The translations under genes were made by a program, and so were the position numbers. 64,000 nucleotides of DNA from NCBI GenBank assembly GCA_017745595.1, contig WMBV01000019.1, positions 60,284 through 124,283 on the forward strand, written 5' to 3'. Positions 1 through 64,000 of this stretch are shown piece by piece. Position 1 is the stretch's first letter, and each line of letters starts with the position of its first letter. Under the pieces are notes generated by a model. That model worked only from the letters and a program-made list of their open reading frames with translations, ran no database searches and had not been told where the DNA came from. This stretch comes from Bordetella petrii. Its GTDB lineage: Bacteria > Pseudomonadota > Gammaproteobacteria > Burkholderiales > Burkholderiaceae_B.

Positions 1-239
1 CGGAAGCCTTGCCGTCCGCCGCCCGCGCGCTGGCCACGCAGCTGGCCGGCGGCGCGACGGGCGCACTGGGAGGCATCAAGCGCCTGTGCGATCAGGCGTG
101 TTCGACCATGCTGCCCGCGCACCTGGAGCGCGAGCGCGATGCCCTGCTGCGTTGCGCCGTATCGGCCGACGGCCGCGAAGGGGTCGCGGCGTTTTCACAG
201 AAGCGGCCGCCGCGGTTCACGGACAAGCGTATCGACTGA
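1..239 (+). CDS. Enoyl-CoA hydratase/isomerase family protein, C-terminal part (cut by window start)
   Basis: The frame is open from the first bases and stops at TGA 237-239, so only about the last 78 residues are present. The sequence resembles the C-terminal helical region of crotonase-fold enzymes: a stretch like ATQLAGGATGALGGIKRL, then a run of helices with acidic and arginine residues, and the ending AFSQKRPPRFTDK. The pattern 'AFxxKRxPxF' is typical of enoyl-CoA hydratase C-termini. The active-site half lies upstream of the window, so substrate and activity cannot be judged. The gene is convergent with the VOC gene that follows. Confidence 0.75.
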   Translation, partial: EALPSAARALATQLAGGATGALGGIKRLCDQACSTMLPAHLERERDALLRCAVSADGREGVAAFSQKRPPRFTDKRID

Positions 240-268
240 GGACCGGTGTCCGGCAGGGCGGCGCGTGC

Positions 269-661
269 TTACTCGGGCTGGTGGCAAACCACGCAAAGCT
301 TGTTGCCGTCGGGATCGCGGAAGTACGCCCCGTAATAGTCCGGATGGTAGTGAGGCCGCAGGCCCGGCTCGCCTTCGCAGGCGCCGCCGGCGGCCAGCGC
401 GGCCGCATACGCCCGCCGCACCTGGTCGCGGCTAGCGGCAAGAAAGGCCGCCATCTGGCCATTGCCCGCATCGTGCGGCTCGCCGTCAAAGGGTTTGCCG
501 ATGATGAAAAAGGGCCGGCCGCCGTCTTTGGCCTGCCAGCCCGCCCAGGGTTTATCGGCATCCAGGAACCGTTGCCGTAAATCCAGCACTTCGAACAGCC
601 GGTCATAGAAGCGTAGTGCGCGGTCGAAATCGGTGATGCCGATGGAGATATGCGAGAACAT
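269..661 (-). CDS. VOC (glyoxalase/bleomycin-resistance fold) family protein
   Basis: This 130-residue protein has the size of a single-chain vicinal-oxygen-chelate protein. It begins with the typical MFSHISIGITDFDRALRFYDRLF segment, where His4 is a likely metal ligand. It ends with the second beta-alpha-beta-beta module, YGAYFRDPDGNKLCVVCH. The family includes glyoxalases, dioxygenases and resistance proteins that bind a divalent metal in the cytoplasm. The exact reaction cannot be predicted. It appears to stand alone between the enoyl-CoA hydratase remnant and the FAH-family gene. Confidence 0.85.
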   Translation of the reverse strand: MFSHISIGITDFDRALRFYDRLFEVLDLRQRFLDADKPWAGWQAKDGGRPFFIIGKPFDGEPHDAGNGQMAAFLAASRDQVRRAYAAALAAGGACEGEPGLRPHYHPDYYGAYFRDPDGNKLCVVCHQPE

Positions 662-745
662 GGCGGGGCCTCGTGGGGGTAGGAATGAACCGGGCTCGGC
701 CGCAACGGCTGGCGGCGGCTGGCTGGCCCTTGTGCCGCGAACCCT

Positions 746-1591
746 TTACAGCCCGGCCGCCACCGTATTGGCCAAGACCCCCACTTTACCGATTTCCACC
801 TCGACGCGATCCCCCGGACGCATCCATACCTGGGGCTTGCGGCCGCTGCCCACGCCGGCCGGGGTGCCGGTGGCGATGATGTCGCCGCACTTGAGCGGGG
901 CTATCGTCGACAGGTAAGCAATGAGATCCGGCAGCCCGTACGTCATGTTGCTGACCTGGTCCCGCTGCATTTCGCGGCCGTTCAGGCGGGTGGTGATGAC
1001 CAGGTCTTCGGGGTTGCCGATGGCGTCGGCCGAGGCCAGCCAGGGGCCGCAAGGCGCGGTGCCGGGGAAATTCTTGCCGGCGGTGACCGACTGCTTCTGC
1101 CAGTCGCGCACGCTGATATCGTTGAAGCAGGTGTAGCCCGCAACGTGCGCCAGCGCCTCGGCCCGCGGGATGCGCGCGCCGCCGCGGCCGATCACCAGCG
1201 CCAGTTCGCCTTCGTAGTCCAGGCATTCCGATACCGCCGGCATCGGGACCGGGCCGTTGTGGCCCAGCAGCGTATCGGCCGCCCGCAGGAATATGCTGGG
1301 GTGGCTCGGCATAGCGCGGCCCACTTCCTCGACGTGCGCGCGGTAGTTCAGCCCGACGCAAAGAATCCTTGCCGGAAGGGCGACGGGCGGCAGCAGTTCC
1401 AGGTTTGCCAGCGGCAAGCGGCGCAGGCCCGGGCCGCCGAAATGGCGTGCCAGTTCGCCGCCCAGCTCGGCCAGCACATGCACCATCTCGCGGTCGCGCA
1501 GCGGGGGCGGCGCCTCGAGCAGGGCCTGCTCGTCTTCGAGTACCAGTCCCCAACTGGGTTGATCATCGATGCGGAAGCGGGCCAGTTTCAT
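746..1591 (-). CDS. Fumarylacetoacetate hydrolase (FAH) family protein
   Basis: The 281-residue product belongs to the FAH family, which cleaves C-C bonds in acylpyruvates or hydrates/decarboxylates oxo-dienoates using Mg2+ or Mn2+. The metal site is visible as DYEGELALVIG (Glu127, Glu129), followed by GYTCFNDISVRD (Asp158). GDIIATGTPAGVGSG near the C-terminus is also typical. Start ATG 1591 gives the usual MKLARF opening; an upstream extension to 1669 looks spurious. It is the promoter-distal gene of a minus-strand cluster with Bug receptors, two dioxygenases and an FMN 2-hydroxyacid dehydrogenase, so a late step of ring or chain cleavage is likely. The substrate is unknown. Confidence 0.88.
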   Translation of the reverse strand: MKLARFRIDDQPSWGLVLEDEQALLEAPPPLRDREMVHVLAELGGELARHFGGPGLRRLPLANLELLPPVALPARILCVGLNYRAHVEEVGRAMPSHPSIFLRAADTLLGHNGPVPMPAVSECLDYEGELALVIGRGGARIPRAEALAHVAGYTCFNDISVRDWQKQSVTAGKNFPGTAPCGPWLASADAIGNPEDLVITTRLNGREMQRDQVSNMTYGLPDLIAYLSTIAPLKCGDIIATGTPAGVGSGRKPQVWMRPGDRVEVEIGKVGVLANTVAAGL

Positions 1592-1671
1592 GCGGATACC
1601 TTTTCGGCGGGTAGCGAGGGGTCGGACGAACCGGCAGCGACAGGCTTCGCGGCCGGTAGGGGGTTGCAAGT

Positions 1672-2652
1672 TCAGTTTCCGTCGATGCCGGCCACGTGGA
1701 TGGCGCGTTTCCAGAACGCCGATTCGCTGGCCACGAAACGCTTGAAGTCGTCGGAAGATCCGCCCTGCGGCACGCTGCCGGCGTCGTGCATGGTCTTGCG
1801 CACGGCGGGATCGGCCAGCGCCAGGTTGATCTCGCGGTTCAGCCTGTCGGTCAGCGCTTGCGGCAGATGCGCCGGAGCCATGATGCCGCCCCAGGCCTGG
1901 ACGTCGAAGCCGGCCATGCCGCTTTCTTCCATGGTGGGCACATCCGGCAGCATCTCGGCGCGCTGGGCCGACGTAACGGCCAGGGGCCGTATTTTCCCGT
2001 CGCGGATAAAGGGCAGCGGCGCGGTGACGTTATCGATCATCAAGTTGACCTGGCCTCCGACCAGGTCCATCAGCCCGGGCGCGCTGCCCTTATAGGGCAC
2101 GTGGCGCAGCTGGACTCCGGCGGCCTGGCTGAAGATTTCCATCGCCAGATGCTGCGAACTGGTTTGGCCGGGAGACGCGTAGGTAATCGTGTCCGGCGGC
2201 TGCTGCCGCGCATAGCGGATCAACTCGGCGATGTTGTGCACGGGTAGCGCGTCATTGGCGCTCAGTACCAGGCCGGCGCGGCCGATCAGGGTAATGGGGG
2301 TGAAATCGTTCAGCGGGTCGTAGCCCAGGTTCGGGTTGAAATGCGGGGCAATGGCATGGCTGCTGGATGTCGCGTACAGCAGGGTATAGCCATCCGGACG
2401 CGCGACCGCCGCGGCCTGCGCGGCAATCGCCCCGGAAGCGCCGGGGCGGTTTTCCACGATGACCGGCTGCCCCATCTGCTTCTGCAGCGCAGAGGCCAGC
2501 AACCTTACCGTGGTATCCGACGAACCGCCGGGTGGAAAGCCCACCAGGATCTTCACGGGCCGCACCGGGTAGTCCGGCGCCTGCGCGAAGGCCAGCAAGG
2601 GGGCCGAGATACCGACGGCCAGGGCCGCGATGAAATGTCTGCGTTGTGTCAT
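1672..2652 (-). CDS. Bug-family (TctC) tripartite tricarboxylate-type binding receptor
   Basis: A 326-residue periplasmic solute-binding protein of the Bug family, which captures organic acids or other small metabolites. It has an N-terminal signal peptide (MTQRRHFIAALAVGISAPLLAFAQA) and then the family's first strand, YPVRPVKILVGFPPGGSSDT. VIVENRPGASGAIAAQ and HVPYKGSAPGLMDLVGGQV are further family signatures. The start at 2652 is chosen because it begins the signal peptide. No TctA/TctB membrane genes are adjacent, so this is an orphan receptor. It lies between the FAH-family and dioxygenase genes and probably delivers their substrate. Confidence 0.9.
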   Translation of the reverse strand: MTQRRHFIAALAVGISAPLLAFAQAPDYPVRPVKILVGFPPGGSSDTTVRLLASALQKQMGQPVIVENRPGASGAIAAQAAAVARPDGYTLLYATSSSHAIAPHFNPNLGYDPLNDFTPITLIGRAGLVLSANDALPVHNIAELIRYARQQPPDTITYASPGQTSSQHLAMEIFSQAAGVQLRHVPYKGSAPGLMDLVGGQVNLMIDNVTAPLPFIRDGKIRPLAVTSAQRAEMLPDVPTMEESGMAGFDVQAWGGIMAPAHLPQALTDRLNREINLALADPAVRKTMHDAGSVPQGGSSDDFKRFVASESAFWKRAIHVAGIDGN

Positions 2653-2702
2653 GCTCTCTCCATTTTTTATTCTTACGTCCAAACGCCAGCGCAAGCTTTT
2701 TA

Positions 2703-3581
2703 TTACATAGCCAGCGCTTCCAGCAAAGGGGCCGGCTCGCATACGGCGTTCCAGCGCAGTTCGCGAACGTACTTATCCGATTCGAACGGGGTGGCCCGGT
2801 GCATGGTGCAGCTGTCGTCCCAGCAGATCAGGTCGTGCGGCAGCCATGTGTACGAAAACACGAATTGCGGCTGGGTCGCGTGGCGGGTCAATTCGGCCAA
2901 CAGGTCCTGGCTTTCGTCTTCCGGCATGCCCACGACGCGGCCGGCGTGCGACGACAGGTAGAGCGACTTGCGGCCGCTGCGGGCATGGACGCGAACCAGC
3001 GGCTGAACGACGGGGGGCGCTTTTTCGCGCTCTTCGGCGCTGAATTCCGTGAAGCCGGCGCGCGCGCGCGAGGCAAAGATGCTGTGCTCGACGCGCAGCC
3101 CTTCGAGTTCGCGCTGGCGTTGGGGCGGCAAGGCATCCCATGCGGCGCGCATGTCGGCGTATTCGGTGGCGGGCGGGGCCGGCGGCAGCTGGCGAGCCGA
3201 CAGCACGGTGACCCGGGCCGGCATGGCCATGAAAGACAGGTCGGTATGCCAGAGCTGGTTGGCGTCGCTGAACTTGCGGCGTTCCGAGCCCTGCGCCAGC
3301 AGCCCGCCTTCCTTGGCCAGGTTCGAGACGTCGCCGAAGCGCGCATCGGCCAGGCGGCGCCGCTTGGTGTCCATGACCGACTGGTGTACGCGGCCGAACC
3401 GGCTGGAAAACGCCAGTTGCTGTTCGTCGTTGACCCTTTGGCGCCGGAAACTCAGCAGCGAGTATTGTGCCAGGGCCTGCTCGACGGCTTCGAAGCTGTC
3501 CGCGTCCAGCGGGCGGGTCAGGTCCAGCCCTTCGATTTCGGCGCCGAAGCTGGAGGTGAACGGGATAACGCGAAGGTCCAT
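2703..3581 (-). CDS. TauD/TfdA-family Fe(II)/2-oxoglutarate dioxygenase (copy 1)
   Basis: The 292-residue protein belongs to the TauD/TfdA family, which uses Fe(II), O2 and 2-oxoglutarate to hydroxylate substrates such as taurine or aryloxyacids, often releasing a leaving group. The iron ligands are visible as WHTDLSF (His112, Asp114) and TMHRATPF (His261). Arg274 in RELRWN is the likely 2-oxoglutarate anchor. Start ATG 3581 aligns exactly with the start of the neighbouring copy (3599-4447). The two proteins share motif spacing and long similar stretches, so a tandem duplication is likely. Substrate unknown. Confidence 0.9.
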   Translation of the reverse strand: MDLRVIPFTSSFGAEIEGLDLTRPLDADSFEAVEQALAQYSLLSFRRQRVNDEQQLAFSSRFGRVHQSVMDTKRRRLADARFGDVSNLAKEGGLLAQGSERRKFSDANQLWHTDLSFMAMPARVTVLSARQLPPAPPATEYADMRAAWDALPPQRQRELEGLRVEHSIFASRARAGFTEFSAEEREKAPPVVQPLVRVHARSGRKSLYLSSHAGRVVGMPEDESQDLLAELTRHATQPQFVFSYTWLPHDLICWDDSCTMHRATPFESDKYVRELRWNAVCEPAPLLEALAM

Positions 3582-3598
3582 ATTGATTTCCCTTGGGT

Positions 3599-4447
3599 TC
3601 AGATGCGTTCGACGACCGCGTTCCAGCGCAGCTCCCGGCGCTGATTGAGCGAGTCGAACGGGACGGCGCGGTGCATGGTGCTGGTGTCGTCCCACATCAG
3701 GACGTCGAACGGATTCCATTGGTAGGCGAAGACGAACTGGGGCTGCGTGGCGTGCTCTATCAGCTCCGCCAGCAGCGCCTGCCCCGATTCCACGGGCCAG
3801 CCGACGATGTGCGACGCGTGCGAGGCCAGGTACAGGGATTTGCGGCGGCTGCGCGGGTGGGTCCGAACCAGGGGCTGGGTCACGGGCGGCAGCGCCTTGC
3901 GTTCGGCATCGGTGAAGCGGGTGTAGCCGGTCTTGGCCCGCGAGGTGAGAATGCTGTGCTCGATCTGCAAGCCTTCGAGCTCGCGCTGGCGGCCGGCGGG
4001 CAGCGCGTCCCAGGCGGCGCGCATGTCGGCGAACTCGGTGGGCGGCGGTTCCGCGGGCAGCTCGCGGGCCGACAGCACGGTAATGCGCGCCGATGCGCGC
4101 ACAAAGGAAAGATCGGTGTGCCACAGCAGGTTGGCGTCGCTGTAGCCGCGTTCTCCGTTGCGGGCGATGTCGCCGTCAAGGTTCAGGTTCGAGACGTCCT
4201 GGAAGTTCGGGTCCTTGATGCGGCGTTGCGCCGGATCGCGGCTGGCCTGGTGCAGGGGGCCGAACCCCGACGAGAACCGGACTTGCTGGGCATCGTCTAT
4301 GCGCTGGCAGCGGATGCCCAGTACGCCGTAGGTGGCCAGGGCGTCTTCCAGGGCTTCGTAGGTATCGCGGGAAAGAGGCTGGCGCAGGTCGATGCCCGTG
4401 ACTTCGGCGGCGAACAGCGGATTGAAAGGACGGACCTGTAGCGTCAT
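3599..4447 (-). CDS. TauD/TfdA-family Fe(II)/2-oxoglutarate dioxygenase (copy 2)
   Basis: A 282-residue second member of the tandem dioxygenase pair. The facial triad is complete: WHTDLSF gives His110 and Asp112, TMHRAVPF gives His259, and the C-terminal RELRWNAV carries the 2-oxoglutarate-binding Arg. Compared with copy 1, the segment around residues 85-105 and the extreme C-terminus differ most, which suggests divergent substrates or a regulatory difference. The start at 4447 matches copy 1 in alignment and has a purine-rich stretch just upstream. It is co-oriented with copy 1 (17-bp gap) and with the Bug gene upstream. The function is inferred only to family level. Confidence 0.9.
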   Translation of the reverse strand: MTLQVRPFNPLFAAEVTGIDLRQPLSRDTYEALEDALATYGVLGIRCQRIDDAQQVRFSSGFGPLHQASRDPAQRRIKDPNFQDVSNLNLDGDIARNGERGYSDANLLWHTDLSFVRASARITVLSARELPAEPPPTEFADMRAAWDALPAGRQRELEGLQIEHSILTSRAKTGYTRFTDAERKALPPVTQPLVRTHPRSRRKSLYLASHASHIVGWPVESGQALLAELIEHATQPQFVFAYQWNPFDVLMWDDTSTMHRAVPFDSLNQRRELRWNAVVERI

Positions 4448-4475
4448 GTGAGTCTCCTGGCAGGGTTGAATCGCT

Positions 4476-5438
4476 TTATTGCCGCGGAATATGCGCGTCG
4501 CGCACCAGCTGCTGCCAATGCCCGATATCGGTCGCCACCAGGTTGGCGAACCGGGCCGGTCCCAGGGGCAGCTCGTCATGGCCGAAAACGGCCAGTTTTT
4601 CCACGGTCTTGGGCTGGGACAGGACCTTGGCCATGGCCGCGTGCAGCGTGTCGACGATGCCGGACGGGGTGCCCGCCGGCGCCATGATTCCTATCCAGGA
4701 CACCAGTTCGTAGCCGGGCAGGTCTTCGGCCATGGCCGGGATGTCCGGAGCCAGTTGCGACCGCCGCGGCGCCGTGATGGCCAGCACTCTCAGCCGCCCC
4801 GAGTTGTGGGCCGTGATCGCCACGCCCAGCGGCAGGAAACAGGCATCCAGGCGCTTGGCCTCGACATCGATCATCGCGGGCTGCAGCGATTTGTAGGGGA
4901 TGTCGTTGACGTCGATGCCGCCCTTGGTTTCCAGCAGCGCCACGCAAGCCCGCGAGCTGGCCGAGCCGTGCGCCACCGTGACCGTGCCCGGCCTTTCCGA
5001 GGCGTAGCGCAGGAATTCCGGAATGTTCTGCGCCGGAAGATCGGTGCGTACCGCCAGCGCCCAGGGCGCGGCGCTGATGGCGCCGACCGGCGTGAAGTCC
5101 TTGACGGGATCGTAGGGCAGCTTCTTGAACAGCGCGACGTTGCCGGCATGCGAGCCGTTCGATACGAAGATAAGGGTGTAGCCGTTGGGCTGCGCGCGCG
5201 CCGCCAATTGCGACCCGATCGAGCCTTCGGCGCCGGGACGGTTCTCGACGATGATGGACTGGCCGACGATCTTGCCCATTTCGTCGGCCATGTACCTGGC
5301 GATGGCATCGGTGGACAGGCCCGGGCCGAACGGAACGATCAGCGTGATGGCCCGTCCCGGGTAGTCGTCATCGGCCGCGGCCAGGGCCGGGGCCAGGCCT
5401 ATCGTGGAAAGGAACAGGCAAAAGCGTCTGCGTTGCAT
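4476..5438 (-). CDS. Bug-family (TctC) binding receptor
   Basis: The 320-residue exported receptor has a signal peptide (MQRRRFCLFLSTIGLAPALAAA) followed by YPGRAITLIVPFGPGLSTDA and SIIVENRPGAEGSIGSQL, both Bug signatures. The usual glycine-rich PGGxxD loop reads GPGLSTD here, a small departure. It is the second Bug gene in this catabolic cluster, directly upstream of dioxygenase copy 2 and downstream of the FMN enzyme. No cognate permease is nearby. The ligand is unknown; a carboxylate handled by the dioxygenases is a reasonable guess. Confidence 0.9.
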   Translation of the reverse strand: MQRRRFCLFLSTIGLAPALAAADDDYPGRAITLIVPFGPGLSTDAIARYMADEMGKIVGQSIIVENRPGAEGSIGSQLAARAQPNGYTLIFVSNGSHAGNVALFKKLPYDPVKDFTPVGAISAAPWALAVRTDLPAQNIPEFLRYASERPGTVTVAHGSASSRACVALLETKGGIDVNDIPYKSLQPAMIDVEAKRLDACFLPLGVAITAHNSGRLRVLAITAPRRSQLAPDIPAMAEDLPGYELVSWIGIMAPAGTPSGIVDTLHAAMAKVLSQPKTVEKLAVFGHDELPLGPARFANLVATDIGHWQQLVRDAHIPRQ

Positions 5439-5491
5439 GCGTCGTCTCGTCGTGGTCAGGGGTAATGGGTCGTGTCAGGAAGCGCGGCGTG

Positions 5492-6724
5492 TCAGCGGCC
5501 CCGGGCGATGCAGTGCGGGCCCAGGTCCGCGATGCCGCGGCAGCCCATGAAGGCCATGGTCCGGTCCACGTCGTCGGCCAGAATCTGCAAGACGCGGGCC
5601 ACTCCGCCTTCGCCGCCGGCGGCCACGCCGTACAGCGGGGCGCGGCCCAGCATCACGGCCTGGGCCCCCAGGGCCAGCGCCTTGACGATGTCGCTGCCTT
5701 GCCGGAAGCCGCTGTCCACCAGTACGGTGCCGCGGGCGCCTATCGCTTCGGCCACGGCGGGCAGCGCGTCGATGGCCGCGATGGCCGGGTCGAAGTTGCG
5801 GGCCCCGTGGTTCGACACCACCACGCCGTCGGCGCCGCAATCCATCGCCGCGCGGGCGTCGTCCGGGTGCATGACGCCCTTGACCAGCAACGGCCCCTGC
5901 CAGCGTTTGCGCAGTTCGCGCAAGTCTTCCCAGGTCAGGGTCTCGTTCTTCGGGGTTCCGCGCACGTGCTTGGGGCGTTCCATCAGGGACCGGCGCAGTT
6001 CTTCCGGATAGTTCTGGTGGCGCGGGATGCCGCTGGTCAGTAAATAGCGCGCCATGACGCCCAGCATCCAGCGCGGATGCAGCGCCACGTCCAGCACGTT
6101 GCGCCGGTTGATGCGGATGGGCACCGAGAATCCATTGCGCTGGTTGTAGTCGCGCTTGGGAGACACCGCCGTGTCGATGGTGACCAGCAAGGCTTCGTAG
6201 CCCGCCGCCTTCACGCGGTCCAGCAATTGATACGACATGCGCCGGTCCGGCCACATGTATAGCTGGAACCAGAGCCGCCCGCCTGCCTGCTCGGCCACCT
6301 CTTCCATCGATGTAATAGACGCGGTGGACAGGGTGAAGGGCACGCCCGCCGCCGCCGCGGCCCGCGCCAGGGCGATTTCGCCCTGATGCCACAACAGGCC
6401 CGCGGCCCCGGTCGGCGCGATGGCGCAGGGCTGTTCCATCGGGCGGCCGAACAGGCTTGTGCGCGTGGTGCGTCCGCTGACATCGACCAGGCCGCGCGGC
6501 CATAGACGGATGCGGTCCAGCGCGTCGCGGTTGCCGCGCAAGGCCAGTTCGGCCTCGCTGCCCCGGTCCACGAACTCGAACAGGCCGCGCGGCAAGCGCT
6601 TCCGGGCGATGGCGCGCAGGTCGGCAACGATGTGCGCGTCCGGAAACGACGGCGCGCAATACCGCGCTGATCGGGGTAAGCCGGGCGAGGAGACGTTCCG
6701 ATCCAACTGCGAACTGAGTGGCAT
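5492..6724 (-). CDS. FMN-dependent alpha-hydroxy acid dehydrogenase/oxidase (LldD/mandelate-dehydrogenase type)
   Basis: A 410-residue (beta/alpha)8 flavoprotein that oxidises a 2-hydroxyacid to a 2-oxoacid. FMN-binding and catalytic segments are visible: IAPTGAAGLLWHQGE, LVTIDTAVSPKRD, LLVKGVMHPDDA (Lys282), VVSNHGARNFDPA (catalytic His306, Arg309), and VDSGFRQGSDIVKALALGA near the C-terminus. The family's usual SNHGGRQ is SNHGARN here, as in some mandelate or lactate dehydrogenases. It is the first gene of the minus-strand cluster and is divergent from the LysR gene at 6848, which probably controls it. Electrons may pass to the respiratory chain, but no membrane anchor is obvious. Confidence 0.88.
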   Translation of the reverse strand: MPLSSQLDRNVSSPGLPRSARYCAPSFPDAHIVADLRAIARKRLPRGLFEFVDRGSEAELALRGNRDALDRIRLWPRGLVDVSGRTTRTSLFGRPMEQPCAIAPTGAAGLLWHQGEIALARAAAAAGVPFTLSTASITSMEEVAEQAGGRLWFQLYMWPDRRMSYQLLDRVKAAGYEALLVTIDTAVSPKRDYNQRNGFSVPIRINRRNVLDVALHPRWMLGVMARYLLTSGIPRHQNYPEELRRSLMERPKHVRGTPKNETLTWEDLRELRKRWQGPLLVKGVMHPDDARAAMDCGADGVVVSNHGARNFDPAIAAIDALPAVAEAIGARGTVLVDSGFRQGSDIVKALALGAQAVMLGRAPLYGVAAGGEGGVARVLQILADDVDRTMAFMGCRGIADLGPHCIARGR

Positions 6725-6847
6725 GGCGCGCTTTCGTACTGATTGGTGAGGTGGTGTTATTTAAAGTCCAATCTAATAAAAGAAAAAATTAGTTTTAATT
6801 TTCTAATAACATAGGAAATATTTATGTAATACGCGGTAGCCCAGCCC
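6725..6847. promoter_or_regulatory. AT-rich divergent promoter region between the FMN dehydrogenase and LysR genes
   Basis: This gap is strikingly AT-rich against its surroundings, especially 6757-6831. It contains near-palindromic stretches around 6797-6822 (TTCTAATAACATAGGAA) and repeated ATTAG/CTAAT words. That fits LysR-type T-N11-A operators overlapping divergent promoters. The exact sites are inferred. Confidence 0.55.
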
Positions 6848-7756
6848 ATGTCACGTCCCACTTTGCTCAACCTGGAAACCGCGCTCTGGGTGAATCGCCT
6901 GGGCACTTTCGCGGCCACGGCGCAGAAGATGCATGCCACGCAGCCGGCGATTTCGCTGCGCATACGCGAGCTCGAGGCGGCGCTGGACACCCTGCTGTTC
7001 GAGCGCAAAGGCCATCGCATGGAACCGACGGTGGAGGGCCGCAAGTTCCTGCATCGCATCGAGCCGCTGGTGACCGAGATTCAAGAGGTGCTTGGCAGTG
7101 CCCGCGACAGCACCGCCGCGCAGGGCGTGATCCGGATAGGATCCGGCGATATTCCGATGACCTGGTTCGGCAACCTGATCGGCCAGTTGCAGCGCGAAAT
7201 GCCGGACGTGAACTACGAGCTGTATATCGGCATTGCCCGCCGGCTGCTGGCCCAGCTGGAAGAGGGAAGACTGGACTTTGTCTTGATGGCGGGCCGGGTC
7301 GAATACCCCACGCTGACCAGTTCTTCGCTGGGGCGCACGCCCATGCGCTGGGTGATGGCGGAGGACCGCTGGCGCATCTTCGGCGCGGACGGCGGCAAGA
7401 AGCGCACGCTGGCCCAGTTGCTCAATGCGGGCCCCATCTGGCTGATTCCGCGGGATTCGCCGTACTTCGCGGGACAGGTCGAAATGCTGAAAGCGCAGGG
7501 GGCCGATCTGCGCAATGTGAACAGCTGCGACAACATGAACACGCTGATCGAGCTGGTGGCGCGCAACGGCGGCATGGGCTATTTGCCCATGGTGCTGATC
7601 GAAGAGCGGCTGCGGCGCGGCGAACTGGTGGAAGTGGCGGGCATGCCCACCACCGGCCAGGCCGAGTATTTCATTGTGACTTCGCGGGGGCATCAGACCA
7701 GCCTGGTGCGGCAGGTGGTCGACCTGACCGTGCGCGCCAGCCAGTTCGCCAGGTAG
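6848..7756 (+). CDS. LysR-family transcriptional regulator
   Basis: The 302-residue protein has an N-terminal winged helix-turn-helix (about residues 5-65: LETALWVNRLGTFAATAQKMHATQPAIS and then LFERKGHRMEPTVEG). A LysR effector-binding domain follows from about residue 90 (IRIGSGDIPMTWF). It is divergent from the FMN dehydrogenase cluster at 746-6724, which it most likely regulates through the AT-rich gap between them. The inducer is unknown; it may be the hydroxyacid or oxoacid of that pathway. Confidence 0.92.
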   Translation: MSRPTLLNLETALWVNRLGTFAATAQKMHATQPAISLRIRELEAALDTLLFERKGHRMEPTVEGRKFLHRIEPLVTEIQEVLGSARDSTAAQGVIRIGSGDIPMTWFGNLIGQLQREMPDVNYELYIGIARRLLAQLEEGRLDFVLMAGRVEYPTLTSSSLGRTPMRWVMAEDRWRIFGADGGKKRTLAQLLNAGPIWLIPRDSPYFAGQVEMLKAQGADLRNVNSCDNMNTLIELVARNGGMGYLPMVLIEERLRRGELVEVAGMPTTGQAEYFIVTSRGHQTSLVRQVVDLTVRASQFAR

Positions 7757-7775
7757 GGCGCCGGATACTTCGGAA

Positions 7776-7800
7776 GGTGTCAGGCTCCGCAGGTGCCTGA
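7776..7800. repeat. Truncated copy of the dyad repeat
   Basis: GGTGTCAGGCTCCGCAGGTG continues to CCTGA and then breaks off, lacking the final CACC of the full dyad at 7919-7947. About 25-30 bp, including the preceding CGGAA, are duplicated at both ends of the intervening element 7801-7913. Confidence 0.8.
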
Positions 7801-7913
7801 AGTGAAAGTCCCACCCCCGAAGCGCTGCGCGCTTCCCCCTCAAGGGGGCGACGCTGGCGGCCCGGCAAAGCCGGATCCGCCGCGTCCCCGATCGAGCCGC
7901 ATCTTTCATTCCG
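7801..7913. repeat. Second-type GC-rich intergenic repeat
   Basis: The block contains CGAAGCGCTGCGCGCTTC, an excellent hairpin, followed by CCCCCTCAAGGGGG, another hairpin, then GGCGACGCTGGCGGCCCGGC and a CCGG-rich tail. From memory, this motif family recurs between genes in Burkholderiales genomes. Here it is sandwiched between two copies of the dyad repeat. No coding potential or promoter was identified in it. Confidence 0.5.
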
Positions 7914-7918
7914 CGGAA

Positions 7919-8007
7919 GGTGTCAGGCTCCGCAGGTGCCTGACACCGCTGCGTATAGAGGAATCCGGCTTACTTCGGTGTCTGACACCCTGCGGGAGTC
8001 AGACACC
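7919..8007. repeat. Pair of dyad (hairpin) repeats
   Basis: There are two perfect-stem dyads: 7919-7947 (GGTGTCAGGC / GCCTGACACC) and 7977-8007 (GGTGTCTGAC / GTCAGACACC). They are separated by a 29-bp AT-richer spacer. They follow the LysR gene and precede the riboswitch, where they could end transcription entering from upstream. Confidence 0.9.
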
Positions 8008-8050
8008 TGACAAGCCGTCGCCGAAGTGGGCGGAAGCGGGTTAACATTGC

Positions 8051-8130
8051 CGTTGCTCCGGGGTGCACGCCGTGCTGAGATCCAAACCCGCGAACTTGAC
8101 CCGGTTCATCCCGGCGTAAGAAGAGCATCG
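8051..8130 (+). promoter_or_regulatory. TPP riboswitch aptamer (THI box)
   Basis: The conserved thiamin-pyrophosphate aptamer elements occur in order. GGGGTGC is at 8060-8066 and CTGAGA at 8075-8080. ACCCGCGAACTTGA then CCGGTTCATCCCGGCGTAA follows, running to about 8119, matching the consensus GGGGTGC...CTGAGA...ACCC...GAACCTGAT...GGTTAATACC-GCGTA. The closing P1 stem is visible as TGCTC 8054-8058 pairing with GAGCA 8123-8127. TPP riboswitches shut off thiamin biosynthesis and uptake genes when TPP is plentiful. It lies 76 bp upstream of the LuxE-like gene, so the following operon should be repressed by TPP. Confidence 0.93.
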
Positions 8131-8166
8131 ACCTCGACCCGGGCGCCGCGCGCCGCTGGGGCAGGT

Positions 8167-8205
8167 GGGCTTCGGAGCTTCCATGCTTAGGAATCGCGAA
8201 AGCCC
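8167..8205 (+). promoter_or_regulatory. Candidate expression-platform hairpin covering the ribosome-binding site of the LuxE-like gene
   Basis: GGGCTT at 8167-8172 is perfectly complementary to AAGCCC at 8200-8205, which abuts the ATG at 8206. The loop holds the only Shine-Dalgarno-like stretch (TTAGGAA, about 8187-8193). There is no clear poly-T tract. This suggests translational rather than transcriptional control, but the alternative pairing with the aptamer was not worked out. Confidence 0.45.
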
Positions 8206-9288
8206 ATGAACGACGCCGAACCGCTGATCGCGGATATTCTCCACTTTATCGCCCAAGACGGCTGCACCAACGAGCAATTCGACCGGCTCGCGCTGCGCCT
8301 GTTCGCGTATCAGTACGGCGCCAGCGCCCCGTACCGCGGCTTTTGCCAGCGGCGCGGCGCCACGGTGCGTACCGTGAAAACCTGGAGCGACATACCGGCC
8401 GTGCCCATCGACGCCTTCAAGGCCATGGAACTGCGCTGCCAGCCGCCCCTGCCGACCGAGCGCGTGTTCATGACCAGCGGCACCACGCGCGCCGATACGC
8501 GCGGGCGCCACTTTCATCCGCGCCTGGACGTCTACGACCTGTCCATGACCCGCAATTTCGCGCGCCGTTTCATGGGGGGCGCCGAGCGCCTGCCCATGGG
8601 AATCCTGTTCCCGGACGAAACCGCGATGCCGAACTCGTCGCTGGCGCATTACCTGGCGCTGGCGAAATCCGTCTTCGGCGACCCGGCCAGCCGTTATTTC
8701 ATGTCGCCGCGGGGCATCGACCTCGACGGCTTGTGGCAGCACCTGGAGCAGGCCGAGCGCCGGGGTGAACCCTATGCCTTGCTGGGGGCCAGCTACAGCT
8801 TCGTGCACGTCATCGACGCGCTCCGCGCGGCGGGGCGGTCGTTCCGGCTGCCGCCCGGCAGCCGCATTCTCGATACCGGCGGCTACAAGGGCCAGTCGCG
8901 CGAATTGCCGCTGGACGCCTTTTATGGCGAGCTGTCCGGGCTGCTCGGCGTGCCGCGCGAGCTGTGCGTCAACATGTACGGCATGACCGAACTGAGCACC
9001 CAGTTTTACGATTCGGGCAACGCCATCGTGCCTTCCGCCAAGTCGGGGCCGCACTGGATCCGCTCGCGGCTGGTCGATCCGGCCACGGGCCGCGCGGTGC
9101 CGCCGGGCGAGCGCGGCATCCTGGCGCACTGCGACCTGGCCAATTTCAATTCGGTCAGCACGATCCTGACCGAAGATGTCGGCCAGCCCACCCGCGAGGG
9201 TTTCCTGTTGTTGGGGCGCGCCCAGGGCGCCGAGGCCAAGGGCTGCTCGCTGGCAGTCGAAGAGTTCATCCGGTCTGCCGCGCCATGA
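8206..9288 (+). CDS. LuxE-like acyl-protein synthetase (carboxylate-activating), TPP-riboswitch controlled
   Basis: The 360-residue protein resembles LuxE acyl-protein synthetases, which activate a carboxylic acid with ATP and pass the acyl group to an enzyme cysteine for reduction by LuxC. The adenylation motif MTSGTT is at residues 89-94, with TGGYKG at 224-229 and NMYGMTEL at 257-264. A cysteine near the C-terminus (Cys347 in AKGCSLAVEEF) matches the position of LuxE's acyl-carrying Cys. It is the first gene after the riboswitch and overlaps the LuxC-like gene by ATGA at 9285-9288. There are no luciferase genes, so the acyl substrate is probably not the bioluminescence fatty acid. A thiamin-related carboxylate is inferred from the riboswitch. 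Confidence 0.85.
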   Translation: MNDAEPLIADILHFIAQDGCTNEQFDRLALRLFAYQYGASAPYRGFCQRRGATVRTVKTWSDIPAVPIDAFKAMELRCQPPLPTERVFMTSGTTRADTRGRHFHPRLDVYDLSMTRNFARRFMGGAERLPMGILFPDETAMPNSSLAHYLALAKSVFGDPASRYFMSPRGIDLDGLWQHLEQAERRGEPYALLGASYSFVHVIDALRAAGRSFRLPPGSRILDTGGYKGQSRELPLDAFYGELSGLLGVPRELCVNMYGMTELSTQFYDSGNAIVPSAKSGPHWIRSRLVDPATGRAVPPGERGILAHCDLANFNSVSTILTEDVGQPTREGFLLLGRAQGAEAKGCSLAVEEFIRSAAP

Positions 9289-10763
9289 ACGTGCACAAGG
9301 TCCAGGCGGGCTATTTGCCGGGGCTGGAGCGGGCCCAGGTCCAATGGCACACCCTGGCGTTCGAACAAGACGGCCGGCGGCTCGAGGTCGCCGTGCCGGT
9401 GCTGTCGGCGCCGCAGATGGACGCGCTTGCCGAACGGGTCCGGCGCGCCGCGGCGCGGCACCTGAAGCCCATGCCGGTGTCCGACATCATTGCCGTCATC
9501 GACCGCGTCATGGCCCGGCTGCTCGATCGCGACGACCCTTACCGCCGCGAGGCCGACGCGCTGTTGCCGCTGGTGAGCGGCTACGATGCCGAGATGGTCC
9601 GCCTGGGCCTGACGGGTTTCTTCAAGACGTTCCGCGCGCCGCAGCTGCATCGTTTCGTGGCTCAGGATTTCGCCAACCCCAAGGTGCTCGACGGCTTCCA
9701 GCCGGCGGCCAAGGGCGGCGCGGTGCGTGCGCATGGCCCGCGCCTGCTGGCGCACAGCTGGGCCGGCAATGTGCCGGCGCTGGCCTTGTGGAGCCTGGTC
9801 TGCGGCCTGCTGGTCAAGGCCGGCAATATCGGCAAGCTGCCCAGCGCCGAGCCGCTGTTCGCCGGCTGGTTCGCGCGCCTGCTGGCCGAAGTGCACCCGC
9901 CGCTGGCCGACTGCCTGGCGGTGGTGTGGTGGCGCGGCGCCGGCGACGCGGAGGCCGCGGCGCTATACGCGCAGGCCGATACCGTGGTGGCGTATGGCGG
10001 CAATGATGCGCTGCACGCGATCCAGCGCCGCTTGCCGGTCACGACGCGCTTTCTGGCCTACGGCCACAAGCTGGGGTTCGGCGTGGCCAGCGCCATGGCG
10101 CTCGACGCGCTGAAGGCACCCGCGCTGGCGCGGCGCGCCGCCTGGGATGTCATGCGCTATGACCAGCAAGGCTGTTATTCGCCGCATATCTTTTACGTGC
10201 AGCGCGGCGGCCAGGTGACGCCGCGCGAGTTCGCCGGCTACCTGGCCGGCGAATTGGCCAATCTGCAACGGCGCTATCCGCGCCGGGCGCTGGACCTGCC
10301 GGAGTCGGCGGCGGTCGCGAAATGGCGCCAGTCCATCGAATGGTGGTTGCCCGCGCCCGGAACCGAGGGCGCCGCGGACCACGACCCCTTGATCGGCGAC
10401 CCCGCGGCGGCCTGGAGCGTGGCCTACACCGACGATGCGCAAGCGCTGGCGCCCACGGCCCTGCAACGCAGCATCGTGGTCGCGGGCATCGATGCGCTGG
10501 ACGCGGTCGCGCCGGCGGTGGCCGGCGCCGGGGCGTATCTGCAATCCGCCGGCATCGCCGCCGCGCCGGATGAACTGTACCGCCTGGCCGAACAGCTGGG
10601 CGCGGTGGGCGTCACCCGCGTCAGCGCCATCGGCTCGATGAGCGTGCCCGAGGCCGGCTGGCATCACGATGGCCGCTTCAATCTGCTGGACCTGGTCCGC
10701 ATGACCGAGATCGAACAATCGGCCGAAGCGGCGGCCGAGCCTTTTGCGCCGTACGAGCCATGA
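9285..10763 (+). CDS. LuxC-like acyl-CoA/acyl-enzyme reductase, TPP-riboswitch controlled
   Basis: The 492-residue protein belongs to the LuxC branch of the aldehyde dehydrogenase superfamily, which reduces an acyl thioester to an aldehyde with NAD(P)H. Visible motifs are SWAGNVPAL (158-166, nucleotide loop), KAGNIGKLPSAEPLF (178-192), VVAYGGNDAL (234-243) and YDQQGCYSPH (292-301), with the catalytic Cys297. The start ATG 9285 overlaps the LuxE-like stop, and its own stop overlaps the ATPase start (ATGA 10760-10763). Both overlaps suggest translational coupling. LuxE and LuxC form a fatty-acid reductase complex in luminous bacteria, and an analogous complex is expected here on another acid. 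The tail beyond about residue 400 is less conserved. Confidence 0.85.
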   Translation: MNVHKVQAGYLPGLERAQVQWHTLAFEQDGRRLEVAVPVLSAPQMDALAERVRRAAARHLKPMPVSDIIAVIDRVMARLLDRDDPYRREADALLPLVSGYDAEMVRLGLTGFFKTFRAPQLHRFVAQDFANPKVLDGFQPAAKGGAVRAHGPRLLAHSWAGNVPALALWSLVCGLLVKAGNIGKLPSAEPLFAGWFARLLAEVHPPLADCLAVVWWRGAGDAEAAALYAQADTVVAYGGNDALHAIQRRLPVTTRFLAYGHKLGFGVASAMALDALKAPALARRAAWDVMRYDQQGCYSPHIFYVQRGGQVTPREFAGYLAGELANLQRRYPRRALDLPESAAVAKWRQSIEWWLPAPGTEGAADHDPLIGDPAAAWSVAYTDDAQALAPTALQRSIVVAGIDALDAVAPAVAGAGAYLQSAGIAAAPDELYRLAEQLGAVGVTRVSAIGSMSVPEAGWHHDGRFNLLDLVRMTEIEQSAEAAAEPFAPYEP

Positions 10764-11527
10764 GCCTGGCGCAGGAGGTTCCCTTTCTTGATATGCGGCA
10801 GGTGGCCTACACCTATCCGGGCCGCCCGCCCGTCGTCGACGGCATCGACTGGCGGCTGCGGGCCGGCGGCTTTCATTGCCTGGTGGGCCGCAGCGGCTGC
10901 GGCAAGACGACGCTGCTGAAGCTGGCCGCGGGCCTGCTGGCCCCCCAGTCGGGGCGCATCGTGCGCCCGGACGGCCAGCCGGCCGCGCCCGGACCGCAGC
11001 TGGGCTATGTGTTCCAGGCGCCCACGCTGCTGGAGTGGCGCCGGGTCATCGACAACGTGCTGCTGCCGGTGTCGCTGCAGCGCCGCCCGCTGGCCGCCGA
11101 CCTCGAGCGCGCGCACGCCTTGCTGGACATGCTGGGCTTGTCCGGCCACGCGCGGCATTATCCCCGGCAGTTGTCCGGCGGACAGCAAAGCCGGGTGGCG
11201 CTGGCGCGCGCCCTGATCCTGGAACCGGCGCTGCTGCTGCTGGACGAGCCATTCGCCGCGCTCGACGCCATCACGCGCGGCGAGCTGCAGGACGACCTGC
11301 TGCGCATGTGCCGCCTGCGCAATACCACGGTGCTGTTCGTCACGCACGACATCGGCGAGGCGGTGTACCTGGGCGATCGCGTCGCGGTCATGCACCAGGG
11401 CCGGCTGCTGGCCGATATCCCGGTCGACCTGGCGGCGCCCCGCGCGCAGTCCATGCGCCACGGCCCGGCCTTCAACCAGTACTGCGCCCGGATATTCGAC
11501 GCCATGACAACCGGGGGGCGCCCATGA
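10760..11527 (+). CDS. ABC transporter ATPase (SsuB/TauB/ThiZ-type)
   Basis: The 255-residue ATPase carries Walker A GRSGCGKTT (43-51), signature LSGGQQSR (138-145), Walker B LLLLDEP (158-164) and the H-loop VTHDIGEAV. It belongs to the nitrate/sulfonate/thiamin-precursor import group. The gene overlaps both neighbours (ATGA at 10760-10763 and at 11524-11527), placing it firmly in the TPP-controlled operon. It should drive uptake with the permease at 11524 and the binding protein at 12285. In other bacteria, homologous thiXYZ systems import a formylaminopyrimidine; whether this one does is not known. Confidence 0.92.
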   Translation: MSLAQEVPFLDMRQVAYTYPGRPPVVDGIDWRLRAGGFHCLVGRSGCGKTTLLKLAAGLLAPQSGRIVRPDGQPAAPGPQLGYVFQAPTLLEWRRVIDNVLLPVSLQRRPLAADLERAHALLDMLGLSGHARHYPRQLSGGQQSRVALARALILEPALLLLDEPFAALDAITRGELQDDLLRMCRLRNTTVLFVTHDIGEAVYLGDRVAVMHQGRLLADIPVDLAAPRAQSMRHGPAFNQYCARIFDAMTTGGRP

Positions 11528-12288
11528 AGCCGATGTCGAATCCCCGCGTCCTGGCCGGCGCGCTGCTGGTGCTGCTGGTGGCGGCCTGGGAACTGGTCGT
11601 CAGGCAGGCGGGCATTTCCGCGCTGGTGCTGCCGGCGCCGTCGGCCGTGGCCCGGACCTTGTGGACCGCCTTGTCCACGGGCTATCTGTGGCCGCACATC
11701 GGCGCGACGCTGGCCGAGATGCTGCTGGGGCTGGCCCTGGGCGGGATAGCGGGCCTGGCCATCGGCGTGGCGCTGGCCGAATCGGTTCTGCTCGATCGCG
11801 TGGTCAAGCCCTACGTCATCGTCAGCCAGGTGGTCCCCAAGCTGGCGCTGGCGCCGCTGTTCGTGCTGTGGTTCGGCTTCGGCATGCTGCCCACGGTGGT
11901 GATGACGGCCCTGATCTGCTTCTTTCCGCTGATGGAAAACACGCTGACCAGCCTGCGCCAGGTCGATCCGCACCGGCTGCAGCTGTTCCGCATGCTGGGC
12001 GCCTCGCGCGCGCAGACCTTGTGGCGGCTGAAGCTGCCGGCGGGCCTGCCCGGCATTCTGGCCGGCCTGCGCGTGGCGCTGGTGCTGGCCCTGGTGGGCG
12101 CCGTGGTGGGTGAATTCATCGGCGCCAGCCGCGGGCTGGGCGCCGTCATCATCGCCGCCCAGGGCATGATGGACACGTCCCTGATGTTCGCCGCGCTGGC
12201 CGCCATTGCCGCCATCGGCCTGCTGGGCTACCAGGCCACGCTTATGCTCGAGCGCCGTCTGCTGCGCGCCTACGCCGATCTTTCATGA
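11524..12288 (+). CDS. ABC transporter permease (SsuC/TauC/ThiX-type)
   Basis: This is a 254-residue inner-membrane permease with about six hydrophobic helices, starting at ALLVLLVAAWELVV. The cytoplasmic coupling segment is recognisable at residues 150-175: RMLGASRAQTLWRLKLPAG. The family end pattern GEFIGASRGLGAVIIAAQG is also present. Its start overlaps the ATPase stop and its stop overlaps the first possible start of the binding protein (12285-12288). It forms the membrane channel of the TPP-riboswitch operon's importer. Confidence 0.92.
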   Translation: MKPMSNPRVLAGALLVLLVAAWELVVRQAGISALVLPAPSAVARTLWTALSTGYLWPHIGATLAEMLLGLALGGIAGLAIGVALAESVLLDRVVKPYVIVSQVVPKLALAPLFVLWFGFGMLPTVVMTALICFFPLMENTLTSLRQVDPHRLQLFRMLGASRAQTLWRLKLPAGLPGILAGLRVALVLALVGAVVGEFIGASRGLGAVIIAAQGMMDTSLMFAALAAIAAIGLLGYQATLMLERRLLRAYADLS

Positions 12289-13322
12289 CTACTCATAGAA
12301 CTGACGCCATGTCTTCGTTTTCCACCCGCCGCGCCTTGCTGGGCGCGGCCGCGAGCCTGGCCGCGCTGCCATTCGCGGGGCCTCTGGCCCGCGCGCAGGC
12401 GGCAACCGGCAAGGTTGTCCTGGCCGGCTGGAGCAAGCCGATCTCGGAAATCACCAACCTGCTGGCCGAGCCCGACAAAGGCTTTTTCAAGGCGCAGGGC
12501 GTGGAACTGGTGTATTTGCCGGGCGCCGGCGGCGGCGACGCCATCCGCAACATTCTCAGCGGCCAGGCCGACGTGGCCTTTACCGACCCGGGCTCTTTTT
12601 TCATGGCCCTGGACAAGGGCGAGCCGCTGCGCGCCATCTACGATATTTATCCGCAGAACGTTTTCAATGTGGTGTCGCTCAAGTCGGCCGGCATCGCGCG
12701 GCCGGCGGACCTGAAGGGCAAGCGCATCGGCGTGTACAGCCTGTCCAGCGGCACGCGCCAGAATCTGCTGGTACTGCTGCACCAGGCGGGCCTGACCGAG
12801 GCCGATGTGGAAATCGTGGTCACCGGTGTCTTGAACTTCGCCCCGCTGCTGCAGGGCCAGGTGGACGCCACGGCGGCCACCGATACCGGCCTGCTGGTGG
12901 GCCGCCGGCACGGGCTGGGCGAAGTCGATGTCATGCAGGTGCGCGACTACTTCAATGTTTCCAGCGATCTGTTCGTGGTGCGCGTACCGGTCTATCGGCA
13001 AAAGCAGCCTCTGTTGCGGGCGTTCTTGAAGGCTTACCGCGACAGCGCCGCGTGGATGATCGCCCGGCCCGAAGAAGCCGCCGCGCTGGCCTCTAAGCGT
13101 GCCATCGACGGCACCGACCGGGACATCAATCTGGAAGTGATCCGGTTGCGCAACGCCGCCGCGGTGGCTACCCCCGGCCCGGACGGCGCCGCGCGCGCAT
13201 TGGGCACGTTCAACCTGGATCTTCTGCAGAAGGCGGCCGACGCGTATCGCGAACTGGGCCTGGTCCAGCGCCATATCGACGTGGCGGCGGTGGCCGATGC
13301 CAGCCTGCTGCCGGGAGACTGA
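12285..13322 (+). CDS. NMT1/THI5-like ABC substrate-binding protein, likely Tat-exported
   Basis: The 345-residue protein (337 if started at ATG 12309) belongs to the NMT1/THI5-like periplasmic binding family, which includes pyrimidine-precursor, sulfonate and nitrate receptors. A twin-arginine-like signal is visible (SFSTRRALLGAAASLAALPFAG), ending at ARAQA. The mature part starts KVVLAGWSKPISEITNLLAEPDKGFFKAQGVELVYLPG and has the GGGDAIRNILSGQADVAF pocket loop. The start at 12285 is preferred because it forms the ATGA overlap seen throughout this operon. Its ligand is the key unknown; a thiamin fragment or oxidised thiamin derivative is inferred from the riboswitch. Confidence 0.88.
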   Translation: MTTHRTDAMSSFSTRRALLGAAASLAALPFAGPLARAQAATGKVVLAGWSKPISEITNLLAEPDKGFFKAQGVELVYLPGAGGGDAIRNILSGQADVAFTDPGSFFMALDKGEPLRAIYDIYPQNVFNVVSLKSAGIARPADLKGKRIGVYSLSSGTRQNLLVLLHQAGLTEADVEIVVTGVLNFAPLLQGQVDATAATDTGLLVGRRHGLGEVDVMQVRDYFNVSSDLFVVRVPVYRQKQPLLRAFLKAYRDSAAWMIARPEEAAALASKRAIDGTDRDINLEVIRLRNAAAVATPGPDGAARALGTFNLDLLQKAADAYRELGLVQRHIDVAAVADASLLPGD

Positions 13323-13323
13323 G

Positions 13324-14103
13324 ATGAACACCGCCATGAAATTCGCGGGCAAGGTGGTATTGGTAACCGGTGCCAGCCGCGGCATCGGCGCCGGGATCGC
13401 GCGCGCGTTCGCCCGCGAAGGCGCGACCGTGGTCGTGAATTACTTGCGCAACGCCGCGGCGGCCGAGGCCGTCGTGGCGCAGTGCCAGGCCGCCGGCGGC
13501 GACGCATGGGCCGTATCCGCCGACGTGGGCTCGCCGGACGAAGTCCGTGCCATGGTCGATGCCGTGGCGCAGGAAGCCGGCCGTCTCGATGTCGTGGTCA
13601 ACAACGCCCTGCGGCATTACGCATTCGACCCCCGGCGCCGCGTGGCCTTCGACAACCTGCGCTGGCAGGACTACCAGGGCCAGTTCGATGGCGCGGTCGG
13701 CGCGGCTTTCAACGTATGCCACGCCGCGCTGCCGCATTTCAAGCGGCGCGCCCAGGGCTGCATCGTCAATATCGCCAGCAATCTGGTCGAGCAGCCGGTG
13801 GTGCCGTATCACGACTACACCACCGCCAAGGCCGCGCTGGTGGCGTTCAGCCGCAATCTGGCATCGGAACTGGGGCCGTTCGGCATCCGGGTGAATTGCG
13901 TCGCGCCGGGGTTGGTGTATCCCACCCAGGCCAGCGAAGAAACCCAGGAGTCGTTCCGCGAATCGCTGATCGCCGCCACGCCGCTGCGCCGCATCGCCCG
14001 GCCCGAGGACGTCGCCGGCCCGGTGCTGTTCCTGGCTTCCGACTGGAGCGGATTCATGACCGGGCAGGTGCTTTTCGTGGACGGCGGATTGGTGATGCGT
14101 TGA
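13324..14103 (+). CDS. Short-chain dehydrogenase/reductase (FabG-like), last gene of the TPP-riboswitch operon
   Basis: The 259-residue classical SDR has the cofactor loop TGASRGIG (15-22), an NNA motif at 93-95 (reading NNALRHY instead of NNAG), and the catalytic Ser152, Tyr165 and Lys169 (YTTAK). It ends with FMTGQVLFVDGGLVMR. Members of this group interconvert alcohols and aldehydes or ketones with NAD(P)H. It starts one base after the binding-protein stop, so it is almost certainly co-transcribed. After LuxE/LuxC-type reduction of an acid to an aldehyde, this enzyme could make the alcohol, or it could oxidise an imported alcohol. Annotating it as a fatty-acid FabG would be misleading here. 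Confidence 0.88.
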   Translation: MNTAMKFAGKVVLVTGASRGIGAGIARAFAREGATVVVNYLRNAAAAEAVVAQCQAAGGDAWAVSADVGSPDEVRAMVDAVAQEAGRLDVVVNNALRHYAFDPRRRVAFDNLRWQDYQGQFDGAVGAAFNVCHAALPHFKRRAQGCIVNIASNLVEQPVVPYHDYTTAKAALVAFSRNLASELGPFGIRVNCVAPGLVYPTQASEETQESFRESLIAATPLRRIARPEDVAGPVLFLASDWSGFMTGQVLFVDGGLVMR

Positions 14104-14117
14104 TGGCCAGATTGCCA

Positions 14118-14210
14118 GGTGTCTGACTCCCGTCAGGGTGTCAGACACCGATCGTGTTGAAACGGCCTGTCCTTGCTTCGGTGTCTGACACCCTGCGGGA
14201 GTCAGACACC
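14118..14210. repeat. Head-to-head pair of dyad repeats after the TPP operon
   Basis: Dyads at 14118-14149 and 14180-14210 are inverted copies of one another, each with GGTGTCTGAC/GTCAGACACC stems, separated by 30 bp. The first has one extra T in its loop (CCCGTCAGG). Placed 14 bp after the SDR stop, they probably mark the end of the operon transcript. Confidence 0.9.
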
Positions 14211-14368
14211 TGGCCATGCCAGGCATGAGGCGTCGATTGGGCATTGGCTGATCTATGCCTATCAAGCGTGATTGCGGCTGCCGCGCAAGGTGGACAACGC
14301 CAGCATTGCGGGGCTAAGCTAGTCCGGGCGTGTATATGGTTCACTGAAACCCACCCCGGAGATCCAAC

Positions 14369-15868
14369 ATGAGTCAGAGAAAAAACAACGGTGCCCAAGG
14401 TTCGACCACAGGCGCGGGCGCGCCGGCACCGAGCGACCGCAATTCTTTGACGGTGGGCCCCAACGGGCCCATTCTGCTTCACGATGTCCACTTCCTGGAG
14501 CAAATGGCGCATTTCAATCGCGAAAAGGTGCCTGAACGCCAGCCGCACGCCAAGGGAGCAGGCGCATTCGGGGTGTTCGAAACGACCGCCGATGTCTCGG
14601 CCTATACCAAGGCCGCCCTGTTCCAGAAGGGCTGTAAAACCGAAATGCTGGCGCGGTTCTCGACCGTGGCGGGCGAGGCCGGCAGCCCCGATACCTGGCG
14701 CGATGTGCGGGGTTTTTCGCTGAAGTTCTATACGCAGGAAGGCAACTACGACCTCGTCGGCAACAACACGCCGGTTTTCTTTCTGCGCGACCCCATGAAG
14801 TTTCCCCACTTCATCCGCAGCCAGAAGCGCCTGCCCGATTCGGGCTTGCGCGACAACCACATGCAATGGGATTTCTGGTCCGGCAATCCCGAAACCGCCC
14901 ACCAGGTGACTTATGTGATGGGCGAGCGCGGGCTGCCCCGAACCTGGCGCCACATGAACGGCTATGGCTCGCATACCTATATGTGGGTAAACGCCGCCGG
15001 CGAGAAATTCTGGGTGAAATACCATTTTCATACCCGCCAGGGCATGAAGTTCTTCTCTAACAGCGAAGCCATGGAAATGGCCGGCCTGGATGCCGACTAC
15101 CACCGCCGCGATCTGTTCGAGGCCATCGCGAAAAAAGACTTTCCCAGCTGGACGCTGTCGGTGCAGGTCATGCCCTATGACGACGCCAAGTCTTACCGCT
15201 TCAATCCGTTCGACCTGACCAAGACCTGGTCGCACGCGGATTATCCGCTGATCGAAGTCGGCACCATGACCTTGAACCGCAATCCCGAGAACTTCTTCGC
15301 GGAAATCGAGCAGGCCGCTTTCTCGCCGGGCAACACGGTGCCGGGCATCGGCCTGTCGCCCGACAAGATGCTGCTGGGCCGCGCTTTTGCCTATAACGAC
15401 GCGCAGCGCAACCGCATCGGCACCAATTTCCATCAATTGCCGGTCAACAAGCCCAAGGTTCCCGTCAATACCTATATGTTCGACGGCCAGATGGCCTACG
15501 AGCACAGCGGCAGCCAGCCCGTGTATGCGCCGAATTCCGGCAACCGCGCCTGGGCCGACGATTCCGCCAAGCCCGAAGAAGGCTGGGATACCGACGGCGA
15601 TATGGTGCGCAGCGCCTACACCCTGCATGCGCAAGACGATGACTTCGGCCAGCCGGGCACTCTGGTGCGCGAGGTGTTCAACGACGAACAGCGCAGCCGC
15701 CTGGTCGAAACCGTTGCCGGCAGCCTGCTGGGCGGGGTGCGCAGCCCCGTGCTGGAACGGGCGCTGGAATACTGGAAGAACATCGACGCGGATGTGGGCC
15801 GGCGCATCGAAGAAAAGGTGCGCGCGGGCAACGCGCCCGAGCCCGCGGCCGGCATGAGCGAAGCCTAG
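14369..15868 (+). CDS. katA: Monofunctional haem catalase (KatA type)
   Basis: The 499-residue clade-type small-subunit catalase disproportionates H2O2 in the cytoplasm. The distal active-site His60 sits in [16 protein letters not shown] and Asn133 in [13 protein letters not shown]. The haem-ligating Tyr342 sits in [14 protein letters not shown], where the usual YPDTQRYRLG is altered. The start MSQRKN has a good GGAGA Shine-Dalgarno about eight bases upstream. It stands alone, convergent with the LysR gene at 15904, with a strong GC hairpin between them. No oxidative-stress regulator such as OxyR is adjacent. Confidence 0.95.
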
Positions 15869-15882
15869 TCCGCCGTGCCTGG

Positions 15883-15904
15883 GCGCCGGGGCGGGCCCCG
15901 GCGC
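15883..15904. terminator. GC-rich hairpin between convergent catalase and LysR genes
   Basis: GCGCCGGGG (15883-15891) and CCCCGGCGC (15896-15904) form a perfect 9-bp stem with a CGGG loop, just after the catalase stop and touching the LysR stop codon. There is no T-tract on either side, so it may be a weak bidirectional terminator or stability hairpin. Confidence 0.5.
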
Positions 15905-16815
15905 TACCGCAGCGCGGTGTCGATGATCTGCAGATCTCGCTTGGCCTGAATGCGCATCAGGCTGAGCAGATCGCGGGCATTTTGCGACAGGGGCTTGCCG
16001 GGCCGGAACACCAGCAACGACCGGAACGTCGTGTCGATGGCCAGGCGCTTGATCATCAGTCCGCGCGGCAGGTAGTCTATCGCCGCCATCGGGTGCACCA
16101 GGCCGATGCCCATGCCCTGCAGCACCAGTTCGCAAACCGAAAACGCATAAGGGGTCTCCAGTACCGGCCGCAGGGTCAGCCCGCGCGCGGCCAAGGCCGA
16201 TTCCAGGCGCCGGCGGCTGGCATCTTCGGGATTGAGCGCGATGAAGTCCTGGCCGACCAGTTCTTCCAGCGTGATTTCCGGACGCCCGGCCAGCGGATGG
16301 CCGGGCGTCATCGCGATCACGCCGGGGATCTCGATAAACGGCGAATGCTCCAGGCCGACCACCGAGATTTCGTCGGCCATCAACCCGAAATCCAGTTGCC
16401 CCGCGCTGACTTGTTGCAGCACCTCGCGCGAGCTCATGATCTGAAACGACATTTGCACGCGGCGCGACATGGGCGCGAAGGCGGCGATGGCGCGCGGCAT
16501 GAAACCCACCCCCAGCGCGGGCAGCGACCCGATGGCCATGCGGCCCACGCCGAAGGATTTCAGGCTGCGGATCCGGTGCTCGATCTGCTCGAACCCCGCG
16601 AAGCAGCGGTCGACTTCGACCAGCAGGGCATCGGCTTCCTGCGTGGGAACGAGGCGATTGCGCACCCGGTCGAACAGCTGCAGGCCGGCATCCGTTTCCA
16701 GCCTGCGGATGGCCTGGCTGACGGCGGGCTGCGAAATGTCGAGCAGCAGGGCCGCCTTGCTGGTGGTTCCCGCCCGCATCACCGCGCGGAAAATCTGGAT
16801 GTCCCGCATTTCCAT
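15904..16815 (-). CDS. LysR-family transcriptional regulator
   Basis: The 303-residue regulator has an N-terminal helix-turn-helix (MEMRDIQIFRAVMRAGTTSKAALLLDISQPAVSQAIRRLE) and a substrate-binding co-inducer domain from about residue 92. The sequence FDRVRNRLVPTQEADALL resembles the subgroup that includes opine/nopaline- and octopine-type regulators. It is divergent from the MetC-like PLP gene at 16926 and is likely to control that gene and the transporter operon downstream of it. The effector is probably the amino-acid-like compound imported by that transporter. Confidence 0.92.
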   Translation of the reverse strand: MEMRDIQIFRAVMRAGTTSKAALLLDISQPAVSQAIRRLETDAGLQLFDRVRNRLVPTQEADALLVEVDRCFAGFEQIEHRIRSLKSFGVGRMAIGSLPALGVGFMPRAIAAFAPMSRRVQMSFQIMSSREVLQQVSAGQLDFGLMADEISVVGLEHSPFIEIPGVIAMTPGHPLAGRPEITLEELVGQDFIALNPEDASRRRLESALAARGLTLRPVLETPYAFSVCELVLQGMGIGLVHPMAAIDYLPRGLMIKRLAIDTTFRSLLVFRPGKPLSQNARDLLSLMRIQAKRDLQIIDTALR

Positions 16816-16925
16816 GTCTATAAGTGCTGCTTTTAGAGTAAGTAATATTTATTGTTGAAATAATAGTACGCACGGCCCAGACTGCGCTATCGCAACTCAC
16901 GACACCGCTTGCGCGGTCTTAGCCG
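16816..16925. promoter_or_regulatory. Divergent promoter region, LysR / MetC-like gene
   Basis: The half beside the LysR gene (16816-16868) is AT-rich, including AGTAATATTTATTGTTG and AATAATAGTA. The other half is GC-rich. This fits divergent promoters with a LysR-type operator. No single palindrome stands out. Confidence 0.45.
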
Positions 16926-18089
16926 ATGGCCCTTTCTGCTGACGACACCACTGGCCCTCACCGGCCCTACGCCAGCCTGGCTCCCGCAGTATGGCGGGGC
17001 TCGACGGTTGTTTTCGATTCGCTGGACGACTTTGCCGAACGCAAGCGCCGCCAGCCCGACGGCTATAGCTATGGCGTCACGGGCACTCCCACCGCGCGCC
17101 TGCTGGAAACCCGCATCGCGGCACTGGAAAACGGCGCGCACTGCGTCATCGCGCCCTCGGGCGCCGCGGCCCTGATGATGGTGGTCTTGGCGTATGTCCG
17201 CGCGGGCGACCACCTGCTGCTGTCGGCGGCTTGCTATGGGTCGTTGGCGGCGCTGGCCGACAAATGGCTGGCCGGGCTGGGAGTCGAAGTGGAGTACTAC
17301 TCGCCGGTGGCTTCGGCCGACATCGAGGACCTGATCCGCCCCAACACGCGCATGATCTGCCTGGAGTCGCCCGGCACGGTAACCATGGAAATGTGCGACG
17401 TGCCCGCGATTGTCGCCGCCGCGCGGCGCCACGGCGTCCTGACCATGATGGACAACACCTGGGCCAGCCCGCTGGGTTTCCGGCCGCTGGACCACGGTGT
17501 GGATTTCAGCGTAGAGGCCGCGACGAAGTTCTTCAGCGGCCATTCCGATGTACTGATGGGCAGCATCGCCACCAACGACCCCGCGCACTATGCCGTGCTG
17601 CGCGACGCGCAGAGTACGCTGGGCCAGCAGGTCGGCCCGGACGACTGCTTCCTGGTGCTGCGCGGCCTGGAGACCTTTCCTTTGCGCCTGGCGGCCCAGG
17701 GGGAGGCGACGCTGCGCGTGGCCAGTTGGCTGGCCCGGCAAGACCTGGTCGAACGGGTGTGGTATCCGCCCTTGCCGTCGGACCCCGGCCATGCCCTGTG
17801 GCGGCGCGACTTCCACAGCAAGGGGTGCCTGTTCTCGCTGCAATTGGCGGCTGGCGACGTCGATGCCTACCGCGCGTTCTTCGATGCACTGCAACTCTTT
17901 TCCATCGGCGCCAGCTGGGGCGGGGTTCACAGCCTGGCGGCCTTTTACCCGGCCGACCTGCAAAGCGGCCGCCGGTTCCCCGCCACCGATCAGCCGCTGA
18001 TCCGCTTGTCGATCGGGCTGGAAGACAGCGCACGCTTGCAGGACGATCTGCAGGCCGCGCTGTCGGCCTACGGCGCCCGGCGAGGTTGA
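16926..18089 (+). CDS. Cys/Met metabolism PLP-dependent enzyme (cystathionine beta-lyase-like)
   Basis: The 387-residue fold-type I PLP enzyme has Tyr49 (YSYGVTGTPT), Asp176 (TMMDNTWASPLG) for the pyridine nitrogen, and Lys201 (VEAATKFFSGHSDVLMG) for the aldimine. These are all features of cystathionine beta-lyase/gamma-synthase enzymes, which cleave or exchange groups at C-S bonds. SPGTVTMEMCDVPAI also matches MetC. It is followed at 18155 by an amino-acid ABC importer, with no intervening terminator. It may therefore split an imported thioether amino acid rather than serve methionine synthesis. Confidence 0.9.
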   Translation: MALSADDTTGPHRPYASLAPAVWRGSTVVFDSLDDFAERKRRQPDGYSYGVTGTPTARLLETRIAALENGAHCVIAPSGAAALMMVVLAYVRAGDHLLLSAACYGSLAALADKWLAGLGVEVEYYSPVASADIEDLIRPNTRMICLESPGTVTMEMCDVPAIVAAARRHGVLTMMDNTWASPLGFRPLDHGVDFSVEAATKFFSGHSDVLMGSIATNDPAHYAVLRDAQSTLGQQVGPDDCFLVLRGLETFPLRLAAQGEATLRVASWLARQDLVERVWYPPLPSDPGHALWRRDFHSKGCLFSLQLAAGDVDAYRAFFDALQLFSIGASWGGVHSLAAFYPADLQSGRRFPATDQPLIRLSIGLEDSARLQDDLQAALSAYGARRG

Positions 18090-18154
18090 TGCCGTATCCC
18101 GCCGGCTTGCCGTAGCCGTTGCCACACAAATAATCACATACCAAGAGGAAAACC

Positions 18155-19027
18155 ATGATCGCCAACTTGTTCAAGAGCGCCGCCGCCGCGGCCATGACCA
18201 CCTTCCTGCTGGGCGCGGCCAGCGCGGCCCACGCGGACACCAAAGAGGCCATTCTGAAGAGCCACAAGGTCACTATCGGCATTCACAATCGCCAGCCCTG
18301 GGGCTTTCGCGCCCAGGACGGCTCGGCTGCCGGCTTTCATCCCGACCTGATCCGCGCCGCGTTCGAGCGCCTGGGCGTCAAGCAAGTGGATTTCGTCATT
18401 ACCGAATTCGGCGCGCTGATTCCCGGCCTGAATGCCGAGCGCTTCGATATGGTGGCTTCGGGGATAGCGATCACGCCCGAGCGCTGCAAAGTGGTGATCT
18501 TCAGTGAGCCCGACCTGGCGGTGGGCGACAGCCTGATCGTCAAGAAAGGGAATCCGCTGAACCTGCACAGCTACGCCGATATCGTGGCCAACCCGAAAGT
18601 GCGGCTGAGCGGCGGCAGGGGCACGCTGAACTCTAAGAATGCCCTGGATGCCGGCGTGCCGCCCTCGCAGATGACCTATCTGGGCGATGCGCAAGCCATG
18701 CTGTCGGCGCTGCTGGCCGGCCGCGTCGACGCGGTGACGCTGTCGGCGCCCAGCGTGGTGGGGTTGTTGCAGGACCCCAAGCTGCAGGGGGTAGAGCGGG
18801 CCAAGCCGTTCACCGGGCTGGTGCGCGATGGCGTGCCGGCCATGATGTACACGGCCATTGCCTTTCGCACCGCCGATACCGCTTTGCGGGACGCCTATAA
18901 CGAACAGTTGAAGGCACTGAAAGCCGACGGCACGGTGGACAAATTGCGCGCCAAGTACGGCTTTACCGACGACGACAAGGTCGACGATGCGGTGACGACC
19001 GAGAAGGTCTGCGCCGGCCAGTACTGA
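18155..19027 (+). CDS. Amino-acid-type ABC transporter substrate-binding protein (family 3)
   Basis: The 290-residue protein has a signal peptide (MIANLFKSAAAAAMTTFLLGAASAAHA) and the family 3 core: KVTIGIHNRQPWGFRAQDGSAAGFHPDLIRAAF, followed by FDMVASGIAITPERCKVVIFSEPDLAVGDSLIV. This family binds polar amino acids, opines or ectoine. It heads a classical HisJ-M-Q-P-like set (permeases 19046 and 19695, ATPase 20375). The general fold resembles EhuB-type receptors, but that assignment is tentative. Confidence 0.9.
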   Translation: MIANLFKSAAAAAMTTFLLGAASAAHADTKEAILKSHKVTIGIHNRQPWGFRAQDGSAAGFHPDLIRAAFERLGVKQVDFVITEFGALIPGLNAERFDMVASGIAITPERCKVVIFSEPDLAVGDSLIVKKGNPLNLHSYADIVANPKVRLSGGRGTLNSKNALDAGVPPSQMTYLGDAQAMLSALLAGRVDAVTLSAPSVVGLLQDPKLQGVERAKPFTGLVRDGVPAMMYTAIAFRTADTALRDAYNEQLKALKADGTVDKLRAKYGFTDDDKVDDAVTTEKVCAGQY

Positions 19028-19045
19028 CGCAGGCGGAGCAGGGCC

Positions 19046-19705
19046 ATGGAAGGCTTCGATATCCTCGCCGGCATTTTCCAGGGGTTCCGCGTCACGGCGC
19101 TGGTCACGCTGTACGGCATGCTATGGGCGGTGCCCTTTGCCCTGGTCACGGGCGTGCTGCAGCACTTCACGCGCGGCACCGCGCGCTTCGCGGTGACCTG
19201 CCTGATCGAGTTCTGGCGCAGCTCGCCCGTGCTGATCCTGCTGTTCGTGCTGTATTACGCGCTGCCGGACTTCGGCATACGCCTATCCAGCATGACCGTG
19301 GGTGCCATGGCGCTGGGCCTGAACATCGGCGGCTATGGCAGCCAGGCGGTGCGGGCGGCGCTGCAATCCCTGGACCCGGGGCAGGTCGAGGCCGGCCGCG
19401 CGCTTGGGCTGCACCGCCTGCATATCCTGTGTTTGATCGAACTGCCGCAGGCGGTGGCCGCCATGATGCCCACCTTTGTCAACCAGTTCATCCAGCTGGT
19501 CAAGGGCACCGCCATCGTTTCGCTGATCACGCTGACCGACATGACGTTCCGCGCCAAGCAGATTGCCGAGCTGCAATACAACCCCGTCGGCGTCTATACC
19601 TCGCTGATGCTGGCTTATCTGATCGTGTGCTATCCCGCCACGCTGTTCGGCCGTTATCTCGAGCGCCGGGTGCACATCCAGAACCGAGGCAGCCGTGAGA
19701 TTTGA
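19046..19705 (+). CDS. Amino-acid ABC transporter permease (HisM/HisQ type), subunit 1
   Basis: A 219-residue polytopic membrane protein. It contains the family loop ALGLNIGGYGSQAVRAALQSLDPGQVEAGRALGLHRL (about residues 90-130), which docks on the ATPase. FWRSSPVLILLFVLYYALP is typical of the first half. Eighteen bases separate it from the binding protein. It overlaps the second permease by 11 bp, implying coupled translation and a heterodimeric channel. Confidence 0.92.
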   Translation: MEGFDILAGIFQGFRVTALVTLYGMLWAVPFALVTGVLQHFTRGTARFAVTCLIEFWRSSPVLILLFVLYYALPDFGIRLSSMTVGAMALGLNIGGYGSQAVRAALQSLDPGQVEAGRALGLHRLHILCLIELPQAVAAMMPTFVNQFIQLVKGTAIVSLITLTDMTFRAKQIAELQYNPVGVYTSLMLAYLIVCYPATLFGRYLERRVHIQNRGSREI

Positions 19706-20354
19706 CCCCGACTTCGCCTTGTCCGTCATTCCCACCATTCTGAGCGGGCTGGGCACGACGCTCTGGATCACCGTGGCGGCTTCGCTTGGCGCCGCCGTGC
19801 TGGGCTTCACGCTGGAGATCTTGCGCCGCAGCAACCGCTGGCTGGGCTACGTGATGCGCTTCGTCATCGATGCGATCCGCTCTACGCCTGTACTGGTGCA
19901 GTTGTACTTCATTTACTTCGTGTTGCCGGTCTATGGCTTGACGCTGCCCGCCGCGGCCTCGGGCGTGCTGGGCCTGGCGGTCTATTACAGCGGCTACCTG
20001 GCCGAAGTGTTCAAGGGCGGCATCGACAGCATCGATGCGGGGCAGTTCGAGGCGGGCAAGGCGCTGGGGCTGCGCCGGCGAGACGTGATCTTGTCGGTGA
20101 TCTTGCCGCAGATGCTGCGCAATGTCGCCGCGCCCATGGGGAACTATTTCGTATCCGCCTTGAAGGCCACGCCTTATCTGGCGGTGATCGCCGTTCCCGA
20201 AATGCTGGGGCTGGCCATGGAGGTCGGCGCGAATTCCTTCCGCTATGCCGAACCCATGGTTTCGGTGGGGGCGATCTTCCTGATCCTGGCGCTGGGTATC
20301 AATGTGTTGGTGCGCAAGCTCGAACAGCGGCTTCAAGTCGCCCACCAGCGCTAG
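19695..20354 (+). CDS. Amino-acid ABC transporter permease, subunit 2
   Basis: The 219-residue partner permease starts with GTG at 19695, inside the end of the previous gene. The EAA-type loop is visible: [34 protein letters not shown]. The sequence [18 protein letters not shown] parallels subunit 1. The two permeases probably form a heterodimer with the ATPase at 20375. Confidence 0.92.
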
Positions 20355-20374
20355 CGCGGCAAGGACAAGCCACT

Positions 20375-21121
20375 ATGAATGATGTTTCGAACTTCCCGGC
20401 CGTGCGTATTTCGGGCCTGCAGAAATGGTACGGCAGCTTTCAGGTGCTGCACGACGTGGATTTGACGGTGCAGGCCAACGAGCGCATTGTCATCTGCGGT
20501 CCGTCCGGCTCGGGAAAATCAACCTTGATACGCTGCGTGAATCAGCTAGAGACGCACCAGGGCGGCACGATCGAAGTGAATGGGCGGCAGATGGGCAAGT
20601 CTACGCCCAACATGCATATGCTCAGGCGCGATATCGGCATGGTGTTCCAGCACTTCAATCTGTTTCCGCACCTGACTGTGCTGGAAAACTGCACGCTGGC
20701 GCTGCGCAAGGCGCGCGGCATGAGCCTGGCGCAGGCCCGGGAAGTCGCCCGGCACTATCTCGAACGGGTACGCATTCCCGAGCAGCAGGACAAATACCCG
20801 GGGCAGCTATCGGGCGGCCAGCAGCAGCGCGTGGCGATTGCGCGGGCACTGTGCATGAATCCCAAGGTCATGCTGTTCGACGAGCCTACGTCCGCGCTGG
20901 ACCCCGAGATGATCAAAGAAGTGCTGGATGTGATGACCGACCTGGCGCGCGAAGGAATGACCATGATCTGCGTGACCCACGAAATGAATTTTGCCCGTAC
21001 GGTGGCCGATCGCGTGGTGTTCATGGACGCCGGGCGCATCGTGGAGCAGGCCGACCCCCAGACCTTTTTCAGCGCGCCCTCCCACCCGCGCGCCAGGCAG
21101 TTCCTGAGTCAACTTCTTTAA
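20375..21121 (+). CDS. Amino-acid ABC transporter ATPase (GlnQ/HisP type)
   Basis: The 248-residue ATPase has Walker [10 protein letters not shown], signature [15 protein letters not shown], Walker [15 protein letters not shown] and H-loop [10 protein letters not shown]. The unusually clear polar-amino-acid features [16 protein letters not shown] and [15 protein letters not shown] are present. It completes the importer begun at 18155. Twenty bases separate it from permease 2, and 26 bases lead to the deacylase at 21148, so one operon is likely. Confidence 0.94.
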
Positions 21122-21147
21122 GCCCGCATTCACCGAGGATTCTCGCC

Positions 21148-22152
21148 ATGGCGGAAAGCAGCCGCATCTGGACCCACGTCGATTTCAACCAAGATGGCAA
21201 GCAGGCCGGCAACCTGCACGTACCGCATTCGGTCGATCTGTCGGCCTATGCCATGATTCAGATCCCCATTGTCTGCATACGCAATGGTGACGGGCCCACC
21301 GCGTTGTTGACGGCGGGCAATCACGGCGACGAATACGAAGGCCAGATCGCCCTGAGGAATCTTGCCCGCCTGCTGTCGCCGGCGGACTTGCGAGGCCGCG
21401 TCATCATCATTCCGTCTTTGAACTATCCCGCTGCCGAGAGCGGCCGCCGCGTGTCGCCGGTGGACGAGGGCAACCTCAACCGCCTGTTCCCGGGGCGTGC
21501 CAACGGGTCGGCCACTGAAATGCTGGCGCACTATATCGACAGCGTGCTGTTCGACCTTGCCGACGTGGTGGTCGACCTGCATTCCGGCGGGCGCTCGCTC
21601 GACTATGCCCATACGGCCTTGGCGCAGCGCGTTGCCGACGCCGCGCAAGACCGGGCCTTGCGCGAACTGTTGGCCGTGTTCGGCGCGCCGCACAGTGTGC
21701 TGACTACGGGCTCGGGGGGCGGCGGCGCCACCACGCTGTATGCCGCCGCCTCGAAGCGCGGCATTCCCGCCCTGACCACGGAACTGGGCAGCGGCGCGAC
21801 GCTCGACCCGCGGGCGCTTGTCATTGCCGAGCAAGGCGTGCGGCGGGTGCTGCGCCATTACGGCATTGTCCCGGGCATCGATTGCGAGCCTGCGCCCGCC
21901 ACCCGGTTGCTGAGTTCGCTGGGCCCGCGGCATGCCATTTACGCGCCTTGCGCCGGCCTGATGGAACCCCTGGCCCAAGTCGGCGAGGCCGTGCGCGCCG
22001 GCCAGCCAGCCCTGCGCCTGTACAGGCTAGAGGACCCGCTGGCCCCGCCGCTGACGCTGGCGTTCGGGGCCGACGGAATTGTCTCGTGCCGGCGCTTTCC
22101 GACGCTGTGCGCGCGCGGCGACGGGTTGTTCCACCTGGCCGCGCCGCTATAG
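21148..22152 (+). CDS. Succinylglutamate desuccinylase/aspartoacylase-family (M14-type) deacylase
   Basis: The 334-residue zinc-dependent amidohydrolase-like protein has the metal motif NHGDEYEGQ (His59, Glu62), then NLNRLFPG (substrate carboxylate-binding Asn/Arg), and DLHSGG with His145 as the third ligand. TTELGSG carries the likely catalytic Glu. The family removes acyl groups from N-acyl amino acids, including DoeB, which deacetylates N-acetyl-diaminobutyrate. As the last gene of the transporter operon, it probably hydrolyses the imported N-acyl compound. It ends with a 6-bp convergent overlap with the LysR gene. Confidence 0.88.
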   Translation: MAESSRIWTHVDFNQDGKQAGNLHVPHSVDLSAYAMIQIPIVCIRNGDGPTALLTAGNHGDEYEGQIALRNLARLLSPADLRGRVIIIPSLNYPAAESGRRVSPVDEGNLNRLFPGRANGSATEMLAHYIDSVLFDLADVVVDLHSGGRSLDYAHTALAQRVADAAQDRALRELLAVFGAPHSVLTTGSGGGGATTLYAAASKRGIPALTTELGSGATLDPRALVIAEQGVRRVLRHYGIVPGIDCEPAPATRLLSSLGPRHAIYAPCAGLMEPLAQVGEAVRAGQPALRLYRLEDPLAPPLTLAFGADGIVSCRRFPTLCARGDGLFHLAAPL

Positions 22153-23088
22153 GCGCCCGGGCGCCGGCCGCCGGCGGGCGGCCGTGGCCCGGTCCACGGT
22201 GGCCAGTGCTTCCCGGACCAGGTCCAGCACGGTCTGCGCCGCCGGCGACAATGACCGGTCGCGCCGCTGATAGATGCCCAGGGTGCGGAACAGCCGCGGC
22301 CCCTGCAGGGGAATGGCCGCCAGGACCGGGTGGCCGGTGGCGGGCAGGGCGGTGGCCGGCAGCACACTGACGCCGTAGCCGGCCTCTACCATGCCGTACA
22401 CCGTCGAAATATGCGAGACCGGGGTCCTGCCGCGCAGGCTCACATGCGCGCGCACCAACTGGTCGTTGACGATTTGCCAGGTGCCGCTGCCGCTGGCGGG
22501 TAGCACCAGGCGCTCGCCGGCCAGGTCGGTCCAGGTGGCCCGGCGCCGCGCCGCCAGCGGATGGCCGCGGTCGCATACCAGGAAGAAGGGGTCTTCGGCC
22601 TGTGGCGTGAAGCGGACCTCGTGGCTTGCGGTGTCCGGCGTCACGCCCAGGCCGAAATCCGCTTCGCCGGCTCGCACCGACACCATGACCTGGCTGGCGA
22701 CGTCGTCGCGCACATGGATTTCCAGGTCGGGGTAGCGTTCGCTGCAGGTCTTCAGGGCCAGCGGCATGACCCGGCCGGCCAGCGATGCCACGCACGATAC
22801 GGTGACGCGTCCGCGGCGCGACTGGTTGATGAGGGTGGCGTCGCACAGCAGGCGGTCGTAGTCGGCCAGCAGGCGCGCCGCTCCCTGCAGGAAGCTGGCC
22901 CCGGCGGCGCTGGGCCGCACCTCGCGCGAGTTGCGGTCGAACAGCACGATGCCCAGCGCCTGCTCGAGTTCGGCGATGGCCGCCGATACCGCCGGCGGCG
23001 ATAGATGAACCGTCTCGGCCGCGCGCCTGAAGTTCAGGTGCTCGGCGACGGCAACGGCTGCGCGCAGCTGGCGCACGGTAACGCTCAT
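22147..23088 (-). CDS. LysR-family transcriptional regulator
   Basis: A 313-residue LysR protein. The winged-helix domain is RQLRAAVAVAEHLNFRRAAETVHLSPPAVSAAIAELEQALGIVLFDRNSREVRPSAAG. The effector domain is from about residue 92 (RVTVSCVASLAGRVMPL). The start MSVTVRQL at 23088 is chosen over a 23-residue extension with no family similarity. It is convergent with the deacylase gene. Downstream of its own promoter side lies only the Bug gene at 23197, in the same orientation and upstream of it, so its target is uncertain. Confidence 0.92.
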   Translation of the reverse strand: MSVTVRQLRAAVAVAEHLNFRRAAETVHLSPPAVSAAIAELEQALGIVLFDRNSREVRPSAAGASFLQGAARLLADYDRLLCDATLINQSRRGRVTVSCVASLAGRVMPLALKTCSERYPDLEIHVRDDVASQVMVSVRAGEADFGLGVTPDTASHEVRFTPQAEDPFFLVCDRGHPLAARRRATWTDLAGERLVLPASGSGTWQIVNDQLVRAHVSLRGRTPVSHISTVYGMVEAGYGVSVLPATALPATGHPVLAAIPLQGPRLFRTLGIYQRRDRSLSPAAQTVLDLVREALATVDRATAARRRPAPGRL

Positions 23089-23196
23089 GGGGGCTCGCAG
23101 GGCGGCCTGTGGCGCGTGCACGGAAGCGCCTGGCGCAGGTAAGGTGCGAACCATCATAGCGCGGCGCGCGTCGCGGCGTATGCGGGCCTGGCCGCG

Positions 23197-24249
23197 CTAC
23201 TTGTTTGCCAGGCCCAGCTGCTCGATCATCGGGCCATAGACCGCCAGGTCGTCGGCCAGCATCCGGGCAAACCGGTCGGGCGGGCCTGCGGCCACCTCGA
23301 AACCCTGTTGGGCCGCGGCCTTGCGGGTGGCCTCATCTTGCAGAGCCTGTTCGAACAAGGCATTGAGCCGGCCGATGATGGGCGCGGGCGTGCCGGCCGG
23401 TGCGAAGAATCCCAGCCAGCCGGTAGCCTGGAAGCCTGGCAGGCCGGATTCCGCGAAGGTGGGCAGGTTCGGCAGCATGGCCGAGCGCTGCTTGCCGCCG
23501 CTGGCCAGCGCGCGCACGCGGCCCGATTCGATGAAGGGCAAGGCGGTGGATACGCTGATGAAAAACATATCGACTTCGCCCGTGCTGGTGGCGACGATGC
23601 CCGGATTGCCCCCCTTGTACGGCACGTGCTGAATCTGCAAGCCGCCCGCGTCGCGCTTGAGCACTTCCATGGCCAGGTGCTGCGGCGTGCCATTGCCGGT
23701 AGACGCATAGTCGAACGCATCCGGTTTGCCGCGCACCAGTTCGATCATCTCGCTCACGGTTTGCGCGGGGAATCCGGGCGTGACCAGCAGCACGTTGTCC
23801 AGGGTGGCGCCCAGAATGATGGGCGTCAGGTCGCGGCGCATGTCGAAAGCGGAGTTCGGATACAGAAGCGGCTGATAGGCGATCGACGACTGGTCGATCA
23901 GCAGCGTGTAGCCGTCGGGCGCGGCATTGGCCACCGCCGCGCCCGCCACCAGGCCCGCGGCGCCGGGCTTGTTTTCCACGATCACCGGTTGCCCGGCCTG
24001 CTTGGCCAGCGATTCCCCCACCAGGCGCGCGAAGGCGTCAGTGCCGCCGCCCGCGGCGTACGGCACGATCAGGCGGATCGGCTTGGACGGAAAGGCGCTG
24101 GCGTCGGCCGCCTGGGCGGGGCCGGCGGCGCACGCCAGCGCGCCGAGTGCCACGGCCAGCATGCGGCGGAAGGCTCTGTGGGCCCGGCCGGGCAGCCAGG
24201 CCGGGCGCGTGCGTATCGGCGGCATAGTGCCGGATTGCAGCTGTTTCAT
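23197..24249 (-). CDS. Bug-family (TctC) binding receptor
   Basis: The 350-residue product is a Bug receptor with an unusually long N-region before its signal peptide: an Arg-rich stretch, then MLAVALGALACAAGPAQA. An in-frame ATG about 29 codons in, at the signal peptide itself, may be the true start. Family motifs follow: FPSKPIRLIVPYAAGGGTDAFARLV, PVIVENKPGAAGLVAGAAVA and HVPYKGGNPGIVATSTGEVDMFF. It is the first of three Bug genes in the 23-30 kb catabolic stretch. The ligand is unknown. Confidence 0.88.
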   Translation of the reverse strand: MKQLQSGTMPPIRTRPAWLPGRAHRAFRRMLAVALGALACAAGPAQAADASAFPSKPIRLIVPYAAGGGTDAFARLVGESLAKQAGQPVIVENKPGAAGLVAGAAVANAAPDGYTLLIDQSSIAYQPLLYPNSAFDMRRDLTPIILGATLDNVLLVTPGFPAQTVSEMIELVRGKPDAFDYASTGNGTPQHLAMEVLKRDAGGLQIQHVPYKGGNPGIVATSTGEVDMFFISVSTALPFIESGRVRALASGGKQRSAMLPNLPTFAESGLPGFQATGWLGFFAPAGTPAPIIGRLNALFEQALQDEATRKAAAQQGFEVAAGPPDRFARMLADDLAVYGPMIEQLGLANK

Positions 24250-24321
24250 GATGTCGTCTCCAGGATATTCTTGTTCTTGCCGGCGGCGCCCCGAACACAC
24301 CGTTGCGGGGCGTACGCCGGC

Positions 24322-25053
24322 TTACACCAGGCTCATGCTGCCTTCGGTGGGGCGGTCGGGCAGGGCGAGGCCGAACTGTTTATTCAGGATCGCCTGGATC
24401 TCTTCGTACAGGCAGCCGAAGCGCAGTACGCGGCGAGTACCCATTTCGATGATGGTGCTGCCCACGAAATACGGGTTCGCGTACCGGCAACGGCCGTAAT
24501 CCACTGCGATGTCCACGTGGTCGAGCACTTCGGGCTCGATGTCTTTCAATTCGAACTTGTTGCCTTTCAGCGAACGGTTGGCCGACGAGCCCATCATGGG
24601 CGAACCGGATTCGAACGACAGGCGCGCCAGCTCGCGGTGCAGCGGGCCGGCGTTCATCAGCAGATCCATCGTCGGCCCCTTGGTGGAGCGGCGCAGCGCG
24701 CCGAATTCCGCCGTGCGCAGAAAATCGTGATCGGGCCGGTAGGTGCCCACGATGGACAGCGGCATGTCATGGTCGATGGTGATGCACTTGACGATATCCC
24801 GGTCGGCCGGCTCGCATTCGATCACCTCGGTGAAGGTATCCCAGTTCCCCAGCACGCCGTTGGGCTTGGCGTTGCTGCGGTTTTTCAGTTCATAGATGCG
24901 TTCCACCGCGCGCGCGGTATGGCCGAATATCGCGTACGACACGTCGAACGGAATGATGCACACGCCGCCGGATCGCGCCATATTGAACACGCGCCGCGCA
25001 TCGTCGCGCACGGTCTGGGGATCCGGCTCTTTGCCGGGATCGATGAGCTGCAT
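24322..25053 (-). CDS. Sua5/YciO/YrdC-family protein in a catabolic context
   Basis: The 243-residue protein has YrdC-fold hallmarks: GGVCIIPFDVSYAIFGHTARAVERIYELKNRSNAKP resembles the P-T-x-T-x-Y-G-L...K-x-R...KP nucleotide-binding region, and SGSPMMGSSANRSLKG resembles SGxPSTSAN. True YrdC/Sua5 makes threonylcarbamoyl-AMP for tRNA t6A37. Here key positions deviate (IPFDVSYAI for PTDTVYGL), and the gene sits between two Bug receptor genes, not with tRNA genes. It may act on a carbamoyl or carboxy-amide substrate; that is speculation. The downstream intergenic gap to the Bug gene is only 59 bp. Confidence 0.72.
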   Translation of the reverse strand: MQLIDPGKEPDPQTVRDDARRVFNMARSGGVCIIPFDVSYAIFGHTARAVERIYELKNRSNAKPNGVLGNWDTFTEVIECEPADRDIVKCITIDHDMPLSIVGTYRPDHDFLRTAEFGALRRSTKGPTMDLLMNAGPLHRELARLSFESGSPMMGSSANRSLKGNKFELKDIEPEVLDHVDIAVDYGRCRYANPYFVGSTIIEMGTRRVLRFGCLYEEIQAILNKQFGLALPDRPTEGSMSLV

Positions 25054-25112
25054 GAGGAATTCTCCTTGGAAAGGGTGGGAAAGTCGGGCCGAGGGCCGGC
25101 CGGCCCGGCCGG

Positions 25113-26096
25113 TCAGTCGAGTTGCAGCTGCAGTTCCTGCAGGATCGGCTTCCAGCGCTGGTACTCGGCGCGGAATGCGGCGGCGGTCTGTTGCGGCGTG
25201 GTGGCATAAGGCGCATAGCCCTGCTGGGCCAGCACCGCGGCGAAACCGGGGTCTTGCACGACCGCTGCGATCTCTCGATGCAGCCGCTCGATGATGGGGG
25301 GCGGCGTCTTGGCGGGCGCCAGCACGACGAAGCCCAGGTCCAGGTGCGCCTCGGGCAGGCCGGATTCGACCATGGTGGGAATGTCCGGCGCCAGGGCCGT
25401 ACGCCGGTCGGTCATTACTGCCAGCGGCTTCAGGTCGCCCGTTGCGATGTTGCCGCGCACGGCGCCCAGCGTGAACATGCCGACCTGGACGTGGCCTCCC
25501 AGCACGTCGACCAGCGACGGCCCGCCGCCCCGGTATACGGCTTCGCCCAGTTGCACCCGGGCTTCACGGGCAAAGAGTTCGAAGGCCAGATGGTGCGGCG
25601 TGCCCAGGCCGGGGTTGGCGAAGTTCAGCTTGTCGGGCTGCTGGCGCGCCAGCGCGATGAAGCCCCGCAGGTCCTGGGCGGGCACCGCCTTGTTGCTGGC
25701 GAAGACCAGCGGCGATTGCGCCACATAGCTGACCGGTGCCAGGTCCCGGTAGAAGTCGTAGTTGAGCTGGCGATACAGCAGCGGCGCGATGGCGATGCCG
25801 TCGGTATTGATGAGCAGCGTGTAGCCGTCGGGCGCCGCGCCGGCGACCTGGGACGTGCCGATGTGGCTGCCCGCGCCGCTCTTGTTTTCGATGATCACCG
25901 GCTGGCCCAGCCGCTGCCCCAGCTTCTCGGCCAGCGGCCGGGCCAGGCTGTCGGCGCCGCCGCCCGGCGAAAACGGAACGACCAGCCGGATGGGCCTGTC
26001 GGGGTAGGCCGCGCCGGCCTGGGCCGGCGACGCCGCCACACCGAACATCAGGACAGCCCCCAGGCCCGCCGCCACCCAGCTCGCTTGCGTTTTCAT
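25113..26096 (-). CDS. Bug-family (TctC) binding receptor
   Basis: A 327-residue exported receptor. Its signal peptide is VAAGLGAVLMFGVAASPAQAG. The core carries AYPDRPIRLVVPFSPGGGADSLARPLAEKL and PVIIENKSGAGSHIGTSQVAGAAPDGYTLLI. The HVPYKG-like loop is replaced by AVYRGGGPSLVDVLGGHVQVGMF. It lies just upstream of the YrdC-like gene in the same direction, so the pair may be one operon. The LysR gene at 26340 is divergent from it. Confidence 0.9.
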   Translation of the reverse strand: MKTQASWVAAGLGAVLMFGVAASPAQAGAAYPDRPIRLVVPFSPGGGADSLARPLAEKLGQRLGQPVIIENKSGAGSHIGTSQVAGAAPDGYTLLINTDGIAIAPLLYRQLNYDFYRDLAPVSYVAQSPLVFASNKAVPAQDLRGFIALARQQPDKLNFANPGLGTPHHLAFELFAREARVQLGEAVYRGGGPSLVDVLGGHVQVGMFTLGAVRGNIATGDLKPLAVMTDRRTALAPDIPTMVESGLPEAHLDLGFVVLAPAKTPPPIIERLHREIAAVVQDPGFAAVLAQQGYAPYATTPQQTAAAFRAEYQRWKPILQELQLQLD

Positions 26097-26339
26097 GATG
26101 CGTCTCCGTCCGTGTCGCTTTTATGACGGAGAGGTTAGGGGGCGGTCAGCGCTCGGTCCAGTGGATTGTTTTTAATGATCGTTCAGGTTTTTTTATCGAT
26201 GAACGGGTTTGGCGAGGCGCGATTCCGCGCCCGCACGCGCCGGCGCGGCACCGGCTTTCCGACGCGTGTATGAAGCGCTGCGGATGACGGCCGGGCACCG
26301 CACTTCGGTAACATACAGGGACAAAACGGAGATACCAGC
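26097..26339. promoter_or_regulatory. Divergent promoter region, Bug receptor / LysR
   Basis: A 243-bp gap. The part beside the Bug gene contains AATGATCGTTCAGG and TATCGATGAACGG, with T-tracts; ATGATCGTT/ATCGATGAAC look like imperfect inverted half-sites suitable for a LysR-type protein. No gene was seen. A weak purine-rich stretch, AAAACGGAG, serves the LysR gene. Confidence 0.5.
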
Positions 26340-27227
26340 ATGCGATTCAGCCTGCGTCAGATGGAAGTGTTCCGGGCCGTCATGCTGACGGGCTCGATCA
26401 AGGGGGCGTCCCGGCTGCTTTTCACGTCGCAGCCCGCCCTGAGCCGCATCGTGGCGCATACCGAATTGACGCTGGGGCTGGCGCTGTTCAACCGGGTCAG
26501 GGGCAAGCTGATTCCCACGCGCGAGGCCGAGGCGCTGTTCCGCGAGGTAGACCAGTGCTATCAGCAGGTACTGCGCGTAGACGACTTCGCGCGAGGACTG
26601 GTCAGCGGGCCGTCGGGGGTATTGAACCTGGCGTGCAGCCCGGCGCTCAGCCGCGGGCTGGTGGCCAAGGCCATTACCCGTTTCGTGCAGCAGTATCCGA
26701 ATATCCAGGTGAATTATTGCCTGACCCTGCTGAACAGCATGGCGCAAGACGTGCTGAGCAACAAGGTCGACCTGGCGATTTCCGTGCTGCCCATCGAACA
26801 TTCCAATCTGCGGGTGACGCCGTTCATGGAAGGCCGCATGGTGTGTGTCGTGCCGCGCGGGCACGCGCTGACGCAACTGAAAAGCGTGGGCATCGCCGAC
26901 CTGGCGAGTTATCCGCTGATCGCGCATCATCCCAGCATACCGTTCGGCCAGCTGGTGTCGGCGGCGTTCGACAAGGCCAATGTCAGCCTGCAGGCCTCTG
27001 TCTATATCTACCAGACCGACATGGCCTGCAGCCTGGTGCGGGCCGGCGCCGGCGTGGCCATGGTGGACCAGTTCACAGTCGAAGGCATGGCCTGGCCCGA
27101 TATCCAGGTACTGCCGCTGGCCGAGGAAATCCCGCTCAATCCCAGCGTCGTGCGTTCGGCCTTCGATACGGGCAAAAGCCACGCCGACAAGTTCGTCGAT
27201 CTGCTGCTGAAGGGCGCCGCCGGGTGA
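26340..27227 (+). CDS. LysR-family transcriptional regulator
   Basis: The 295-residue regulator has a helix-turn-helix at residues 2-60 (RQMEVFRAVMLTGSIKGASRLLFTSQPALSRIVAHTE) followed by the linker and co-inducer domain (from about residue 88, GVLNLACSPALSRG). The FTSQPALSRIVAHTELTLG arrangement is seen in regulators of amino-acid and opine catabolism. It is divergent from the Bug-YrdC pair and upstream of the 27404-31007 gene set; either could be its target. Confidence 0.92.
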   Translation: MRFSLRQMEVFRAVMLTGSIKGASRLLFTSQPALSRIVAHTELTLGLALFNRVRGKLIPTREAEALFREVDQCYQQVLRVDDFARGLVSGPSGVLNLACSPALSRGLVAKAITRFVQQYPNIQVNYCLTLLNSMAQDVLSNKVDLAISVLPIEHSNLRVTPFMEGRMVCVVPRGHALTQLKSVGIADLASYPLIAHHPSIPFGQLVSAAFDKANVSLQASVYIYQTDMACSLVRAGAGVAMVDQFTVEGMAWPDIQVLPLAEEIPLNPSVVRSAFDTGKSHADKFVDLLLKGAAG

Positions 27228-27403
27228 ATATGCTGCGATGCAGTACGCGGCAGCCGCCGTGCCGCGCCCCGCGGCGATTAACCTGAGGCTATACCCCATC
27301 GCCTAATCGGCACTCGCCCAGCTTCCCCGGAATCCCTAGGATTCCATGGATGGCGCCAGGCCTCATCGCCGGCACGATTCATGGATCTGTGGAGACCGCA
27401 ATA

Positions 27404-28291
27404 ATGAAGTTGGGACTGATAGGCGTAGGCAACATCGGCCAGCATTTCGCGAACCGCCTACTGGCCGCCGGCCACGAACTGGTCGTGCACGACCGGTCGG
27501 CGGCGGCGCAAGAACGCATCGTGGCGCGCGGCGCCATCGGGGCCGACAGCGTAGAGGCGCTGGCCGCGCAGACCTCGGTCGTGCTGCTGTGCCTGCCCAT
27601 GCCGGCGGTGGTGGCCGACGTGGGTGCGCAGGTCGCCAAGGTCGAGGGGGTGCGTATTCTGGTCGATTTGTCCACGACCGGGCCTTCGGTGACCAAGGCG
27701 GTCGAGGCGCAACTGACGGCCCAGGGCATCGCCATGATCGGCTCGCCGGTCAGCGGCGGCACCGTGGCGGCGGAAAAGGGCACGCTGGCCGTGATGGCCG
27801 CCGGCCCCAAAGAGGCCTTCGACGAAATCGAGCCCGTGCTGCGCGTGATCGGCAAGAACGTGTTCTACCTGGGCGCGGATCCCAGCCTGGGCCAGACCAC
27901 CAAGATCATCAATAACACCCTGTATGCCACCAGCATGGTGGCCAGCTGCGAAGCGCTGGTATATGGCGTCAAGGCCGGGCTGGACCCCAAGACCCTGCTG
28001 GACGTGATCAACGTGTCCAGCGGGCGCTCTTTTGCAACGCTGGAACGCATTCCGCAATGCGTGCTCGACCGCAGCTTCCCGGTGCGCTTCACCACGGAAC
28101 TGCTGCACAAAGACGTCAAGATGTGCATCGACGAAGCCGAGAAGCTGGGCGTGCCCATGTCGGTGAACCCCGCCGCGCGCCAGTTCCTGGCGTTCGCCAT
28201 CACCCAGGGCGACGGCCCGCGCGACAACGTGTATCCGATCCGGCATATCGAGCAATGGGCCGGCGTGGAGTTCGGTTCCAAGCCCGAATGA
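27404..28291 (+). CDS. 3-hydroxyisobutyrate/2-hydroxy-3-oxopropionate-type NAD(P) dehydrogenase
   Basis: The 295-residue beta-hydroxyacid dehydrogenase has the Rossmann loop GLIGVGNIGQ (4-13), a substrate loop GSPVSGGTVAAEKGTL (113-128), and the catalytic Lys167 with Asn170 in TTKIINNTL. The family includes HIBADH, GarR/GlxR and YihU enzymes. Start ATG 27404 is chosen because it directly precedes the nucleotide fold. It is followed by a DUF1185 protein and a Bug receptor in the same direction. The substrate may be a 3-hydroxyacid semialdehyde. Confidence 0.88.
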   Translation: MKLGLIGVGNIGQHFANRLLAAGHELVVHDRSAAAQERIVARGAIGADSVEALAAQTSVVLLCLPMPAVVADVGAQVAKVEGVRILVDLSTTGPSVTKAVEAQLTAQGIAMIGSPVSGGTVAAEKGTLAVMAAGPKEAFDEIEPVLRVIGKNVFYLGADPSLGQTTKIINNTLYATSMVASCEALVYGVKAGLDPKTLLDVINVSSGRSFATLERIPQCVLDRSFPVRFTTELLHKDVKMCIDEAEKLGVPMSVNPAARQFLAFAITQGDGPRDNVYPIRHIEQWAGVEFGSKPE

Positions 28292-28400
28292 GCGCGTCGC
28301 CGTCTTAACCCGCCGCCGGCCCGGTGCCCGGGCCGCGCGGCCGCGCGGGTGTCCGAGGACGCCCGGCATTTGTTTTCATCCAGGATACCAAGGAGCCAGC

Positions 28401-28979
28401 ATGGCGATTCAGATCCGCAAGAAACTGTTGAACGTCGAATCCATTTACCACGAGGGCGGGCCGGTGCGCGACGTGCCGATCAAGATGGCCTCGGTGGCCG
28501 TGGTGATCAAGAACCCGTACGCCGGCCGTTATGTCGAAGACCTGTCGCAGCTGGTCGAGGATTCCAAGGTGCTGGCCAAGGAGATCGTGCCGGAACTCAT
28601 GGCGGCCGTGGGCGGCGCCGAGAACGTCGAGGCCTATGGCAAGGGCGCGATCGTGGGGCTGAACGGCGAGCTGGAACACGGCGCCATCTGGCACGAGGCG
28701 GGCGGCTGGACCATGCGCGCCGTGCTGCCCAAGGCCAAGTCCATCGTGCCCGCCGCCAAGGTGGTGGCCGCGGCGGGCACGCGCCTGCAGATCCCGCTGC
28801 ATCATATCGAGGCCTGCTATGTGCGCAGCCACTTCAGCACCCTGGACGTCGGCGCCATCGACAGCCCGCGCCCCGACGAGCTGCTGTATGCACTGGTCGT
28901 GTCCACGGGCTCGCGGGTGCACGAGCGCCTGGGCGGGCTGCGCGCCGACAACCTGACGGTGGGCGACGGCCAGCGCTGA
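28401..28979 (+). CDS. DUF1185 'amino acid synthesis' family protein
   Basis: The 192-residue protein matches the small family labelled amino acid synthesis (PF06684), whose biochemical role is not established. The N-terminal strand MAIQIRKKLLNVESIYHEGGPVRD and the internal region VIKNPYAGRYVEDLSQLVEDSK are typical. No transmembrane segment or signal peptide is present. The neighbours suggest a catabolic pathway involving hydroxyacid dehydrogenases and a Bug receptor, so a role such as hydrolysis or isomerisation of a heterocycle or amide is possible but unproven. Confidence 0.8.
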   Translation: MAIQIRKKLLNVESIYHEGGPVRDVPIKMASVAVVIKNPYAGRYVEDLSQLVEDSKVLAKEIVPELMAAVGGAENVEAYGKGAIVGLNGELEHGAIWHEAGGWTMRAVLPKAKSIVPAAKVVAAAGTRLQIPLHHIEACYVRSHFSTLDVGAIDSPRPDELLYALVVSTGSRVHERLGGLRADNLTVGDGQR

Positions 28980-29058
28980 GCCGCTGCGTTTTTTTAATAA
29001 CCGATACGTGCCGCGCGGCTGCGCATTGCGCAGCCCGACGCGCGCCAAGGAGACAACG

Positions 29059-30024
29059 ATGATCAAGACTTTCGCCGCGGCCGCCGCGGGCCTGCTTTGC
29101 ATGGAGGCTTCGCCCCTGGCGCTGGCCAATGACTGGCCCACGCGCCCCATCACCCTGGTGGTGCCGCTGTCTCCCGGAGGCAGCACCGACGCCACGGCAC
29201 GGCTGATCGCCCAGAAGCTGCCGAAGGAACTGGGGCAGCCCGTCGTGGTCGAGAACCGCGCCGGCGCGGGCGGCAACATCGGCGCCGATTACGTGGCCAA
29301 GGCCACACCCGACGGCTATACGTTCCTGATGTCCACCACCACGCTGATCACCAACGTGACGCTGTACAAGAATATGCCGCTGGACGTGCAGAAAGACCTG
29401 ACGCCTGTTTCGCGCGTGTCGCTGATCCCGAACGTGCTGATGGTGAATACGAAATTCCCGGCCAAGACGCTGGACGACTTCATCGCCTACCTGAAAGAGC
29501 ACAAGAACACGGTAAATTACGGTTCGGCGGGCAACGGCACGTCGCAGCACCTGTCGGGTTCGCTGTTCAACCAGATGGCGGGCACCAGCATGACGCACGT
29601 GCCGTACAAGGGCGGGGCGCCGGCCAATGCCGATTTGCTGGCGGGCCAGATCCAGGCGGTGTTCTCGCCCATGGTCGAGATCCTGCCTTTCGTCGACAGC
29701 GGCAAGCTGCGCCCGCTGGCGGTTACCACCCAGGAACGGTCGCCGCGCCTGCCCGACGTGCCGGCCGTGGCCGAGGCCTTGCCGGGGTACGAGATTGTGT
29801 TGTGGAATGGCGTGTGGGCGCCCGCGGGCACGCCGCAGCCGGTGGTGCGGCGCATGAACCAGGCCATCAACGCCGTGCTGGCCGATCCCGAGGTCAAGAA
29901 GACCCTGCGCGACCAGGGATCCACGCCCGCCGGCGACAGCCCGGAAGCGTTCAAGAAGCTGGTCGATTCCGAAATCACGAAGTGGGGCGAGCTGGTCAAG
30001 GCGTCGGGGGCACGCGTCGAATAG
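29059..30024 (+). CDS. Bug-family (TctC) binding receptor
   Basis: A 321-residue receptor with signal peptide MIKTFAAAAAGLLCMEASPLALA. It has the motifs WPTRPITLVVPLSPGGSTDATARLIAQ, QPVVVENRAGAGGNIGADY and MTHVPYKGGAPANADLLAGQIQAVF. Start ATG 29059 follows a good AAGGAG Shine-Dalgarno nine bases upstream. It lies between the DUF1185 gene and the 2-hydroxyacid dehydrogenase, in the same direction, so all three are probably one operon with the 27404 dehydrogenase. Confidence 0.92.
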   Translation: MIKTFAAAAAGLLCMEASPLALANDWPTRPITLVVPLSPGGSTDATARLIAQKLPKELGQPVVVENRAGAGGNIGADYVAKATPDGYTFLMSTTTLITNVTLYKNMPLDVQKDLTPVSRVSLIPNVLMVNTKFPAKTLDDFIAYLKEHKNTVNYGSAGNGTSQHLSGSLFNQMAGTSMTHVPYKGGAPANADLLAGQIQAVFSPMVEILPFVDSGKLRPLAVTTQERSPRLPDVPAVAEALPGYEIVLWNGVWAPAGTPQPVVRRMNQAINAVLADPEVKKTLRDQGSTPAGDSPEAFKKLVDSEITKWGELVKASGARVE

Positions 30025-30053
30025 CCGCCAAGTTGAATGAAAAGGTCCATGGC

Positions 30054-31007
30054 ATGAAACCTGTATTGTTGGTTCTGGTGTTTTTGTCGGAAGAGCACCG
30101 CGCGCTGGTCGGCGAGCGCTTCGATATGATTTACGCGCCCAACGAGGGCCTGGGCAAGGATCGCTCTAACGGCCAGGCGCAGATGGCCGCGCGCGGCCAC
30201 GAAATCAAGGTGGTGCTTACCAACGGCACCAACGGCCTGCTGGCCGGCGAAATCGATCGCCTGCCGGCGCTGGAACTGATCTGCACCGTGGGCGTCGGCT
30301 ACGAGAACGTCGCGGTGGAGCATGCCAAGGCGCGCGGCATTGCCGTGGCCAATGCCGCCGGCACCAACGACGATTGCGTGGCCGACCACACCATGATGCT
30401 GCTGCTGGCGGCCATACGGCGCCTGCCTTTTCTGAACGACGGCGTGCGGCATGGCCTGTGGCGCGACGATATTCCGCGGCCCCCGCATGTGTCGTATCGC
30501 CGGCTGGGCATCCTGGGCATGGGCGCCATCGGCAAGAAGGTCGCGCGCCGCGCCCTGGGGTTCCATATGGAAATCGGCTATCACAACCGCCGCCGCCGCG
30601 ACGATGTGGATTTCCAGTACTTCGACGACCTGCACAGCCTGGCGCGGTGGTGCGACTTCCTGGTGGTGGCCGCCCCGGGCGGAAAAGAGACCTATCACAT
30701 CGTCGACGCGAGCGTCGTCGATGCCATCGGCCCGCAGGGCGTGCTGGTGAATATCGCCCGGGGCACGCTGGTCGACACCGATGCCGTGGCCAGCGCCTTG
30801 CGCGACGGGCGGCTGATGGCGGCCGCGCTGGACGTGTACGAGCACGAACCCACGCCGCCGGGGCCGTTGCTGGAACTGGACAACGCCGTGCTGACGCCGC
30901 ATATCGCCGGCATCTCGCCGCAGGCCATCGATATGTCGGTACGCAAGTTCCTGGAGAACGCCGAGTGCTTCTACGCGGGCAAGCCGCTGGTGACGCCGGT
31001 GGGGTAA
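30054..31007 (+). CDS. D-isomer-specific 2-hydroxyacid dehydrogenase
   Basis: The 317-residue NAD(P)-dependent enzyme has the GMGAIG loop at 155-160 and the classical triad Arg236 (NIARGTLVDT), Glu265 (DVYEHEP) and His283 (TPHIAG). It reduces 2-oxoacids to 2-hydroxyacids or the reverse, like glyoxylate/hydroxypyruvate reductases. The protein begins MKPVLLVLVFLSEE; its N-terminal substrate domain is ordinary. It is the end of the 27404-31007 unit and is followed by the triple dyad repeat. The neighbouring hydroxyacid enzymes suggest conversion of related hydroxy-/oxoacids. Confidence 0.92.
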   Translation: MKPVLLVLVFLSEEHRALVGERFDMIYAPNEGLGKDRSNGQAQMAARGHEIKVVLTNGTNGLLAGEIDRLPALELICTVGVGYENVAVEHAKARGIAVANAAGTNDDCVADHTMMLLLAAIRRLPFLNDGVRHGLWRDDIPRPPHVSYRRLGILGMGAIGKKVARRALGFHMEIGYHNRRRRDDVDFQYFDDLHSLARWCDFLVVAAPGGKETYHIVDASVVDAIGPQGVLVNIARGTLVDTDAVASALRDGRLMAAALDVYEHEPTPPGPLLELDNAVLTPHIAGISPQAIDMSVRKFLENAECFYAGKPLVTPVG

Positions 31008-31024
31008 GTCGGTGTCTGCGGACA

Positions 31025-31192
31025 GGTGTCAGGCTCCGCAGGTGCCTGACACCGCTGTGTGCGGAAAGTCTCGGTCAAGCTTCGGTGTCTGACACCCTGC
31101 GGGAGTCAGACACCTGGGCGGGTCCGCTGTGTGCGGAAAGTCTCGGTCAAGCTTCGGTGTCTGACACCCTGTGGGAGTCAGACACCTGGGCG
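31025..31192. repeat. Triple dyad repeat with a 72-bp tandem duplication
   Basis: Three dyads are at 31025-31053, 31084-31114 and 31156-31186. A unit starting at 31052 (CCGCTGTGTGCGG...) is repeated at 31124 with a 72-bp offset. The two copies agree over about 69 bases, with one change (CTGCGGG to CTGTGGG) in the loop. The repeats fill the gap between the dehydrogenase and the convergent phosphoesterase. Confidence 0.92.
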
Positions 31193-31207
31193 CTGCCTGG
31201 GCGCTGG

Positions 31208-32359
31208 CTAGGCCGTCGTCAGCCTGAGCAGGGTGATTTCCGACGGCGCCCCCAGCCGCAGGGGCGGGCCCCAGTAGCCGGTGCCGCGGCTGGTGTACAC
31301 CCATAAGTCCCGCAGGCGGTGCAGGCCCGCGGTGTAGGGCTGCTGGAAGCGCACGAAGAAATTCCACGGCACGAACTGGCCGCCGTGCGTATGGCCCGAA
31401 ATCTGCAGCCGGTAGCCGGCGGCCGCGGCCGCCGTGGCGCTGCGCGGCTGGTGCGCCAGCAGCACGCTGATGGCGCCGGCCGGCGCGCCCGCCACGGCCG
31501 CCGCGGGGTTGCTGGCCTGGGCCGGGTCGAAGGCGCCGGCGCTGTAGTCGGTGACGCCGGCCACCACCAGCGGCGCGTTGCCGTGCCGCAGCACGACGTG
31601 TTCGTTCATCAGTACGCGCAGGCCCAGGCGGCGGAACTCGGCCACCCAGCGGTCGGCGCCGGAATAGTATTCGTGGTTGCCCGTGACCAGATACACGCCG
31701 TGGCGCGCGGCCAGTTGGCCCAGCGGCCGGGTGTGCGGCGCCAATTGCGCAACGGGGCCATCGACCACGTCGCCGGTGATGGCGATCAGGTCGGGCCGCA
31801 GGGCATTGACGGCCTGGACGATGTGCGCGACATAGCCCTGTTTGATGGTGGGGCCGACATGGATGTCGCTGAGCTGGGCGATGGTGAATCCGTGCAGGCC
31901 GGCCGGCAGCCCGTCGATGGGAATGTCGACGCGCACCACGCGCGCCAGGCGCCTGGCGTTATAGGCGCCCGCCAGCGTGGCGCCCAGGGCCAGCACCAAT
32001 ACGGCCAGCGCGCTGCCTGTCTTGAGCGCGCCCAGGGACAGGGCGGCCGACGCGAGCCCGCCCGCCGTCAGCACGGCGGCAAGCACGACGTCGCGCAGCA
32101 GTGTCAGCACGAACAAGAACGAGAACAGGCCCATGGCCACCAGCCCCAGGCCGGCCAGCCAGTCTGCCCACGTCCGGGCGGCCAGCGGGCGGATCACCAG
32201 GGATACCGGCATCAGGATGCAAGAGAGCGCCAGGGCCGCCACGCCGGCCCATTGCTGCGCTCCGCTCAAGGCAAGATCGGGCAGCAGGCGCCAGCCCACA
32301 TAGACATGGGCGGCGGCCACCATGACGACCAGGCGCAGCAGAAACGAAAATCTGGACAT
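31208..32359 (-). CDS. Membrane-anchored calcineurin-like metallophosphoesterase
   Basis: The 383-residue protein has about four N-terminal hydrophobic helices (residues 5-130), followed by a calcineurin-like domain with all motifs: QLSDIHVGP, ITGDVVDGP, TGNHEYYSG and ISGHTHGGQ. The start ATG 32359 is chosen because MSRFSFLLRLVVMVAAAHVYV begins the first helix. This architecture matches the YkuE/YaeI-like group, some members of which act on lipid phosphates or UDP-diacylglucosamine; the substrate is not known here. It is divergent from nothing and lies downstream of the secreted-protein gene in the same direction. Confidence 0.9.
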   Translation of the reverse strand: MSRFSFLLRLVVMVAAAHVYVGWRLLPDLALSGAQQWAGVAALALSCILMPVSLVIRPLAARTWADWLAGLGLVAMGLFSFLFVLTLLRDVVLAAVLTAGGLASAALSLGALKTGSALAVLVLALGATLAGAYNARRLARVVRVDIPIDGLPAGLHGFTIAQLSDIHVGPTIKQGYVAHIVQAVNALRPDLIAITGDVVDGPVAQLAPHTRPLGQLAARHGVYLVTGNHEYYSGADRWVAEFRRLGLRVLMNEHVVLRHGNAPLVVAGVTDYSAGAFDPAQASNPAAAVAGAPAGAISVLLAHQPRSATAAAAAGYRLQISGHTHGGQFVPWNFFVRFQQPYTAGLHRLRDLWVYTSRGTGYWGPPLRLGAPSEITLLRLTTA

Positions 32360-32411
32360 CAGCGGCGAGCGTGCGGTTGCCGGACCGCGGTGGCGTGATC
32401 CATGGACACGG

Positions 32412-34859
32412 CTAGCGGCGGCCGCCCCAGCCGCGACCGCCGAAACCGTGGCCTGCCCAGCCGCCGCCCCCGCCGAACCGGCCGCCCCAGCCCATATCGC
32501 CGCGCACCGCCATGGACCGCTGCTCGTGGCTCCAGTCGCGCGCCTGGCGCTGCCCGTCGAGATAGCTGGACACGCCGCTGGACGAAAAATCGCCGCGTTG
32601 GATGGGCTGCCAGCCCGACGCCGTATGCTGTTGCCAGCCGCCGTCGGCGGTGTGCTGGTACACGTGGCCGTCGTGGTCGCCGTAGACATTGCCGTTGTTC
32701 CAGGCCACGCTGTTGCCGGTGTGGCTGTCGACCGCCGCGCCGCGGCGGTCGATGTTGCTCGCGCCTTCTCCGGCGGTGCCTTGCGCGGTCGTGCCCGACA
32801 CGATGGTGCGGCCGGTGTCGGCGTTGTGGCGCACGCTCTGCCGGCCCGCGCGCCACTGGCCGTCGTCGTTCTCGGCCACCCCCGCGCGGCTGGCGCCGCT
32901 GGCGCCCGTGGCGGCGTTCTTGTAGGCATCGCGCTGGCCGGCCACGTAGTTGCCCGTATAGGCGTTGTAGTCGGCGCCGCGCGTTCCTGCGAATTCGCCG
33001 CCGGTGGCCGGGTTGTAGCCCTGTGCGTGGGCGGTGCGCCACTCGTTGCCGGTCCAGTCGTTGTAGCCCACGGAGCGGGTGACGGTGCCGTGTCCCCAGG
33101 CGCCATAGACGTCGACCTGGTTCACGTCGACGCCCCGGTAGGGAAACGCGGCGTACGGCCCCCAGTAGGGCACGGGCGCGCCCCAGGCGTCGGCCATGGC
33201 GAAGCCGAACGCGAAGCCCGCCGCGGTATCCAGGGCGGCGTCATAGCCGTAAGTGGGGGGATAGCCGATCCATTCGTTGTCGACGACCACCGGCGGATAG
33301 GCATAGCCGGTGCCGTACACCACCGTGCCGTCGGGACTCTGGACCAGGCCCATGTAGCCCGGGGTATAGCCCACCACCACCGAGTCCGGCGTCGAACCGT
33401 AGATGTGTACGTAGGTGACGTAATGCAGCGGAGACTGGGGCGGAATCGCATAGATGGCCGCGGGCACCGCGTCGGCCACGCGCCACGGCCCCGTGGGCGC
33501 ATCGGCGGTGAACCACACGGCGCGCGACAAGGCATAGTAGCGGCCTTCCGCCTGGATGACGGGCACCGCCGTGTTGGTGGCATAGCGCAGGCCGGTGCCT
33601 TCGATGCGGTCGAAGCGGGCCGTGCCGCCGGCGTAGTCGACGTGCAGCATGGCTTTGGTGCGCGACACGGTGGCGGTCTGCGGGATGGTAGACGCGATGG
33701 CGGCTTCTTTGGCTTGCGGCGTGCCGGGCACGGACGCCAGCACGCCGGCCTGCGGGTCGTGGATGTCGATGCGGGCGAACTCGCGGCTCAGTTGATTGCC
33801 GGGCACATATTGCCAGGCGCCGTCCAGTTGCGGCGCGCTGAACCAGCGCCCGGAAATCAGCAGGTAATAGCGGTTGTCGGCGGGAAGCATGAACAGCGAG
33901 TGGTCGGCGTTGCTGACCGCCAGAAGGCGGGTGCCTTGCACCGGCCGCATCTGGGCCGACCCTTGCAGCAGCACCAGCTCGGCGGGTTCGGCCGACACGA
34001 TCACGGCGGGCGGCCGAGGCGCCCGCGGGGCGTTCCTGGCCAGCAGCGGATCGACGGGAGCCTGCCGGGCCGCGGCGGCCGCCACGGCCAGCAGGCCGCG
34101 CGAGGCGGGCGCTTCGCGCCAGCCATCGGATAGCGACCGCGAGCTGTACCAGTACCCCGCCGCGTTCAGGTGATACGTACCGTCGGCGCCGCGCAGGATC
34201 AGGGCGCGGCTGTTGACGACGCGCTGCCAGCCTTCGAATTGCCGCACCGGGCCGAACGCGGGCTGGCCGTCGATCAGGACCAGCACCGCGGGCGAGGTGC
34301 GGACAAAGACTCGCGGCGGCGTATTCTTTACCGGCACCGCCTGCAGGCTGGACAACTGCCGGGACGCCGCGTAGCTCAGCTGCAGTTCGCTCAGCCGCAA
34401 GGTCATCTCGGCCGGCAGATGCGCGCTGAATTGCTGTTGCGCGGATTGGGCCTGGGCCGGCGCGGTCGGGATCTGCACGCGCGGAATCCGCAATTGGGTC
34501 AGGTGGACTTCGTCATTGCTTTTGTCCACGTCGGCGTTCGCGGTAAAGGTGGCCACCCCGTAGGTGGGCTGGCCATTGGCGGGCCCCATGGCGATGGCCA
34601 TGCGGCCTTCGATGCGGTTGCCGGTCCAGGTGTCGATTTGCGGCTGGTAGACCTCGTAGCGCACGCCTTGGAAGTCGAGGGTGCGGGGCCAGTGCGCCGC
34701 GGACGGGCCGGCTTGCCGCGGCGCGGCCGCGGCCGGCGCGGGCGTGGGCGCCGCGTAGGCGCCGGCACCGCCCGCCGACAAGGTGGCCGTGAAGAGCGCC
34801 GCCATGATTCTGGCCGCCGCCGGGTGCCGGGCCTGCCTTGCGCTGGATATTGTTGTCAT
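32412..34859 (-). CDS. Large exported protein with tandem aromatic/Gly-rich repeats, function unknown
   Basis: The 815-residue protein has a probable signal peptide (IMAALFTATLSAGGAGAYA). Residues 40-400 contain repeated beta-type segments such as ADGTYHLNAAGYWYSSRSLSDGW and DNRYYLLISGRWFSAPQLDGAW, and a third like them (EGRYYALSRAVWFTADAPTGPW). All share xxYYxLxxxxWFxAxxxxGxW, reminiscent of carbohydrate-binding or surface modules. From residue 560 the sequence is built of short units such as NDWTGNEW, NPATGGEF, NAYTGNYV and NAATGASG. It ends in a Gly/Arg-rich tail (GGGGGWAGHGFGGRGWGGRR). Similar proteins are annotated as carbohydrate-binding family V/XII; no enzyme motif was found. Confidence 0.75.
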   Translation of the reverse strand: MTTISSARQARHPAAARIMAALFTATLSAGGAGAYAAPTPAPAAAAPRQAGPSAAHWPRTLDFQGVRYEVYQPQIDTWTGNRIEGRMAIAMGPANGQPTYGVATFTANADVDKSNDEVHLTQLRIPRVQIPTAPAQAQSAQQQFSAHLPAEMTLRLSELQLSYAASRQLSSLQAVPVKNTPPRVFVRTSPAVLVLIDGQPAFGPVRQFEGWQRVVNSRALILRGADGTYHLNAAGYWYSSRSLSDGWREAPASRGLLAVAAAAARQAPVDPLLARNAPRAPRPPAVIVSAEPAELVLLQGSAQMRPVQGTRLLAVSNADHSLFMLPADNRYYLLISGRWFSAPQLDGAWQYVPGNQLSREFARIDIHDPQAGVLASVPGTPQAKEAAIASTIPQTATVSRTKAMLHVDYAGGTARFDRIEGTGLRYATNTAVPVIQAEGRYYALSRAVWFTADAPTGPWRVADAVPAAIYAIPPQSPLHYVTYVHIYGSTPDSVVVGYTPGYMGLVQSPDGTVVYGTGYAYPPVVVDNEWIGYPPTYGYDAALDTAAGFAFGFAMADAWGAPVPYWGPYAAFPYRGVDVNQVDVYGAWGHGTVTRSVGYNDWTGNEWRTAHAQGYNPATGGEFAGTRGADYNAYTGNYVAGQRDAYKNAATGASGASRAGVAENDDGQWRAGRQSVRHNADTGRTIVSGTTAQGTAGEGASNIDRRGAAVDSHTGNSVAWNNGNVYGDHDGHVYQHTADGGWQQHTASGWQPIQRGDFSSSGVSSYLDGQRQARDWSHEQRSMAVRGDMGWGGRFGGGGGWAGHGFGGRGWGGRR

Positions 34860-35026
34860 GTCGGGATTCCGTGGGCCGGGGCGGTTTCGCCATGCCTGGG
34901 AAGCCAGAAGACCAGGCAGGGCGCCCGCGACGAATACACATCAGAGTGGACGGAACAGACGAAGTTCCGCGGGTCATTTAATGTTAATTACCCGCCCGGT
35001 GTCCAGCCTCGATGCGAGGCGTCGCC
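34860..35026. promoter_or_regulatory. Intergenic gap between the exported-protein gene and the acyl-CoA dehydrogenase module
   Basis: This 167-bp gap is the upstream region of the exported-protein gene and lies beyond the stop of the terminal acyl-CoA dehydrogenase gene. It is less GC-rich toward 34970-35000 (CATTTAATGTTAATTAC). No strong promoter or terminator was recognised. Confidence 0.3.
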
Positions 35027-36025
35027 CTACAGCAACATCGTTCGCGCGAACTGCGCCACGCCGTCCCGGCTTTGCATCAGCGCGGCGCCGACCACCTCGT
35101 TCCAGTACGTTTCCGAGCCATGCGCCAGGCGCCAGCTATGCAGCCGGCGCGTGTACAGTTGCAGGTCGTATTCTTCGGTGACCCCGATGGCGCCGTGCAC
35201 CGCATGGGCGACGGCGGCCACCAGGTTCGCGGCTTCGCTGGCGCGCGCCTTGGCGACGGCCGCATGCAGCAGGGCGGGCTGGGTCGCGCCGGGGCGGAAC
35301 GCGGCGGCCGTGGCAAGGCGCGCGGCCGCGACGTGTTCGGCCATGACCGCCAGCTGGTGCTGGATGGCCTGGAACTTGCCGATAGACCGGCCGAACTGGG
35401 TGCGGTCGTTGCCGTACTGCAGGGTCAGCTCGAAACACCGGGTGATCGCGCCGGCCAGCAGCGCGGCGTGCAGTGCCGCGCCCCAGGCCGCCAGGCGGCC
35501 GGGCGCGCCCCCGGCATCGCCCAGGCGCCTGGCGGCCTGGACGATGCCGCCGCGCCACGCCAGGTCGGCGGTCGGCTCGCCATGCAGGCCGCAGCCGTGC
35601 CGTTGCGCGTCGCGGGCGTCCAGCAGCCACAGCGCGCCCTCGTACTCGGCCAGCACGGGGCCGGCCAGCATGCCGTAGGGCACGCGCCGGGCGACCAGCG
35701 TGGCGTCGGGGGCGGCCGCCAGGCTGGGGGCGAAGGCGGGCAGGCCGTCCGGCACGGCCTCGCCCGCCGGCAACAAGGTGCGCAAGGCCATCGCCTGCCC
35801 CACGGGCAGCGGCACGGCATAGGCGCCCAACGCCATGAACAGCGGCAGGGCGTCGGCCAGGCCGGCGCCGGCGCCGCCGGCATCTTCGCGGGCCATGAGT
35901 TCCAGAAAGCCGGATTGCTCGATCGCCGACCACAGCGGCCGGGGATCGCCGCCGGCGTCTATGGCGCGCACCACGGCGGGCGCGCATTGGCCTTGCAGCA
36001 GATCTTCGAAAGCTTCGATATACAT
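35027..36025 (-). CDS. Acyl-CoA dehydrogenase-like protein (short, possible partner subunit)
   Basis: The 332-residue acyl-CoA dehydrogenase fold protein is shorter and more divergent than the adjacent copy at 36046-37203. Its N-terminal half is Ala/Leu-rich with poor similarity, but TQFGRSIGKFQAIQHQLAVMAEHVAAARL and AVHGAIGVTEEYDLQLYTRRLHSWRL are characteristic of the C-terminal FAD-binding and helical domain. Adjacent divergent acyl-CoA dehydrogenase pairs often form heterotetramers in steroid or branched-acid degradation; that is an inference here. The gap to the neighbour is 20 bp. Confidence 0.85.
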   Translation of the reverse strand: MYIEAFEDLLQGQCAPAVVRAIDAGGDPRPLWSAIEQSGFLELMAREDAGGAGAGLADALPLFMALGAYAVPLPVGQAMALRTLLPAGEAVPDGLPAFAPSLAAAPDATLVARRVPYGMLAGPVLAEYEGALWLLDARDAQRHGCGLHGEPTADLAWRGGIVQAARRLGDAGGAPGRLAAWGAALHAALLAGAITRCFELTLQYGNDRTQFGRSIGKFQAIQHQLAVMAEHVAAARLATAAAFRPGATQPALLHAAVAKARASEAANLVAAVAHAVHGAIGVTEEYDLQLYTRRLHSWRLAHGSETYWNEVVGAALMQSRDGVAQFARTMLL

Positions 36026-36045
36026 TGAATGATGCTCCACGTCCG

Positions 36046-37203
36046 TCAACGCAGGCCGAGACCGCGGGCGATCATGCCGCGCAAGATCTCGCGCGTGCCG
36101 CCACGCAGCGAGTAGGTGGGGCAGACCTGGTTCACGTAGGCGCAGGTGCGCAGCAGTTCCGCATCGATATCGGCGGCCGGATCCGCGCCCAGCGCGGCCT
36201 CGATGGCGGCCGGGATTTCCTGCTCGAAGGTCGTGCCTAGTTCCTTGACCAGCGCGGCCTCCACGACCGGGCTTTCGCCCGCGGCCAGCCGCGCGGTTAC
36301 CGACAGCGACAGGCTGCGCAGCGCGGCGAGATGCGTGGCGAACCGGCCCACGGCCGCCGTGTGGGCGGTGTCGCCGCGGCCGCGCAGCCATTCGATCCAG
36401 CGGTCCAGCAGCACGATGCTGGAATAAATGCGTTCGGGACCGCTGCGCTCGAAAGCCAGCTCGGCGGTGACCTGTTCCCAGCCGCTGCCTTCCTGGCCGA
36501 TCAGTGCCTCGTCGGACAGTTGCACGTCGTCGAAGAACACCTCGGAAAAATGCGCGTCGCCGGCCAGGTCGGTAATGGGGCGCACCGTGACGCCCGGCAA
36601 CGACAGGTCGACGATGAACTGCGACAGCCCCCGGTTGCGGTCTTGCGGGGTGCCCGAGGTGCGCACCAGCGCGATCATGTAATGGCAATGCTGCGCGTTG
36701 GTGGTCCAGATCTTGCGCCCCGACAGTGTCCAGCCGCCGCCGGCGCGGCGCTCGGCGCGCGAGCCCACGCTGGCCAGGTCCGAACCCGAGTTCGGTTCGC
36801 TCATGCCGATGCAGAAAAACGCCTCGCCGCGGCAGATGCGCGGCAGGTAGAAATGGCGCTGCGCCTCGTTGCCGAACTTGCGGATCAACGGCCCGCTCTG
36901 GCGGTCGGCGATCCAGTGCGCCGATACCGGCGCGCCGGCGCACAGCAGTTCTTCAATCAGCACGAAACGCGAGAACGCGTCCATTTCGGCGCCGCCGTAG
37001 GCGCTGGGCAGGGTAACGCCGACCCAGCCGCGCGCGGCCAGCTTGCGGCTGAAGTCGGCATCGAACCCCATCCACGAGCGTGCCCGCCGGTCCGCCGGCA
37101 GCGGCGGCATTTCGGCGCGCAGGAACGCCTGCACGTCGGCGCGGAAGGCCTGAGCCGCGGGCGGCAGCTCGGCCAGTTCGAAACGGTCGATCAGGGTCGT
37201 CAC
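36046..37203 (-). CDS. Acyl-CoA dehydrogenase
   Basis: The 385-residue FAD enzyme has typical elements: GVTLPSAYGG, FCIGMSEPNSGSDLAS, GRKIWTTNAQHCHYMIALVRT, and a C-terminal YSLRGGTREILRGMIARGLGL. The start is taken as GTG 37203 (GTG ACG ACC CTG), just inside the gap after the SDR stop at 37206; no closer ATG exists. It introduces the alpha-beta double bond in an acyl-CoA. Its position between SDR and a divergent copy places it in the beta-oxidation module that runs to 43206. Confidence 0.9.
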   Translation of the reverse strand: MTTLIDRFELAELPPAAQAFRADVQAFLRAEMPPLPADRRARSWMGFDADFSRKLAARGWVGVTLPSAYGGAEMDAFSRFVLIEELLCAGAPVSAHWIADRQSGPLIRKFGNEAQRHFYLPRICRGEAFFCIGMSEPNSGSDLASVGSRAERRAGGGWTLSGRKIWTTNAQHCHYMIALVRTSGTPQDRNRGLSQFIVDLSLPGVTVRPITDLAGDAHFSEVFFDDVQLSDEALIGQEGSGWEQVTAELAFERSGPERIYSSIVLLDRWIEWLRGRGDTAHTAAVGRFATHLAALRSLSLSVTARLAAGESPVVEAALVKELGTTFEQEIPAAIEAALGADPAADIDAELLRTCAYVNQVCPTYSLRGGTREILRGMIARGLGLR

Positions 37204-37205
37204 GA

Positions 37206-37997
37206 TTACAGTCCGATGGTGTAGCCGCCGTTCACCGACAGATGCTGGCCGGTCACGTAAGACGCGGCGTCGGAAAGCAGGAAGCAGATGGGGCGCACCA
37301 CTTCGTCGGCGTCGCCCCAGCGGCCCAGCGGGATCTGGCTGAGGTAGGTGTCGCGGAATTTCTCGCCGCGGATGGTTTCGGTCATGGGCGTTTCCACGAC
37401 GCCGAAGCCCACGGTATTGACCCGGATGCCGTAGCGGGCCCATTCGCGCGCGGCGCACATGGTCAGGCCCAGCACGCCCGCCTTGGCGGTGCCATAGTTG
37501 ATCTGCCCGATGGTGCCGCGCCGGCCGGCGTCGGACGAAATATTGACGATGGACCCGGCGCCGTCTCCACCGGCCTTGGCGCGGCCCAGCAGATGCCGGC
37601 CCAGGGCCTGCAGAAAGTAAAACGAGCCCGACAGGTGCACGTCGATGACCTGCTGCCAGTCGGCGGCCGACATCTTGTCGATCATGGCGGTGCGGGTGAT
37701 GCCCGCGTTGTTCACCAGCGCATTGACGCCGCCGAACGCGGCCACGCCGGCGTCCACCGCCTGCTGGGCCAGCGCGGGGTCGGCCACGCTGCCGGCCACA
37801 GTGACGCAATGCTGCGCGCCCAGCGTGTCGCGCAGCGTCGCCAGGGCGTCGGCGTTCAGGTCGACCGCGACCACGCGGCCGCCCAGGTCGACGACGGCCG
37901 TGGCCAGCGCGCGTCCGATGCCTTGGCCGGCGCCCGTCACGATGACTTGCCGGTTTTCCAGCGCAAGAAGATTGTTCTGCATAGTCGTGTGCTCCAT
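37206..37997 (-). CDS. Short-chain dehydrogenase (3-hydroxyacyl-CoA dehydrogenase candidate)
   Basis: The 263-residue SDR carries TGAGQGIG, LVNNAGITRTAMIDKM, the catalytic YGTAK and a C-terminal SYVTGQHLSVNGGYTIG. In the surrounding beta-oxidation genes it most likely oxidises the 3-hydroxyacyl-CoA intermediate. ATG 37982 is an alternative start, five codons in. It ends three bases before the acyl-CoA dehydrogenase start and begins six bases after the thiolase stop. The exact substrate is unknown. Confidence 0.9.
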   Translation of the reverse strand: MEHTTMQNNLLALENRQVIVTGAGQGIGRALATAVVDLGGRVVAVDLNADALATLRDTLGAQHCVTVAGSVADPALAQQAVDAGVAAFGGVNALVNNAGITRTAMIDKMSAADWQQVIDVHLSGSFYFLQALGRHLLGRAKAGGDGAGSIVNISSDAGRRGTIGQINYGTAKAGVLGLTMCAAREWARYGIRVNTVGFGVVETPMTETIRGEKFRDTYLSQIPLGRWGDADEVVRPICFLLSDAASYVTGQHLSVNGGYTIGL

Positions 37998-38003
37998 TCG
38001 TTA

Positions 38004-39161
38004 TCAGATCGTTTCTTCGGTGCCCAGCACCAGCGTGGCCTGGCTGGACAGTTCGCCGCCGTTGCCATGGGCCAGGGCCAGCCGGGCATCGGCCACCTGG
38101 CGGTCGCCCGCCGTGCCGGCCAGTTGCTGGGCCGCTTCGACCATGGTGAACAGTCCGTACATGCCCGGATGCACGCACGACAGGCCGCCGCCATTGGTAT
38201 TGACGGGCAGCTCGCCGCCCGGCGCGATGCGTCCGCCCTCGACGTAGGCCGCGCCCTCGCCCTTGGCGCAGAAGCCCAGGTCTTCCAGAAACAGGATGGT
38301 GTTCAGGGTGAAGGCGTCATACAGCTCGACCACGTCGATGTCGGCCGGCTTCACGCCGGCCTGCGCCATGGCGCGCGGGCCGCTCAGCGTGGCGGCGGTC
38401 ACCGTCAGGTCGGGCATGTTGGTGATGTCTTTGTGCCAGGCGGCGGCCGCGCCGCCCAGCAGGTAGGCCGGCCGTGCCGCCAGGTCTTTGGCGCGGTCCG
38501 CGCGCACCATCACGACCGCCGCCGCGCCGTCGGTGACCAGGCAGCAGTCGCGCACCGAGAAGGGATCGCACACCAGGCGCGAGGCCAGGTATTCGTCCAT
38601 GGTGAGCGGGGTGCGCAGGTAGGCGTCGGGATTCTTCTGCGCCCACTGCCGCGCGGCCAGGGCCACGGCGCCCAGCTGTTCTTTCTTCAAGCCGTATTGC
38701 GCGGCGTAGCGCGAGGCCGCCAAGGCATAGCCGCCGACGGGGCGCCCCAGCTTGTAAGGCCCCTCGTAGGGCGAAGGGCGCATCGAACTGACCAGCTTGC
38801 CCGCCCCGCTGCGCTGGTTGCTGCCGTAGGCGATCAGCGCCACGTCGCACAGGCCCGCGTCCAGCGCCAGGGCGGCATGGATGGCGTGGGTCAGGAACGA
38901 CGAGCCGCCGGTGCGGTTGTTGTCGGTGAGGCGCGGCGAGATGCCCAGGTATTCGGTCAAGCTCAGGCCCGACAGGTAGTCGTCGGGCAAGCCGATGAAC
39001 AGGCCGTCGACGTCGGCGGGCGTCAGGCCCACGTCCGACAGGGCCCGCACGCTGGCGCCGACCGCCAGGTCCAGCGACGACAGGCCGGGGGCCTCGCCGA
39101 TGCCGTAGGTGGCCGACGATACGATTGCGGCCTTGCCGCGCGGAAAGCGTTCCTGGGTCAT
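38004..39161 (-). CDS. Thiolase-family protein (acetyl-CoA acetyltransferase/SCP2-like)
   Basis: The 385-residue protein is a thiolase of the SCP2/lipid-transfer branch. It shows GLFIGLPDDYLSG, ALALDAGLCDVALIAYGSNQRSG, and at the C-terminus PGGELPVNTNGGGLSCVHPG followed by GHGNGGELSSQATLVLG-like residues. The usual N-terminal nucleophile Cys region is replaced, as in thiolases that work with a DUF35 partner. That partner is the next gene (39158-39562), overlapping it by 4 bp. The pair would cleave the C-C bond of a 3-oxoacyl-CoA or beta-hydroxyacyl-CoA (retro-aldol). Confidence 0.9.
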   Translation of the reverse strand: MTQERFPRGKAAIVSSATYGIGEAPGLSSLDLAVGASVRALSDVGLTPADVDGLFIGLPDDYLSGLSLTEYLGISPRLTDNNRTGGSSFLTHAIHAALALDAGLCDVALIAYGSNQRSGAGKLVSSMRPSPYEGPYKLGRPVGGYALAASRYAAQYGLKKEQLGAVALAARQWAQKNPDAYLRTPLTMDEYLASRLVCDPFSVRDCCLVTDGAAAVVMVRADRAKDLAARPAYLLGGAAAAWHKDITNMPDLTVTAATLSGPRAMAQAGVKPADIDVVELYDAFTLNTILFLEDLGFCAKGEGAAYVEGGRIAPGGELPVNTNGGGLSCVHPGMYGLFTMVEAAQQLAGTAGDRQVADARLALAHGNGGELSSQATLVLGTEETI

Positions 39162-39562
39162 GCCTGCTCCTGTTGGGCGACGTCGAATACCACCAGCGGC
39201 TGGCCGTTTTCGTCGCGGGCGATGCGGGCCCGCACCGCCATGCCGACGCGCACGTCTTGCGGGGCGATGCCCTCGACGCGGCTCATCATGCGCGGGCCTT
39301 CTTCCAGTTCGACCAGGCAGACGTTGTAGGGCGGCGCCGGGGGGCGCACGCGCATCACCGTGGTGGCGTAGACCGTGCCGCGCCCCGAGGCCGGCACCCA
39401 TTCGAGGTCGAGCGCGCCGGTGCGCGGCGCGGCCACGCGGGGGTAGAACACATATTCGCCGCTGCCGCGCGAGCGCTGGATCATGAAGCGGCCGGCGGCC
39501 AGGTGGTCAAAGTATTCTTGCTGCGGCAGCAGGCCAGGCGTGGAATGCGGGGACTCGGTCAT
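39158..39562 (-). CDS. DUF35 OB-fold protein, thiolase partner
   Basis: The 134-residue protein has the OB-fold half of DUF35: VPASGRGTVYATTVMRVRPPAPPYNVCLVELEEGPRMMSRV, then VRVGMAVRARI. The N-terminal zinc-ribbon cysteines seen in many members are absent (YFDHLAAGRFMIQRSRGSGEYVFYPR). Its start overlaps the hydratase stop by ATGA (39559-39562), and its stop overlaps the thiolase start. Such proteins form complexes with SCP2-type thiolases, for example in steroid aldolases and benzylsuccinate thiolase (BbsAB), and supply the acyl-CoA-binding platform. Confidence 0.88.
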   Translation of the reverse strand: MTESPHSTPGLLPQQEYFDHLAAGRFMIQRSRGSGEYVFYPRVAAPRTGALDLEWVPASGRGTVYATTVMRVRPPAPPYNVCLVELEEGPRMMSRVEGIAPQDVRVGMAVRARIARDENGQPLVVFDVAQQEQA

Positions 39563-40356
39563 GGTTGCTCCTGTGGCCATTGATACAAGGGGGCTTGCTT
39601 GCCGACGAACCGGCGCGCGGCTTCCTGGTGGAATGCGCTTTCCCGGCATAGCGACTGGGCCATGGCTTCTTGCATGTAGACGCTGTGGCGGTCGGATTCG
39701 AAGGCCCGGTTCATCACCGACTTGATGATGCCCAGGGCGCCCGCGGGCGCATGTTCGAAGCGGGCGGCCAGTTCGACGGCGGCGTCGAGCACGGGTTTGT
39801 CTTCGGCGATCTGGTGGGCGATGCCCAATTGCAGGGCCTCGCGGGCATCGACCACGCGGGCCGAGAAGGCCAGGGCCTTGGCGCGCGCCAGCCCGACCGC
39901 GCGCGGCAGCAGGTACATGCCGCCCAGGTCGGGAACGTAACCGATGCGGGCGAACACCGCGCAGAAGGTGGCGCGCGGCGAGGCCAGCACATAGTCGGCG
40001 GCCAGGGCCAGCGACAGGCCGGCGCCGTAGGCCACGCCGTCCACCGCGGCGATCACGGGCTTTTCCAGGTCGACCAGCTCGTCGAACCAGCGCTGCATGT
40101 TCAGGATGCGGCTGCGGCCTTCGAAGACATCGGTCTGGCCCTGTCCGGCCGCCATGGCGCGGATGTCGCCGCCGGCGCAGAAATGCCCGCCGGCGCCGGT
40201 CAGCACCACCGCGCGCACGTCCGGGTCGTCGCGCAGTTCAGGCAGGACGGCGGCGAAGGCCTTGCGCAGTTCCAGGTCGAGCGCGTTGCGCGCGGCCGGC
40301 CGGTTCATGGTCAGCACGGCGCTGGCACCGACGCGGGAAAGTTCGAGTACAGACAT
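39559..40356 (-). CDS. Enoyl-CoA hydratase/isomerase family protein
   Basis: The 265-residue crotonase has the opening VGASAVLTMNRPAARNALD, the oxyanion-hole loop GGHFCAGGDIRAMA, and the second active-site segment YGAGLSLALAADYVLASPRATFCAVFARIGYVPDLGG, where Asp replaces the usual Glu. The C-terminal sequence AFHQEAARRFVGKQ matches the family. The start at 40356 is clear; a longer frame runs through the dyad repeat upstream and is spurious. It hydrates or isomerises the enoyl-CoA of this module. Confidence 0.9.
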   Translation of the reverse strand: MSVLELSRVGASAVLTMNRPAARNALDLELRKAFAAVLPELRDDPDVRAVVLTGAGGHFCAGGDIRAMAAGQGQTDVFEGRSRILNMQRWFDELVDLEKPVIAAVDGVAYGAGLSLALAADYVLASPRATFCAVFARIGYVPDLGGMYLLPRAVGLARAKALAFSARVVDAREALQLGIAHQIAEDKPVLDAAVELAARFEHAPAGALGIIKSVMNRAFESDRHSVYMQEAMAQSLCRESAFHQEAARRFVGKQAPLYQWPQEQP

Positions 40357-40375
40357 GCGGTCTTGCCTATGTTCA

Positions 40376-40466
40376 GGTGTCTGACTCCCGCAGGGTGTCA
40401 GACACCGAGGTATAGAAACGGTGTGGCCACACATCGGTGTCTGACACCCTGCGGGAGTCAGACACC
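40376..40466. repeat. Head-to-head pair of dyad repeats upstream of the enoyl-CoA hydratase
   Basis: Perfect dyads at 40376-40406 and 40436-40466 are in opposite orientations, 29 bp apart, with the same loops as at 14118-14210. They lie between the MaoC-type gene (stop 40480) and the hydratase start 40356, splitting the module into two transcriptional parts if they act as terminators. Confidence 0.9.
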
Positions 40467-40479
40467 TGGGTCACCGGGT

Positions 40480-40944
40480 TCAGTAGCGCAGCTGCATCAG
40501 CCATTCGGCGGCGAGCGCGGGCCGTTCGGCGCCTTCGGCGCGTACGTCGACCTGCCACATGCAGCGCGCTTCGTTTTCGCGCAGTTCGTCGACCCGCGCC
40601 AGCTTGAAGCTGCCGACCAGCGCGGAACCGCTGGGCACCGGCGCGGGAAAGCGCACTTTGTCGAAGCCGTAGTTCAGCGCCAGCTTGCGTCCCGGGAAAT
40701 CGAACAGCTGGTGATACCAGCCGGTGATGAGCGACAGCGTCAGCAGGCCGTGGGCGATGGTGGTGCCGTAGGGCGATTCGCTGGCGGCCCTTGCGGTGTC
40801 CACGTGGATCCATTGCCGGTCGTGCACCAGGTCCGCATAGGTGTCGATGGCGGGTTGGTCGACGACGATGGGCTGGCCCGTGACCGCCGGCTGGCCTATG
40901 AAGGCCTTCAGGGCCGCGATAGAGTCGAAGCTGATTTTTTCCAT
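40480..40944 (-). CDS. MaoC-like (R)-specific enoyl-CoA hydratase
   Basis: The 154-residue hot-dog protein shows the MaoC hydratase signature DRQWIHVDTARAASESPYGTTIAHGLLTLSL (Asp and His of the catalytic dyad). It resembles the NodN-like group. Hydratases of this fold add water to trans-2-enoyl-CoA with R-stereochemistry. Here it accompanies a crotonase-type hydratase in the same cluster, so the two may act on different intermediates or different stereoisomers. It is separated from that gene by the dyad repeats and is directly downstream of the Bug gene (gap 5 bp). Confidence 0.9.
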   Translation of the reverse strand: MEKISFDSIAALKAFIGQPAVTGQPIVVDQPAIDTYADLVHDRQWIHVDTARAASESPYGTTIAHGLLTLSLITGWYHQLFDFPGRKLALNYGFDKVRFPAPVPSGSALVGSFKLARVDELRENEARCMWQVDVRAEGAERPALAAEWLMQLRY

Positions 40945-40949
40945 GGTGT

Positions 40950-41921
40950 TCAATCCGCCCGTACGCCCAGTGATTTGGCCAGTGGCATCCATTGCTTGCG
41001 TTCGCCGTCGATGAAGCGGGCGAACTCTTGCTGCGAGCCGGGCATGGGCTGCGCGCCGATGCGCTGGAGTTTTTCGATCAGTTCAGGTTTTTGCAGGGCC
41101 TGGTTGATGGCCTTGTTCATGGCCTCGATGGCGGGCCGCGGCGTGCCGGTACGGGCCATGACACCGAACCACGCCGCCGCTTCCAGGCCCGGGAAGCCGA
41201 GCTCTTGCATCGTGGGAACATCGGCCAGCTGGGGAAAGCGCTGGTCGTCCAGGATGGCCAGCGGCACGATGCGGCCGGCCTTGGCTTGCGGCATGCACGA
41301 GGGCAGGGCGTCGAACATGATGTCGATGTTGCTGCCCATCAGGCTGGTGATGGCCGGGGCGCTGCCCTTGAACGGCACGTGGGTCACCTTGAAGCCCATC
41401 TGGCTGGCGGCGTATTCGCCCGCCAGGTGCGTGATGTTGCCGCTGCTGGCCGATCCCATGGTCAGCTTGCCGTCTTCCTGCTTGCCCAGCGCGATCAGGG
41501 CGGGCACGTCTTTCGCGTCCAGGTCCTTGCGCGTGACCAGCAGCAGCGGCGCCTTGCCCATGCCCGCCACCGGGATGAAGTCCTTGGCCGGATCGTAGGG
41601 AATTTTCTGGTAGATAGCCTGGTTGATGACCATGGGGGCATTCGAGCCCACGAAGAACGTGGCCCCGTCCGGCGCCGCCTGCAGCACCGATTCGGCCGCG
41701 ATCATGCCCGCCGCGCCGCCCTTGTTTTCGATGACGATCGGTATGCCCAGGATGGCGGCCGCGTCATTGGCCACCAGGCGCGTGATCTGGTCGGCCGCGC
41801 CGCCGGCCGGATAGGGCACCACGTAGCGGATGGACGAGGGCTGGGCCTGGGCCAGGGCGCCGCCGGCGCAGGCGGCCAGGGCCAGTGCCGCGGCGCTGTG
41901 CAGGAAAAATCGACGATGCAT
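40950..41921 (-). CDS. Bug-family (TctC) binding receptor
   Basis: The 323-residue receptor carries a signal peptide (MHRRFFLHSAAALALAACAGGALA), with a possible lipobox at AACAG, and then IRYVVPYPAGGAADQITRLVANDAAAI. Further motifs are PIVIENKGGAAGMIAAESVLQAAPDGATFFVG and VTHVPFKGSAPAITSLMGSNIDIMF. It is co-oriented with the CoA-transferase at 41986 and the MaoC gene, suggesting that the ligand is the carboxylic acid activated by that CoA-transferase. Confidence 0.9.
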   Translation of the reverse strand: MHRRFFLHSAAALALAACAGGALAQAQPSSIRYVVPYPAGGAADQITRLVANDAAAILGIPIVIENKGGAAGMIAAESVLQAAPDGATFFVGSNAPMVINQAIYQKIPYDPAKDFIPVAGMGKAPLLLVTRKDLDAKDVPALIALGKQEDGKLTMGSASSGNITHLAGEYAASQMGFKVTHVPFKGSAPAITSLMGSNIDIMFDALPSCMPQAKAGRIVPLAILDDQRFPQLADVPTMQELGFPGLEAAAWFGVMARTGTPRPAIEAMNKAINQALQKPELIEKLQRIGAQPMPGSQQEFARFIDGERKQWMPLAKSLGVRAD

Positions 41922-41985
41922 GGAGTTGTCTCCTGTTTTTTTGTGGGAAGAAATCGTGGGTCGGGGCCCGCGCGCCGCCATGGGT

Positions 41986-43206
41986 TCAGATCGCCTTGGC
42001 CGCGCGCAGCCGGGCAATCCGCTCGGGGGCCAGGCCCAACCCGGCCAGTACGCTGTCGGTGTGCTCGCCCAGCAGGGGCGCCGAACGGCCATACTGGATA
42101 GGGGTCTCGGACAGGCGTATCGGGTTGGCCACCGCGGGCGCCTGCACGCCCGCGCTGTGCGGCAGCGACAGCCGCATGCCGCGATGCTGTACATGCGGGT
42201 CTTCGAACATCTGCTGCATGTTGTAGATGGGACCGCAGGGTACGTTGGCCGCTTCCATCAGCGCGACCCAGTCGTGCATGGTGCGCGCGAGCATGGCCTG
42301 GGCAATGGCGGGAATCAGGGTTTCGCGATTGCGATTGCGTTGTCCCGGCGTGGCGTAGCGCTCGTCGGCGGCCAGGTCTTCGCGCCCGATCACCTTGCAG
42401 AACGCGCGGTACTGGCCGTCGTTGCCCACCGCCACGATGACATCGCCTTCTTTGCAGCGGAACACCTGGTACGGCACCATGTTGGAATGGGCGTTGCCCA
42501 TGCGCCGCGGAACCTTGCCCGACAAGAAATGATTGATGGCCTGGTACGAGCTGATGCCGACCACGCAATCGAGCAGCGACATATCGATGTGCTGCCCCTG
42601 GCCGCTGACGTGGCGGTGTTCCAGGGCCGCCAGGATCGCCGTGGTGGCATACATGCCGGTCAGCAGGTCGCTGATGGCGATGCCCACTTTCATCGGCTCG
42701 TCGCCCGGCGTGCCTTCGGGCTGGCCAGTGATGCTCATCAACCCGCCCATGCCCTGGAACACGAAGTCGTAGCCCGGCAGCGCGGCATAGGGGCCGTCCT
42801 GGCCGAAGCCGGTAATAGAGCAATACACCAGGCGCGGGTTCACCGCCTTCAGGCTGTCGTAGTCCAGGCCATAGCGCGCCAGCGTGCCGACTTTGTAGTT
42901 TTCGACCACCACGTCGGCGCCGGCGGCCAGGTCGCGGATCAGCGCCTGCCCGTCCGGGTGCGCCAGGTCTACCGTGATGGATTTCTTGCCGCGGTTGGCC
43001 GCCAGGAAATACGACGAGTCCGTGGTCTCGCGCCCGTCGCCGTCTTTCAGGAACGGAGGGCCCCACGCGCGGGTGTCGTCGCCCACCACCGGGCGCTCGA
43101 CCTTGATGACCTCGGCGCCCATGTCGGCCAGGGCCTGGGTGGCCCAGGGGCCGGCCAGGATGCGGGTCAGATCCAGGACCTTCAGGTGCCCAAGCGCCGT
43201 GCTCAT
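41986..43206 (-). CDS. Class III (CaiB/BaiF) CoA-transferase
   Basis: The 406-residue enzyme starts with VLDLTRILAGPWATQALADMGAEVIKVERP, typical of CaiB/BaiF proteins. GDEPMKVGIAISDLLTGMYA contains the conserved Asp that forms the aspartyl-CoA intermediate. The family moves CoA from succinyl-CoA or another donor to carboxylic acids such as carnitine, oxalate, benzylsuccinate or bile acids. It is the first gene of the module and the likely entry reaction for the acid brought in by the Bug receptor. It is divergent from the LysR gene at 43421. Confidence 0.93.
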   Translation of the reverse strand: MSTALGHLKVLDLTRILAGPWATQALADMGAEVIKVERPVVGDDTRAWGPPFLKDGDGRETTDSSYFLAANRGKKSITVDLAHPDGQALIRDLAAGADVVVENYKVGTLARYGLDYDSLKAVNPRLVYCSITGFGQDGPYAALPGYDFVFQGMGGLMSITGQPEGTPGDEPMKVGIAISDLLTGMYATTAILAALEHRHVSGQGQHIDMSLLDCVVGISSYQAINHFLSGKVPRRMGNAHSNMVPYQVFRCKEGDVIVAVGNDGQYRAFCKVIGREDLAADERYATPGQRNRNRETLIPAIAQAMLARTMHDWVALMEAANVPCGPIYNMQQMFEDPHVQHRGMRLSLPHSAGVQAPAVANPIRLSETPIQYGRSAPLLGEHTDSVLAGLGLAPERIARLRAAKAI

Positions 43207-43420
43207 TTCTATGCCGCCTCTGTCATTGAATGCCTGCCAGCTTAGGCGCGCGCTTTGTCCTCGGTCCAATATTATTTACATGGAAAATGATATGTGTTGT
43301 GTATCGATACGGACACTTATACACTGCAGAAGCGTGCGATTCCGCGTGGATCGCAGGCATATACCCGCCTTTCACATATCAAATCTACAAAAATGATAGC
43401 TACGACACGCAGGCGGCATC
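43207..43420. promoter_or_regulatory. Divergent promoter region with a perfect palindrome, CoA-transferase / LysR
   Basis: GTATCGATAC at 43301-43310 is a perfect 10-bp palindrome within the AT-richer centre (CAATATTATTTACATGG, GTGTTGTGTATCGATACGG). It is a plausible operator for the adjacent LysR protein acting on both genes. Promoters themselves are not clear. Confidence 0.55.
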
Positions 43421-44362
43421 ATGACTGAGCCTACGCTTTCGGGCCCGGCCTCGCCCGATCCCATGCTGGATCTGCGGCGGGTGCGCCAATTCGTGGCGGT
43501 GGCCGAGACCCTGAACTTCCGGCGCGCCGCCGACCGCCTGCACATGACCCAGCCGCCGCTGACGGTCGCCATCCAGAAACTGGAGGCCGAATTGGGCACC
43601 CGCCTGTTCGAGCGCGGCGGATCCGGCGGCGTGTCGCTGACCCCCAGCGGGCACGCCGCGTTGGCAGAGGCGCGGCGGCTGCTGTTCCACAACGTGCAGT
43701 TGCTGGCGGCGGCGCGGGCCGCCTCGGCCGGCACGGGCGGCGCCTTGCGGGTGGGCTTCGTCGGTTCCACCACCAACGGCGTGCTGCAGCGCATCGTGCG
43801 GCTGTTCCGGGCGGAATACCCCGGCGTGGAACTGGTGCTGAAAGAAGGCACGTCGATGCGCATTGCCGAACGGGTCGACAGCGCCGATCTCGATGTCGGC
43901 CTGGTGCGCACGCCGCTGCTGGCCCCATCGCGCGCGCGCCTGGCGCCGCTGCTGGCCGAGGGCTTCGTGGCCGCGCTACCGCAGGGCAACCCGCTGGCGC
44001 AGAAGCCGGACATCACCATGGAAGCGCTGGCGGCCGAATCGTTCGTGTTTTATTCGCGCGAAGACGCGGCCGGCCTGCACGCCATGGCCATGCTGGCCTG
44101 CCAGCGCGCGGGCTTCCTCCCGCGCGTCACGCAAGAGGCCACTCAAGTGCAGACCGTGCTGTCGCTGGTGGAAAGCGGCCTGGGCGTGGCCCTGGTGCCG
44201 GCTGTCATGCAGTACAACCCCAGCCCCCGGGTGGCCTATCGCACCATTACCAACCTGCCGCCCGCCGCCGAAATCGGCCTGGCCTTGTTGCTGCCCGAAC
44301 CTTCCAGCCAGGCGGCGCAGCGGTTCCGCGATGTCGCGCTGGATTGTTTCGGAGGCGATTAA
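43421..44362 (+). CDS. LysR-family transcriptional regulator
   Basis: The 313-residue protein has a normal helix-turn-helix (LRRVRQFVAVAETLNFRRAADRLHMTQPPLTVAIQKLEAELG) and the effector domain from about residue 105 (ALRVGFVGSTTNG). It is divergent from the CoA-transferase gene and probably activates the 35027-43206 beta-oxidation module. It is followed 18 bp later by a second LysR gene in the same direction. Confidence 0.93.
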   Translation: MTEPTLSGPASPDPMLDLRRVRQFVAVAETLNFRRAADRLHMTQPPLTVAIQKLEAELGTRLFERGGSGGVSLTPSGHAALAEARRLLFHNVQLLAAARAASAGTGGALRVGFVGSTTNGVLQRIVRLFRAEYPGVELVLKEGTSMRIAERVDSADLDVGLVRTPLLAPSRARLAPLLAEGFVAALPQGNPLAQKPDITMEALAAESFVFYSREDAAGLHAMAMLACQRAGFLPRVTQEATQVQTVLSLVESGLGVALVPAVMQYNPSPRVAYRTITNLPPAAEIGLALLLPEPSSQAAQRFRDVALDCFGGD

Positions 44363-44380
44363 CGTGCAGGCACGACACTC

Positions 44381-45295
44381 ATGGCCGACCTGAAACTACT
44401 CGAAGATCTGATCGCGCTGGCGCAGACGGGCAGCTTCGTGCGGGCCGCCGAACTCCGCCACGTGACCCATCCCGCGTTCGGGCGGCGCATCCGCGCGCTG
44501 GAAAGCTGGGCCGGCGCGCCGTTGGTGAACCGGCAGCGCGTGCCCGTTACGCTGACCTCGCAGGGCGAAGCGCTGCTCAAGACAGCCACCCAGGTCGTGG
44601 AGCGGATGGGGCAGGTGCGGCACCGCATCCGCAGTTCGGGCGCGGCGGGCGAGCCCGTGCTGCGCATAGGCACGGGCCGCAGCCTGGCGCGCACGCTGGT
44701 GGCGGACTGGATCGTCCGGCTGCGGCACCGGCGCCCCCGGGTGATCGGCGACAGCGCGCAGGTCGAGGTGTGCACCGGCACGATGCAGTACCTGGTTCCC
44801 CGGCTGGAGCAGGGCAAGGTCGATTTCCTGTGCTGCTACGAGCATCCGGCGCTGTCGGTACAGCTCAGCCCGCAACGCTATCGCTACATGACGCTGGGCA
44901 CCGACAAGCTGGTGCCGGTCAGCCAGGCCGACTCGCGCGGCCGGGCGCGCTACCTGCTGCGCGATACCGGGCCGGGCGTGCCGCTGATCACTTATGCGGG
45001 CGGATTGGCCATGGAACGTATCGTGGGCGAACGCCTGGAGGCCACCCCCTACGCGCTGGCGCCGTTCATGCGCATCGACTCGCTGGATGCCGCGCATGGC
45101 ATCGTGCTGAAGGGCCTGGGCGTGGCCTGGCTGCCGTGGTCCATGGTGATGGGCGACTGCCGCCGGGGCAGCCTGGTGGCGCTGGGCGGGCGCAGCGAAG
45201 AGATCGCCTTCGAGGTGCGCCTGTACCGTTCACGGGCCAGGCTGGCGGACCTGGCGGAAGCCGCCTGGGAAGCCACCGCCAGCCGGGTGGCCTGA
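44381..45295 (+). CDS. LysR-family transcriptional regulator (second of the tandem pair)
   Basis: The 304-residue LysR protein has a DNA-binding domain with an unusual recognition helix (AELRHVTHPAFGRRIRALESWAGAPLVNRQ) instead of the common QPALSRQI. The effector domain follows from about residue 92. It is co-directional with the preceding LysR gene and precedes the Bug gene at 45446 by 150 bp, so it more likely controls the 45446-47424 pair. The unusual recognition helix suggests a different operator. Confidence 0.88.
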   Translation: MADLKLLEDLIALAQTGSFVRAAELRHVTHPAFGRRIRALESWAGAPLVNRQRVPVTLTSQGEALLKTATQVVERMGQVRHRIRSSGAAGEPVLRIGTGRSLARTLVADWIVRLRHRRPRVIGDSAQVEVCTGTMQYLVPRLEQGKVDFLCCYEHPALSVQLSPQRYRYMTLGTDKLVPVSQADSRGRARYLLRDTGPGVPLITYAGGLAMERIVGERLEATPYALAPFMRIDSLDAAHGIVLKGLGVAWLPWSMVMGDCRRGSLVALGGRSEEIAFEVRLYRSRARLADLAEAAWEATASRVA

Positions 45296-45445
45296 ACGGC
45301 GCTTGCGCTGCCTCACGGAAAGTACGAATAAGCACGGCTATGTGCCGTTTCAGCACGAAGCGCCCTTGTGGGCCACCGGAGAATATCGACCGATATTCCA
45401 ACGAGACGGGACCGCCGTCCATCCGACCACCCAAGGGAGAAACTC

Positions 45446-46435
45446 ATGAAATTCGTACCGCAGCTCCTGCGCGGGGCCATGTTCGCGCTCTGTTCCCTCG
45501 CCGCCTGCGCCGTTGCGGCGCCCGCGCTGGCCGATTACCCGGATCGCCCCGTGACGCTGGTGGTGGGTTATCCGGCCGGCGGCAGCGTGGACCTGACCGC
45601 CCGCCTGTTCGGGGAAGAACTCGCCAAGCGCCTGGACCAGAGCGTGGTGATCGAGAACGTCGGCGGGGCGGGCGGCACCATCGGGGCGCAGCGCGTGGCG
45701 CGGGCGGCCCCCGACGGCTATACGCTGCTGCTGGGATCGACCAACGAAATGGTCATCGCCGGCATGGTCAACAACGCCGTCAAATACGATGGCGCCAAGG
45801 ATTTCTCGGCGCTGGGCGTGATCGCCTCGCAGCCGATGCTGCTGGCCGCCAGCAAGGAATCGGGGGTGAAGACCGCCGCCGAGTATCTGCAGAAGCTGCG
45901 CGCGGCCGAGCCCGGCCACTACAACTACGGTTCCTCGGGCGTGGGCACCGCCCTGCACCTGGCCGGTGAAATGATCAACCAGTCCACCGGCACGCGCGCC
46001 GGACATGTGCCGTACCGCGGCGTGGCGCCGCTGGTGACCGACCTGATGAGCGGCCAGCTGGACTACGGCGTGCTGGTGATGTCGTCCGGATTGCCGCAGG
46101 TACGCGGCGGCAAGGTGACGGCGCTGGGCGTCACCGAGAAAAAACGTTCGCCGGTGGCGCCCGAGATCCCGGCCCTGGCCGAGACCCCGGGTTTCGAAGG
46201 CGTGGACATCAGTGTCTGGTTTGCCTTGTACGGCCCCGCGGGGTTGCCCGAGCCGGTCGCCGCCAGGCTGCGCGGCGCGCTGGCCGATACGCTGAAGTCG
46301 GAGCAGTTCCGCGCCAAGCTGCAGGAAGCCGGCGGCACGCTGGCCCGGCCCGGCGTGGATCCGGTGGCCTATCAGGCCGACGAAACCCGCAAATACGGCG
46401 CGCTGGTCAAGGCCGCCAAAATCGAAGCGCAGTAA
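45446..46435 (+). CDS. Bug-family (TctC) binding receptor
   Basis: The 329-residue receptor starts at ATG 45446 with AAGGGAG about eight bases before it. Signal peptide: MKFVPQLLRGAMFALCSLAACAVAAPALA. Core motifs: YPDRPVTLVVGYPAGGSVDLTARLFGEELAKRL, SVVIENVGGAGGTIGAQRVARAAPDGYTLLLG and AGHVPYRGVAPLVTDLMSGQLDYGV. It is followed 23 bp later by an M14-type deacylase gene, implying that the bound ligand is an N-acyl amino acid or similar compound. Confidence 0.92.
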   Translation: MKFVPQLLRGAMFALCSLAACAVAAPALADYPDRPVTLVVGYPAGGSVDLTARLFGEELAKRLDQSVVIENVGGAGGTIGAQRVARAAPDGYTLLLGSTNEMVIAGMVNNAVKYDGAKDFSALGVIASQPMLLAASKESGVKTAAEYLQKLRAAEPGHYNYGSSGVGTALHLAGEMINQSTGTRAGHVPYRGVAPLVTDLMSGQLDYGVLVMSSGLPQVRGGKVTALGVTEKKRSPVAPEIPALAETPGFEGVDISVWFALYGPAGLPEPVAARLRGALADTLKSEQFRAKLQEAGGTLARPGVDPVAYQADETRKYGALVKAAKIEAQ

Positions 46436-46458
46436 GCGCGGTACAGGAAGAACGCAGC

Positions 46459-47424
46459 ATGCAATTCCAGCTTTCCGTTCCGGATATCTCGGCCGAGCGT
46501 GCCGGCAATACCGACACGCCCGGGATATGGCATTTCGATTCCGGCAAGCCGGGCCGCACGCTGATGATATCGGCCCTGATGCACGGCAACGAGCTGTGCG
46601 GCGCGTGGGCCTTGAAAGAGCTGCTGGCAAGCGGCTTGCGGCCGCGGCGTGGCGGCCTGACGCTGGCCTTCTGCAATCTAGAGGCGTTCGACCGCTTCGA
46701 GCTGGCCAGGCACGGCGCCTCGCGCTTTGTCGATGAAGACTTGAACCGCGTCTGGAGCGCCGCACGCCTGGACCATCCGGCCACCCGCGAGCGGCGCCGC
46801 GGCGCCGCGCTGCGTCCGTGGGTGGAGCGCGCCGATTGGCTGCTGGACCTGCATTCGATGCACGAGCCGGGCGCGCCGCTGTTGCTGACCGGGGTGCTGG
46901 CGCGCAATATCGCGCTGGCGCGCCGCCTGGGGGCACCCCGGCACGTCATCGTGGACGCCGGCCACAAAGACGGCGTGCGCATGCGGGACTACGGCCGGTT
47001 CGGCGATCCCGGTGCGGCCGATGCCTGTGCCTTGCTGATCGAGTGCGGCTTTCATGGCGATCCCTCCGCGCTGCGGGTGGCGCGCGACCTGGTGGCGCGC
47101 ATGCTGGCCGAATCCGGTGTAGTGGATGCCGCCGACCTGCCGGGCGGCTGGTTGCAGCCGCGGGCGGAATCGAACGGTGATGCCACCGCCGGCCAGCGCG
47201 TGCTGGAAGTCACCGATGCGGTGGTGGCCCCGTCGATGAACCTGCGTTTCGCCCAGCCCTGGCAAGGCCTCGAGACCCTGCCGCGGGCAGGGTCGGTGAT
47301 AGGCTGGGCGGACGACACGCCCATGGTCACGCCGTACGACAACTGCACGCTCATCATGCCCTCGTTGCGGCAGTTGAAGCCCGGCGTGACGGTCGTGCGC
47401 CTGGCGCGCGATTACGGCGGTTGA
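46459..47424 (+). CDS. Succinylglutamate desuccinylase/aspartoacylase-family (M14-type) deacylase
   Basis: The 321-residue zinc hydrolase-like protein carries the metal motif MHGNELCG (His42, Glu45), a third ligand His132 in DLHSMHEPG, and LIECGFHGD near the C-terminal catalytic region. It differs from the deacylase at 21148 in sequence and in being linked to a Bug receptor instead of an ABC transporter. The family hydrolyses N-acyl amino acids or amides in the cytoplasm; the precise substrate is unknown. Confidence 0.85.
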   Translation: MQFQLSVPDISAERAGNTDTPGIWHFDSGKPGRTLMISALMHGNELCGAWALKELLASGLRPRRGGLTLAFCNLEAFDRFELARHGASRFVDEDLNRVWSAARLDHPATRERRRGAALRPWVERADWLLDLHSMHEPGAPLLLTGVLARNIALARRLGAPRHVIVDAGHKDGVRMRDYGRFGDPGAADACALLIECGFHGDPSALRVARDLVARMLAESGVVDAADLPGGWLQPRAESNGDATAGQRVLEVTDAVVAPSMNLRFAQPWQGLETLPRAGSVIGWADDTPMVTPYDNCTLIMPSLRQLKPGVTVVRLARDYGG

Positions 47425-47474
47425 CCCGCTAAGCGGTATAACGGCGGCCCGATCCGCGGCGCTGCCGGTCAATT

Positions 47475-48272
47475 TCACGTAGCGCTGGCGGGCTGCCGCA
47501 GCCACTGCGTGATTTCTGCAATGACGCGTTCGGGCTGCTCGCGGTGCGGCACGTGGCCGCAGGCTTCGAATATGACCGACCGGGCGCCGGCCAGGGTGGC
47601 CAGGCGGCGCGGATGCTCGAGCGAGCCGTATTCGTCCTCGCCACCGTGCAAGGACAACACTGGGCAGCGCACCGCGCGCAGATAATCGTCCAGGTGCCAG
47701 TCGGCGAAGCGCGGCGACAGCCAGGTATCGATCCATGCGCTCAGTACCCAGGCCGCCTTGTCGCCGTGGTATTTCTTCAGGCGATCGAGCTGGCCCGGCT
47801 GGGCGAAAGCCTCGCGGGCCTGCCGGATGCCCTGCAGCGTGAATTCTTCGGTGTACATCTGCGCCGACTCGGTGATCAGGGCGCGGCAAGACGCTTCGTG
47901 CACCACCGCGCACACCAGGGCCATGCCGCCGCCGACGCTATGGCCCAAGGCCACGAACTGGTCCAGGCCCAGCGCGGCGTGGACCCGGCGGAAGCCCTGG
48001 CGCGCTTCTTGTTCGATAAAGCCGGCCTGCAATTCCCCCGGATACGGATCGGAGCGGCCGAACCCCAGGCGGTCGTAGGCGATGACGGCGCGGCCGGTCG
48101 CCGCCGCCAACTGCCGCGGAAAATCGCGCCACAGCTCCACGCATCCCAGCGAATCGTGGAACAAGACCATCGGCGCCTGCCGCGTGTCGAGGGTGTCGGG
48201 CGTCCAGCGCCGGGCGAATAAGCGGCCTTCGGCGGTGTCGACGGAAATATCTTGGGTGGTTACGGTCGGCAT
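47475..48272 (-). CDS. Alpha/beta hydrolase
   Basis: The 265-residue protein has the alpha/beta-hydrolase order: VLFHDSLGCVELWRDFPRQLA (oxyanion strand), YDRLGFGRSDPYPG, nucleophile elbow GHSVGGG, and C-terminal GGEDEYGS and GHVPHREQPE carrying the acid and His. Possible substrates are esters, lactones or hydroxyacid dienes. The 17-residue upstream extension is ignored. It is monocistronic, convergent with the deacylase at 46459. Confidence 0.88.
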   Translation of the reverse strand: MPTVTTQDISVDTAEGRLFARRWTPDTLDTRQAPMVLFHDSLGCVELWRDFPRQLAAATGRAVIAYDRLGFGRSDPYPGELQAGFIEQEARQGFRRVHAALGLDQFVALGHSVGGGMALVCAVVHEASCRALITESAQMYTEEFTLQGIRQAREAFAQPGQLDRLKKYHGDKAAWVLSAWIDTWLSPRFADWHLDDYLRAVRCPVLSLHGGEDEYGSLEHPRRLATLAGARSVIFEACGHVPHREQPERVIAEITQWLRQPASAT

Positions 48273-48381
48273 GCACTTCTCGTGAACGGGGTGACGCCAT
48301 CGCGTCGGATGCATGCCGATCATAACCAGTCCGCGGGCCGGTCCGGGCCCGGCCGCCGCCGCGGCAGGCCCGGCCGAGGCG

Positions 48382-48828
48382 TCATTCGGCGTTTTCCGGC
48401 TCGACCAGCCTGGCCAGCTGCAGCAGCGATTCCTGCCAGCCCAAGTAGCACATTTCGGTGGGAATGACCTCGGGCACGCCTTCTTGCCGGATATTCAGTT
48501 CGGTTCCGCACGATACCTGCCGCAGCGAAACCGTGACCACCATCTGGCCCGGCATGTTGGGGTCGTCGAACTGGTCGGTATAGCGGATTCTCTCGAACGG
48601 GACCAGTTCCAGGTATTCGCCGCCGAATGCGTCGCTGTGGCCGGTGGTGAAGTTGCGGAACGACATCTTGTGGGTGCCGCCGACCTTGGCTTCTATATGG
48701 TGCACCTGGCAGGTGTAGCCGTACGGCGGCAGCCACTTGGCCAGGGCATCGGGTTCCAGGAAAGCCCGGTAGACGCGTTCGGGGGTGGCGCGCAGGACGC
48801 GATGGAGCACTATGGTTCCGGTAGTCAT
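48382..48828 (-). CDS. SRPBCC / AHSA1-like domain protein
   Basis: The 148-residue protein resembles the activator of Hsp90 ATPase homologue 1-like group of the START-like fold: TGTIVLHRVLRATPERVYRAFLEPDALAKWLPPYGYTCQVHHIEAKVGGTHKMSFRN is the hallmark N-terminal half. The end, CYLGWQESLLQLARLVE, is typical. These proteins bind hydrophobic ligands or act as stress/regulatory proteins; the role is unknown. No operon partner is obvious. Confidence 0.88.
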   Translation of the reverse strand: MTTGTIVLHRVLRATPERVYRAFLEPDALAKWLPPYGYTCQVHHIEAKVGGTHKMSFRNFTTGHSDAFGGEYLELVPFERIRYTDQFDDPNMPGQMVVTVSLRQVSCGTELNIRQEGVPEVIPTEMCYLGWQESLLQLARLVEPENAE

Positions 48829-48925
48829 GGTAAGTACACCTTTTTACGAGTGGATGTATGCCTACGACGAACGGGCACAGGCATTATCGACCCGGGTTTG
48901 ACTAGGGAAAACCCGTAAATGCGGT

Positions 48926-50017
48926 TTATTGCGGATGCCGCAGGTATTGCAGCACCGCCTGCTGCTCGCCGGCATAGACGATGCGGGCCGATTTGAGTTC
49001 GCGCTGGTGGGTGTACATGGGGTCGTAGTACTGCGTCAGCAGCGCTTCGATCCAGACGCGATGCAAGTCGACGCCGCCGCCGCGTTCTTGTTCGGCCAGC
49101 GCCGCGGCCATGGCGGCCGCCAGGCGCTTGTGGCGTTCGCCGCCCAGCCGCTTGGCGATGTTGTCCAGGCTTTGCCGCAGGCGCTCGGCAAACCGGGCGT
49201 AGCCCGCCGCGGCGCCGTAAGCGTCCACGAATTCGGCGCACAGGTCGATGACGTAGTCGCGCAGGATGCGTTCGACGCGGTTGCCCAGGCTGTCTTCCAG
49301 CCAGACGACCGGGCAGCTTTGCATGCTTCGGTACAGCCCGAAGGGCAGGCTGCAGCAGCCGATGGCCTGGCCTTCGTCTTCGAGTACAAATTCGTCGTGC
49401 CCCGCGGCGCGTTTTTTCAGGATGTCGATGGCCACGCGGTTGTCGAAGTCGATCTGCGCCGGCTGGCCAGCGACGTGCTTGCCGAAGCTGGAGCCGCGAT
49501 GATGCGCATGGTGCTCGAGGTCGAGGCTGTGGGGCAGGGCGCGCAGCAGTTCGGTCTTGCCCGTGCCCGTCATGCCGCCCAGTACGACGAACCGGCACTG
49601 GGCCACGGCCTGTTCCAGCGTGTCGAGCAGGAAGCCGCGCAGGGCCTTGTAGCCGCCGAGCACGCGCGGATATTCGACACCGGCGTCGTGCAGCCAGGCC
49701 TGGGCGATTTGCGAGCGCAGGCCGCCGCGGAAGCAATACAGATACCCGTGGGGGTGGGCGCGGGCGAACTCGGCCCACGCCGCCACCCGCGCGGCCTTGG
49801 TCTGGCCGCCGACGAGCCGGTGGCCCAGAGCGATGGCCGCGTCCTGGCCTTGCTGCTTGTAGCACAGGCCCACCTGCTGCCGTTCGGCATCGTTCATCAG
49901 CGGCAGGTTGACCGCGCCGGGAAACGCGCCCTTGCCGAATTCGACGGGCGCGCGCGTGTCCAGCATGGGCACGTCGTCCAGGAAGAGTTGGCGGTAGTCG
50001 CGGGTATCGGCGCGCAT
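48926..50017 (-). CDS. selU: tRNA 2-selenouridine synthase (SelU/MnmH)
   Basis: The 363-residue protein has an N-terminal rhodanese domain (about 1-130), whose catalytic Cys95 is in [12 protein letters not shown], and a P-loop GGMTGTGKT at 147-155 in the C-terminal half. SelU replaces sulfur with selenium, by way of geranylated 2-thiouridine, at the wobble position of tRNAs for Lys, Glu and Gln, using selenophosphate. Its start overlaps the SelD stop by one base pattern (ATGA at 50017), so the two genes are translationally coupled. Confidence 0.95.
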
Positions 50018-51051
50018 CAGATCACTTCGACGGCATAACGCTGTTTTGCGACCAGTTCGCCGATGGCGTCCAGCCGCAGTCCGGATTCGGCCGCGGCCGC
50101 CAGGAATTCGGCTTCGCCTTCGGGCGCCACCGCCACCAGCAGGCCGCCGCTGGTTTGCGGGTCGCACAGCAGGTTGATCTGTTGCGGGCCCAGCGGGGCG
50201 ATGCGTTCGCCATAGCTGTCGAAATTGCGGCCGGTGCCGCCCGGCACGCAGCCTTCGGCCAGGTAGTGCTCGATGCCGGGCAGGCGCGGCACGCGATCGA
50301 AATGCAGGCGCGCGCTGACGCCGCTGCCGTCGGCCATTTCGACCAGGTGTCCCAGCAGGCCGAAGCCGGTGACGTCGGTCATGGCCTTGACCGCGTCCAG
50401 CCTGCCGAAGCGGCTGCCGGGCCGGTTCAGGGTGCACATCCAGTCGCGCGCCAGGTGCGTGTCGGCCGGGCGCAGCTTGGATTTTTTTTCGGCGGTGGTC
50501 AGGATGCCGATGCCCAGCGGCTTGGTCAGGTACAGCTTGCAGCCCGCCGTGGCGGTGTCGTTGCGCTTGAGGCGGGCCTTGTCCACCACGCCGGTGACGG
50601 CGAGGCCGAAAATGGGTTCGGGCGCGTCGATGGAGTGCCCGCCGGCCAGGGCGATGCCGGCGGCATCGCAGGCCGCGCGGCCGCCGCGCACGACGTCGCG
50701 CGCGACTTCGGGCGGCAGCACGTTGACGGGCCACCCCAGGATGGCGATGGCCAGCAAGGGGTCGCCGCCCATGGCATAGATGTCGCTGATGGCGTTGGTG
50801 GCGGCGATGCGGCCGAAGTCGTACGGGTCATCGACGATGGGCATGAAGAAATCGGTGGTCGAGACCACGCCGCGCTGGTCGTCCAGGGCATACACGGCGG
50901 CATCGTCGCGCGAGGCATTGCCCACCCAGAGCTTCGGGTCGAGGTTCTGCGCGCCGCTGCCGGCCAGGATGATGTCCAGTACCTTGGGAGAAATCTTGCA
51001 GCCGCAGCCGGCTCCGTGGCTATATTGGGTAAGGCGAACCGGGGTATTCAT
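50017..51051 (-). CDS. selD: Selenide, water dikinase (SelD)
   Basis: The 344-residue enzyme makes selenophosphate from selenide and ATP. The active-site loop is [13 protein letters not shown] with Cys16, Cys18 and Lys19, so no selenocysteine is used. [33 protein letters not shown] and [12 protein letters not shown] are further family features. The start at 51051 matches the usual length; an upstream extension is unlikely. Linked to SelU, it supplies selenium for the tRNA modification; no selA or selB is in the window. Confidence 0.96.
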
Positions 51052-51173
51052 GGGTTTTCCGTAGGGCGGGTCTGCGCTGATTCTAAACCAGCGCCCGAGG
51101 CGGCTTATTGCGCGGTATCCTGCCAACGATTCCTATGAAAAAGACCAACCTCGAAAAAAGCCAAGGCCAGGCC

Positions 51174-51644
51174 ATGCACATCTGGGTAGACGCGGACGCC
51201 TGTCCCGCCGTGGTCAAAGACATCTTGTACCGCGCGGCGCAGCGCTGGCAGCGGCCGCTGACCCTGGTGGCCAACCAGATGCTGCGCACGCCGCCCTCGG
51301 CCTGGGTGCGCGCGGTACAGGTGCCGCGCGGATTCGACCTGGCCGATGCCTATATCGTCGAGCACGCCGCGGCGGGCGACCTGGTGATCACCGGCGATAT
51401 TCCGCTGGCCGCCCAGGTGCTCGACAAGCAGGCGCTGGTGCTCAGCCCGCGCGGCGAACGCTACACCGCCGATACCATCCGCGAACGCCTGTCGATGCGC
51501 GACATGATGGAAGAACTGCGCAGCGCCGGCATCGACACCGGCGGCCCCGCGGCCTTCAGCCAGGCCGACCGGCGGGCTTTCGCCAATGCGCTGGACCGGC
51601 TGATGCTGGCCAGGGCGCGCGACGGTGGTCTTTCAGGTGTCTGA
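51174..51644 (+). CDS. YaiI/YqxD (UPF0178) family protein
   Basis: The 156-residue protein has the conserved opening [25 protein letters not shown], an Asp-rich PIN-like pattern ([25 protein letters not shown]), and NALDRLM at the end. The family is conserved in bacteria and is of unknown function, possibly a PIN-domain nuclease relative. The start is ATG 51174, with AAGG upstream; ATG 51135 is an alternative. Its stop codon TGA lies inside the following dyad repeat (51636-51666), so the last residues (SGV) are repeat-encoded. Confidence 0.88.
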
Positions 51645-51727
51645 CTCCCGCAGGGTGTCAGACACCTGAAAGACCCTCAGGCTGTCTGCTCACAGCGGTG
51701 TCAGGCACCCTGGCGGGAGCCTGACAC
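51636..51727. repeat. Pair of dyad repeats, the first overlapping the YaiI-family stop codon
   Basis: Dyads at 51636-51666 (GGTGTCTGAC/GTCAGACACC) and 51697-51727 (GGTGTCAGGC/GCCTGACACC). The TGA in the left arm of the first serves as the stop codon of the upstream gene. The pair lies between convergent genes (YaiI family and the ABC permease), and can act as a bidirectional terminator. Confidence 0.9.
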
Positions 51728-51762
51728 CTGGCCGCGCGATCCCGCGCGGCTTCGCCGCACAC

Positions 51763-52572
51763 TCAAGAGGCGTCGCGCTGGCGCGCTTCGCCTTCCCAGA
51801 ACACGACGCGCTGGTGCAGCCGGCGCATCAGCAGCGAGCCGGTCAGGCCGATGGCCGCCAGCAGGAAAACGCCGGCGAACATGGTGGCCAGGCTCATGCT
51901 GACGGAGGCCGAGGCGATCAGGTAGCCCAGCCCCTGCTGGGCCGACAGGAATTCGCCCACCACCGCGCCGATCAGGGCCAGCGACACGCCTATCTGCAGG
52001 CCCGAGAAAATATCGCCGGCGGCCGCGGGAATTTTCACATGCAGCAGCAGGTACAGCCGGCTGGCGGAGTAGGCGCGGCAGGCGTCCAGCAGTTCCGGAT
52101 CGGCGCGCTTGATGCCGTTGACGGTATTCACGAACAGCGGAAAGAAACACACCAGCGCCACCAGCACGACCTTGGAGCTCATGCCGAATCCGAACCACAC
52201 CAGGATGATGGGCCCCAGCGCGACCTTGGGCATGGCCTGCAGGCCGATGAAGATCGGATAGCAGAACCGCTCGAAGGTGCGCGATTCGGCCAGCAGCGCG
52301 CCGAACAGCACCGCCAGGCCGCAGCCCAGCACGTAGCCGTACAGCGCTTCGGCCAGGGTGGTGCCGATGTGCGGCCACAGCGCGCCGCTGGCGAAGCCCT
52401 GTACCAGGGCCTGGAACACCGCCGCGGGCGCCGGCAGCAGGTAATCGGGAATGGCGAATGCCCGGATGGCCAGGTCCCAGGCCAACACCAGGACGGCCAG
52501 GCTGATCAGGGGGTATACCGGCGCGGGCAGGCGCGGCGCGCGCGGAGACGATGGACGACGGGTATCAGGCAT
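51763..52572 (-). CDS. ABC transporter permease (nitrate/sulfonate/taurine type)
   Basis: The 269-residue permease contains about six hydrophobic helices after a short Arg/Pro-rich start. The cytoplasmic loop segment includes YSASRLYLLLHVKIPAAAGDIFSGLQIGVSLALIGAVVGEFL. It has the same fold as the permease of the TPP operon (11524) but a divergent sequence. Its start overlaps the end of the ATPase gene at 52565. It forms the channel of the importer with the ATPase at 52565 and the binding protein at 54609. Confidence 0.92.
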   Translation of the reverse strand: MPDTRRPSSPRAPRLPAPVYPLISLAVLVLAWDLAIRAFAIPDYLLPAPAAVFQALVQGFASGALWPHIGTTLAEALYGYVLGCGLAVLFGALLAESRTFERFCYPIFIGLQAMPKVALGPIILVWFGFGMSSKVVLVALVCFFPLFVNTVNGIKRADPELLDACRAYSASRLYLLLHVKIPAAAGDIFSGLQIGVSLALIGAVVGEFLSAQQGLGYLIASASVSMSLATMFAGVFLLAAIGLTGSLLMRRLHQRVVFWEGEARQRDAS

Positions 52573-53323
52573 GCAGGAAGTGCTGCCGCAGATGCTGGCA
52601 GGCCTCGTTGAAATCGGATTGGCCCAGGGTGTCCGCCGTGCGCGGCCGCGCCAGGGCGGGGCGGAAGTCTTCGACGATGCGGCCGGGGCGGGGCGACAGC
52701 ACGATGATGCGATCGGCCAGGAACACGGCCTCGGGAATGCTGTGCGTGATGAACAGCACCGATTTGCGCGACTGGCTCCAGATGCGCTGCAGCTCCAGCG
52801 TCAGCGATTCGCGCGTCAGGGCGTCCAGCGCGGCGAAGGGTTCGTCCATCAGCAGGAGATCGGGGTCGGACATCAGCATGCGGGCAATGCCTACGCGCTG
52901 CTGCATGCCGCCCGACAGTTCGTGCGGATAGTTGCCGGCGAAGCCGTCCAGGCCTACCAGTTGCAGCAGTTCGCGCATGCGCGCGGGGGCGGACTCGGCG
53001 GGCAGCCCCAGCGTGCGCACCGGCAGCAGGATATTCTGCGCCACGGTTTTCCAGGGCAGCAGGTTGGGTTTCTGGAACACCACGCCGGCATGCCGGCTGG
53101 GGCCCGCGATGCCGTGGCCGCCCAGCCGCGCCTGGCCGGCGCTGGGCGCGATCAGGCCAGAGGCCAGCTTGACCAGGGTGGACTTGCCGCAACCCGACGG
53201 ACCCAGCACGGCCACGAATTCTCCCGCGCGCACCTCCAGGTCGATGGGACCCAGGGCGTCGATGTCGCCGCGCCGGCTGGGGTAGACCAGCCTGACCGCT
53301 TCCAGGCTCAGATCCAGGCTCAT
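52565..53323 (-). CDS. ABC transporter ATPase (nitrate/sulfonate/taurine type)
   Basis: The 252-residue ATPase carries Walker A GPSGCGKST, signature ELSGGMQQRVGIARML, Walker B LLLMDEPFAALDA and H-loop ITHSIPEAVFLADR. The start ATG 53323 begins MSLDLSLEAVRLVYPSRRG. It overlaps the permease by 8 bp and the BAAT-like gene by 4 bp, so all are one operon. Substrate specificity is set by the binding protein, not this subunit. Confidence 0.93.
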   Translation of the reverse strand: MSLDLSLEAVRLVYPSRRGDIDALGPIDLEVRAGEFVAVLGPSGCGKSTLVKLASGLIAPSAGQARLGGHGIAGPSRHAGVVFQKPNLLPWKTVAQNILLPVRTLGLPAESAPARMRELLQLVGLDGFAGNYPHELSGGMQQRVGIARMLMSDPDLLLMDEPFAALDALTRESLTLELQRIWSQSRKSVLFITHSIPEAVFLADRIIVLSPRPGRIVEDFRPALARPRTADTLGQSDFNEACQHLRQHFLHA

Positions 53324-54612
53324 GCCGTCGCCTCGCGCAGGAACCGCTGTACCGCCGTCCATGAGGCCCGGTTGGCGCGGGCGTTGGCGCTTGCGCTGCC
53401 GCCGCCGCTGAGCACCAGCTGGGCCACCGGATGCGGTTTGGCGATCAGGGTCGCGGGCACGTTGGGCAGCCCGATGGCGTGGCCGGCATCCTGGCAGCGC
53501 ACGTGCTCCACCGCCCAGGCGTGTCCGTGCGCGTGCAGCGTGGCGGCCACCTGCTCGGCGTAATACGTAGAAGGCCAGAACCCGTCGTCGGTCCCCGAGA
53601 TCAACATCACGGGGCCGGCGATGTGCTCGACCGGGATGCGCGCGGCCGCCACGCTGGGCGCGTGCGCCAGCGGGGTATGGAAAGCGGGTTCCTGGCGCAC
53701 GGGCGAGCCGTCGGCCGGCGCCTGCCGGAAGGCGGTCCAGTCGGCGCGCGGATTGTCCTGCCAGACGTTGGGCAGAGGCTGGCCCCGCCAGGTCCAGACC
53801 GGCGCGTCGGGCGGCTGGCCGGGCGCGCCGGCCCGCAGCGTGCCATGCACGACCGAACTGGGCACGTAGGCGATCACGGCGTTTACCAGGCCGGGAAAGC
53901 GCGCGCCCAGCAGCAGCGAAAGTTCGCCGCCGCGCGACTGGCCCGTGACTGCGACGAAGCCGCGGCGCGGCGCGTGCGTGCGGCGCAGCCATTGCAGGGC
54001 CTGCTGGAAATATTCCAGGGGGATATCGGCGATATGGTCGGGCCGGCCCGGCGCCTTGAAATAGCCCAGCGCCAGCGCCAGGTAGCCATGCGCGGCGTAC
54101 AGCGCGGCCCGCTGGCGGGGGATGCCGCCGCCGGAGCCGTTGAACACCATGATGGCGGGGTGCGGGCCCGGCGTGGCCGGCGTGTACAGCGTGCCCACGA
54201 CTTCGCCGGCCAGTTCGGCGCGCTGGACGCCGGCCCCCTCGTAGCGCTGCACGAACGTGCCCCGCAGCCGCAGCGCGCCGCAGGCCACTTCGACCGCGAT
54301 TTCCAGGGGCGCGGTCTCGTCGCTGAGCTCGGGCGCGCTGGGCGGCGTTTCGCGGCGCATCGACCACACCGCGGCCATGGCATCGGCCACGTTCCAGTCG
54401 CCGCCGACGGGCGCCTGGGCGTCCAGGTCCAGCACGCCATCGGGCCCTACCGCGAATTCGGCCTGGCTGCGCCAGTGGCTGCCGTCGGGATGCCGCAGCG
54501 TGGCGGTCACCTGGGCCGGGCCGGCCGGCAGGCCGCGCGCGACGATGCGGCGCGGCACGTCCAGCAGCCCGTCCGCGGGCGTGATCTGCAGGCTGGCGTC
54601 CGGCGTGCTCAT
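53320..54612 (-). CDS. BAAT/acyl-CoA thioester hydrolase family protein
   Basis: The 430-residue protein has an N-terminal immunoglobulin-like domain and a C-terminal alpha/beta-hydrolase domain, as in bile-acid-CoA:amino-acid N-acyltransferases and acyl-CoA thioesterases. The nucleophile is Ser226 in TGQSRGGELS (mammalian BAAT uses Cys), with Asp342/343 in GTDDGFWPS and His378 in DAGHAIGLPN. A Ser nucleophile usually gives thioesterase activity. Its start region overlaps the binding-protein stop (54609), and its stop overlaps the ATPase start. Confidence 0.85.
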   Translation of the reverse strand: MSTPDASLQITPADGLLDVPRRIVARGLPAGPAQVTATLRHPDGSHWRSQAEFAVGPDGVLDLDAQAPVGGDWNVADAMAAVWSMRRETPPSAPELSDETAPLEIAVEVACGALRLRGTFVQRYEGAGVQRAELAGEVVGTLYTPATPGPHPAIMVFNGSGGGIPRQRAALYAAHGYLALALGYFKAPGRPDHIADIPLEYFQQALQWLRRTHAPRRGFVAVTGQSRGGELSLLLGARFPGLVNAVIAYVPSSVVHGTLRAGAPGQPPDAPVWTWRGQPLPNVWQDNPRADWTAFRQAPADGSPVRQEPAFHTPLAHAPSVAAARIPVEHIAGPVMLISGTDDGFWPSTYYAEQVAATLHAHGHAWAVEHVRCQDAGHAIGLPNVPATLIAKPHPVAQLVLSGGGSASANARANRASWTAVQRFLREATA

Positions 54613-55685
54613 TGCTGTTCCTTCGCCTGGGCGCGCACGGCTTGCGCGTCGAAGTCGTTGATCTGGCCGATCAGGTCATTCGAGAAAATGCGCTCGACGG
54701 GCACGTCGGCCGACGGGTATTCGCCCGCCTTGTGCATGGCCTCGATGCCGGCGCGGATCGCCGCCAGGTTGTATTGGCCGGGCACGCGCGCCGTGCCGTC
54801 GGGTTTGTGCAGCACACGTTCCAGGCGGCGCGATAGCAGGGTCGTGGCCTTTTCGAGTTCGACCGCCTGGTCGCCGTCGGGGCGGGCTTCCGGATGCGCG
54901 CGCCAGTATGCTTGCACGCAGAATCGCGGGTTGGCTTCGCAGGCGATCTGGCCCTTGGTGTAGGCCCGCGCGAAACGCACCAGCAGGTCGGGGTGATCGC
55001 GATAGGTGTCCTGGTGCGTGATGAAACCATTGCCCGCGGTTTCGTTGAAAACCGGCGGATAGGCCACGCGCCGTATCTTGGTGCCCGACATTTCCAGCAT
55101 GTCGTTCCAGCTGCTGTTGAAATTCAGCGCATCGACCTGCCCGGTGCGCAAGGCCTGGAAGCCCGCCGCCAGCGCGCCGACGGCCACGAATTCCACATTT
55201 TTGCCGGGTTCCAGGCCGGCCGTGCGCAGCGCCGCGCGGCCGCCGGGAATGGTGCCCCAGGTCAGCGCGCCCACGCCGATCTTCTTGTCTTTCAGGTCGG
55301 CCAACGCATGGATGGGGCCGTCGGCCAGCACGGCGAATTCCATGGTGTTGGCCGGCACGCCGTTGTAGAAATAGCGCAGCGGCAGCGGATCTTTGCTATT
55401 GAAATAGCTGGAGATCACCGGCTCGGACGTGGGGTAGCCCAAGGTGACGCGCTTGCTGGCCACTTGCGGCAGCAGCGCGCCCGCGCCCTGGAACACGATG
55501 GTCTTGACGTTGAGGTCTTCCTGCTTGAAATAGCCCAGTTCCTCGGCGGCCGCATAGGGGGCGCCGTCGTGCACGGCGGGGGGAATGGCCAGGGCTACGG
55601 TGACGTCGTCGGCGGCGTGGGCGCCGGCCGCGGCCGCGCCGAATGCGACGCACCAGGCGGCGCGCGCCAGATTACGGATTTTCAT
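54609..55685 (-). CDS. ABC substrate-binding protein (nitrate/sulfonate/taurine type)
   Basis: The 358-residue exported protein has the signal peptide MKIRNLARAAWCVAFGAAAAGAHA. An NMT1/SsuA-like core follows: VALAIPPAVHDGAPYAAAEELGYFKQEDLNVKTIVFQGAGALLPQVAS, then IHALADLKDKKIGVG and LRTGQVDALNFNSS. It overlaps the acyl-CoA ligase gene by 14 bp, implying coupled expression. The gene order binding protein-BAAT-ATPase-permease is unusual because an enzyme gene splits the transporter. Its ligand may be an aromatic or aliphatic acid. Confidence 0.9.
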   Translation of the reverse strand: MKIRNLARAAWCVAFGAAAAGAHAADDVTVALAIPPAVHDGAPYAAAEELGYFKQEDLNVKTIVFQGAGALLPQVASKRVTLGYPTSEPVISSYFNSKDPLPLRYFYNGVPANTMEFAVLADGPIHALADLKDKKIGVGALTWGTIPGGRAALRTAGLEPGKNVEFVAVGALAAGFQALRTGQVDALNFNSSWNDMLEMSGTKIRRVAYPPVFNETAGNGFITHQDTYRDHPDLLVRFARAYTKGQIACEANPRFCVQAYWRAHPEARPDGDQAVELEKATTLLSRRLERVLHKPDGTARVPGQYNLAAIRAGIEAMHKAGEYPSADVPVERIFSNDLIGQINDFDAQAVRAQAKEQQ

Positions 55686-57231
55686 GGGAGGTTCCTGTGT
55701 GGGACAAGGCCGTGTCGCGCGGGACGGCGCGGCCGGTATGTTCGGCCGCCATGCGCAGCAGGCGCGCGCGGTCGATCTTGTTGGTGCTGGCCAGGGGCAG
55801 CGCGGGCACGAACCAGACGTGGCGCGGATGCTGGTAGGCCGGGGCATGCGCCAGCGCGAACTGCTTGATGTCGGCCTCGTCCGCGGCGGCGCCGGCGCGC
55901 GGCACCACGAAGGCCACCGGCTTGGTGCCCTTGATGTCGTCCTCGATGGGTACCACGCAGGCCTGCTGTACGGCGGGGTGGCGTTCCAGCATGCGCTCGA
56001 CCTCGGCGGGGTAGATGTTCTCGCCGCCGGACACGAACATGTCGTCGCGGCGGCCCACGAAGGTATAGAACCCGTGGGCATCGCGATGGAACACGTCGCC
56101 CGTGCGGTAATAGCCGTCGTCGGTGAACGGCGTGCCCAGGTCGGGGCGCTGGTGGTAGCCCTGCATCAGGCCGGGGCTTTTCAGTTCGAGCACGCCGGTG
56201 TCCGGGGCGTCTTGCGGGCCCCGGCTCAGGCGGACCCGCACCGCCGGATGGGGATAGCCCACCGAAGCGGGCGGCGTGGGCAGGCCCTCGGGATGCGGGC
56301 CGAACACCACCGGCCCGCCTTCGGTGGTGCCGTAGGCGTTGATGACCCGGGCGTTGGGCAGCATGTCGTGGATCTGCCGCCACAGGCTGGCGCTGACCGG
56401 CGCCGAGCCCATGCGGATCGCGCGCACCGAGGCGAGATCGGTGGCCGCCAGCAGCGCGTGCTCGCGCAGCATCATGGCGATCATGGGGGGCACGGCCGTC
56501 AGCCAGGTGACGCGATAACGCTCGATGGCGCGGATATAGGCCGGCGCCTGGAACTGGGGCAGCAGCACCGCGCTGGCGCCGCAGGCCAGCACCAGCAGCG
56601 ACAGCGCCAATGCGTTCATGTGATAAAGCGGGGCGGCGATCAGGGTGCGTTCGCCGTCGAGCGGCGTGGCGGCCTGGCGCATGCGGACGGTCCAGCACTG
56701 GCCGGCGTGCGTCAGGCGCACGCCCTTGGGGCGGCCGGTCGACCCCGAGGTGTACAGCATCAATGCCAGGGTGTCCGGCGCTACGGGCGCCGGGGGCACG
56801 CCGTCGTCGGCCGGCAGCGCGTCCCAGGCCGGGCCGTCCAGGTCCAGCGCATCGGCCGCGGCCGGCACGGCCCCCGCGCGCGCGGCGTCGTGCAGCACCA
56901 GGCGCGCGCCGCAGTCGTGCAATATATAGGCGATGGTCTCGGGCGGAAACTTGAAATTCACCGGCACGGCCACCAGGCCCGCGCGCTGGATGCCCGCCAG
57001 CGCGGCCAGGTAACGGGCCGAGTTGGCCGCCAGGATGGCGATGCGCTCGCCCGGCGCATAGCCGCGCGCGCGCAACGCCGTGGCCACGCGGCGTGCCGCC
57101 GCGCGCAATTGCGCGTAGGTCCAGGTCTGGGCGTGCTCGCCGGCGTCCAGCGCGATCAGCGCGACCCGTTCGGGGTCCGATTGCGCGGTCGCGTCGAGCA
57201 GGGCGCCCAGGTTTTCTACCGACGTGGCCAT
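55672..57231 (-). CDS. AMP-binding acyl-CoA ligase
   Basis: The 519-residue enzyme of the ANL superfamily has the P-loop TSGSTGRPKG (161-170), the A5 core YGTTEGGPVVFGP, DDGYYRTGD and the C-terminal Lys in ASTNKIDRARL. It activates a carboxylic acid to the acyl-AMP and then acyl-CoA. The neighbouring importer, PaaI-type thioesterase and BAAT-like enzyme suggest the acid is imported and activated here. The substrate class (medium chain, aromatic or other) cannot be read from the sequence. Confidence 0.93.
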   Translation of the reverse strand: MATSVENLGALLDATAQSDPERVALIALDAGEHAQTWTYAQLRAAARRVATALRARGYAPGERIAILAANSARYLAALAGIQRAGLVAVPVNFKFPPETIAYILHDCGARLVLHDAARAGAVPAAADALDLDGPAWDALPADDGVPPAPVAPDTLALMLYTSGSTGRPKGVRLTHAGQCWTVRMRQAATPLDGERTLIAAPLYHMNALALSLLVLACGASAVLLPQFQAPAYIRAIERYRVTWLTAVPPMIAMMLREHALLAATDLASVRAIRMGSAPVSASLWRQIHDMLPNARVINAYGTTEGGPVVFGPHPEGLPTPPASVGYPHPAVRVRLSRGPQDAPDTGVLELKSPGLMQGYHQRPDLGTPFTDDGYYRTGDVFHRDAHGFYTFVGRRDDMFVSGGENIYPAEVERMLERHPAVQQACVVPIEDDIKGTKPVAFVVPRAGAAADEADIKQFALAHAPAYQHPRHVWFVPALPLASTNKIDRARLLRMAAEHTGRAVPRDTALSHTGTSHENP

Positions 57232-57243
57232 GGCGGCTACGCC

Positions 57244-57666
57244 TCAGGCGCGGGGCGTGGAATACACGCCGCGGCCGCTGGCGACCAGCTTGCCTTCGCT
57301 GTCATAGACGTGCGCTTCGGCCGTCGATACCTGCGAGCCGAACTTGATGACCTTGCCGCGCACGCGCAGGTCGCCGGGCAGCGCGGCGCGATGGTAGTCG
57401 ACGCGCAGATCGATGGTGGGCACGCCGCGCCCGGTCTGCGAGACCAGGGCCCAGTCGGCCGCCAGGTCGACCAGCGCGGCCAGGATGCCGCCATGCGTGT
57501 AGCGCTTGTCGGGGTTGACGACCCATTCTTCGCGCCAGCGCGCCGTCAGTTCGATTTCGCCCGCGGCCACCGAGGCGACTTCGAGCCCCAGCCATTGGTG
57601 ATAGGGGCCTCGCAGCAGGCGTTCCTGGATGGCTTCGGCGGTGGGCAGGGGAGTGTTTTCGCTCAT
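57244..57666 (-). CDS. PaaI-type hot-dog thioesterase
   Basis: The 140-residue protein has a hot-dog fold with YTHGGILAALVDLAADWALVS, as in PaaI/YbgC-type acyl-CoA thioesterases. The catalytic region VVNPDKRYTHGG is intact. PaaI-type enzymes hydrolyse stray ring-hydroxylated or aromatic CoA thioesters. It lies 12 bp downstream of the quinone-oxidoreductase-like gene and 12 bp upstream of the ligase gene, in one operon. It may rescue trapped CoA. Confidence 0.88.
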   Translation of the reverse strand: MSENTPLPTAEAIQERLLRGPYHQWLGLEVASVAAGEIELTARWREEWVVNPDKRYTHGGILAALVDLAADWALVSQTGRGVPTIDLRVDYHRAALPGDLRVRGKVIKFGSQVSTAEAHVYDSEGKLVASGRGVYSTPRA

Positions 57667-57680
57667 GATGCAGATCCGGT

Positions 57681-58697
57681 TCAGGGGTTGACGATGACTT
57701 TGCCCAGCACTTCGCGGTCGCGGATCAGGGCCAGGCCGTCGGCGGCCTGCTCCAGCGGCACGCGGCGGTCGATCAGCGGATCGATGCGGCCCTCGGCCAC
57801 CAGGTCGAGCAGGGCCTTGAGGTTGTCGTCGTAGAAACTGTTGGAACCCTTGATGTTCAGCTCGAAGCTCCAGACATAGCGCAGGTCTTCGGCGGGCGCA
57901 TGGCCGGCGGTGGCGCCGCATACCAGCAGCGTGCCGCCGCGTTTCAGGCACTTCAGCGACGGAACCCAGGTGTCGCCGCCGGTGAAGTTGATCACCACGT
58001 CCACGCCGCCCTCGCGGGTGCGGCGCTGCGGCTTGCCATACTGGCCGATGGCCCACTTCGAGAAGTCGGTGTCGCGGTAATTGACCAGGTGGTCGGCGCC
58101 GATGGCCTTCAGGCCCTCGAGCTTGGCGGCGCTGCCCGCGCACGCGACGACTTCGGCGCCCAGCAGCTTGGCCAGCACCACGCAGGCCGTGCCCACGCCG
58201 CCGCTGGCACCCAGCACCAGCACCTTGTCGCCCGCCTTGACGGTGTTGTGCGTGATCAGCATTCGGTGGGCGGTGCCGTAGGCCACCGGCAGCGCGGCCG
58301 CCGCGTCGAAACCGACCTTTTCGGGCAGCGCGATCAACTGGTCTTGAGACACCAGGCAATACTCGGCCATGCCGCCATCGAGCATTTCGCCCATCAGGCC
58401 GCGCGACTTGTTCAGCGGGTTGACCAGCACGCGGTCGCCGGCTTGCCAGCCCGTGACGTCGGGGCCGACTTCCGTGATCTCGCCGGCCATGTCCAAACCG
58501 ATCACCACGGGCAGCGGAACCTTGATGCCGGGCATGCCCTGCACCGTAAAGACGTCGTGGTAGTTGAAAGACGAGGCCTTGACGCGGATCACCACGTGGC
58601 CGGCGGTGGCGGCGGGAACGGGCTTGTCCGTCACCACCCGCAGGCGGTCCAGTCCGCCGTGTTCGGACAGCACGAGGGCTTTCATGGTTTTGCTCAT
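57681..58697 (-). CDS. Zinc-independent quinone oxidoreductase-like MDR enzyme
   Basis: The 338-residue medium-chain dehydrogenase/reductase has the N-terminal GroES-like domain (FNYHDVFTVQGMPGIKVPLPVVIGLDMAGEI) and the Rossmann loop GASGGVGTACVVLAKLLGAEVVACAG. The zinc-binding Cys/His pattern of alcohol dehydrogenases is lacking, so it is of the quinone oxidoreductase/enoyl reductase type, using NAD(P)H to reduce activated double bonds or quinones. It is the first gene of the ligase-thioesterase group. Confidence 0.88.
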   Translation of the reverse strand: MSKTMKALVLSEHGGLDRLRVVTDKPVPAATAGHVVIRVKASSFNYHDVFTVQGMPGIKVPLPVVIGLDMAGEITEVGPDVTGWQAGDRVLVNPLNKSRGLMGEMLDGGMAEYCLVSQDQLIALPEKVGFDAAAALPVAYGTAHRMLITHNTVKAGDKVLVLGASGGVGTACVVLAKLLGAEVVACAGSAAKLEGLKAIGADHLVNYRDTDFSKWAIGQYGKPQRRTREGGVDVVINFTGGDTWVPSLKCLKRGGTLLVCGATAGHAPAEDLRYVWSFELNIKGSNSFYDDNLKALLDLVAEGRIDPLIDRRVPLEQAADGLALIRDREVLGKVIVNP

Positions 58698-58724
58698 GGT
58701 GGGTTTCCTAAAGAAGAAAAGTGT

Positions 58725-59720
58725 TCAACGCAACGATTTGGATTGCTCGTAAGGACCGGTCACGAACAGGGACGGGTCCAGTTCGCCCTTGATCAGGCCG
58801 CTGGCCGCGAAGACATCGTGCTGGCGCTTCAGGGTGGCGATGTCGGCCGGCTCGAACGCGACGCGGTACATGTTTTTCCATTGCCCGGCATAGGCGCGCG
58901 CATCGGCGGTCGGCAGGTTGGCAGATTTCTGCAGAATGGCGGCCACCTCGTCGGGATGCGCGCCGCCCCATTCGACCGCGTCGCGCAGCGCGGCGATCAC
59001 GCGGGCGACCACCTGCGGCTGTTGCGCCACGAAATCGCTGCGCACGGCGCCGATGCCGATGTACGGCACCGAATCGCTCTTCGTCAGGCGCTGCCATTCC
59101 TGGGCGAAAGATCCCAGCGAGCGCACCTTGAGTTCGTCGAGCTGGGCCACGGTGACCGAGCGCAGGGCTGCGGCGTCGACCTGCTTTTGCGCCAGGAACT
59201 GCACCAGCCGCGACTCGTTGCCGCCCACCAGCGAGAAGTCGCCGGGCTCGACCTGGTAATTGCCCGCCAGGATAGCGCCCGCGATGACGGCGACCGAGCT
59301 GCCGGCCGGCGACATGCCGACCTTCTTGCCGCGGAACTGCCCGATAGCGGTAATGGGCGAATCTTCGGGCACCACGAACTGCACGTCGGCCGGCTGCGTG
59401 GCGGCGTAGACTTTGATGGGCACGCCTTCGGTCACGCTGCTGAATACGCCGGCCGCGGGCGCGCCGAACGCCAGGTCGATCGAATCCGAGGCCAGGGCGC
59501 GCAGCGGCGCGTTCACGTCGGGAAAGCGCACGAACTCGACGTCCAGGCCGCGTTTTTCGAGAAAGTCGGTGGCTTCGAGCACCGAGCCGTAGCCCAGGCT
59601 GACGCCGCTGCTCCAGTAGCCGATGCGGACCTTGTCGGCGGCGCTGGCGGCCGGGGCGGCGAACATCAGGGCAAGCGCGGCGGCGCCGGCGGCGGACCGC
59701 AACAGTCGGGTCATGAACAT
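58725..59720 (-). CDS. ABC substrate-binding protein (nitrate/sulfonate/taurine type), second importer
   Basis: The 331-residue exported protein begins with the signal peptide RLLRSAAGAAALALMFAAPAASAA, then DKVRIGYWSSGVSLGYGSVLEATDFLEKRGLDVEFVRFPDVNAPLRALASDSIDLAF. It belongs to the SsuA/TauA fold. A second start one codon in (MTRLL) is possible. It is followed on the minus strand by the permease (59738-60559) and ATPase (60556-61323), which are upstream in transcription, giving a full importer. The ligand is unknown. Confidence 0.92.
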   Translation of the reverse strand: MFMTRLLRSAAGAAALALMFAAPAASAADKVRIGYWSSGVSLGYGSVLEATDFLEKRGLDVEFVRFPDVNAPLRALASDSIDLAFGAPAAGVFSSVTEGVPIKVYAATQPADVQFVVPEDSPITAIGQFRGKKVGMSPAGSSVAVIAGAILAGNYQVEPGDFSLVGGNESRLVQFLAQKQVDAAALRSVTVAQLDELKVRSLGSFAQEWQRLTKSDSVPYIGIGAVRSDFVAQQPQVVARVIAALRDAVEWGGAHPDEVAAILQKSANLPTADARAYAGQWKNMYRVAFEPADIATLKRQHDVFAASGLIKGELDPSLFVTGPYEQSKSLR

Positions 59721-59737
59721 GGCAACTCCGTAAGGGA

Positions 59738-60559
59738 TCAGTGAGGTTTCCAGCGGAACAAATGCCGCTCAAGAGGTTTGAGCACGCCGCCTTCCAGCGC
59801 CAGCATCAGCACCACCAGCAGCAGGGTCCAGGCGAATACCTGGTCGGTCTGCACCAGGTCGGCGGCCTGGCGCAGGCGGTAGCCGATGCCGTCAGAGGCG
59901 CCCAGCGTTTCCGCCACCAGGCTGACGCGCCAGCCGAAGCCGAAGGCCAGGCGCGCGCCCGAGAAAAAGTAGGGCAGTATCGATGGCAGGTGGATGCGCA
60001 GCAGGATGCGCGCGCGCGACAGGCGCAGCGAGCGCGCCAGGTCGATCAGTTGTTTGTCGACGTTGCGGGCGCCCTGCCAGACGTTGGTCAGGATCAGCGG
60101 CATGGCCGTCATGAACACCACGAAAATGGTGGTGGCATCTGAAATGCCGAACCAGATAATGGCGAACACGGCCCAGATCGCCGATGACACGGTGTTCAGC
60201 ACGGCCAGCAGCGGTTCGAACACCTCGGCCAGCCAGCGGCTGGCGCCCAGCGCCAGGCCCAGCGGCGTGCCCACCAGGGCCGCCAGCACGAAGCCCATCA
60301 CGACGCGGTACATGGTCATGCCGACATCGTGCGTGAAGTTGTCGCCGGCCATCAGGCCCCGCAGCGCGTGCCACACCTTTTCGGGGCCGGGCAGGATGAA
60401 GGCGGGACTGCGGCTGGCCGCGGCGTACCAGCATGCCAGGAATGCCGCCAGCAGCAGCGCGCGCCACAGCACCAGCCGCGGCCAGCCCGACGGGCGGCGC
60501 GCGTGGCCGCGGCGCACGGCGCCGGCCGTGGGCAGGGTCGATTGCCGGGCGTTGCTCAT
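59738..60559 (-). CDS. ABC transporter permease, second importer
   Basis: The 273-residue permease starts with an Arg-rich segment, then WRALLLAAFLACWYAAASR. The loop SLRLSRARILLRIHLPSILPYFFSGARLAFGFGWRVSLVAETLG is the ATPase-coupling region. Its start overlaps the ATPase stop at 60556-60559, and it lies 17 bp from the binding-protein gene. It is a paralogue of the permeases at 11524 and 51763. Confidence 0.93.
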   Translation of the reverse strand: MSNARQSTLPTAGAVRRGHARRPSGWPRLVLWRALLLAAFLACWYAAASRSPAFILPGPEKVWHALRGLMAGDNFTHDVGMTMYRVVMGFVLAALVGTPLGLALGASRWLAEVFEPLLAVLNTVSSAIWAVFAIIWFGISDATTIFVVFMTAMPLILTNVWQGARNVDKQLIDLARSLRLSRARILLRIHLPSILPYFFSGARLAFGFGWRVSLVAETLGASDGIGYRLRQAADLVQTDQVFAWTLLLVVLMLALEGGVLKPLERHLFRWKPH

Positions 60560-61323
60560 GGCTGCACCTTCAGCCGCAGGCGGCGGGTCGTCTCGGCCAC
60601 GTCCGGGTCGGTGGGGTGGCGCGGACGCGGCAGGCCCACGGATTCGATCTCGCGCAGGCGGCCCGGCCGCGGCGCCAGCAGCACGATACGGTCGGCCAGC
60701 ACCACCGCTTCTTCCACGTCGTGCGTCACGAACAGAATCGTGGCGCGCCGGGCCGCCTGGATGCGCAGCAGTTCTTCATGCATCTGCGAGCGCGTGTGCG
60801 GATCCAGCTTGGAAAATGGCTCGTCCATCAGCAGCATGTCGGGTTGCATCACCAGGGTGCGCGCCAGCGCCGCGCGGCTGCGCATGCCGCCCGACAGCTC
60901 GTGCGGCCACGATTGCGCGAAGCCGTCCAGGCCCACCAGCGCCAGGGTTTCCAGCGCGCGCCGGCGCCGCTGTGCCAGGGGCAGGCCCGAGGTTTCCAGG
61001 CCGAACGCCACGTTGTCGCGCACGTTGCGCCAGGGCAGCAGCCGGTCTTCCTGGAACATGTAGCCCAGCGATGCCGACGCGGGCAGGGCGATCGTGCCTT
61101 GCTGCAAAGATTCCAGGCCGGCCACGAGATTCAGCAGCGTGCTCTTGCCGCAACCGGACGCCCCCAGCAAGGCCACGATCTCGCCCGGCGCGACGCTGAA
61201 CGACACGTTGCGCAAGACTTCCAGGCTGCCGAAGTGGTGCGACACCGCGCCGACCCGCAGCGCGGCGGGGGCCGGGTGGGCCATGCCGGGCGCGGCCGCG
61301 CGGACAGCGGTGGCCGCCGTCAT
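60556..61323 (-). CDS. ABC transporter ATPase, second importer
   Basis: The 255-residue ATPase has Walker A GASGCGKST, signature ELSGGMRSRAALARTL, Walker B LLMDEPFSKLDP and H-loop VTHDVEEAVVLAD. It overlaps the permease by 4 bp and the GntR gene by 4 bp (61320-61323). This arrangement means the regulator, ATPase, permease and binding protein are one transcript, with the regulator first. Confidence 0.94.
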   Translation of the reverse strand: MTAATAVRAAAPGMAHPAPAALRVGAVSHHFGSLEVLRNVSFSVAPGEIVALLGASGCGKSTLLNLVAGLESLQQGTIALPASASLGYMFQEDRLLPWRNVRDNVAFGLETSGLPLAQRRRRALETLALVGLDGFAQSWPHELSGGMRSRAALARTLVMQPDMLLMDEPFSKLDPHTRSQMHEELLRIQAARRATILFVTHDVEEAVVLADRIVLLAPRPGRLREIESVGLPRPRHPTDPDVAETTRRLRLKVQP

Positions 61324-62060
61324 CGCCAGCTCCCCGGGCCCTTCACGGGGATGGCCGCGCCGGTTTCGGCCAGGCTGGCGTACAGCTTGTCCAGTGTCAT
61401 GGTCTGGAAGGTCTCGATGTGGCGGCGCGCGATCAGCTCGGCGCGGCGGGCGTCGCCTTCCGCGAAGGCATCGATCAGCGCGTTGTGGTCGTGCTTGATT
61501 TCGGGCTTGGTTTTCTGCACGCCGAAGCCCAGCGCCACCAGGCGCGACATTTCGTCGAGCAGGCTCGCCAGCATGCGATACAGCCGTTCGTTGCCGCAGG
61601 CCTGCGCGATGGCCAGGTGGAACGCCTTGTTGGCATCCATGAAAACGTCGATCTGGTCATGCAGCTGCAGCACGGGGTGCTGCAGCCGGCAGGCGGCTTC
61701 CAGGGCGCGCAGGTGCTCCAGGTCTATCCGCCCCACCGCCAGGCGCGCGGCCAGCGGCTCGATCTGGGCGCGCAGCTGGAACACTTCTTCCACGTCGCGC
61801 AGCGTAATCGGCGCGATCTGGTAGCCCTTGCGCGGCCGCGAGCGCACGAAACCGTCTTGCGCCAGGCGCGTCAGGGCGATGCGGCAGCTGGTCTTGCGGA
61901 TGTTGTACGCCGCCATCAGCTCGGGTTCGGTCACGATGGCGCCCGGCGGCAGGCGGCACGCGATCACGTCGCCGCGCAGCCGCGCGTAGGCGTCGTCGCC
62001 CTGGCTGAGGGCGGCGGGCGTGGCGGGCGGAGAGTCGGGGAAAAGGGGGGTGGCGGTCAT
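61320..62060 (-). CDS. GntR-family (FCD/FadR-type) transcriptional regulator
   Basis: The 246-residue regulator has a GntR winged helix (AYNIRKTSCRIALTRLAQDGFVRSRPRKGYQIAP, with the preceding VTEPELMA) and an FCD ligand-binding domain (FQLRAQIEPLAARLAVGRI, then HLAIAQACGNERLYRML and HDHNALIDAFAEGDARRAELIARRHIE). The His and Asp residues of the latter likely bind metal. As the first gene of the operon reaching to about 54609-57666, it probably represses it in the absence of a carboxylic acid inducer. Confidence 0.92.
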   Translation of the reverse strand: MTATPLFPDSPPATPAALSQGDDAYARLRGDVIACRLPPGAIVTEPELMAAYNIRKTSCRIALTRLAQDGFVRSRPRKGYQIAPITLRDVEEVFQLRAQIEPLAARLAVGRIDLEHLRALEAACRLQHPVLQLHDQIDVFMDANKAFHLAIAQACGNERLYRMLASLLDEMSRLVALGFGVQKTKPEIKHDHNALIDAFAEGDARRAELIARRHIETFQTMTLDKLYASLAETGAAIPVKGPGSWR

Positions 62061-62265
62061 CGGCTTGCGGGGCCCGGCCCTGGCGCTGTAAGCAGCTCAG
62101 AGCGGGGCACAAATCCGTCTACCGATTCATTCTAGGGAGCGCAGGTGCCTACACGAACGAATAATAATTACTATGCATATAACCTTGGTGAGCTGCTCAG
62201 TGAGCGGCCCAGGGCGGCGCGCCGCGCATCGCTACACTCATTCTTCCACCTATAGCGAGATTGCC
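62061..62265. promoter_or_regulatory. Divergent promoter region, GntR regulator / exported lyase
   Basis: AT-rich centre around 62155-62175 (AATAATAATTACTATGC) in otherwise GC-rich DNA; a promoter region for both directions is likely. The sequence TATAACCTTGGTGAGC lies beside it. GntR-type half-sites (TNGTNNNACNA) were not convincingly seen. Confidence 0.4.
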
Positions 62266-63780
62266 ATGAGACATTCCCTGACTTCCCTGGCGCTGGCCCT
62301 GTGCTTGCTCGGCGCCGGCGCGCATGCGCAGCCGCCCGCCGACGCGCCGCGCGATCCGTTCTTCTGGCTGGGCGAAATCAACAAGGCCACCGCCGTGATC
62401 AATACCGACGAAGGCCTGCTCGACCCCGCCATGGCGCCGCGCCTGGCGGCGGGCGTGGCCAAGGTGATCGAAGACGGCAACCAGCCGGGCGCCAAGCGGC
62501 CGTCCACCGTGATCACTTTCGAGCCCCTGCTGATCAAGGCGGCCGGCCAGGACATCACACTGCTGCATGCCGGCCGTTCCAGCCAGGACATGCACGCCAC
62601 CTATCGCAGCGCCATCCTGCGCGACAAGCTGCTGGAGCTGGCCGACCAGCTCAATGCCACGTCCACGACGCTGGTCAATCTGGCCGACAAGCACGTCGAG
62701 ACGGTGGTGCCCAACTACACCAACGGGGTGGCGGCGCAGCCCAACAGCTATGGCCACTATTTGCTGGGCCACGCCGCGGCGCTGGACCGCGATGCGCAGC
62801 GTATCCGCGAGGCCTACGCGCGCGTGGACCGGTCTCCCATGGGCACGACGGTGCTCAACGGCACCAGCTGGCCGCTGGACCGCCAGCGCATGGCGCAATA
62901 CCTGGGTTTCGAGGCGCTGGTCGACAATGCCTACGATGCCTCGCAGATTTCTTCGATGGACCAGCCCGTGGAAGCCGCGTCCATCGTGACCAGCATCGCC
63001 CTGCATACCGGCAATTTCGTCGAAGACGTGATGACGCAATATGCGCAGTCGCGCCCGTGGATTCTGCTGGAAGAGGGCGGTGGCAACACTTATGTGTCGA
63101 GCGCCATGCCGCAGAAGCGCAATCCGGGCCTGCTGAACGACACGCGCAGTGCCGCGTCTACCGCCGTGACCCTGGCCATGGGCCCGATACTGCAAACGCA
63201 CAACATCACGCCGGGCATGAGCGACCCCAAGAGCGTGAAGCAGAATTCGGCCATGGTCGACAGCGCCATCAGCATGCTGCAGCGCTGGGACCGCGTGTTG
63301 AAAGCCATGGTGATCAGCCCCGACCGCGCGCTGGAAGAACTGAACAGCGACTGGACCGCGTCGCAAGAGCTGGCCGACGTGCTGATGCGCAAGTACAAGC
63401 TGCCGTTCCGCGTGGGCCACCACTTTGCGTCCGAGGTGGTCAGCTATGCCAAGGCCAACAACATCAAGCCGCTGGATTTTCCGTACGACCAGGCGCGGCG
63501 CATCTATGAAGAGGCTGTCGAGGGGTCGAAGTACCCCGCCGAACTGCCCATGAGCGAGGCCGAGTTCCGCGCGACGCTGGATCCGGTGGCCATCGTGAAG
63601 CACCGCGCAACCGTGGGCGGCCCCCAACCCGCCGAGATGCAGCGCATGGTGAAGGAAGCGCGCGAACGGCTGGCCGCGCAAGACGCCTGGATCAAGGCGC
63701 GGCGCGCCCACATCAGCAACTCGCTGGCCGAGCTGGACAAGCGGTTCGAGCAACTGGTGGCCAGCGGGCAGGCGCAGTAG
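62266..63780 (+). CDS. Exported argininosuccinate-lyase/fumarase-superfamily protein
   Basis: The 504-residue protein has a clear signal peptide, MRHSLTSLALALCLLGAGAHA, so it is exported to the periplasm. After it come superfamily regions C1-C3: HAGRSSQDMH (101-110, like the HTGRSxND of argininosuccinate lyase), PNYTNGVAAQPNSYGHYLLGHA (149-170), and the signature SSAMPQKRNPG (278-288). The superfamily includes argininosuccinate lyase, fumarase and aspartase, all cytosolic; an exported version is unusual. It may cleave a substituted succinate or an amino acid derivative outside the cytoplasm. Start ATG 62266 is chosen because it begins the signal peptide. Confidence 0.85.
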   Translation: MRHSLTSLALALCLLGAGAHAQPPADAPRDPFFWLGEINKATAVINTDEGLLDPAMAPRLAAGVAKVIEDGNQPGAKRPSTVITFEPLLIKAAGQDITLLHAGRSSQDMHATYRSAILRDKLLELADQLNATSTTLVNLADKHVETVVPNYTNGVAAQPNSYGHYLLGHAAALDRDAQRIREAYARVDRSPMGTTVLNGTSWPLDRQRMAQYLGFEALVDNAYDASQISSMDQPVEAASIVTSIALHTGNFVEDVMTQYAQSRPWILLEEGGGNTYVSSAMPQKRNPGLLNDTRSAASTAVTLAMGPILQTHNITPGMSDPKSVKQNSAMVDSAISMLQRWDRVLKAMVISPDRALEELNSDWTASQELADVLMRKYKLPFRVGHHFASEVVSYAKANNIKPLDFPYDQARRIYEEAVEGSKYPAELPMSEAEFRATLDPVAIVKHRATVGGPQPAEMQRMVKEARERLAAQDAWIKARRAHISNSLAELDKRFEQLVASGQAQ

Positions 63781-63794
63781 GGACCGGCTTTGCA

Positions 63795-63812
63795 GGTGTC
63801 TGACTCCCGCAG
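63795..63812. repeat. Dyad repeat interrupted by an IS110-family element
   Basis: GGTGTCTGACTCCCGCAG is the first part of the standard 31-bp dyad. The expected continuation GGTGTCAGACACC is replaced by CAACTGTGTTTGG, the presumed edge of an insertion element. The other half of the dyad is expected at the far side of the element, beyond the window. Confidence 0.85.

Positions 63813-64000
<188 letters not shown>

What the first reader, a model, noticed from the sequence alone, without database searches (positions are those of the whole stretch)
8051..14103. TPP-riboswitch-controlled LuxE-LuxC reductase plus ABC importer and dehydrogenase: candidate new thiamin salvage system
A clear THI-box aptamer (8051-8130) precedes a fully coupled operon: LuxE-like and LuxC-like proteins, three importer subunits and an SDR. 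Four ATGA overlaps (9285, 10760, 11524, 12285) and a 1-bp gap link all six genes. TPP riboswitches govern thiamin acquisition, and the binding protein belongs to the NMT1/THI5 fold that includes thiamin-precursor receptors. LuxE/LuxC chemistry is ATP-dependent activation of a carboxylic acid and its reduction to an aldehyde; an SDR could finish the reduction to an alcohol. I infer an import-and-reduce route that turns a carboxylate derivative of thiamin or its pyrimidine or thiazole part back into the usable alcohol. Candidates are thiamin acetic acid, the pyrimidine-5-carboxylate, or thiazole acetate. I know of no described pathway using LuxEC for thiamin.
Basis: partly seen in the sequence, partly recalled or inferred. 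Interest (0 to 1): 0.96.

Follow-up and report, generated by a model that had tools for sequence, protein, structure and literature searches.

The report
Vitamin B1 salvage by acid reduction
An RNA element of the vitamin-B1-sensing kind sits in front of a six-gene unit, found in several groups of bacteria, that is predicted to take up an oxidised, acid form of the pyrimidine half of vitamin B1 and reduce it back to the usable alcohol, which would be a previously unrecognised way of recycling damaged vitamin B1.

Summary
In detail: an Rfam TPP aptamer (58.2 bits) precedes six coupled genes, LuxE-LuxC-ATPase-permease-NMT1/THI5 binding protein-SDR. A riboswitch fronts the unit in 78 of 78 testable named loci, 26 of 27 further close orthologs (three are repeats) and 8 of 8 plasmid loci, but 0 of 7 distant LuxC loci. 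In 15 Ramlibacter-type loci thiD (HMP kinase) heads the unit, and thiE follows, directly or after other thi genes, in the 11 long enough to show it. Of eight such genomes checked, seven lack ThiC and six of those keep ThiG. Of 48 carriers, ThiM exceeds its cut-off in 5 and thiamin pyrophosphokinase in none. Lactobacilli and Niallia swap the importer for a nucleobase-family permease; Niallia adds ThiW. The binding-protein model is closest to ThiY; the LuxE and LuxC cysteines are invariant in the rows aligned. Best reading: TPP-repressed import and reduction of 4-amino-2-methylpyrimidine-5-carboxylate to HMP. Against: nothing is biochemical, ThiC loss is not enriched in carriers (5 of 20 versus 66 of 200), and the window's genome keeps ThiC. 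Searches of the held library found no description.

The parts
8049..8139 (+). TPP riboswitch aptamer (THI element)
   Evidence: Rfam RF00059, 58.2 bits, GA 54.3; covariation over 28 orthologous leaders
8206..9288 (+). LuxE-like acid-activating, thioester-forming protein; TSGTT at 90-94, Cys347 in KGCSL
   Evidence: PF04443 63.9 bits; 7xc6_E match with aligned Cys; Cys invariant in alignments A3 (15 rows) and A6 (7 rows)
9285..10763 (+). LuxC-like acyl-thioester reductase; Cys297 in YDQQGC
   Evidence: PF05893 270.8 bits; 7xc6_A match; Cys invariant in alignments A2 (14 rows) and A7 (7 rows)
10760..11527 (+). ABC importer ATPase
   Evidence: PF00005 101.6 bits; Walker A and LSGGQ motifs
11524..12288 (+). 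ABC importer permease (SsuC/TauC-like)
   Evidence: PF00528 108.2 bits; closest NCBIfam models SaoP/TauC/SsuC, all below cut-off
12285..13322 (+). NMT1/THI5-type substrate-binding protein, structurally closest to ThiY
13324..14103 (+). SDR-family oxidoreductase (TGASRGIG, YTTAK), predicted aldehyde-to-alcohol step
   Evidence: PF13561 204.9 bits; motifs

Best explanation
This operon lies behind a TPP riboswitch and is predicted to salvage the pyrimidine half of thiamin from its carboxylic acid: the ABC importer likely brings in 4-amino-2-methylpyrimidine-5-carboxylate, LuxE would activate it with ATP and load it as a thioester, LuxC would reduce it with NADPH to the aldehyde, and the SDR would reduce that to HMP. 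HMP would then enter thiamin synthesis through ThiD and ThiE. Shown by sequence: the riboswitch, the gene order and its conservation, the conserved cysteines, and the joining of the unit with thiD and thiE in some lineages. Inferred: that TPP turns the operon down, that the product is HMP, and that the substrate is the 5-carboxylate. In several ThiC-less bacteria the route would be the TPP-controlled source of HMP. In the window's own organism, which has ThiC, it would be a facultative salvage route.
For: Riboswitch link: Rfam TPP upstream in 50 of 50 carrier genomes scanned, 27 of 50 above gathering; model R1 in 78 of 78 loci with upstream sequence, in 26 of 27 further close orthologs and 0 of 7 distant LuxC loci (three of the 27 repeat contigs of the first set), and in 8 of 8 plasmid loci including Bacillota (7 of 8 above Rfam gathering). 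Product HMP: thiD is the first gene of the unit in 15 of 115 sequences, and thiE, directly or after thiO/thiS/thiG, follows the SDR in 11 of the 15, the other four being cut by the contig end; in 8 of 8 such genomes examined that thiD is the only one above cut-off. L146, elsewhere in the tree, has the unit followed by thiO, thiS (by appearance), thiG and thiE in a 100% complete genome without a ThiC match. Of 48 chosen carriers (two of them, G133 and G180, look like one genome) 12 lack ThiC, 8 of those 12 keep ThiG, and all 48 have ThiD. In ThiC-less G186, G188, G189 and G182 the only two TPP sites found are this operon and one within 4 kb upstream of thiG. Not thiazole: ThiM above cut-off in 5 of 48; Niallia has ThiW in the same unit. 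Not thiamin: TPK 0 of 48. Pyrimidine-like cargo: an NCS2 nucleobase-family permease replaces the ABC importer in L152, L153 (same protein accessions, so one case) and L154; binding-protein model closest to ThiY 3ix1. Chemistry: LuxE Cys347 and LuxC Cys297 invariant in the rows aligned; LuxE model nearest to PaaK, which binds phenylacetyl adenylate. The acid is a reported thiamin metabolite: title of Neal and Pearson 1964, seen in the reference list of PMC7780320.
Confidence: 0.74

Rival explanations
1. The unit salvages thiamin acetic acid: LuxE/LuxC and the SDR reduce the oxidised side chain of intact thiamin back to thiamin, which is then phosphorylated.
For: Thiamine acetic acid is a reported thiamin metabolite (title of Amos and Neal 1970 in the reference list of PMC7575681). 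A thiamin-bound binding protein, 4nmy, is the second-best structural match.
Against: No thiamin pyrophosphokinase in 48 of 48 carriers (the control genomes ring in 6 of 14); ThiK was not searched. It does not explain the location between thiD and thiE, the ThiC-less carriers that keep ThiG, or the nucleobase-family permease and ThiW in Bacillota.
Confidence: 0.08
2. The unit salvages thiazole acetate: 4-methylthiazole-5-acetate is reduced to hydroxyethylthiazole.
For: The chemistry fits equally well (acid to alcohol), and a TPP riboswitch fits.
Against: ThiM, the known kinase for the product, is above cut-off in only 5 of 48 carriers. Eight of the 12 ThiC-less carriers keep ThiG, so they lack pyrimidine rather than thiazole. 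ThiW, a different thiamin-precursor carrier, is co-encoded in Niallia.
Confidence: 0.04
3. The acid is made inside the cell, so that LuxE-LuxC-SDR is part of a ThiC-independent de novo route to HMP, the importer being an optional add-on.
For: LuxE-LuxC-SDR without the ABC genes, still behind a TPP riboswitch, occurs in L065, L073, L078, L097 and the two Pantoea plasmids fetched. Three of these (L065, L073, L078) lie in assemblies without a ThiC match.
Against: Most carriers encode an importer in the unit, and the lactobacilli and Niallia plasmids substitute another permease. A rough neighbour scan showed no obvious further gene that could make the acid, but it is a weak negative. Unlinked transporters were not searched for.
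Confidence: 0.07
4. The LuxE/LuxC pair acts on fatty or other acids unrelated to thiamin, and the TPP riboswitch is incidental.
For: Pfam families shared with the luminescence enzymes; databases name the LuxE-like protein long-chain fatty acid--CoA ligase or acyl-CoA synthetase and the LuxC-like one acyl-CoA reductase.
Against: The luminescence equivalog cut-offs are missed widely (61.1 against 550 and 70.6 against 750). No luxA, luxB or luxD is in the unit. Riboswitch and thi-gene linkage recur in several lineages.
Confidence: 0.03

Closest known systems
FAMP salvage (ThiXYZ importer with ThiY, YlmB deformylase, TenA, ThiD)
   Same: Import of an oxidised or degraded thiamin pyrimidine by an NMT1/THI5-fold ABC receptor, then conversion to HMP for ThiD and ThiE (recalled; YlmB and TenA steps in passages of PMC10470507). 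FAMP under its chemical name and the acid proposed here both appear in reference titles as thiamin metabolites of the rat.
   Different: No amidohydrolase or TenA in the unit. The predicted chemistry is ATP-driven reduction of a carboxylic acid, not deformylation and deamination. Passages of two papers list HMP, AmMP and FAMP as pyrimidine vitamers and show no pyrimidine carboxylate.
LuxCDE fatty acid reductase of luminous bacteria
   Same: LuxE and LuxC families with both thioester-forming cysteines, neighbouring genes, acid to aldehyde.
   Different: Far below the luminescence equivalog cut-offs; no LuxD in the unit, as expected if a free acid is imported; extra SDR; TPP riboswitch; thi neighbours.
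ThiC (HMP-phosphate synthase)
   Same: Would supply the same pyrimidine to ThiD and ThiE; the unit lies inside thi operons of several ThiC-less genomes.
   Different: De novo radical-SAM synthesis (recalled) versus predicted salvage; most carriers checked (36 of 48) have both.
Single-chain carboxylic acid reductases (CAR)
   Same: ATP- and NADPH-dependent reduction of a free acid to an aldehyde (recalled).
   Different: CAR is one large protein with a phosphopantetheine arm (recalled); here two separate LuxE/LuxC-family proteins.

Membership tests
TPP riboswitch (RF00059) | Covariance-model score above the curated gathering score | tested here: met
   58.2 against 54.3 bits
TPP riboswitch (RF00059) | Binds TPP and changes expression | not testable with these tools
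   Needs in-line probing or a reporter assay
LuxE family (PF04443) | Profile match and acyl-carrying cysteine | tested here: met
   63.9 bits, cut-off 24.9; Cys347 aligned to the KGCSL site of 7xc6_E and invariant in A3 and A6
Luminescence fatty-acid LuxE (NF052244) | Equivalog cut-off | tested here: not met
   61.1 against 550 bits
LuxC family (PF05893) | Profile match and catalytic cysteine | tested here: met
   270.8 bits, cut-off 21; Cys297 invariant in A2 and A7
Luminescence LuxC (NF052251) | Equivalog cut-off | tested here: not met
   70.6 against 750 bits
ThiY-type pyrimidine receptor | NMT1/THI5 fold closest to ThiY | tested here: met
ThiY-type pyrimidine receptor | Binds a thiamin pyrimidine | not testable with these tools
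   Needs a binding assay
FAMP salvage pathway | YlmB-type amidohydrolase and TenA in the unit | tested here: not met
   Neither is among the six genes; occurrence elsewhere in the genome was not searched
Thiamin acquisition system | Conserved TPP riboswitch and, in some lineages, operon membership with thi genes | tested here: met

The most novel reading that the evidence does not exclude
Carboxy-HMP (4-amino-2-methylpyrimidine-5-carboxylate) is an unrecognised circulating form of vitamin B1's pyrimidine, and bacteria of Pseudomonadota and Bacillota, sometimes on plasmids, carry a dedicated LuxE-LuxC-SDR reductase that turns it into HMP. In some ThiC-less lineages this reductase has taken ThiC's place as the pyrimidine source of vitamin B1, which would make this a ThiC-independent route to HMP and a non-luminescent job for the Lux acid-reductase machinery.
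Probability: 0.62. Interest if true: 0.92.

Novelty: new variant of a known kind. Interest (0 to 1): 0.87.

Why it matters
If true, it adds a carboxylate to the set of environmental vitamin B1 pyrimidines (HMP, AmMP and FAMP in the passages read) and gives that acid a dedicated import and repair route. Genomes now scored as pyrimidine auxotrophs because they lack ThiC could make vitamin B1 from this acid. It assigns a function to a LuxE/LuxC pair that databases label as fatty-acid-type enzymes, and it is directly testable with one small compound and a laboratory thiC deletion strain.

Tried and rejected
Thiazole acetate and thiamin acetic acid were tested through the enzymes their products would need and are disfavoured. 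ThiC loss as a statistical marker of carriers was tested and failed: 5 of 20 carriers and 66 of 200 others lack it in the sampled family, so I do not use it as enrichment. One weak LuxC match there (G841, 145 bits) was counted among the 200, not the carriers. The 48 carriers were chosen by me for spread and for the thiD-bearing and importer-less types, not drawn at random, and G133 and G180 among them have identical coordinates, so they look like one genome.

A rough scan for conserved neighbours around the window and 80 loci showed, in four or more genera, the operon's own genes, many overlapping or antisense frames, tricarboxylate-type receptors by appearance, and one small cluster that I did not examine (around L062 6878-7735). 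It missed thiD and thiE, which I found by reading the gap between riboswitch and luxE and the stretch behind the SDR, so it is a weak negative. A flavin monooxygenase of the RutA/SfnG type stands divergent from the importer-less unit in L073 and L078 and was not matched in the other loci compared; I took it as a lead, not a part. Unguided folding of the leader gave no aptamer-like or unusually stable structure. A structure comparison of binding-site residues with ThiY was not possible because the paper is not held.

Paper searches for a link between LuxE/LuxC and thiamin or THI boxes returned nothing relevant in their listings (one search listed 10 of 11 hits and one search listed 20 of 131). 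Of PMC3766115, PMC10470507, PMC10881298, PMC7780320 and PMC7575681 only passages were read. Supplementary gene lists, RegPrecise and most subscription journals were not searched.
Full report
What is there. The window holds one Rfam match at gathering, a TPP aptamer at 8049-8139 (58.2 bits, gathering 54.3). It is followed by six genes read in the same direction with four ATGA overlaps and a one-base gap: LuxE, LuxC, ABC ATPase, ABC permease, NMT1/THI5 binding protein and SDR. The window's genome (100% complete by the tool's estimate) has one other TPP match, 43.5 bits, in front of thiC. The closest named relative of its LuxC is from Bordetella sp. BOR01, 87% identical.

Conservation. A LuxC profile search of named genomes found 249 encoded relatives, of which the best 80 were kept. 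The gene order LuxE-LuxC-ATPase-permease-binding protein-SDR recurs in Bordetella, Achromobacter, Acidovorax, Comamonas, Variovorax, Ramlibacter, Polaromonas, Thauera, Castellaniella and Azospirillum, among others. Exactly that order is seen in 79 of 115 sequences compared (the window, those 80 and 34 more); the rest are extended by thi genes, cut by contig ends, lack some or all importer genes, or are distant LuxC loci. In whole-genome samples close orthologs occur in 6 of 397 genomes of the phylum and 13 of 101 of the window's family, the window's own genome counted in both, and in 20 of 220 of a second family.

Riboswitch linkage. Rfam TPP matches lie in front of the unit in 50 of 50 carrier genomes scanned, 27 of 50 above the gathering score and the other 23 at 48.6 to 54.1 bits. 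A model built from 28 of the leaders finds one in 78 of 80 loci, the other two (L011, L070) being cut inside the operon, and in 26 of 27 further close orthologs, the exception being L110, the most divergent of those 27. Seven distant LuxC loci (25 to 32% identity) have none, and in a tree of 56 LuxC proteins those seven are one side of a supported branch (95/96). In the 28 leaders, 8 of 12 predicted pairs show changes on both sides that keep the pair.

What the product is. In 15 loci, mostly labelled Ramlibacter, the first gene behind the riboswitch is thiD, the HMP/HMP-phosphate kinase (three tested, 309 to 318 bits against a cut-off of 205; in L070 the gene is cut). In 11 of these thiE follows the SDR, directly in nine and after thiO/thiS/thiG or thiS/thiG in two; the other four end earlier, one of them after thiO and thiS. 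Pfam checks were made on L053, L057, L058, L060, L064 and L081; the remaining assignments rest on tblastn. ThiO of L053 is below its NCBIfam cut-off (208 against 251). In 8 of 8 such genomes examined this thiD is the only ThiD above cut-off. The five thiD-first loci put in the tree are one clade. Elsewhere in the tree, L146 carries the unit followed by thiO, thiS (by appearance), thiG and thiE behind a TPP riboswitch of 60.4 bits in a 100% complete genome with no ThiC match. The unit therefore sits where HMP enters the pathway.

Need. Of 48 chosen carriers, ThiD is present in 48, ThiG in 44, ThiC in 36, ThiM above cut-off in 5 (a sixth below it), and thiamin pyrophosphokinase in none. Eight of the 12 ThiC-less carriers keep ThiG: six isolates (G182, G186, G187, G188, G189, G199) and two metagenome assemblies (G191, G673). 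In four of them (G186, G188, G189, G182) the only two TPP sites found are this operon and one within 4 kb upstream of thiG (one search used strict filters), so this operon is the one TPP-linked candidate for supplying pyrimidine. Against over-reading: in a sample of 220 genomes of one family, 5 of 20 carriers and 66 of 200 others lack ThiC, so ThiC loss as such is not associated with the operon.

Importer swaps. LuxE-LuxC-SDR without the ABC genes but with the riboswitch occurs in L065, L073, L078 and L097, which fall in two places of the tree, and on the two Pantoea plasmids fetched. Of 27 plasmid records with a LuxC match I fetched eight. Priestia megaterium (Bacillota) has the full six-gene unit (riboswitch by R1 only, 42.1 bits). 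Plasmids of Lactiplantibacillus plantarum and Levilactobacillus brevis, which share the same protein accessions, have TPP riboswitch, NCS2/SLC23 nucleobase-family permease, LuxE, LuxC and SDR. Niallia taxi has two tandem TPP riboswitches, ThiW, the same kind of permease, LuxE, LuxC and SDR. A nucleobase-family permease in the importer's place points to a nucleobase-like heterocycle, and ThiW, a different thiamin-precursor carrier (from recalled work, the thiazole one), would cover the other half.

Why the 5-carboxylate. The product would be an alcohol that ThiD accepts, which is HMP; undoing the SDR and LuxC/LuxE steps gives 4-amino-2-methylpyrimidine-5-carboxylate. That acid is a reported thiamin metabolite in rat urine (title of Neal and Pearson 1964 in the reference list of PMC7780320). 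FAMP, for which bacteria have a dedicated salvage route, was likewise reported from the rat (title of Amos and Neal 1970, under its chemical name, in PMC7575681). Passages of two papers on marine vitamin B1 list HMP, AmMP and FAMP as the pyrimidine vitamers; the carboxylic acid they name is a thiazole, cHET.

Standing. The conserved TPP riboswitch and thi-operon membership are shown by sequence. HMP as the product is a strong inference, the exact acid a good one, and importer specificity, TPP response and enzyme activity are untested. I rate it a new variant of a known kind, vitamin-precursor salvage behind a TPP riboswitch, with chemistry and enzymes not described for this purpose in anything the searches of the held library listed.

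Noticed in passing
window 7776-8007, 14118-14210, 31025-31186, 40376-40466, 51636-51728, 63795-63807: Clusters of a short interspersed palindromic repeat (GGTGTCTGACACC and variants): 46 matches with up to 2 mismatches, both strands counted, against 1.14 expected. Two clusters flank the operon on either side.
   Followed up: partly
L073 7473-8576 (-) and L078 2066-3262 (-): A luciferase-like flavin monooxygenase of the SfnG/RutA kind stands divergent from the importer-less LuxE-LuxC-SDR unit. RutA opens pyrimidine rings (recalled), so a link to pyrimidine processing is conceivable.
   Followed up: partly
L154 5540-5836: Two tandem TPP riboswitches (85.0 and 72.9 bits) in front of ThiW, an NCS2 permease and LuxE-LuxC-SDR on a Niallia taxi megaplasmid.
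   Followed up: yes
L106 and L107: The ATPase gene is missing between LuxC and the permease while the other five genes remain, so the importer may borrow an ATPase encoded elsewhere.
   Followed up: no
L089-L096, L100-L102, L111-L114, L132: Distant LuxC homologs, most of them in open frames of 811 to 935 residues and two in shorter ones, possibly longer or fused reductases of another function; seven of these places were searched for a riboswitch and have none.
   Followed up: no
L155 6946-10215: The copy on a Pseudomonas silvicola megaplasmid matches in several pieces per gene and has no annotated genes there: a broken copy or sequencing errors, behind a TPP match of 63.8 bits.
   Followed up: no
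L028: A record titled Pantoea sp. 18069 carries a LuxC 72% identical to the window's in a full six-gene operon, unlike the importer-less units on the Pantoea plasmids fetched; the label may be wrong.
   Followed up: no
window 1672-5438 and 23197-24300: Several tripartite-tricarboxylate-type (Bug-like) receptor genes by sequence appearance; similar proteins recur near the operon in 21 loci under 8 genus labels, perhaps because they are numerous in these genomes.
   Followed up: partly
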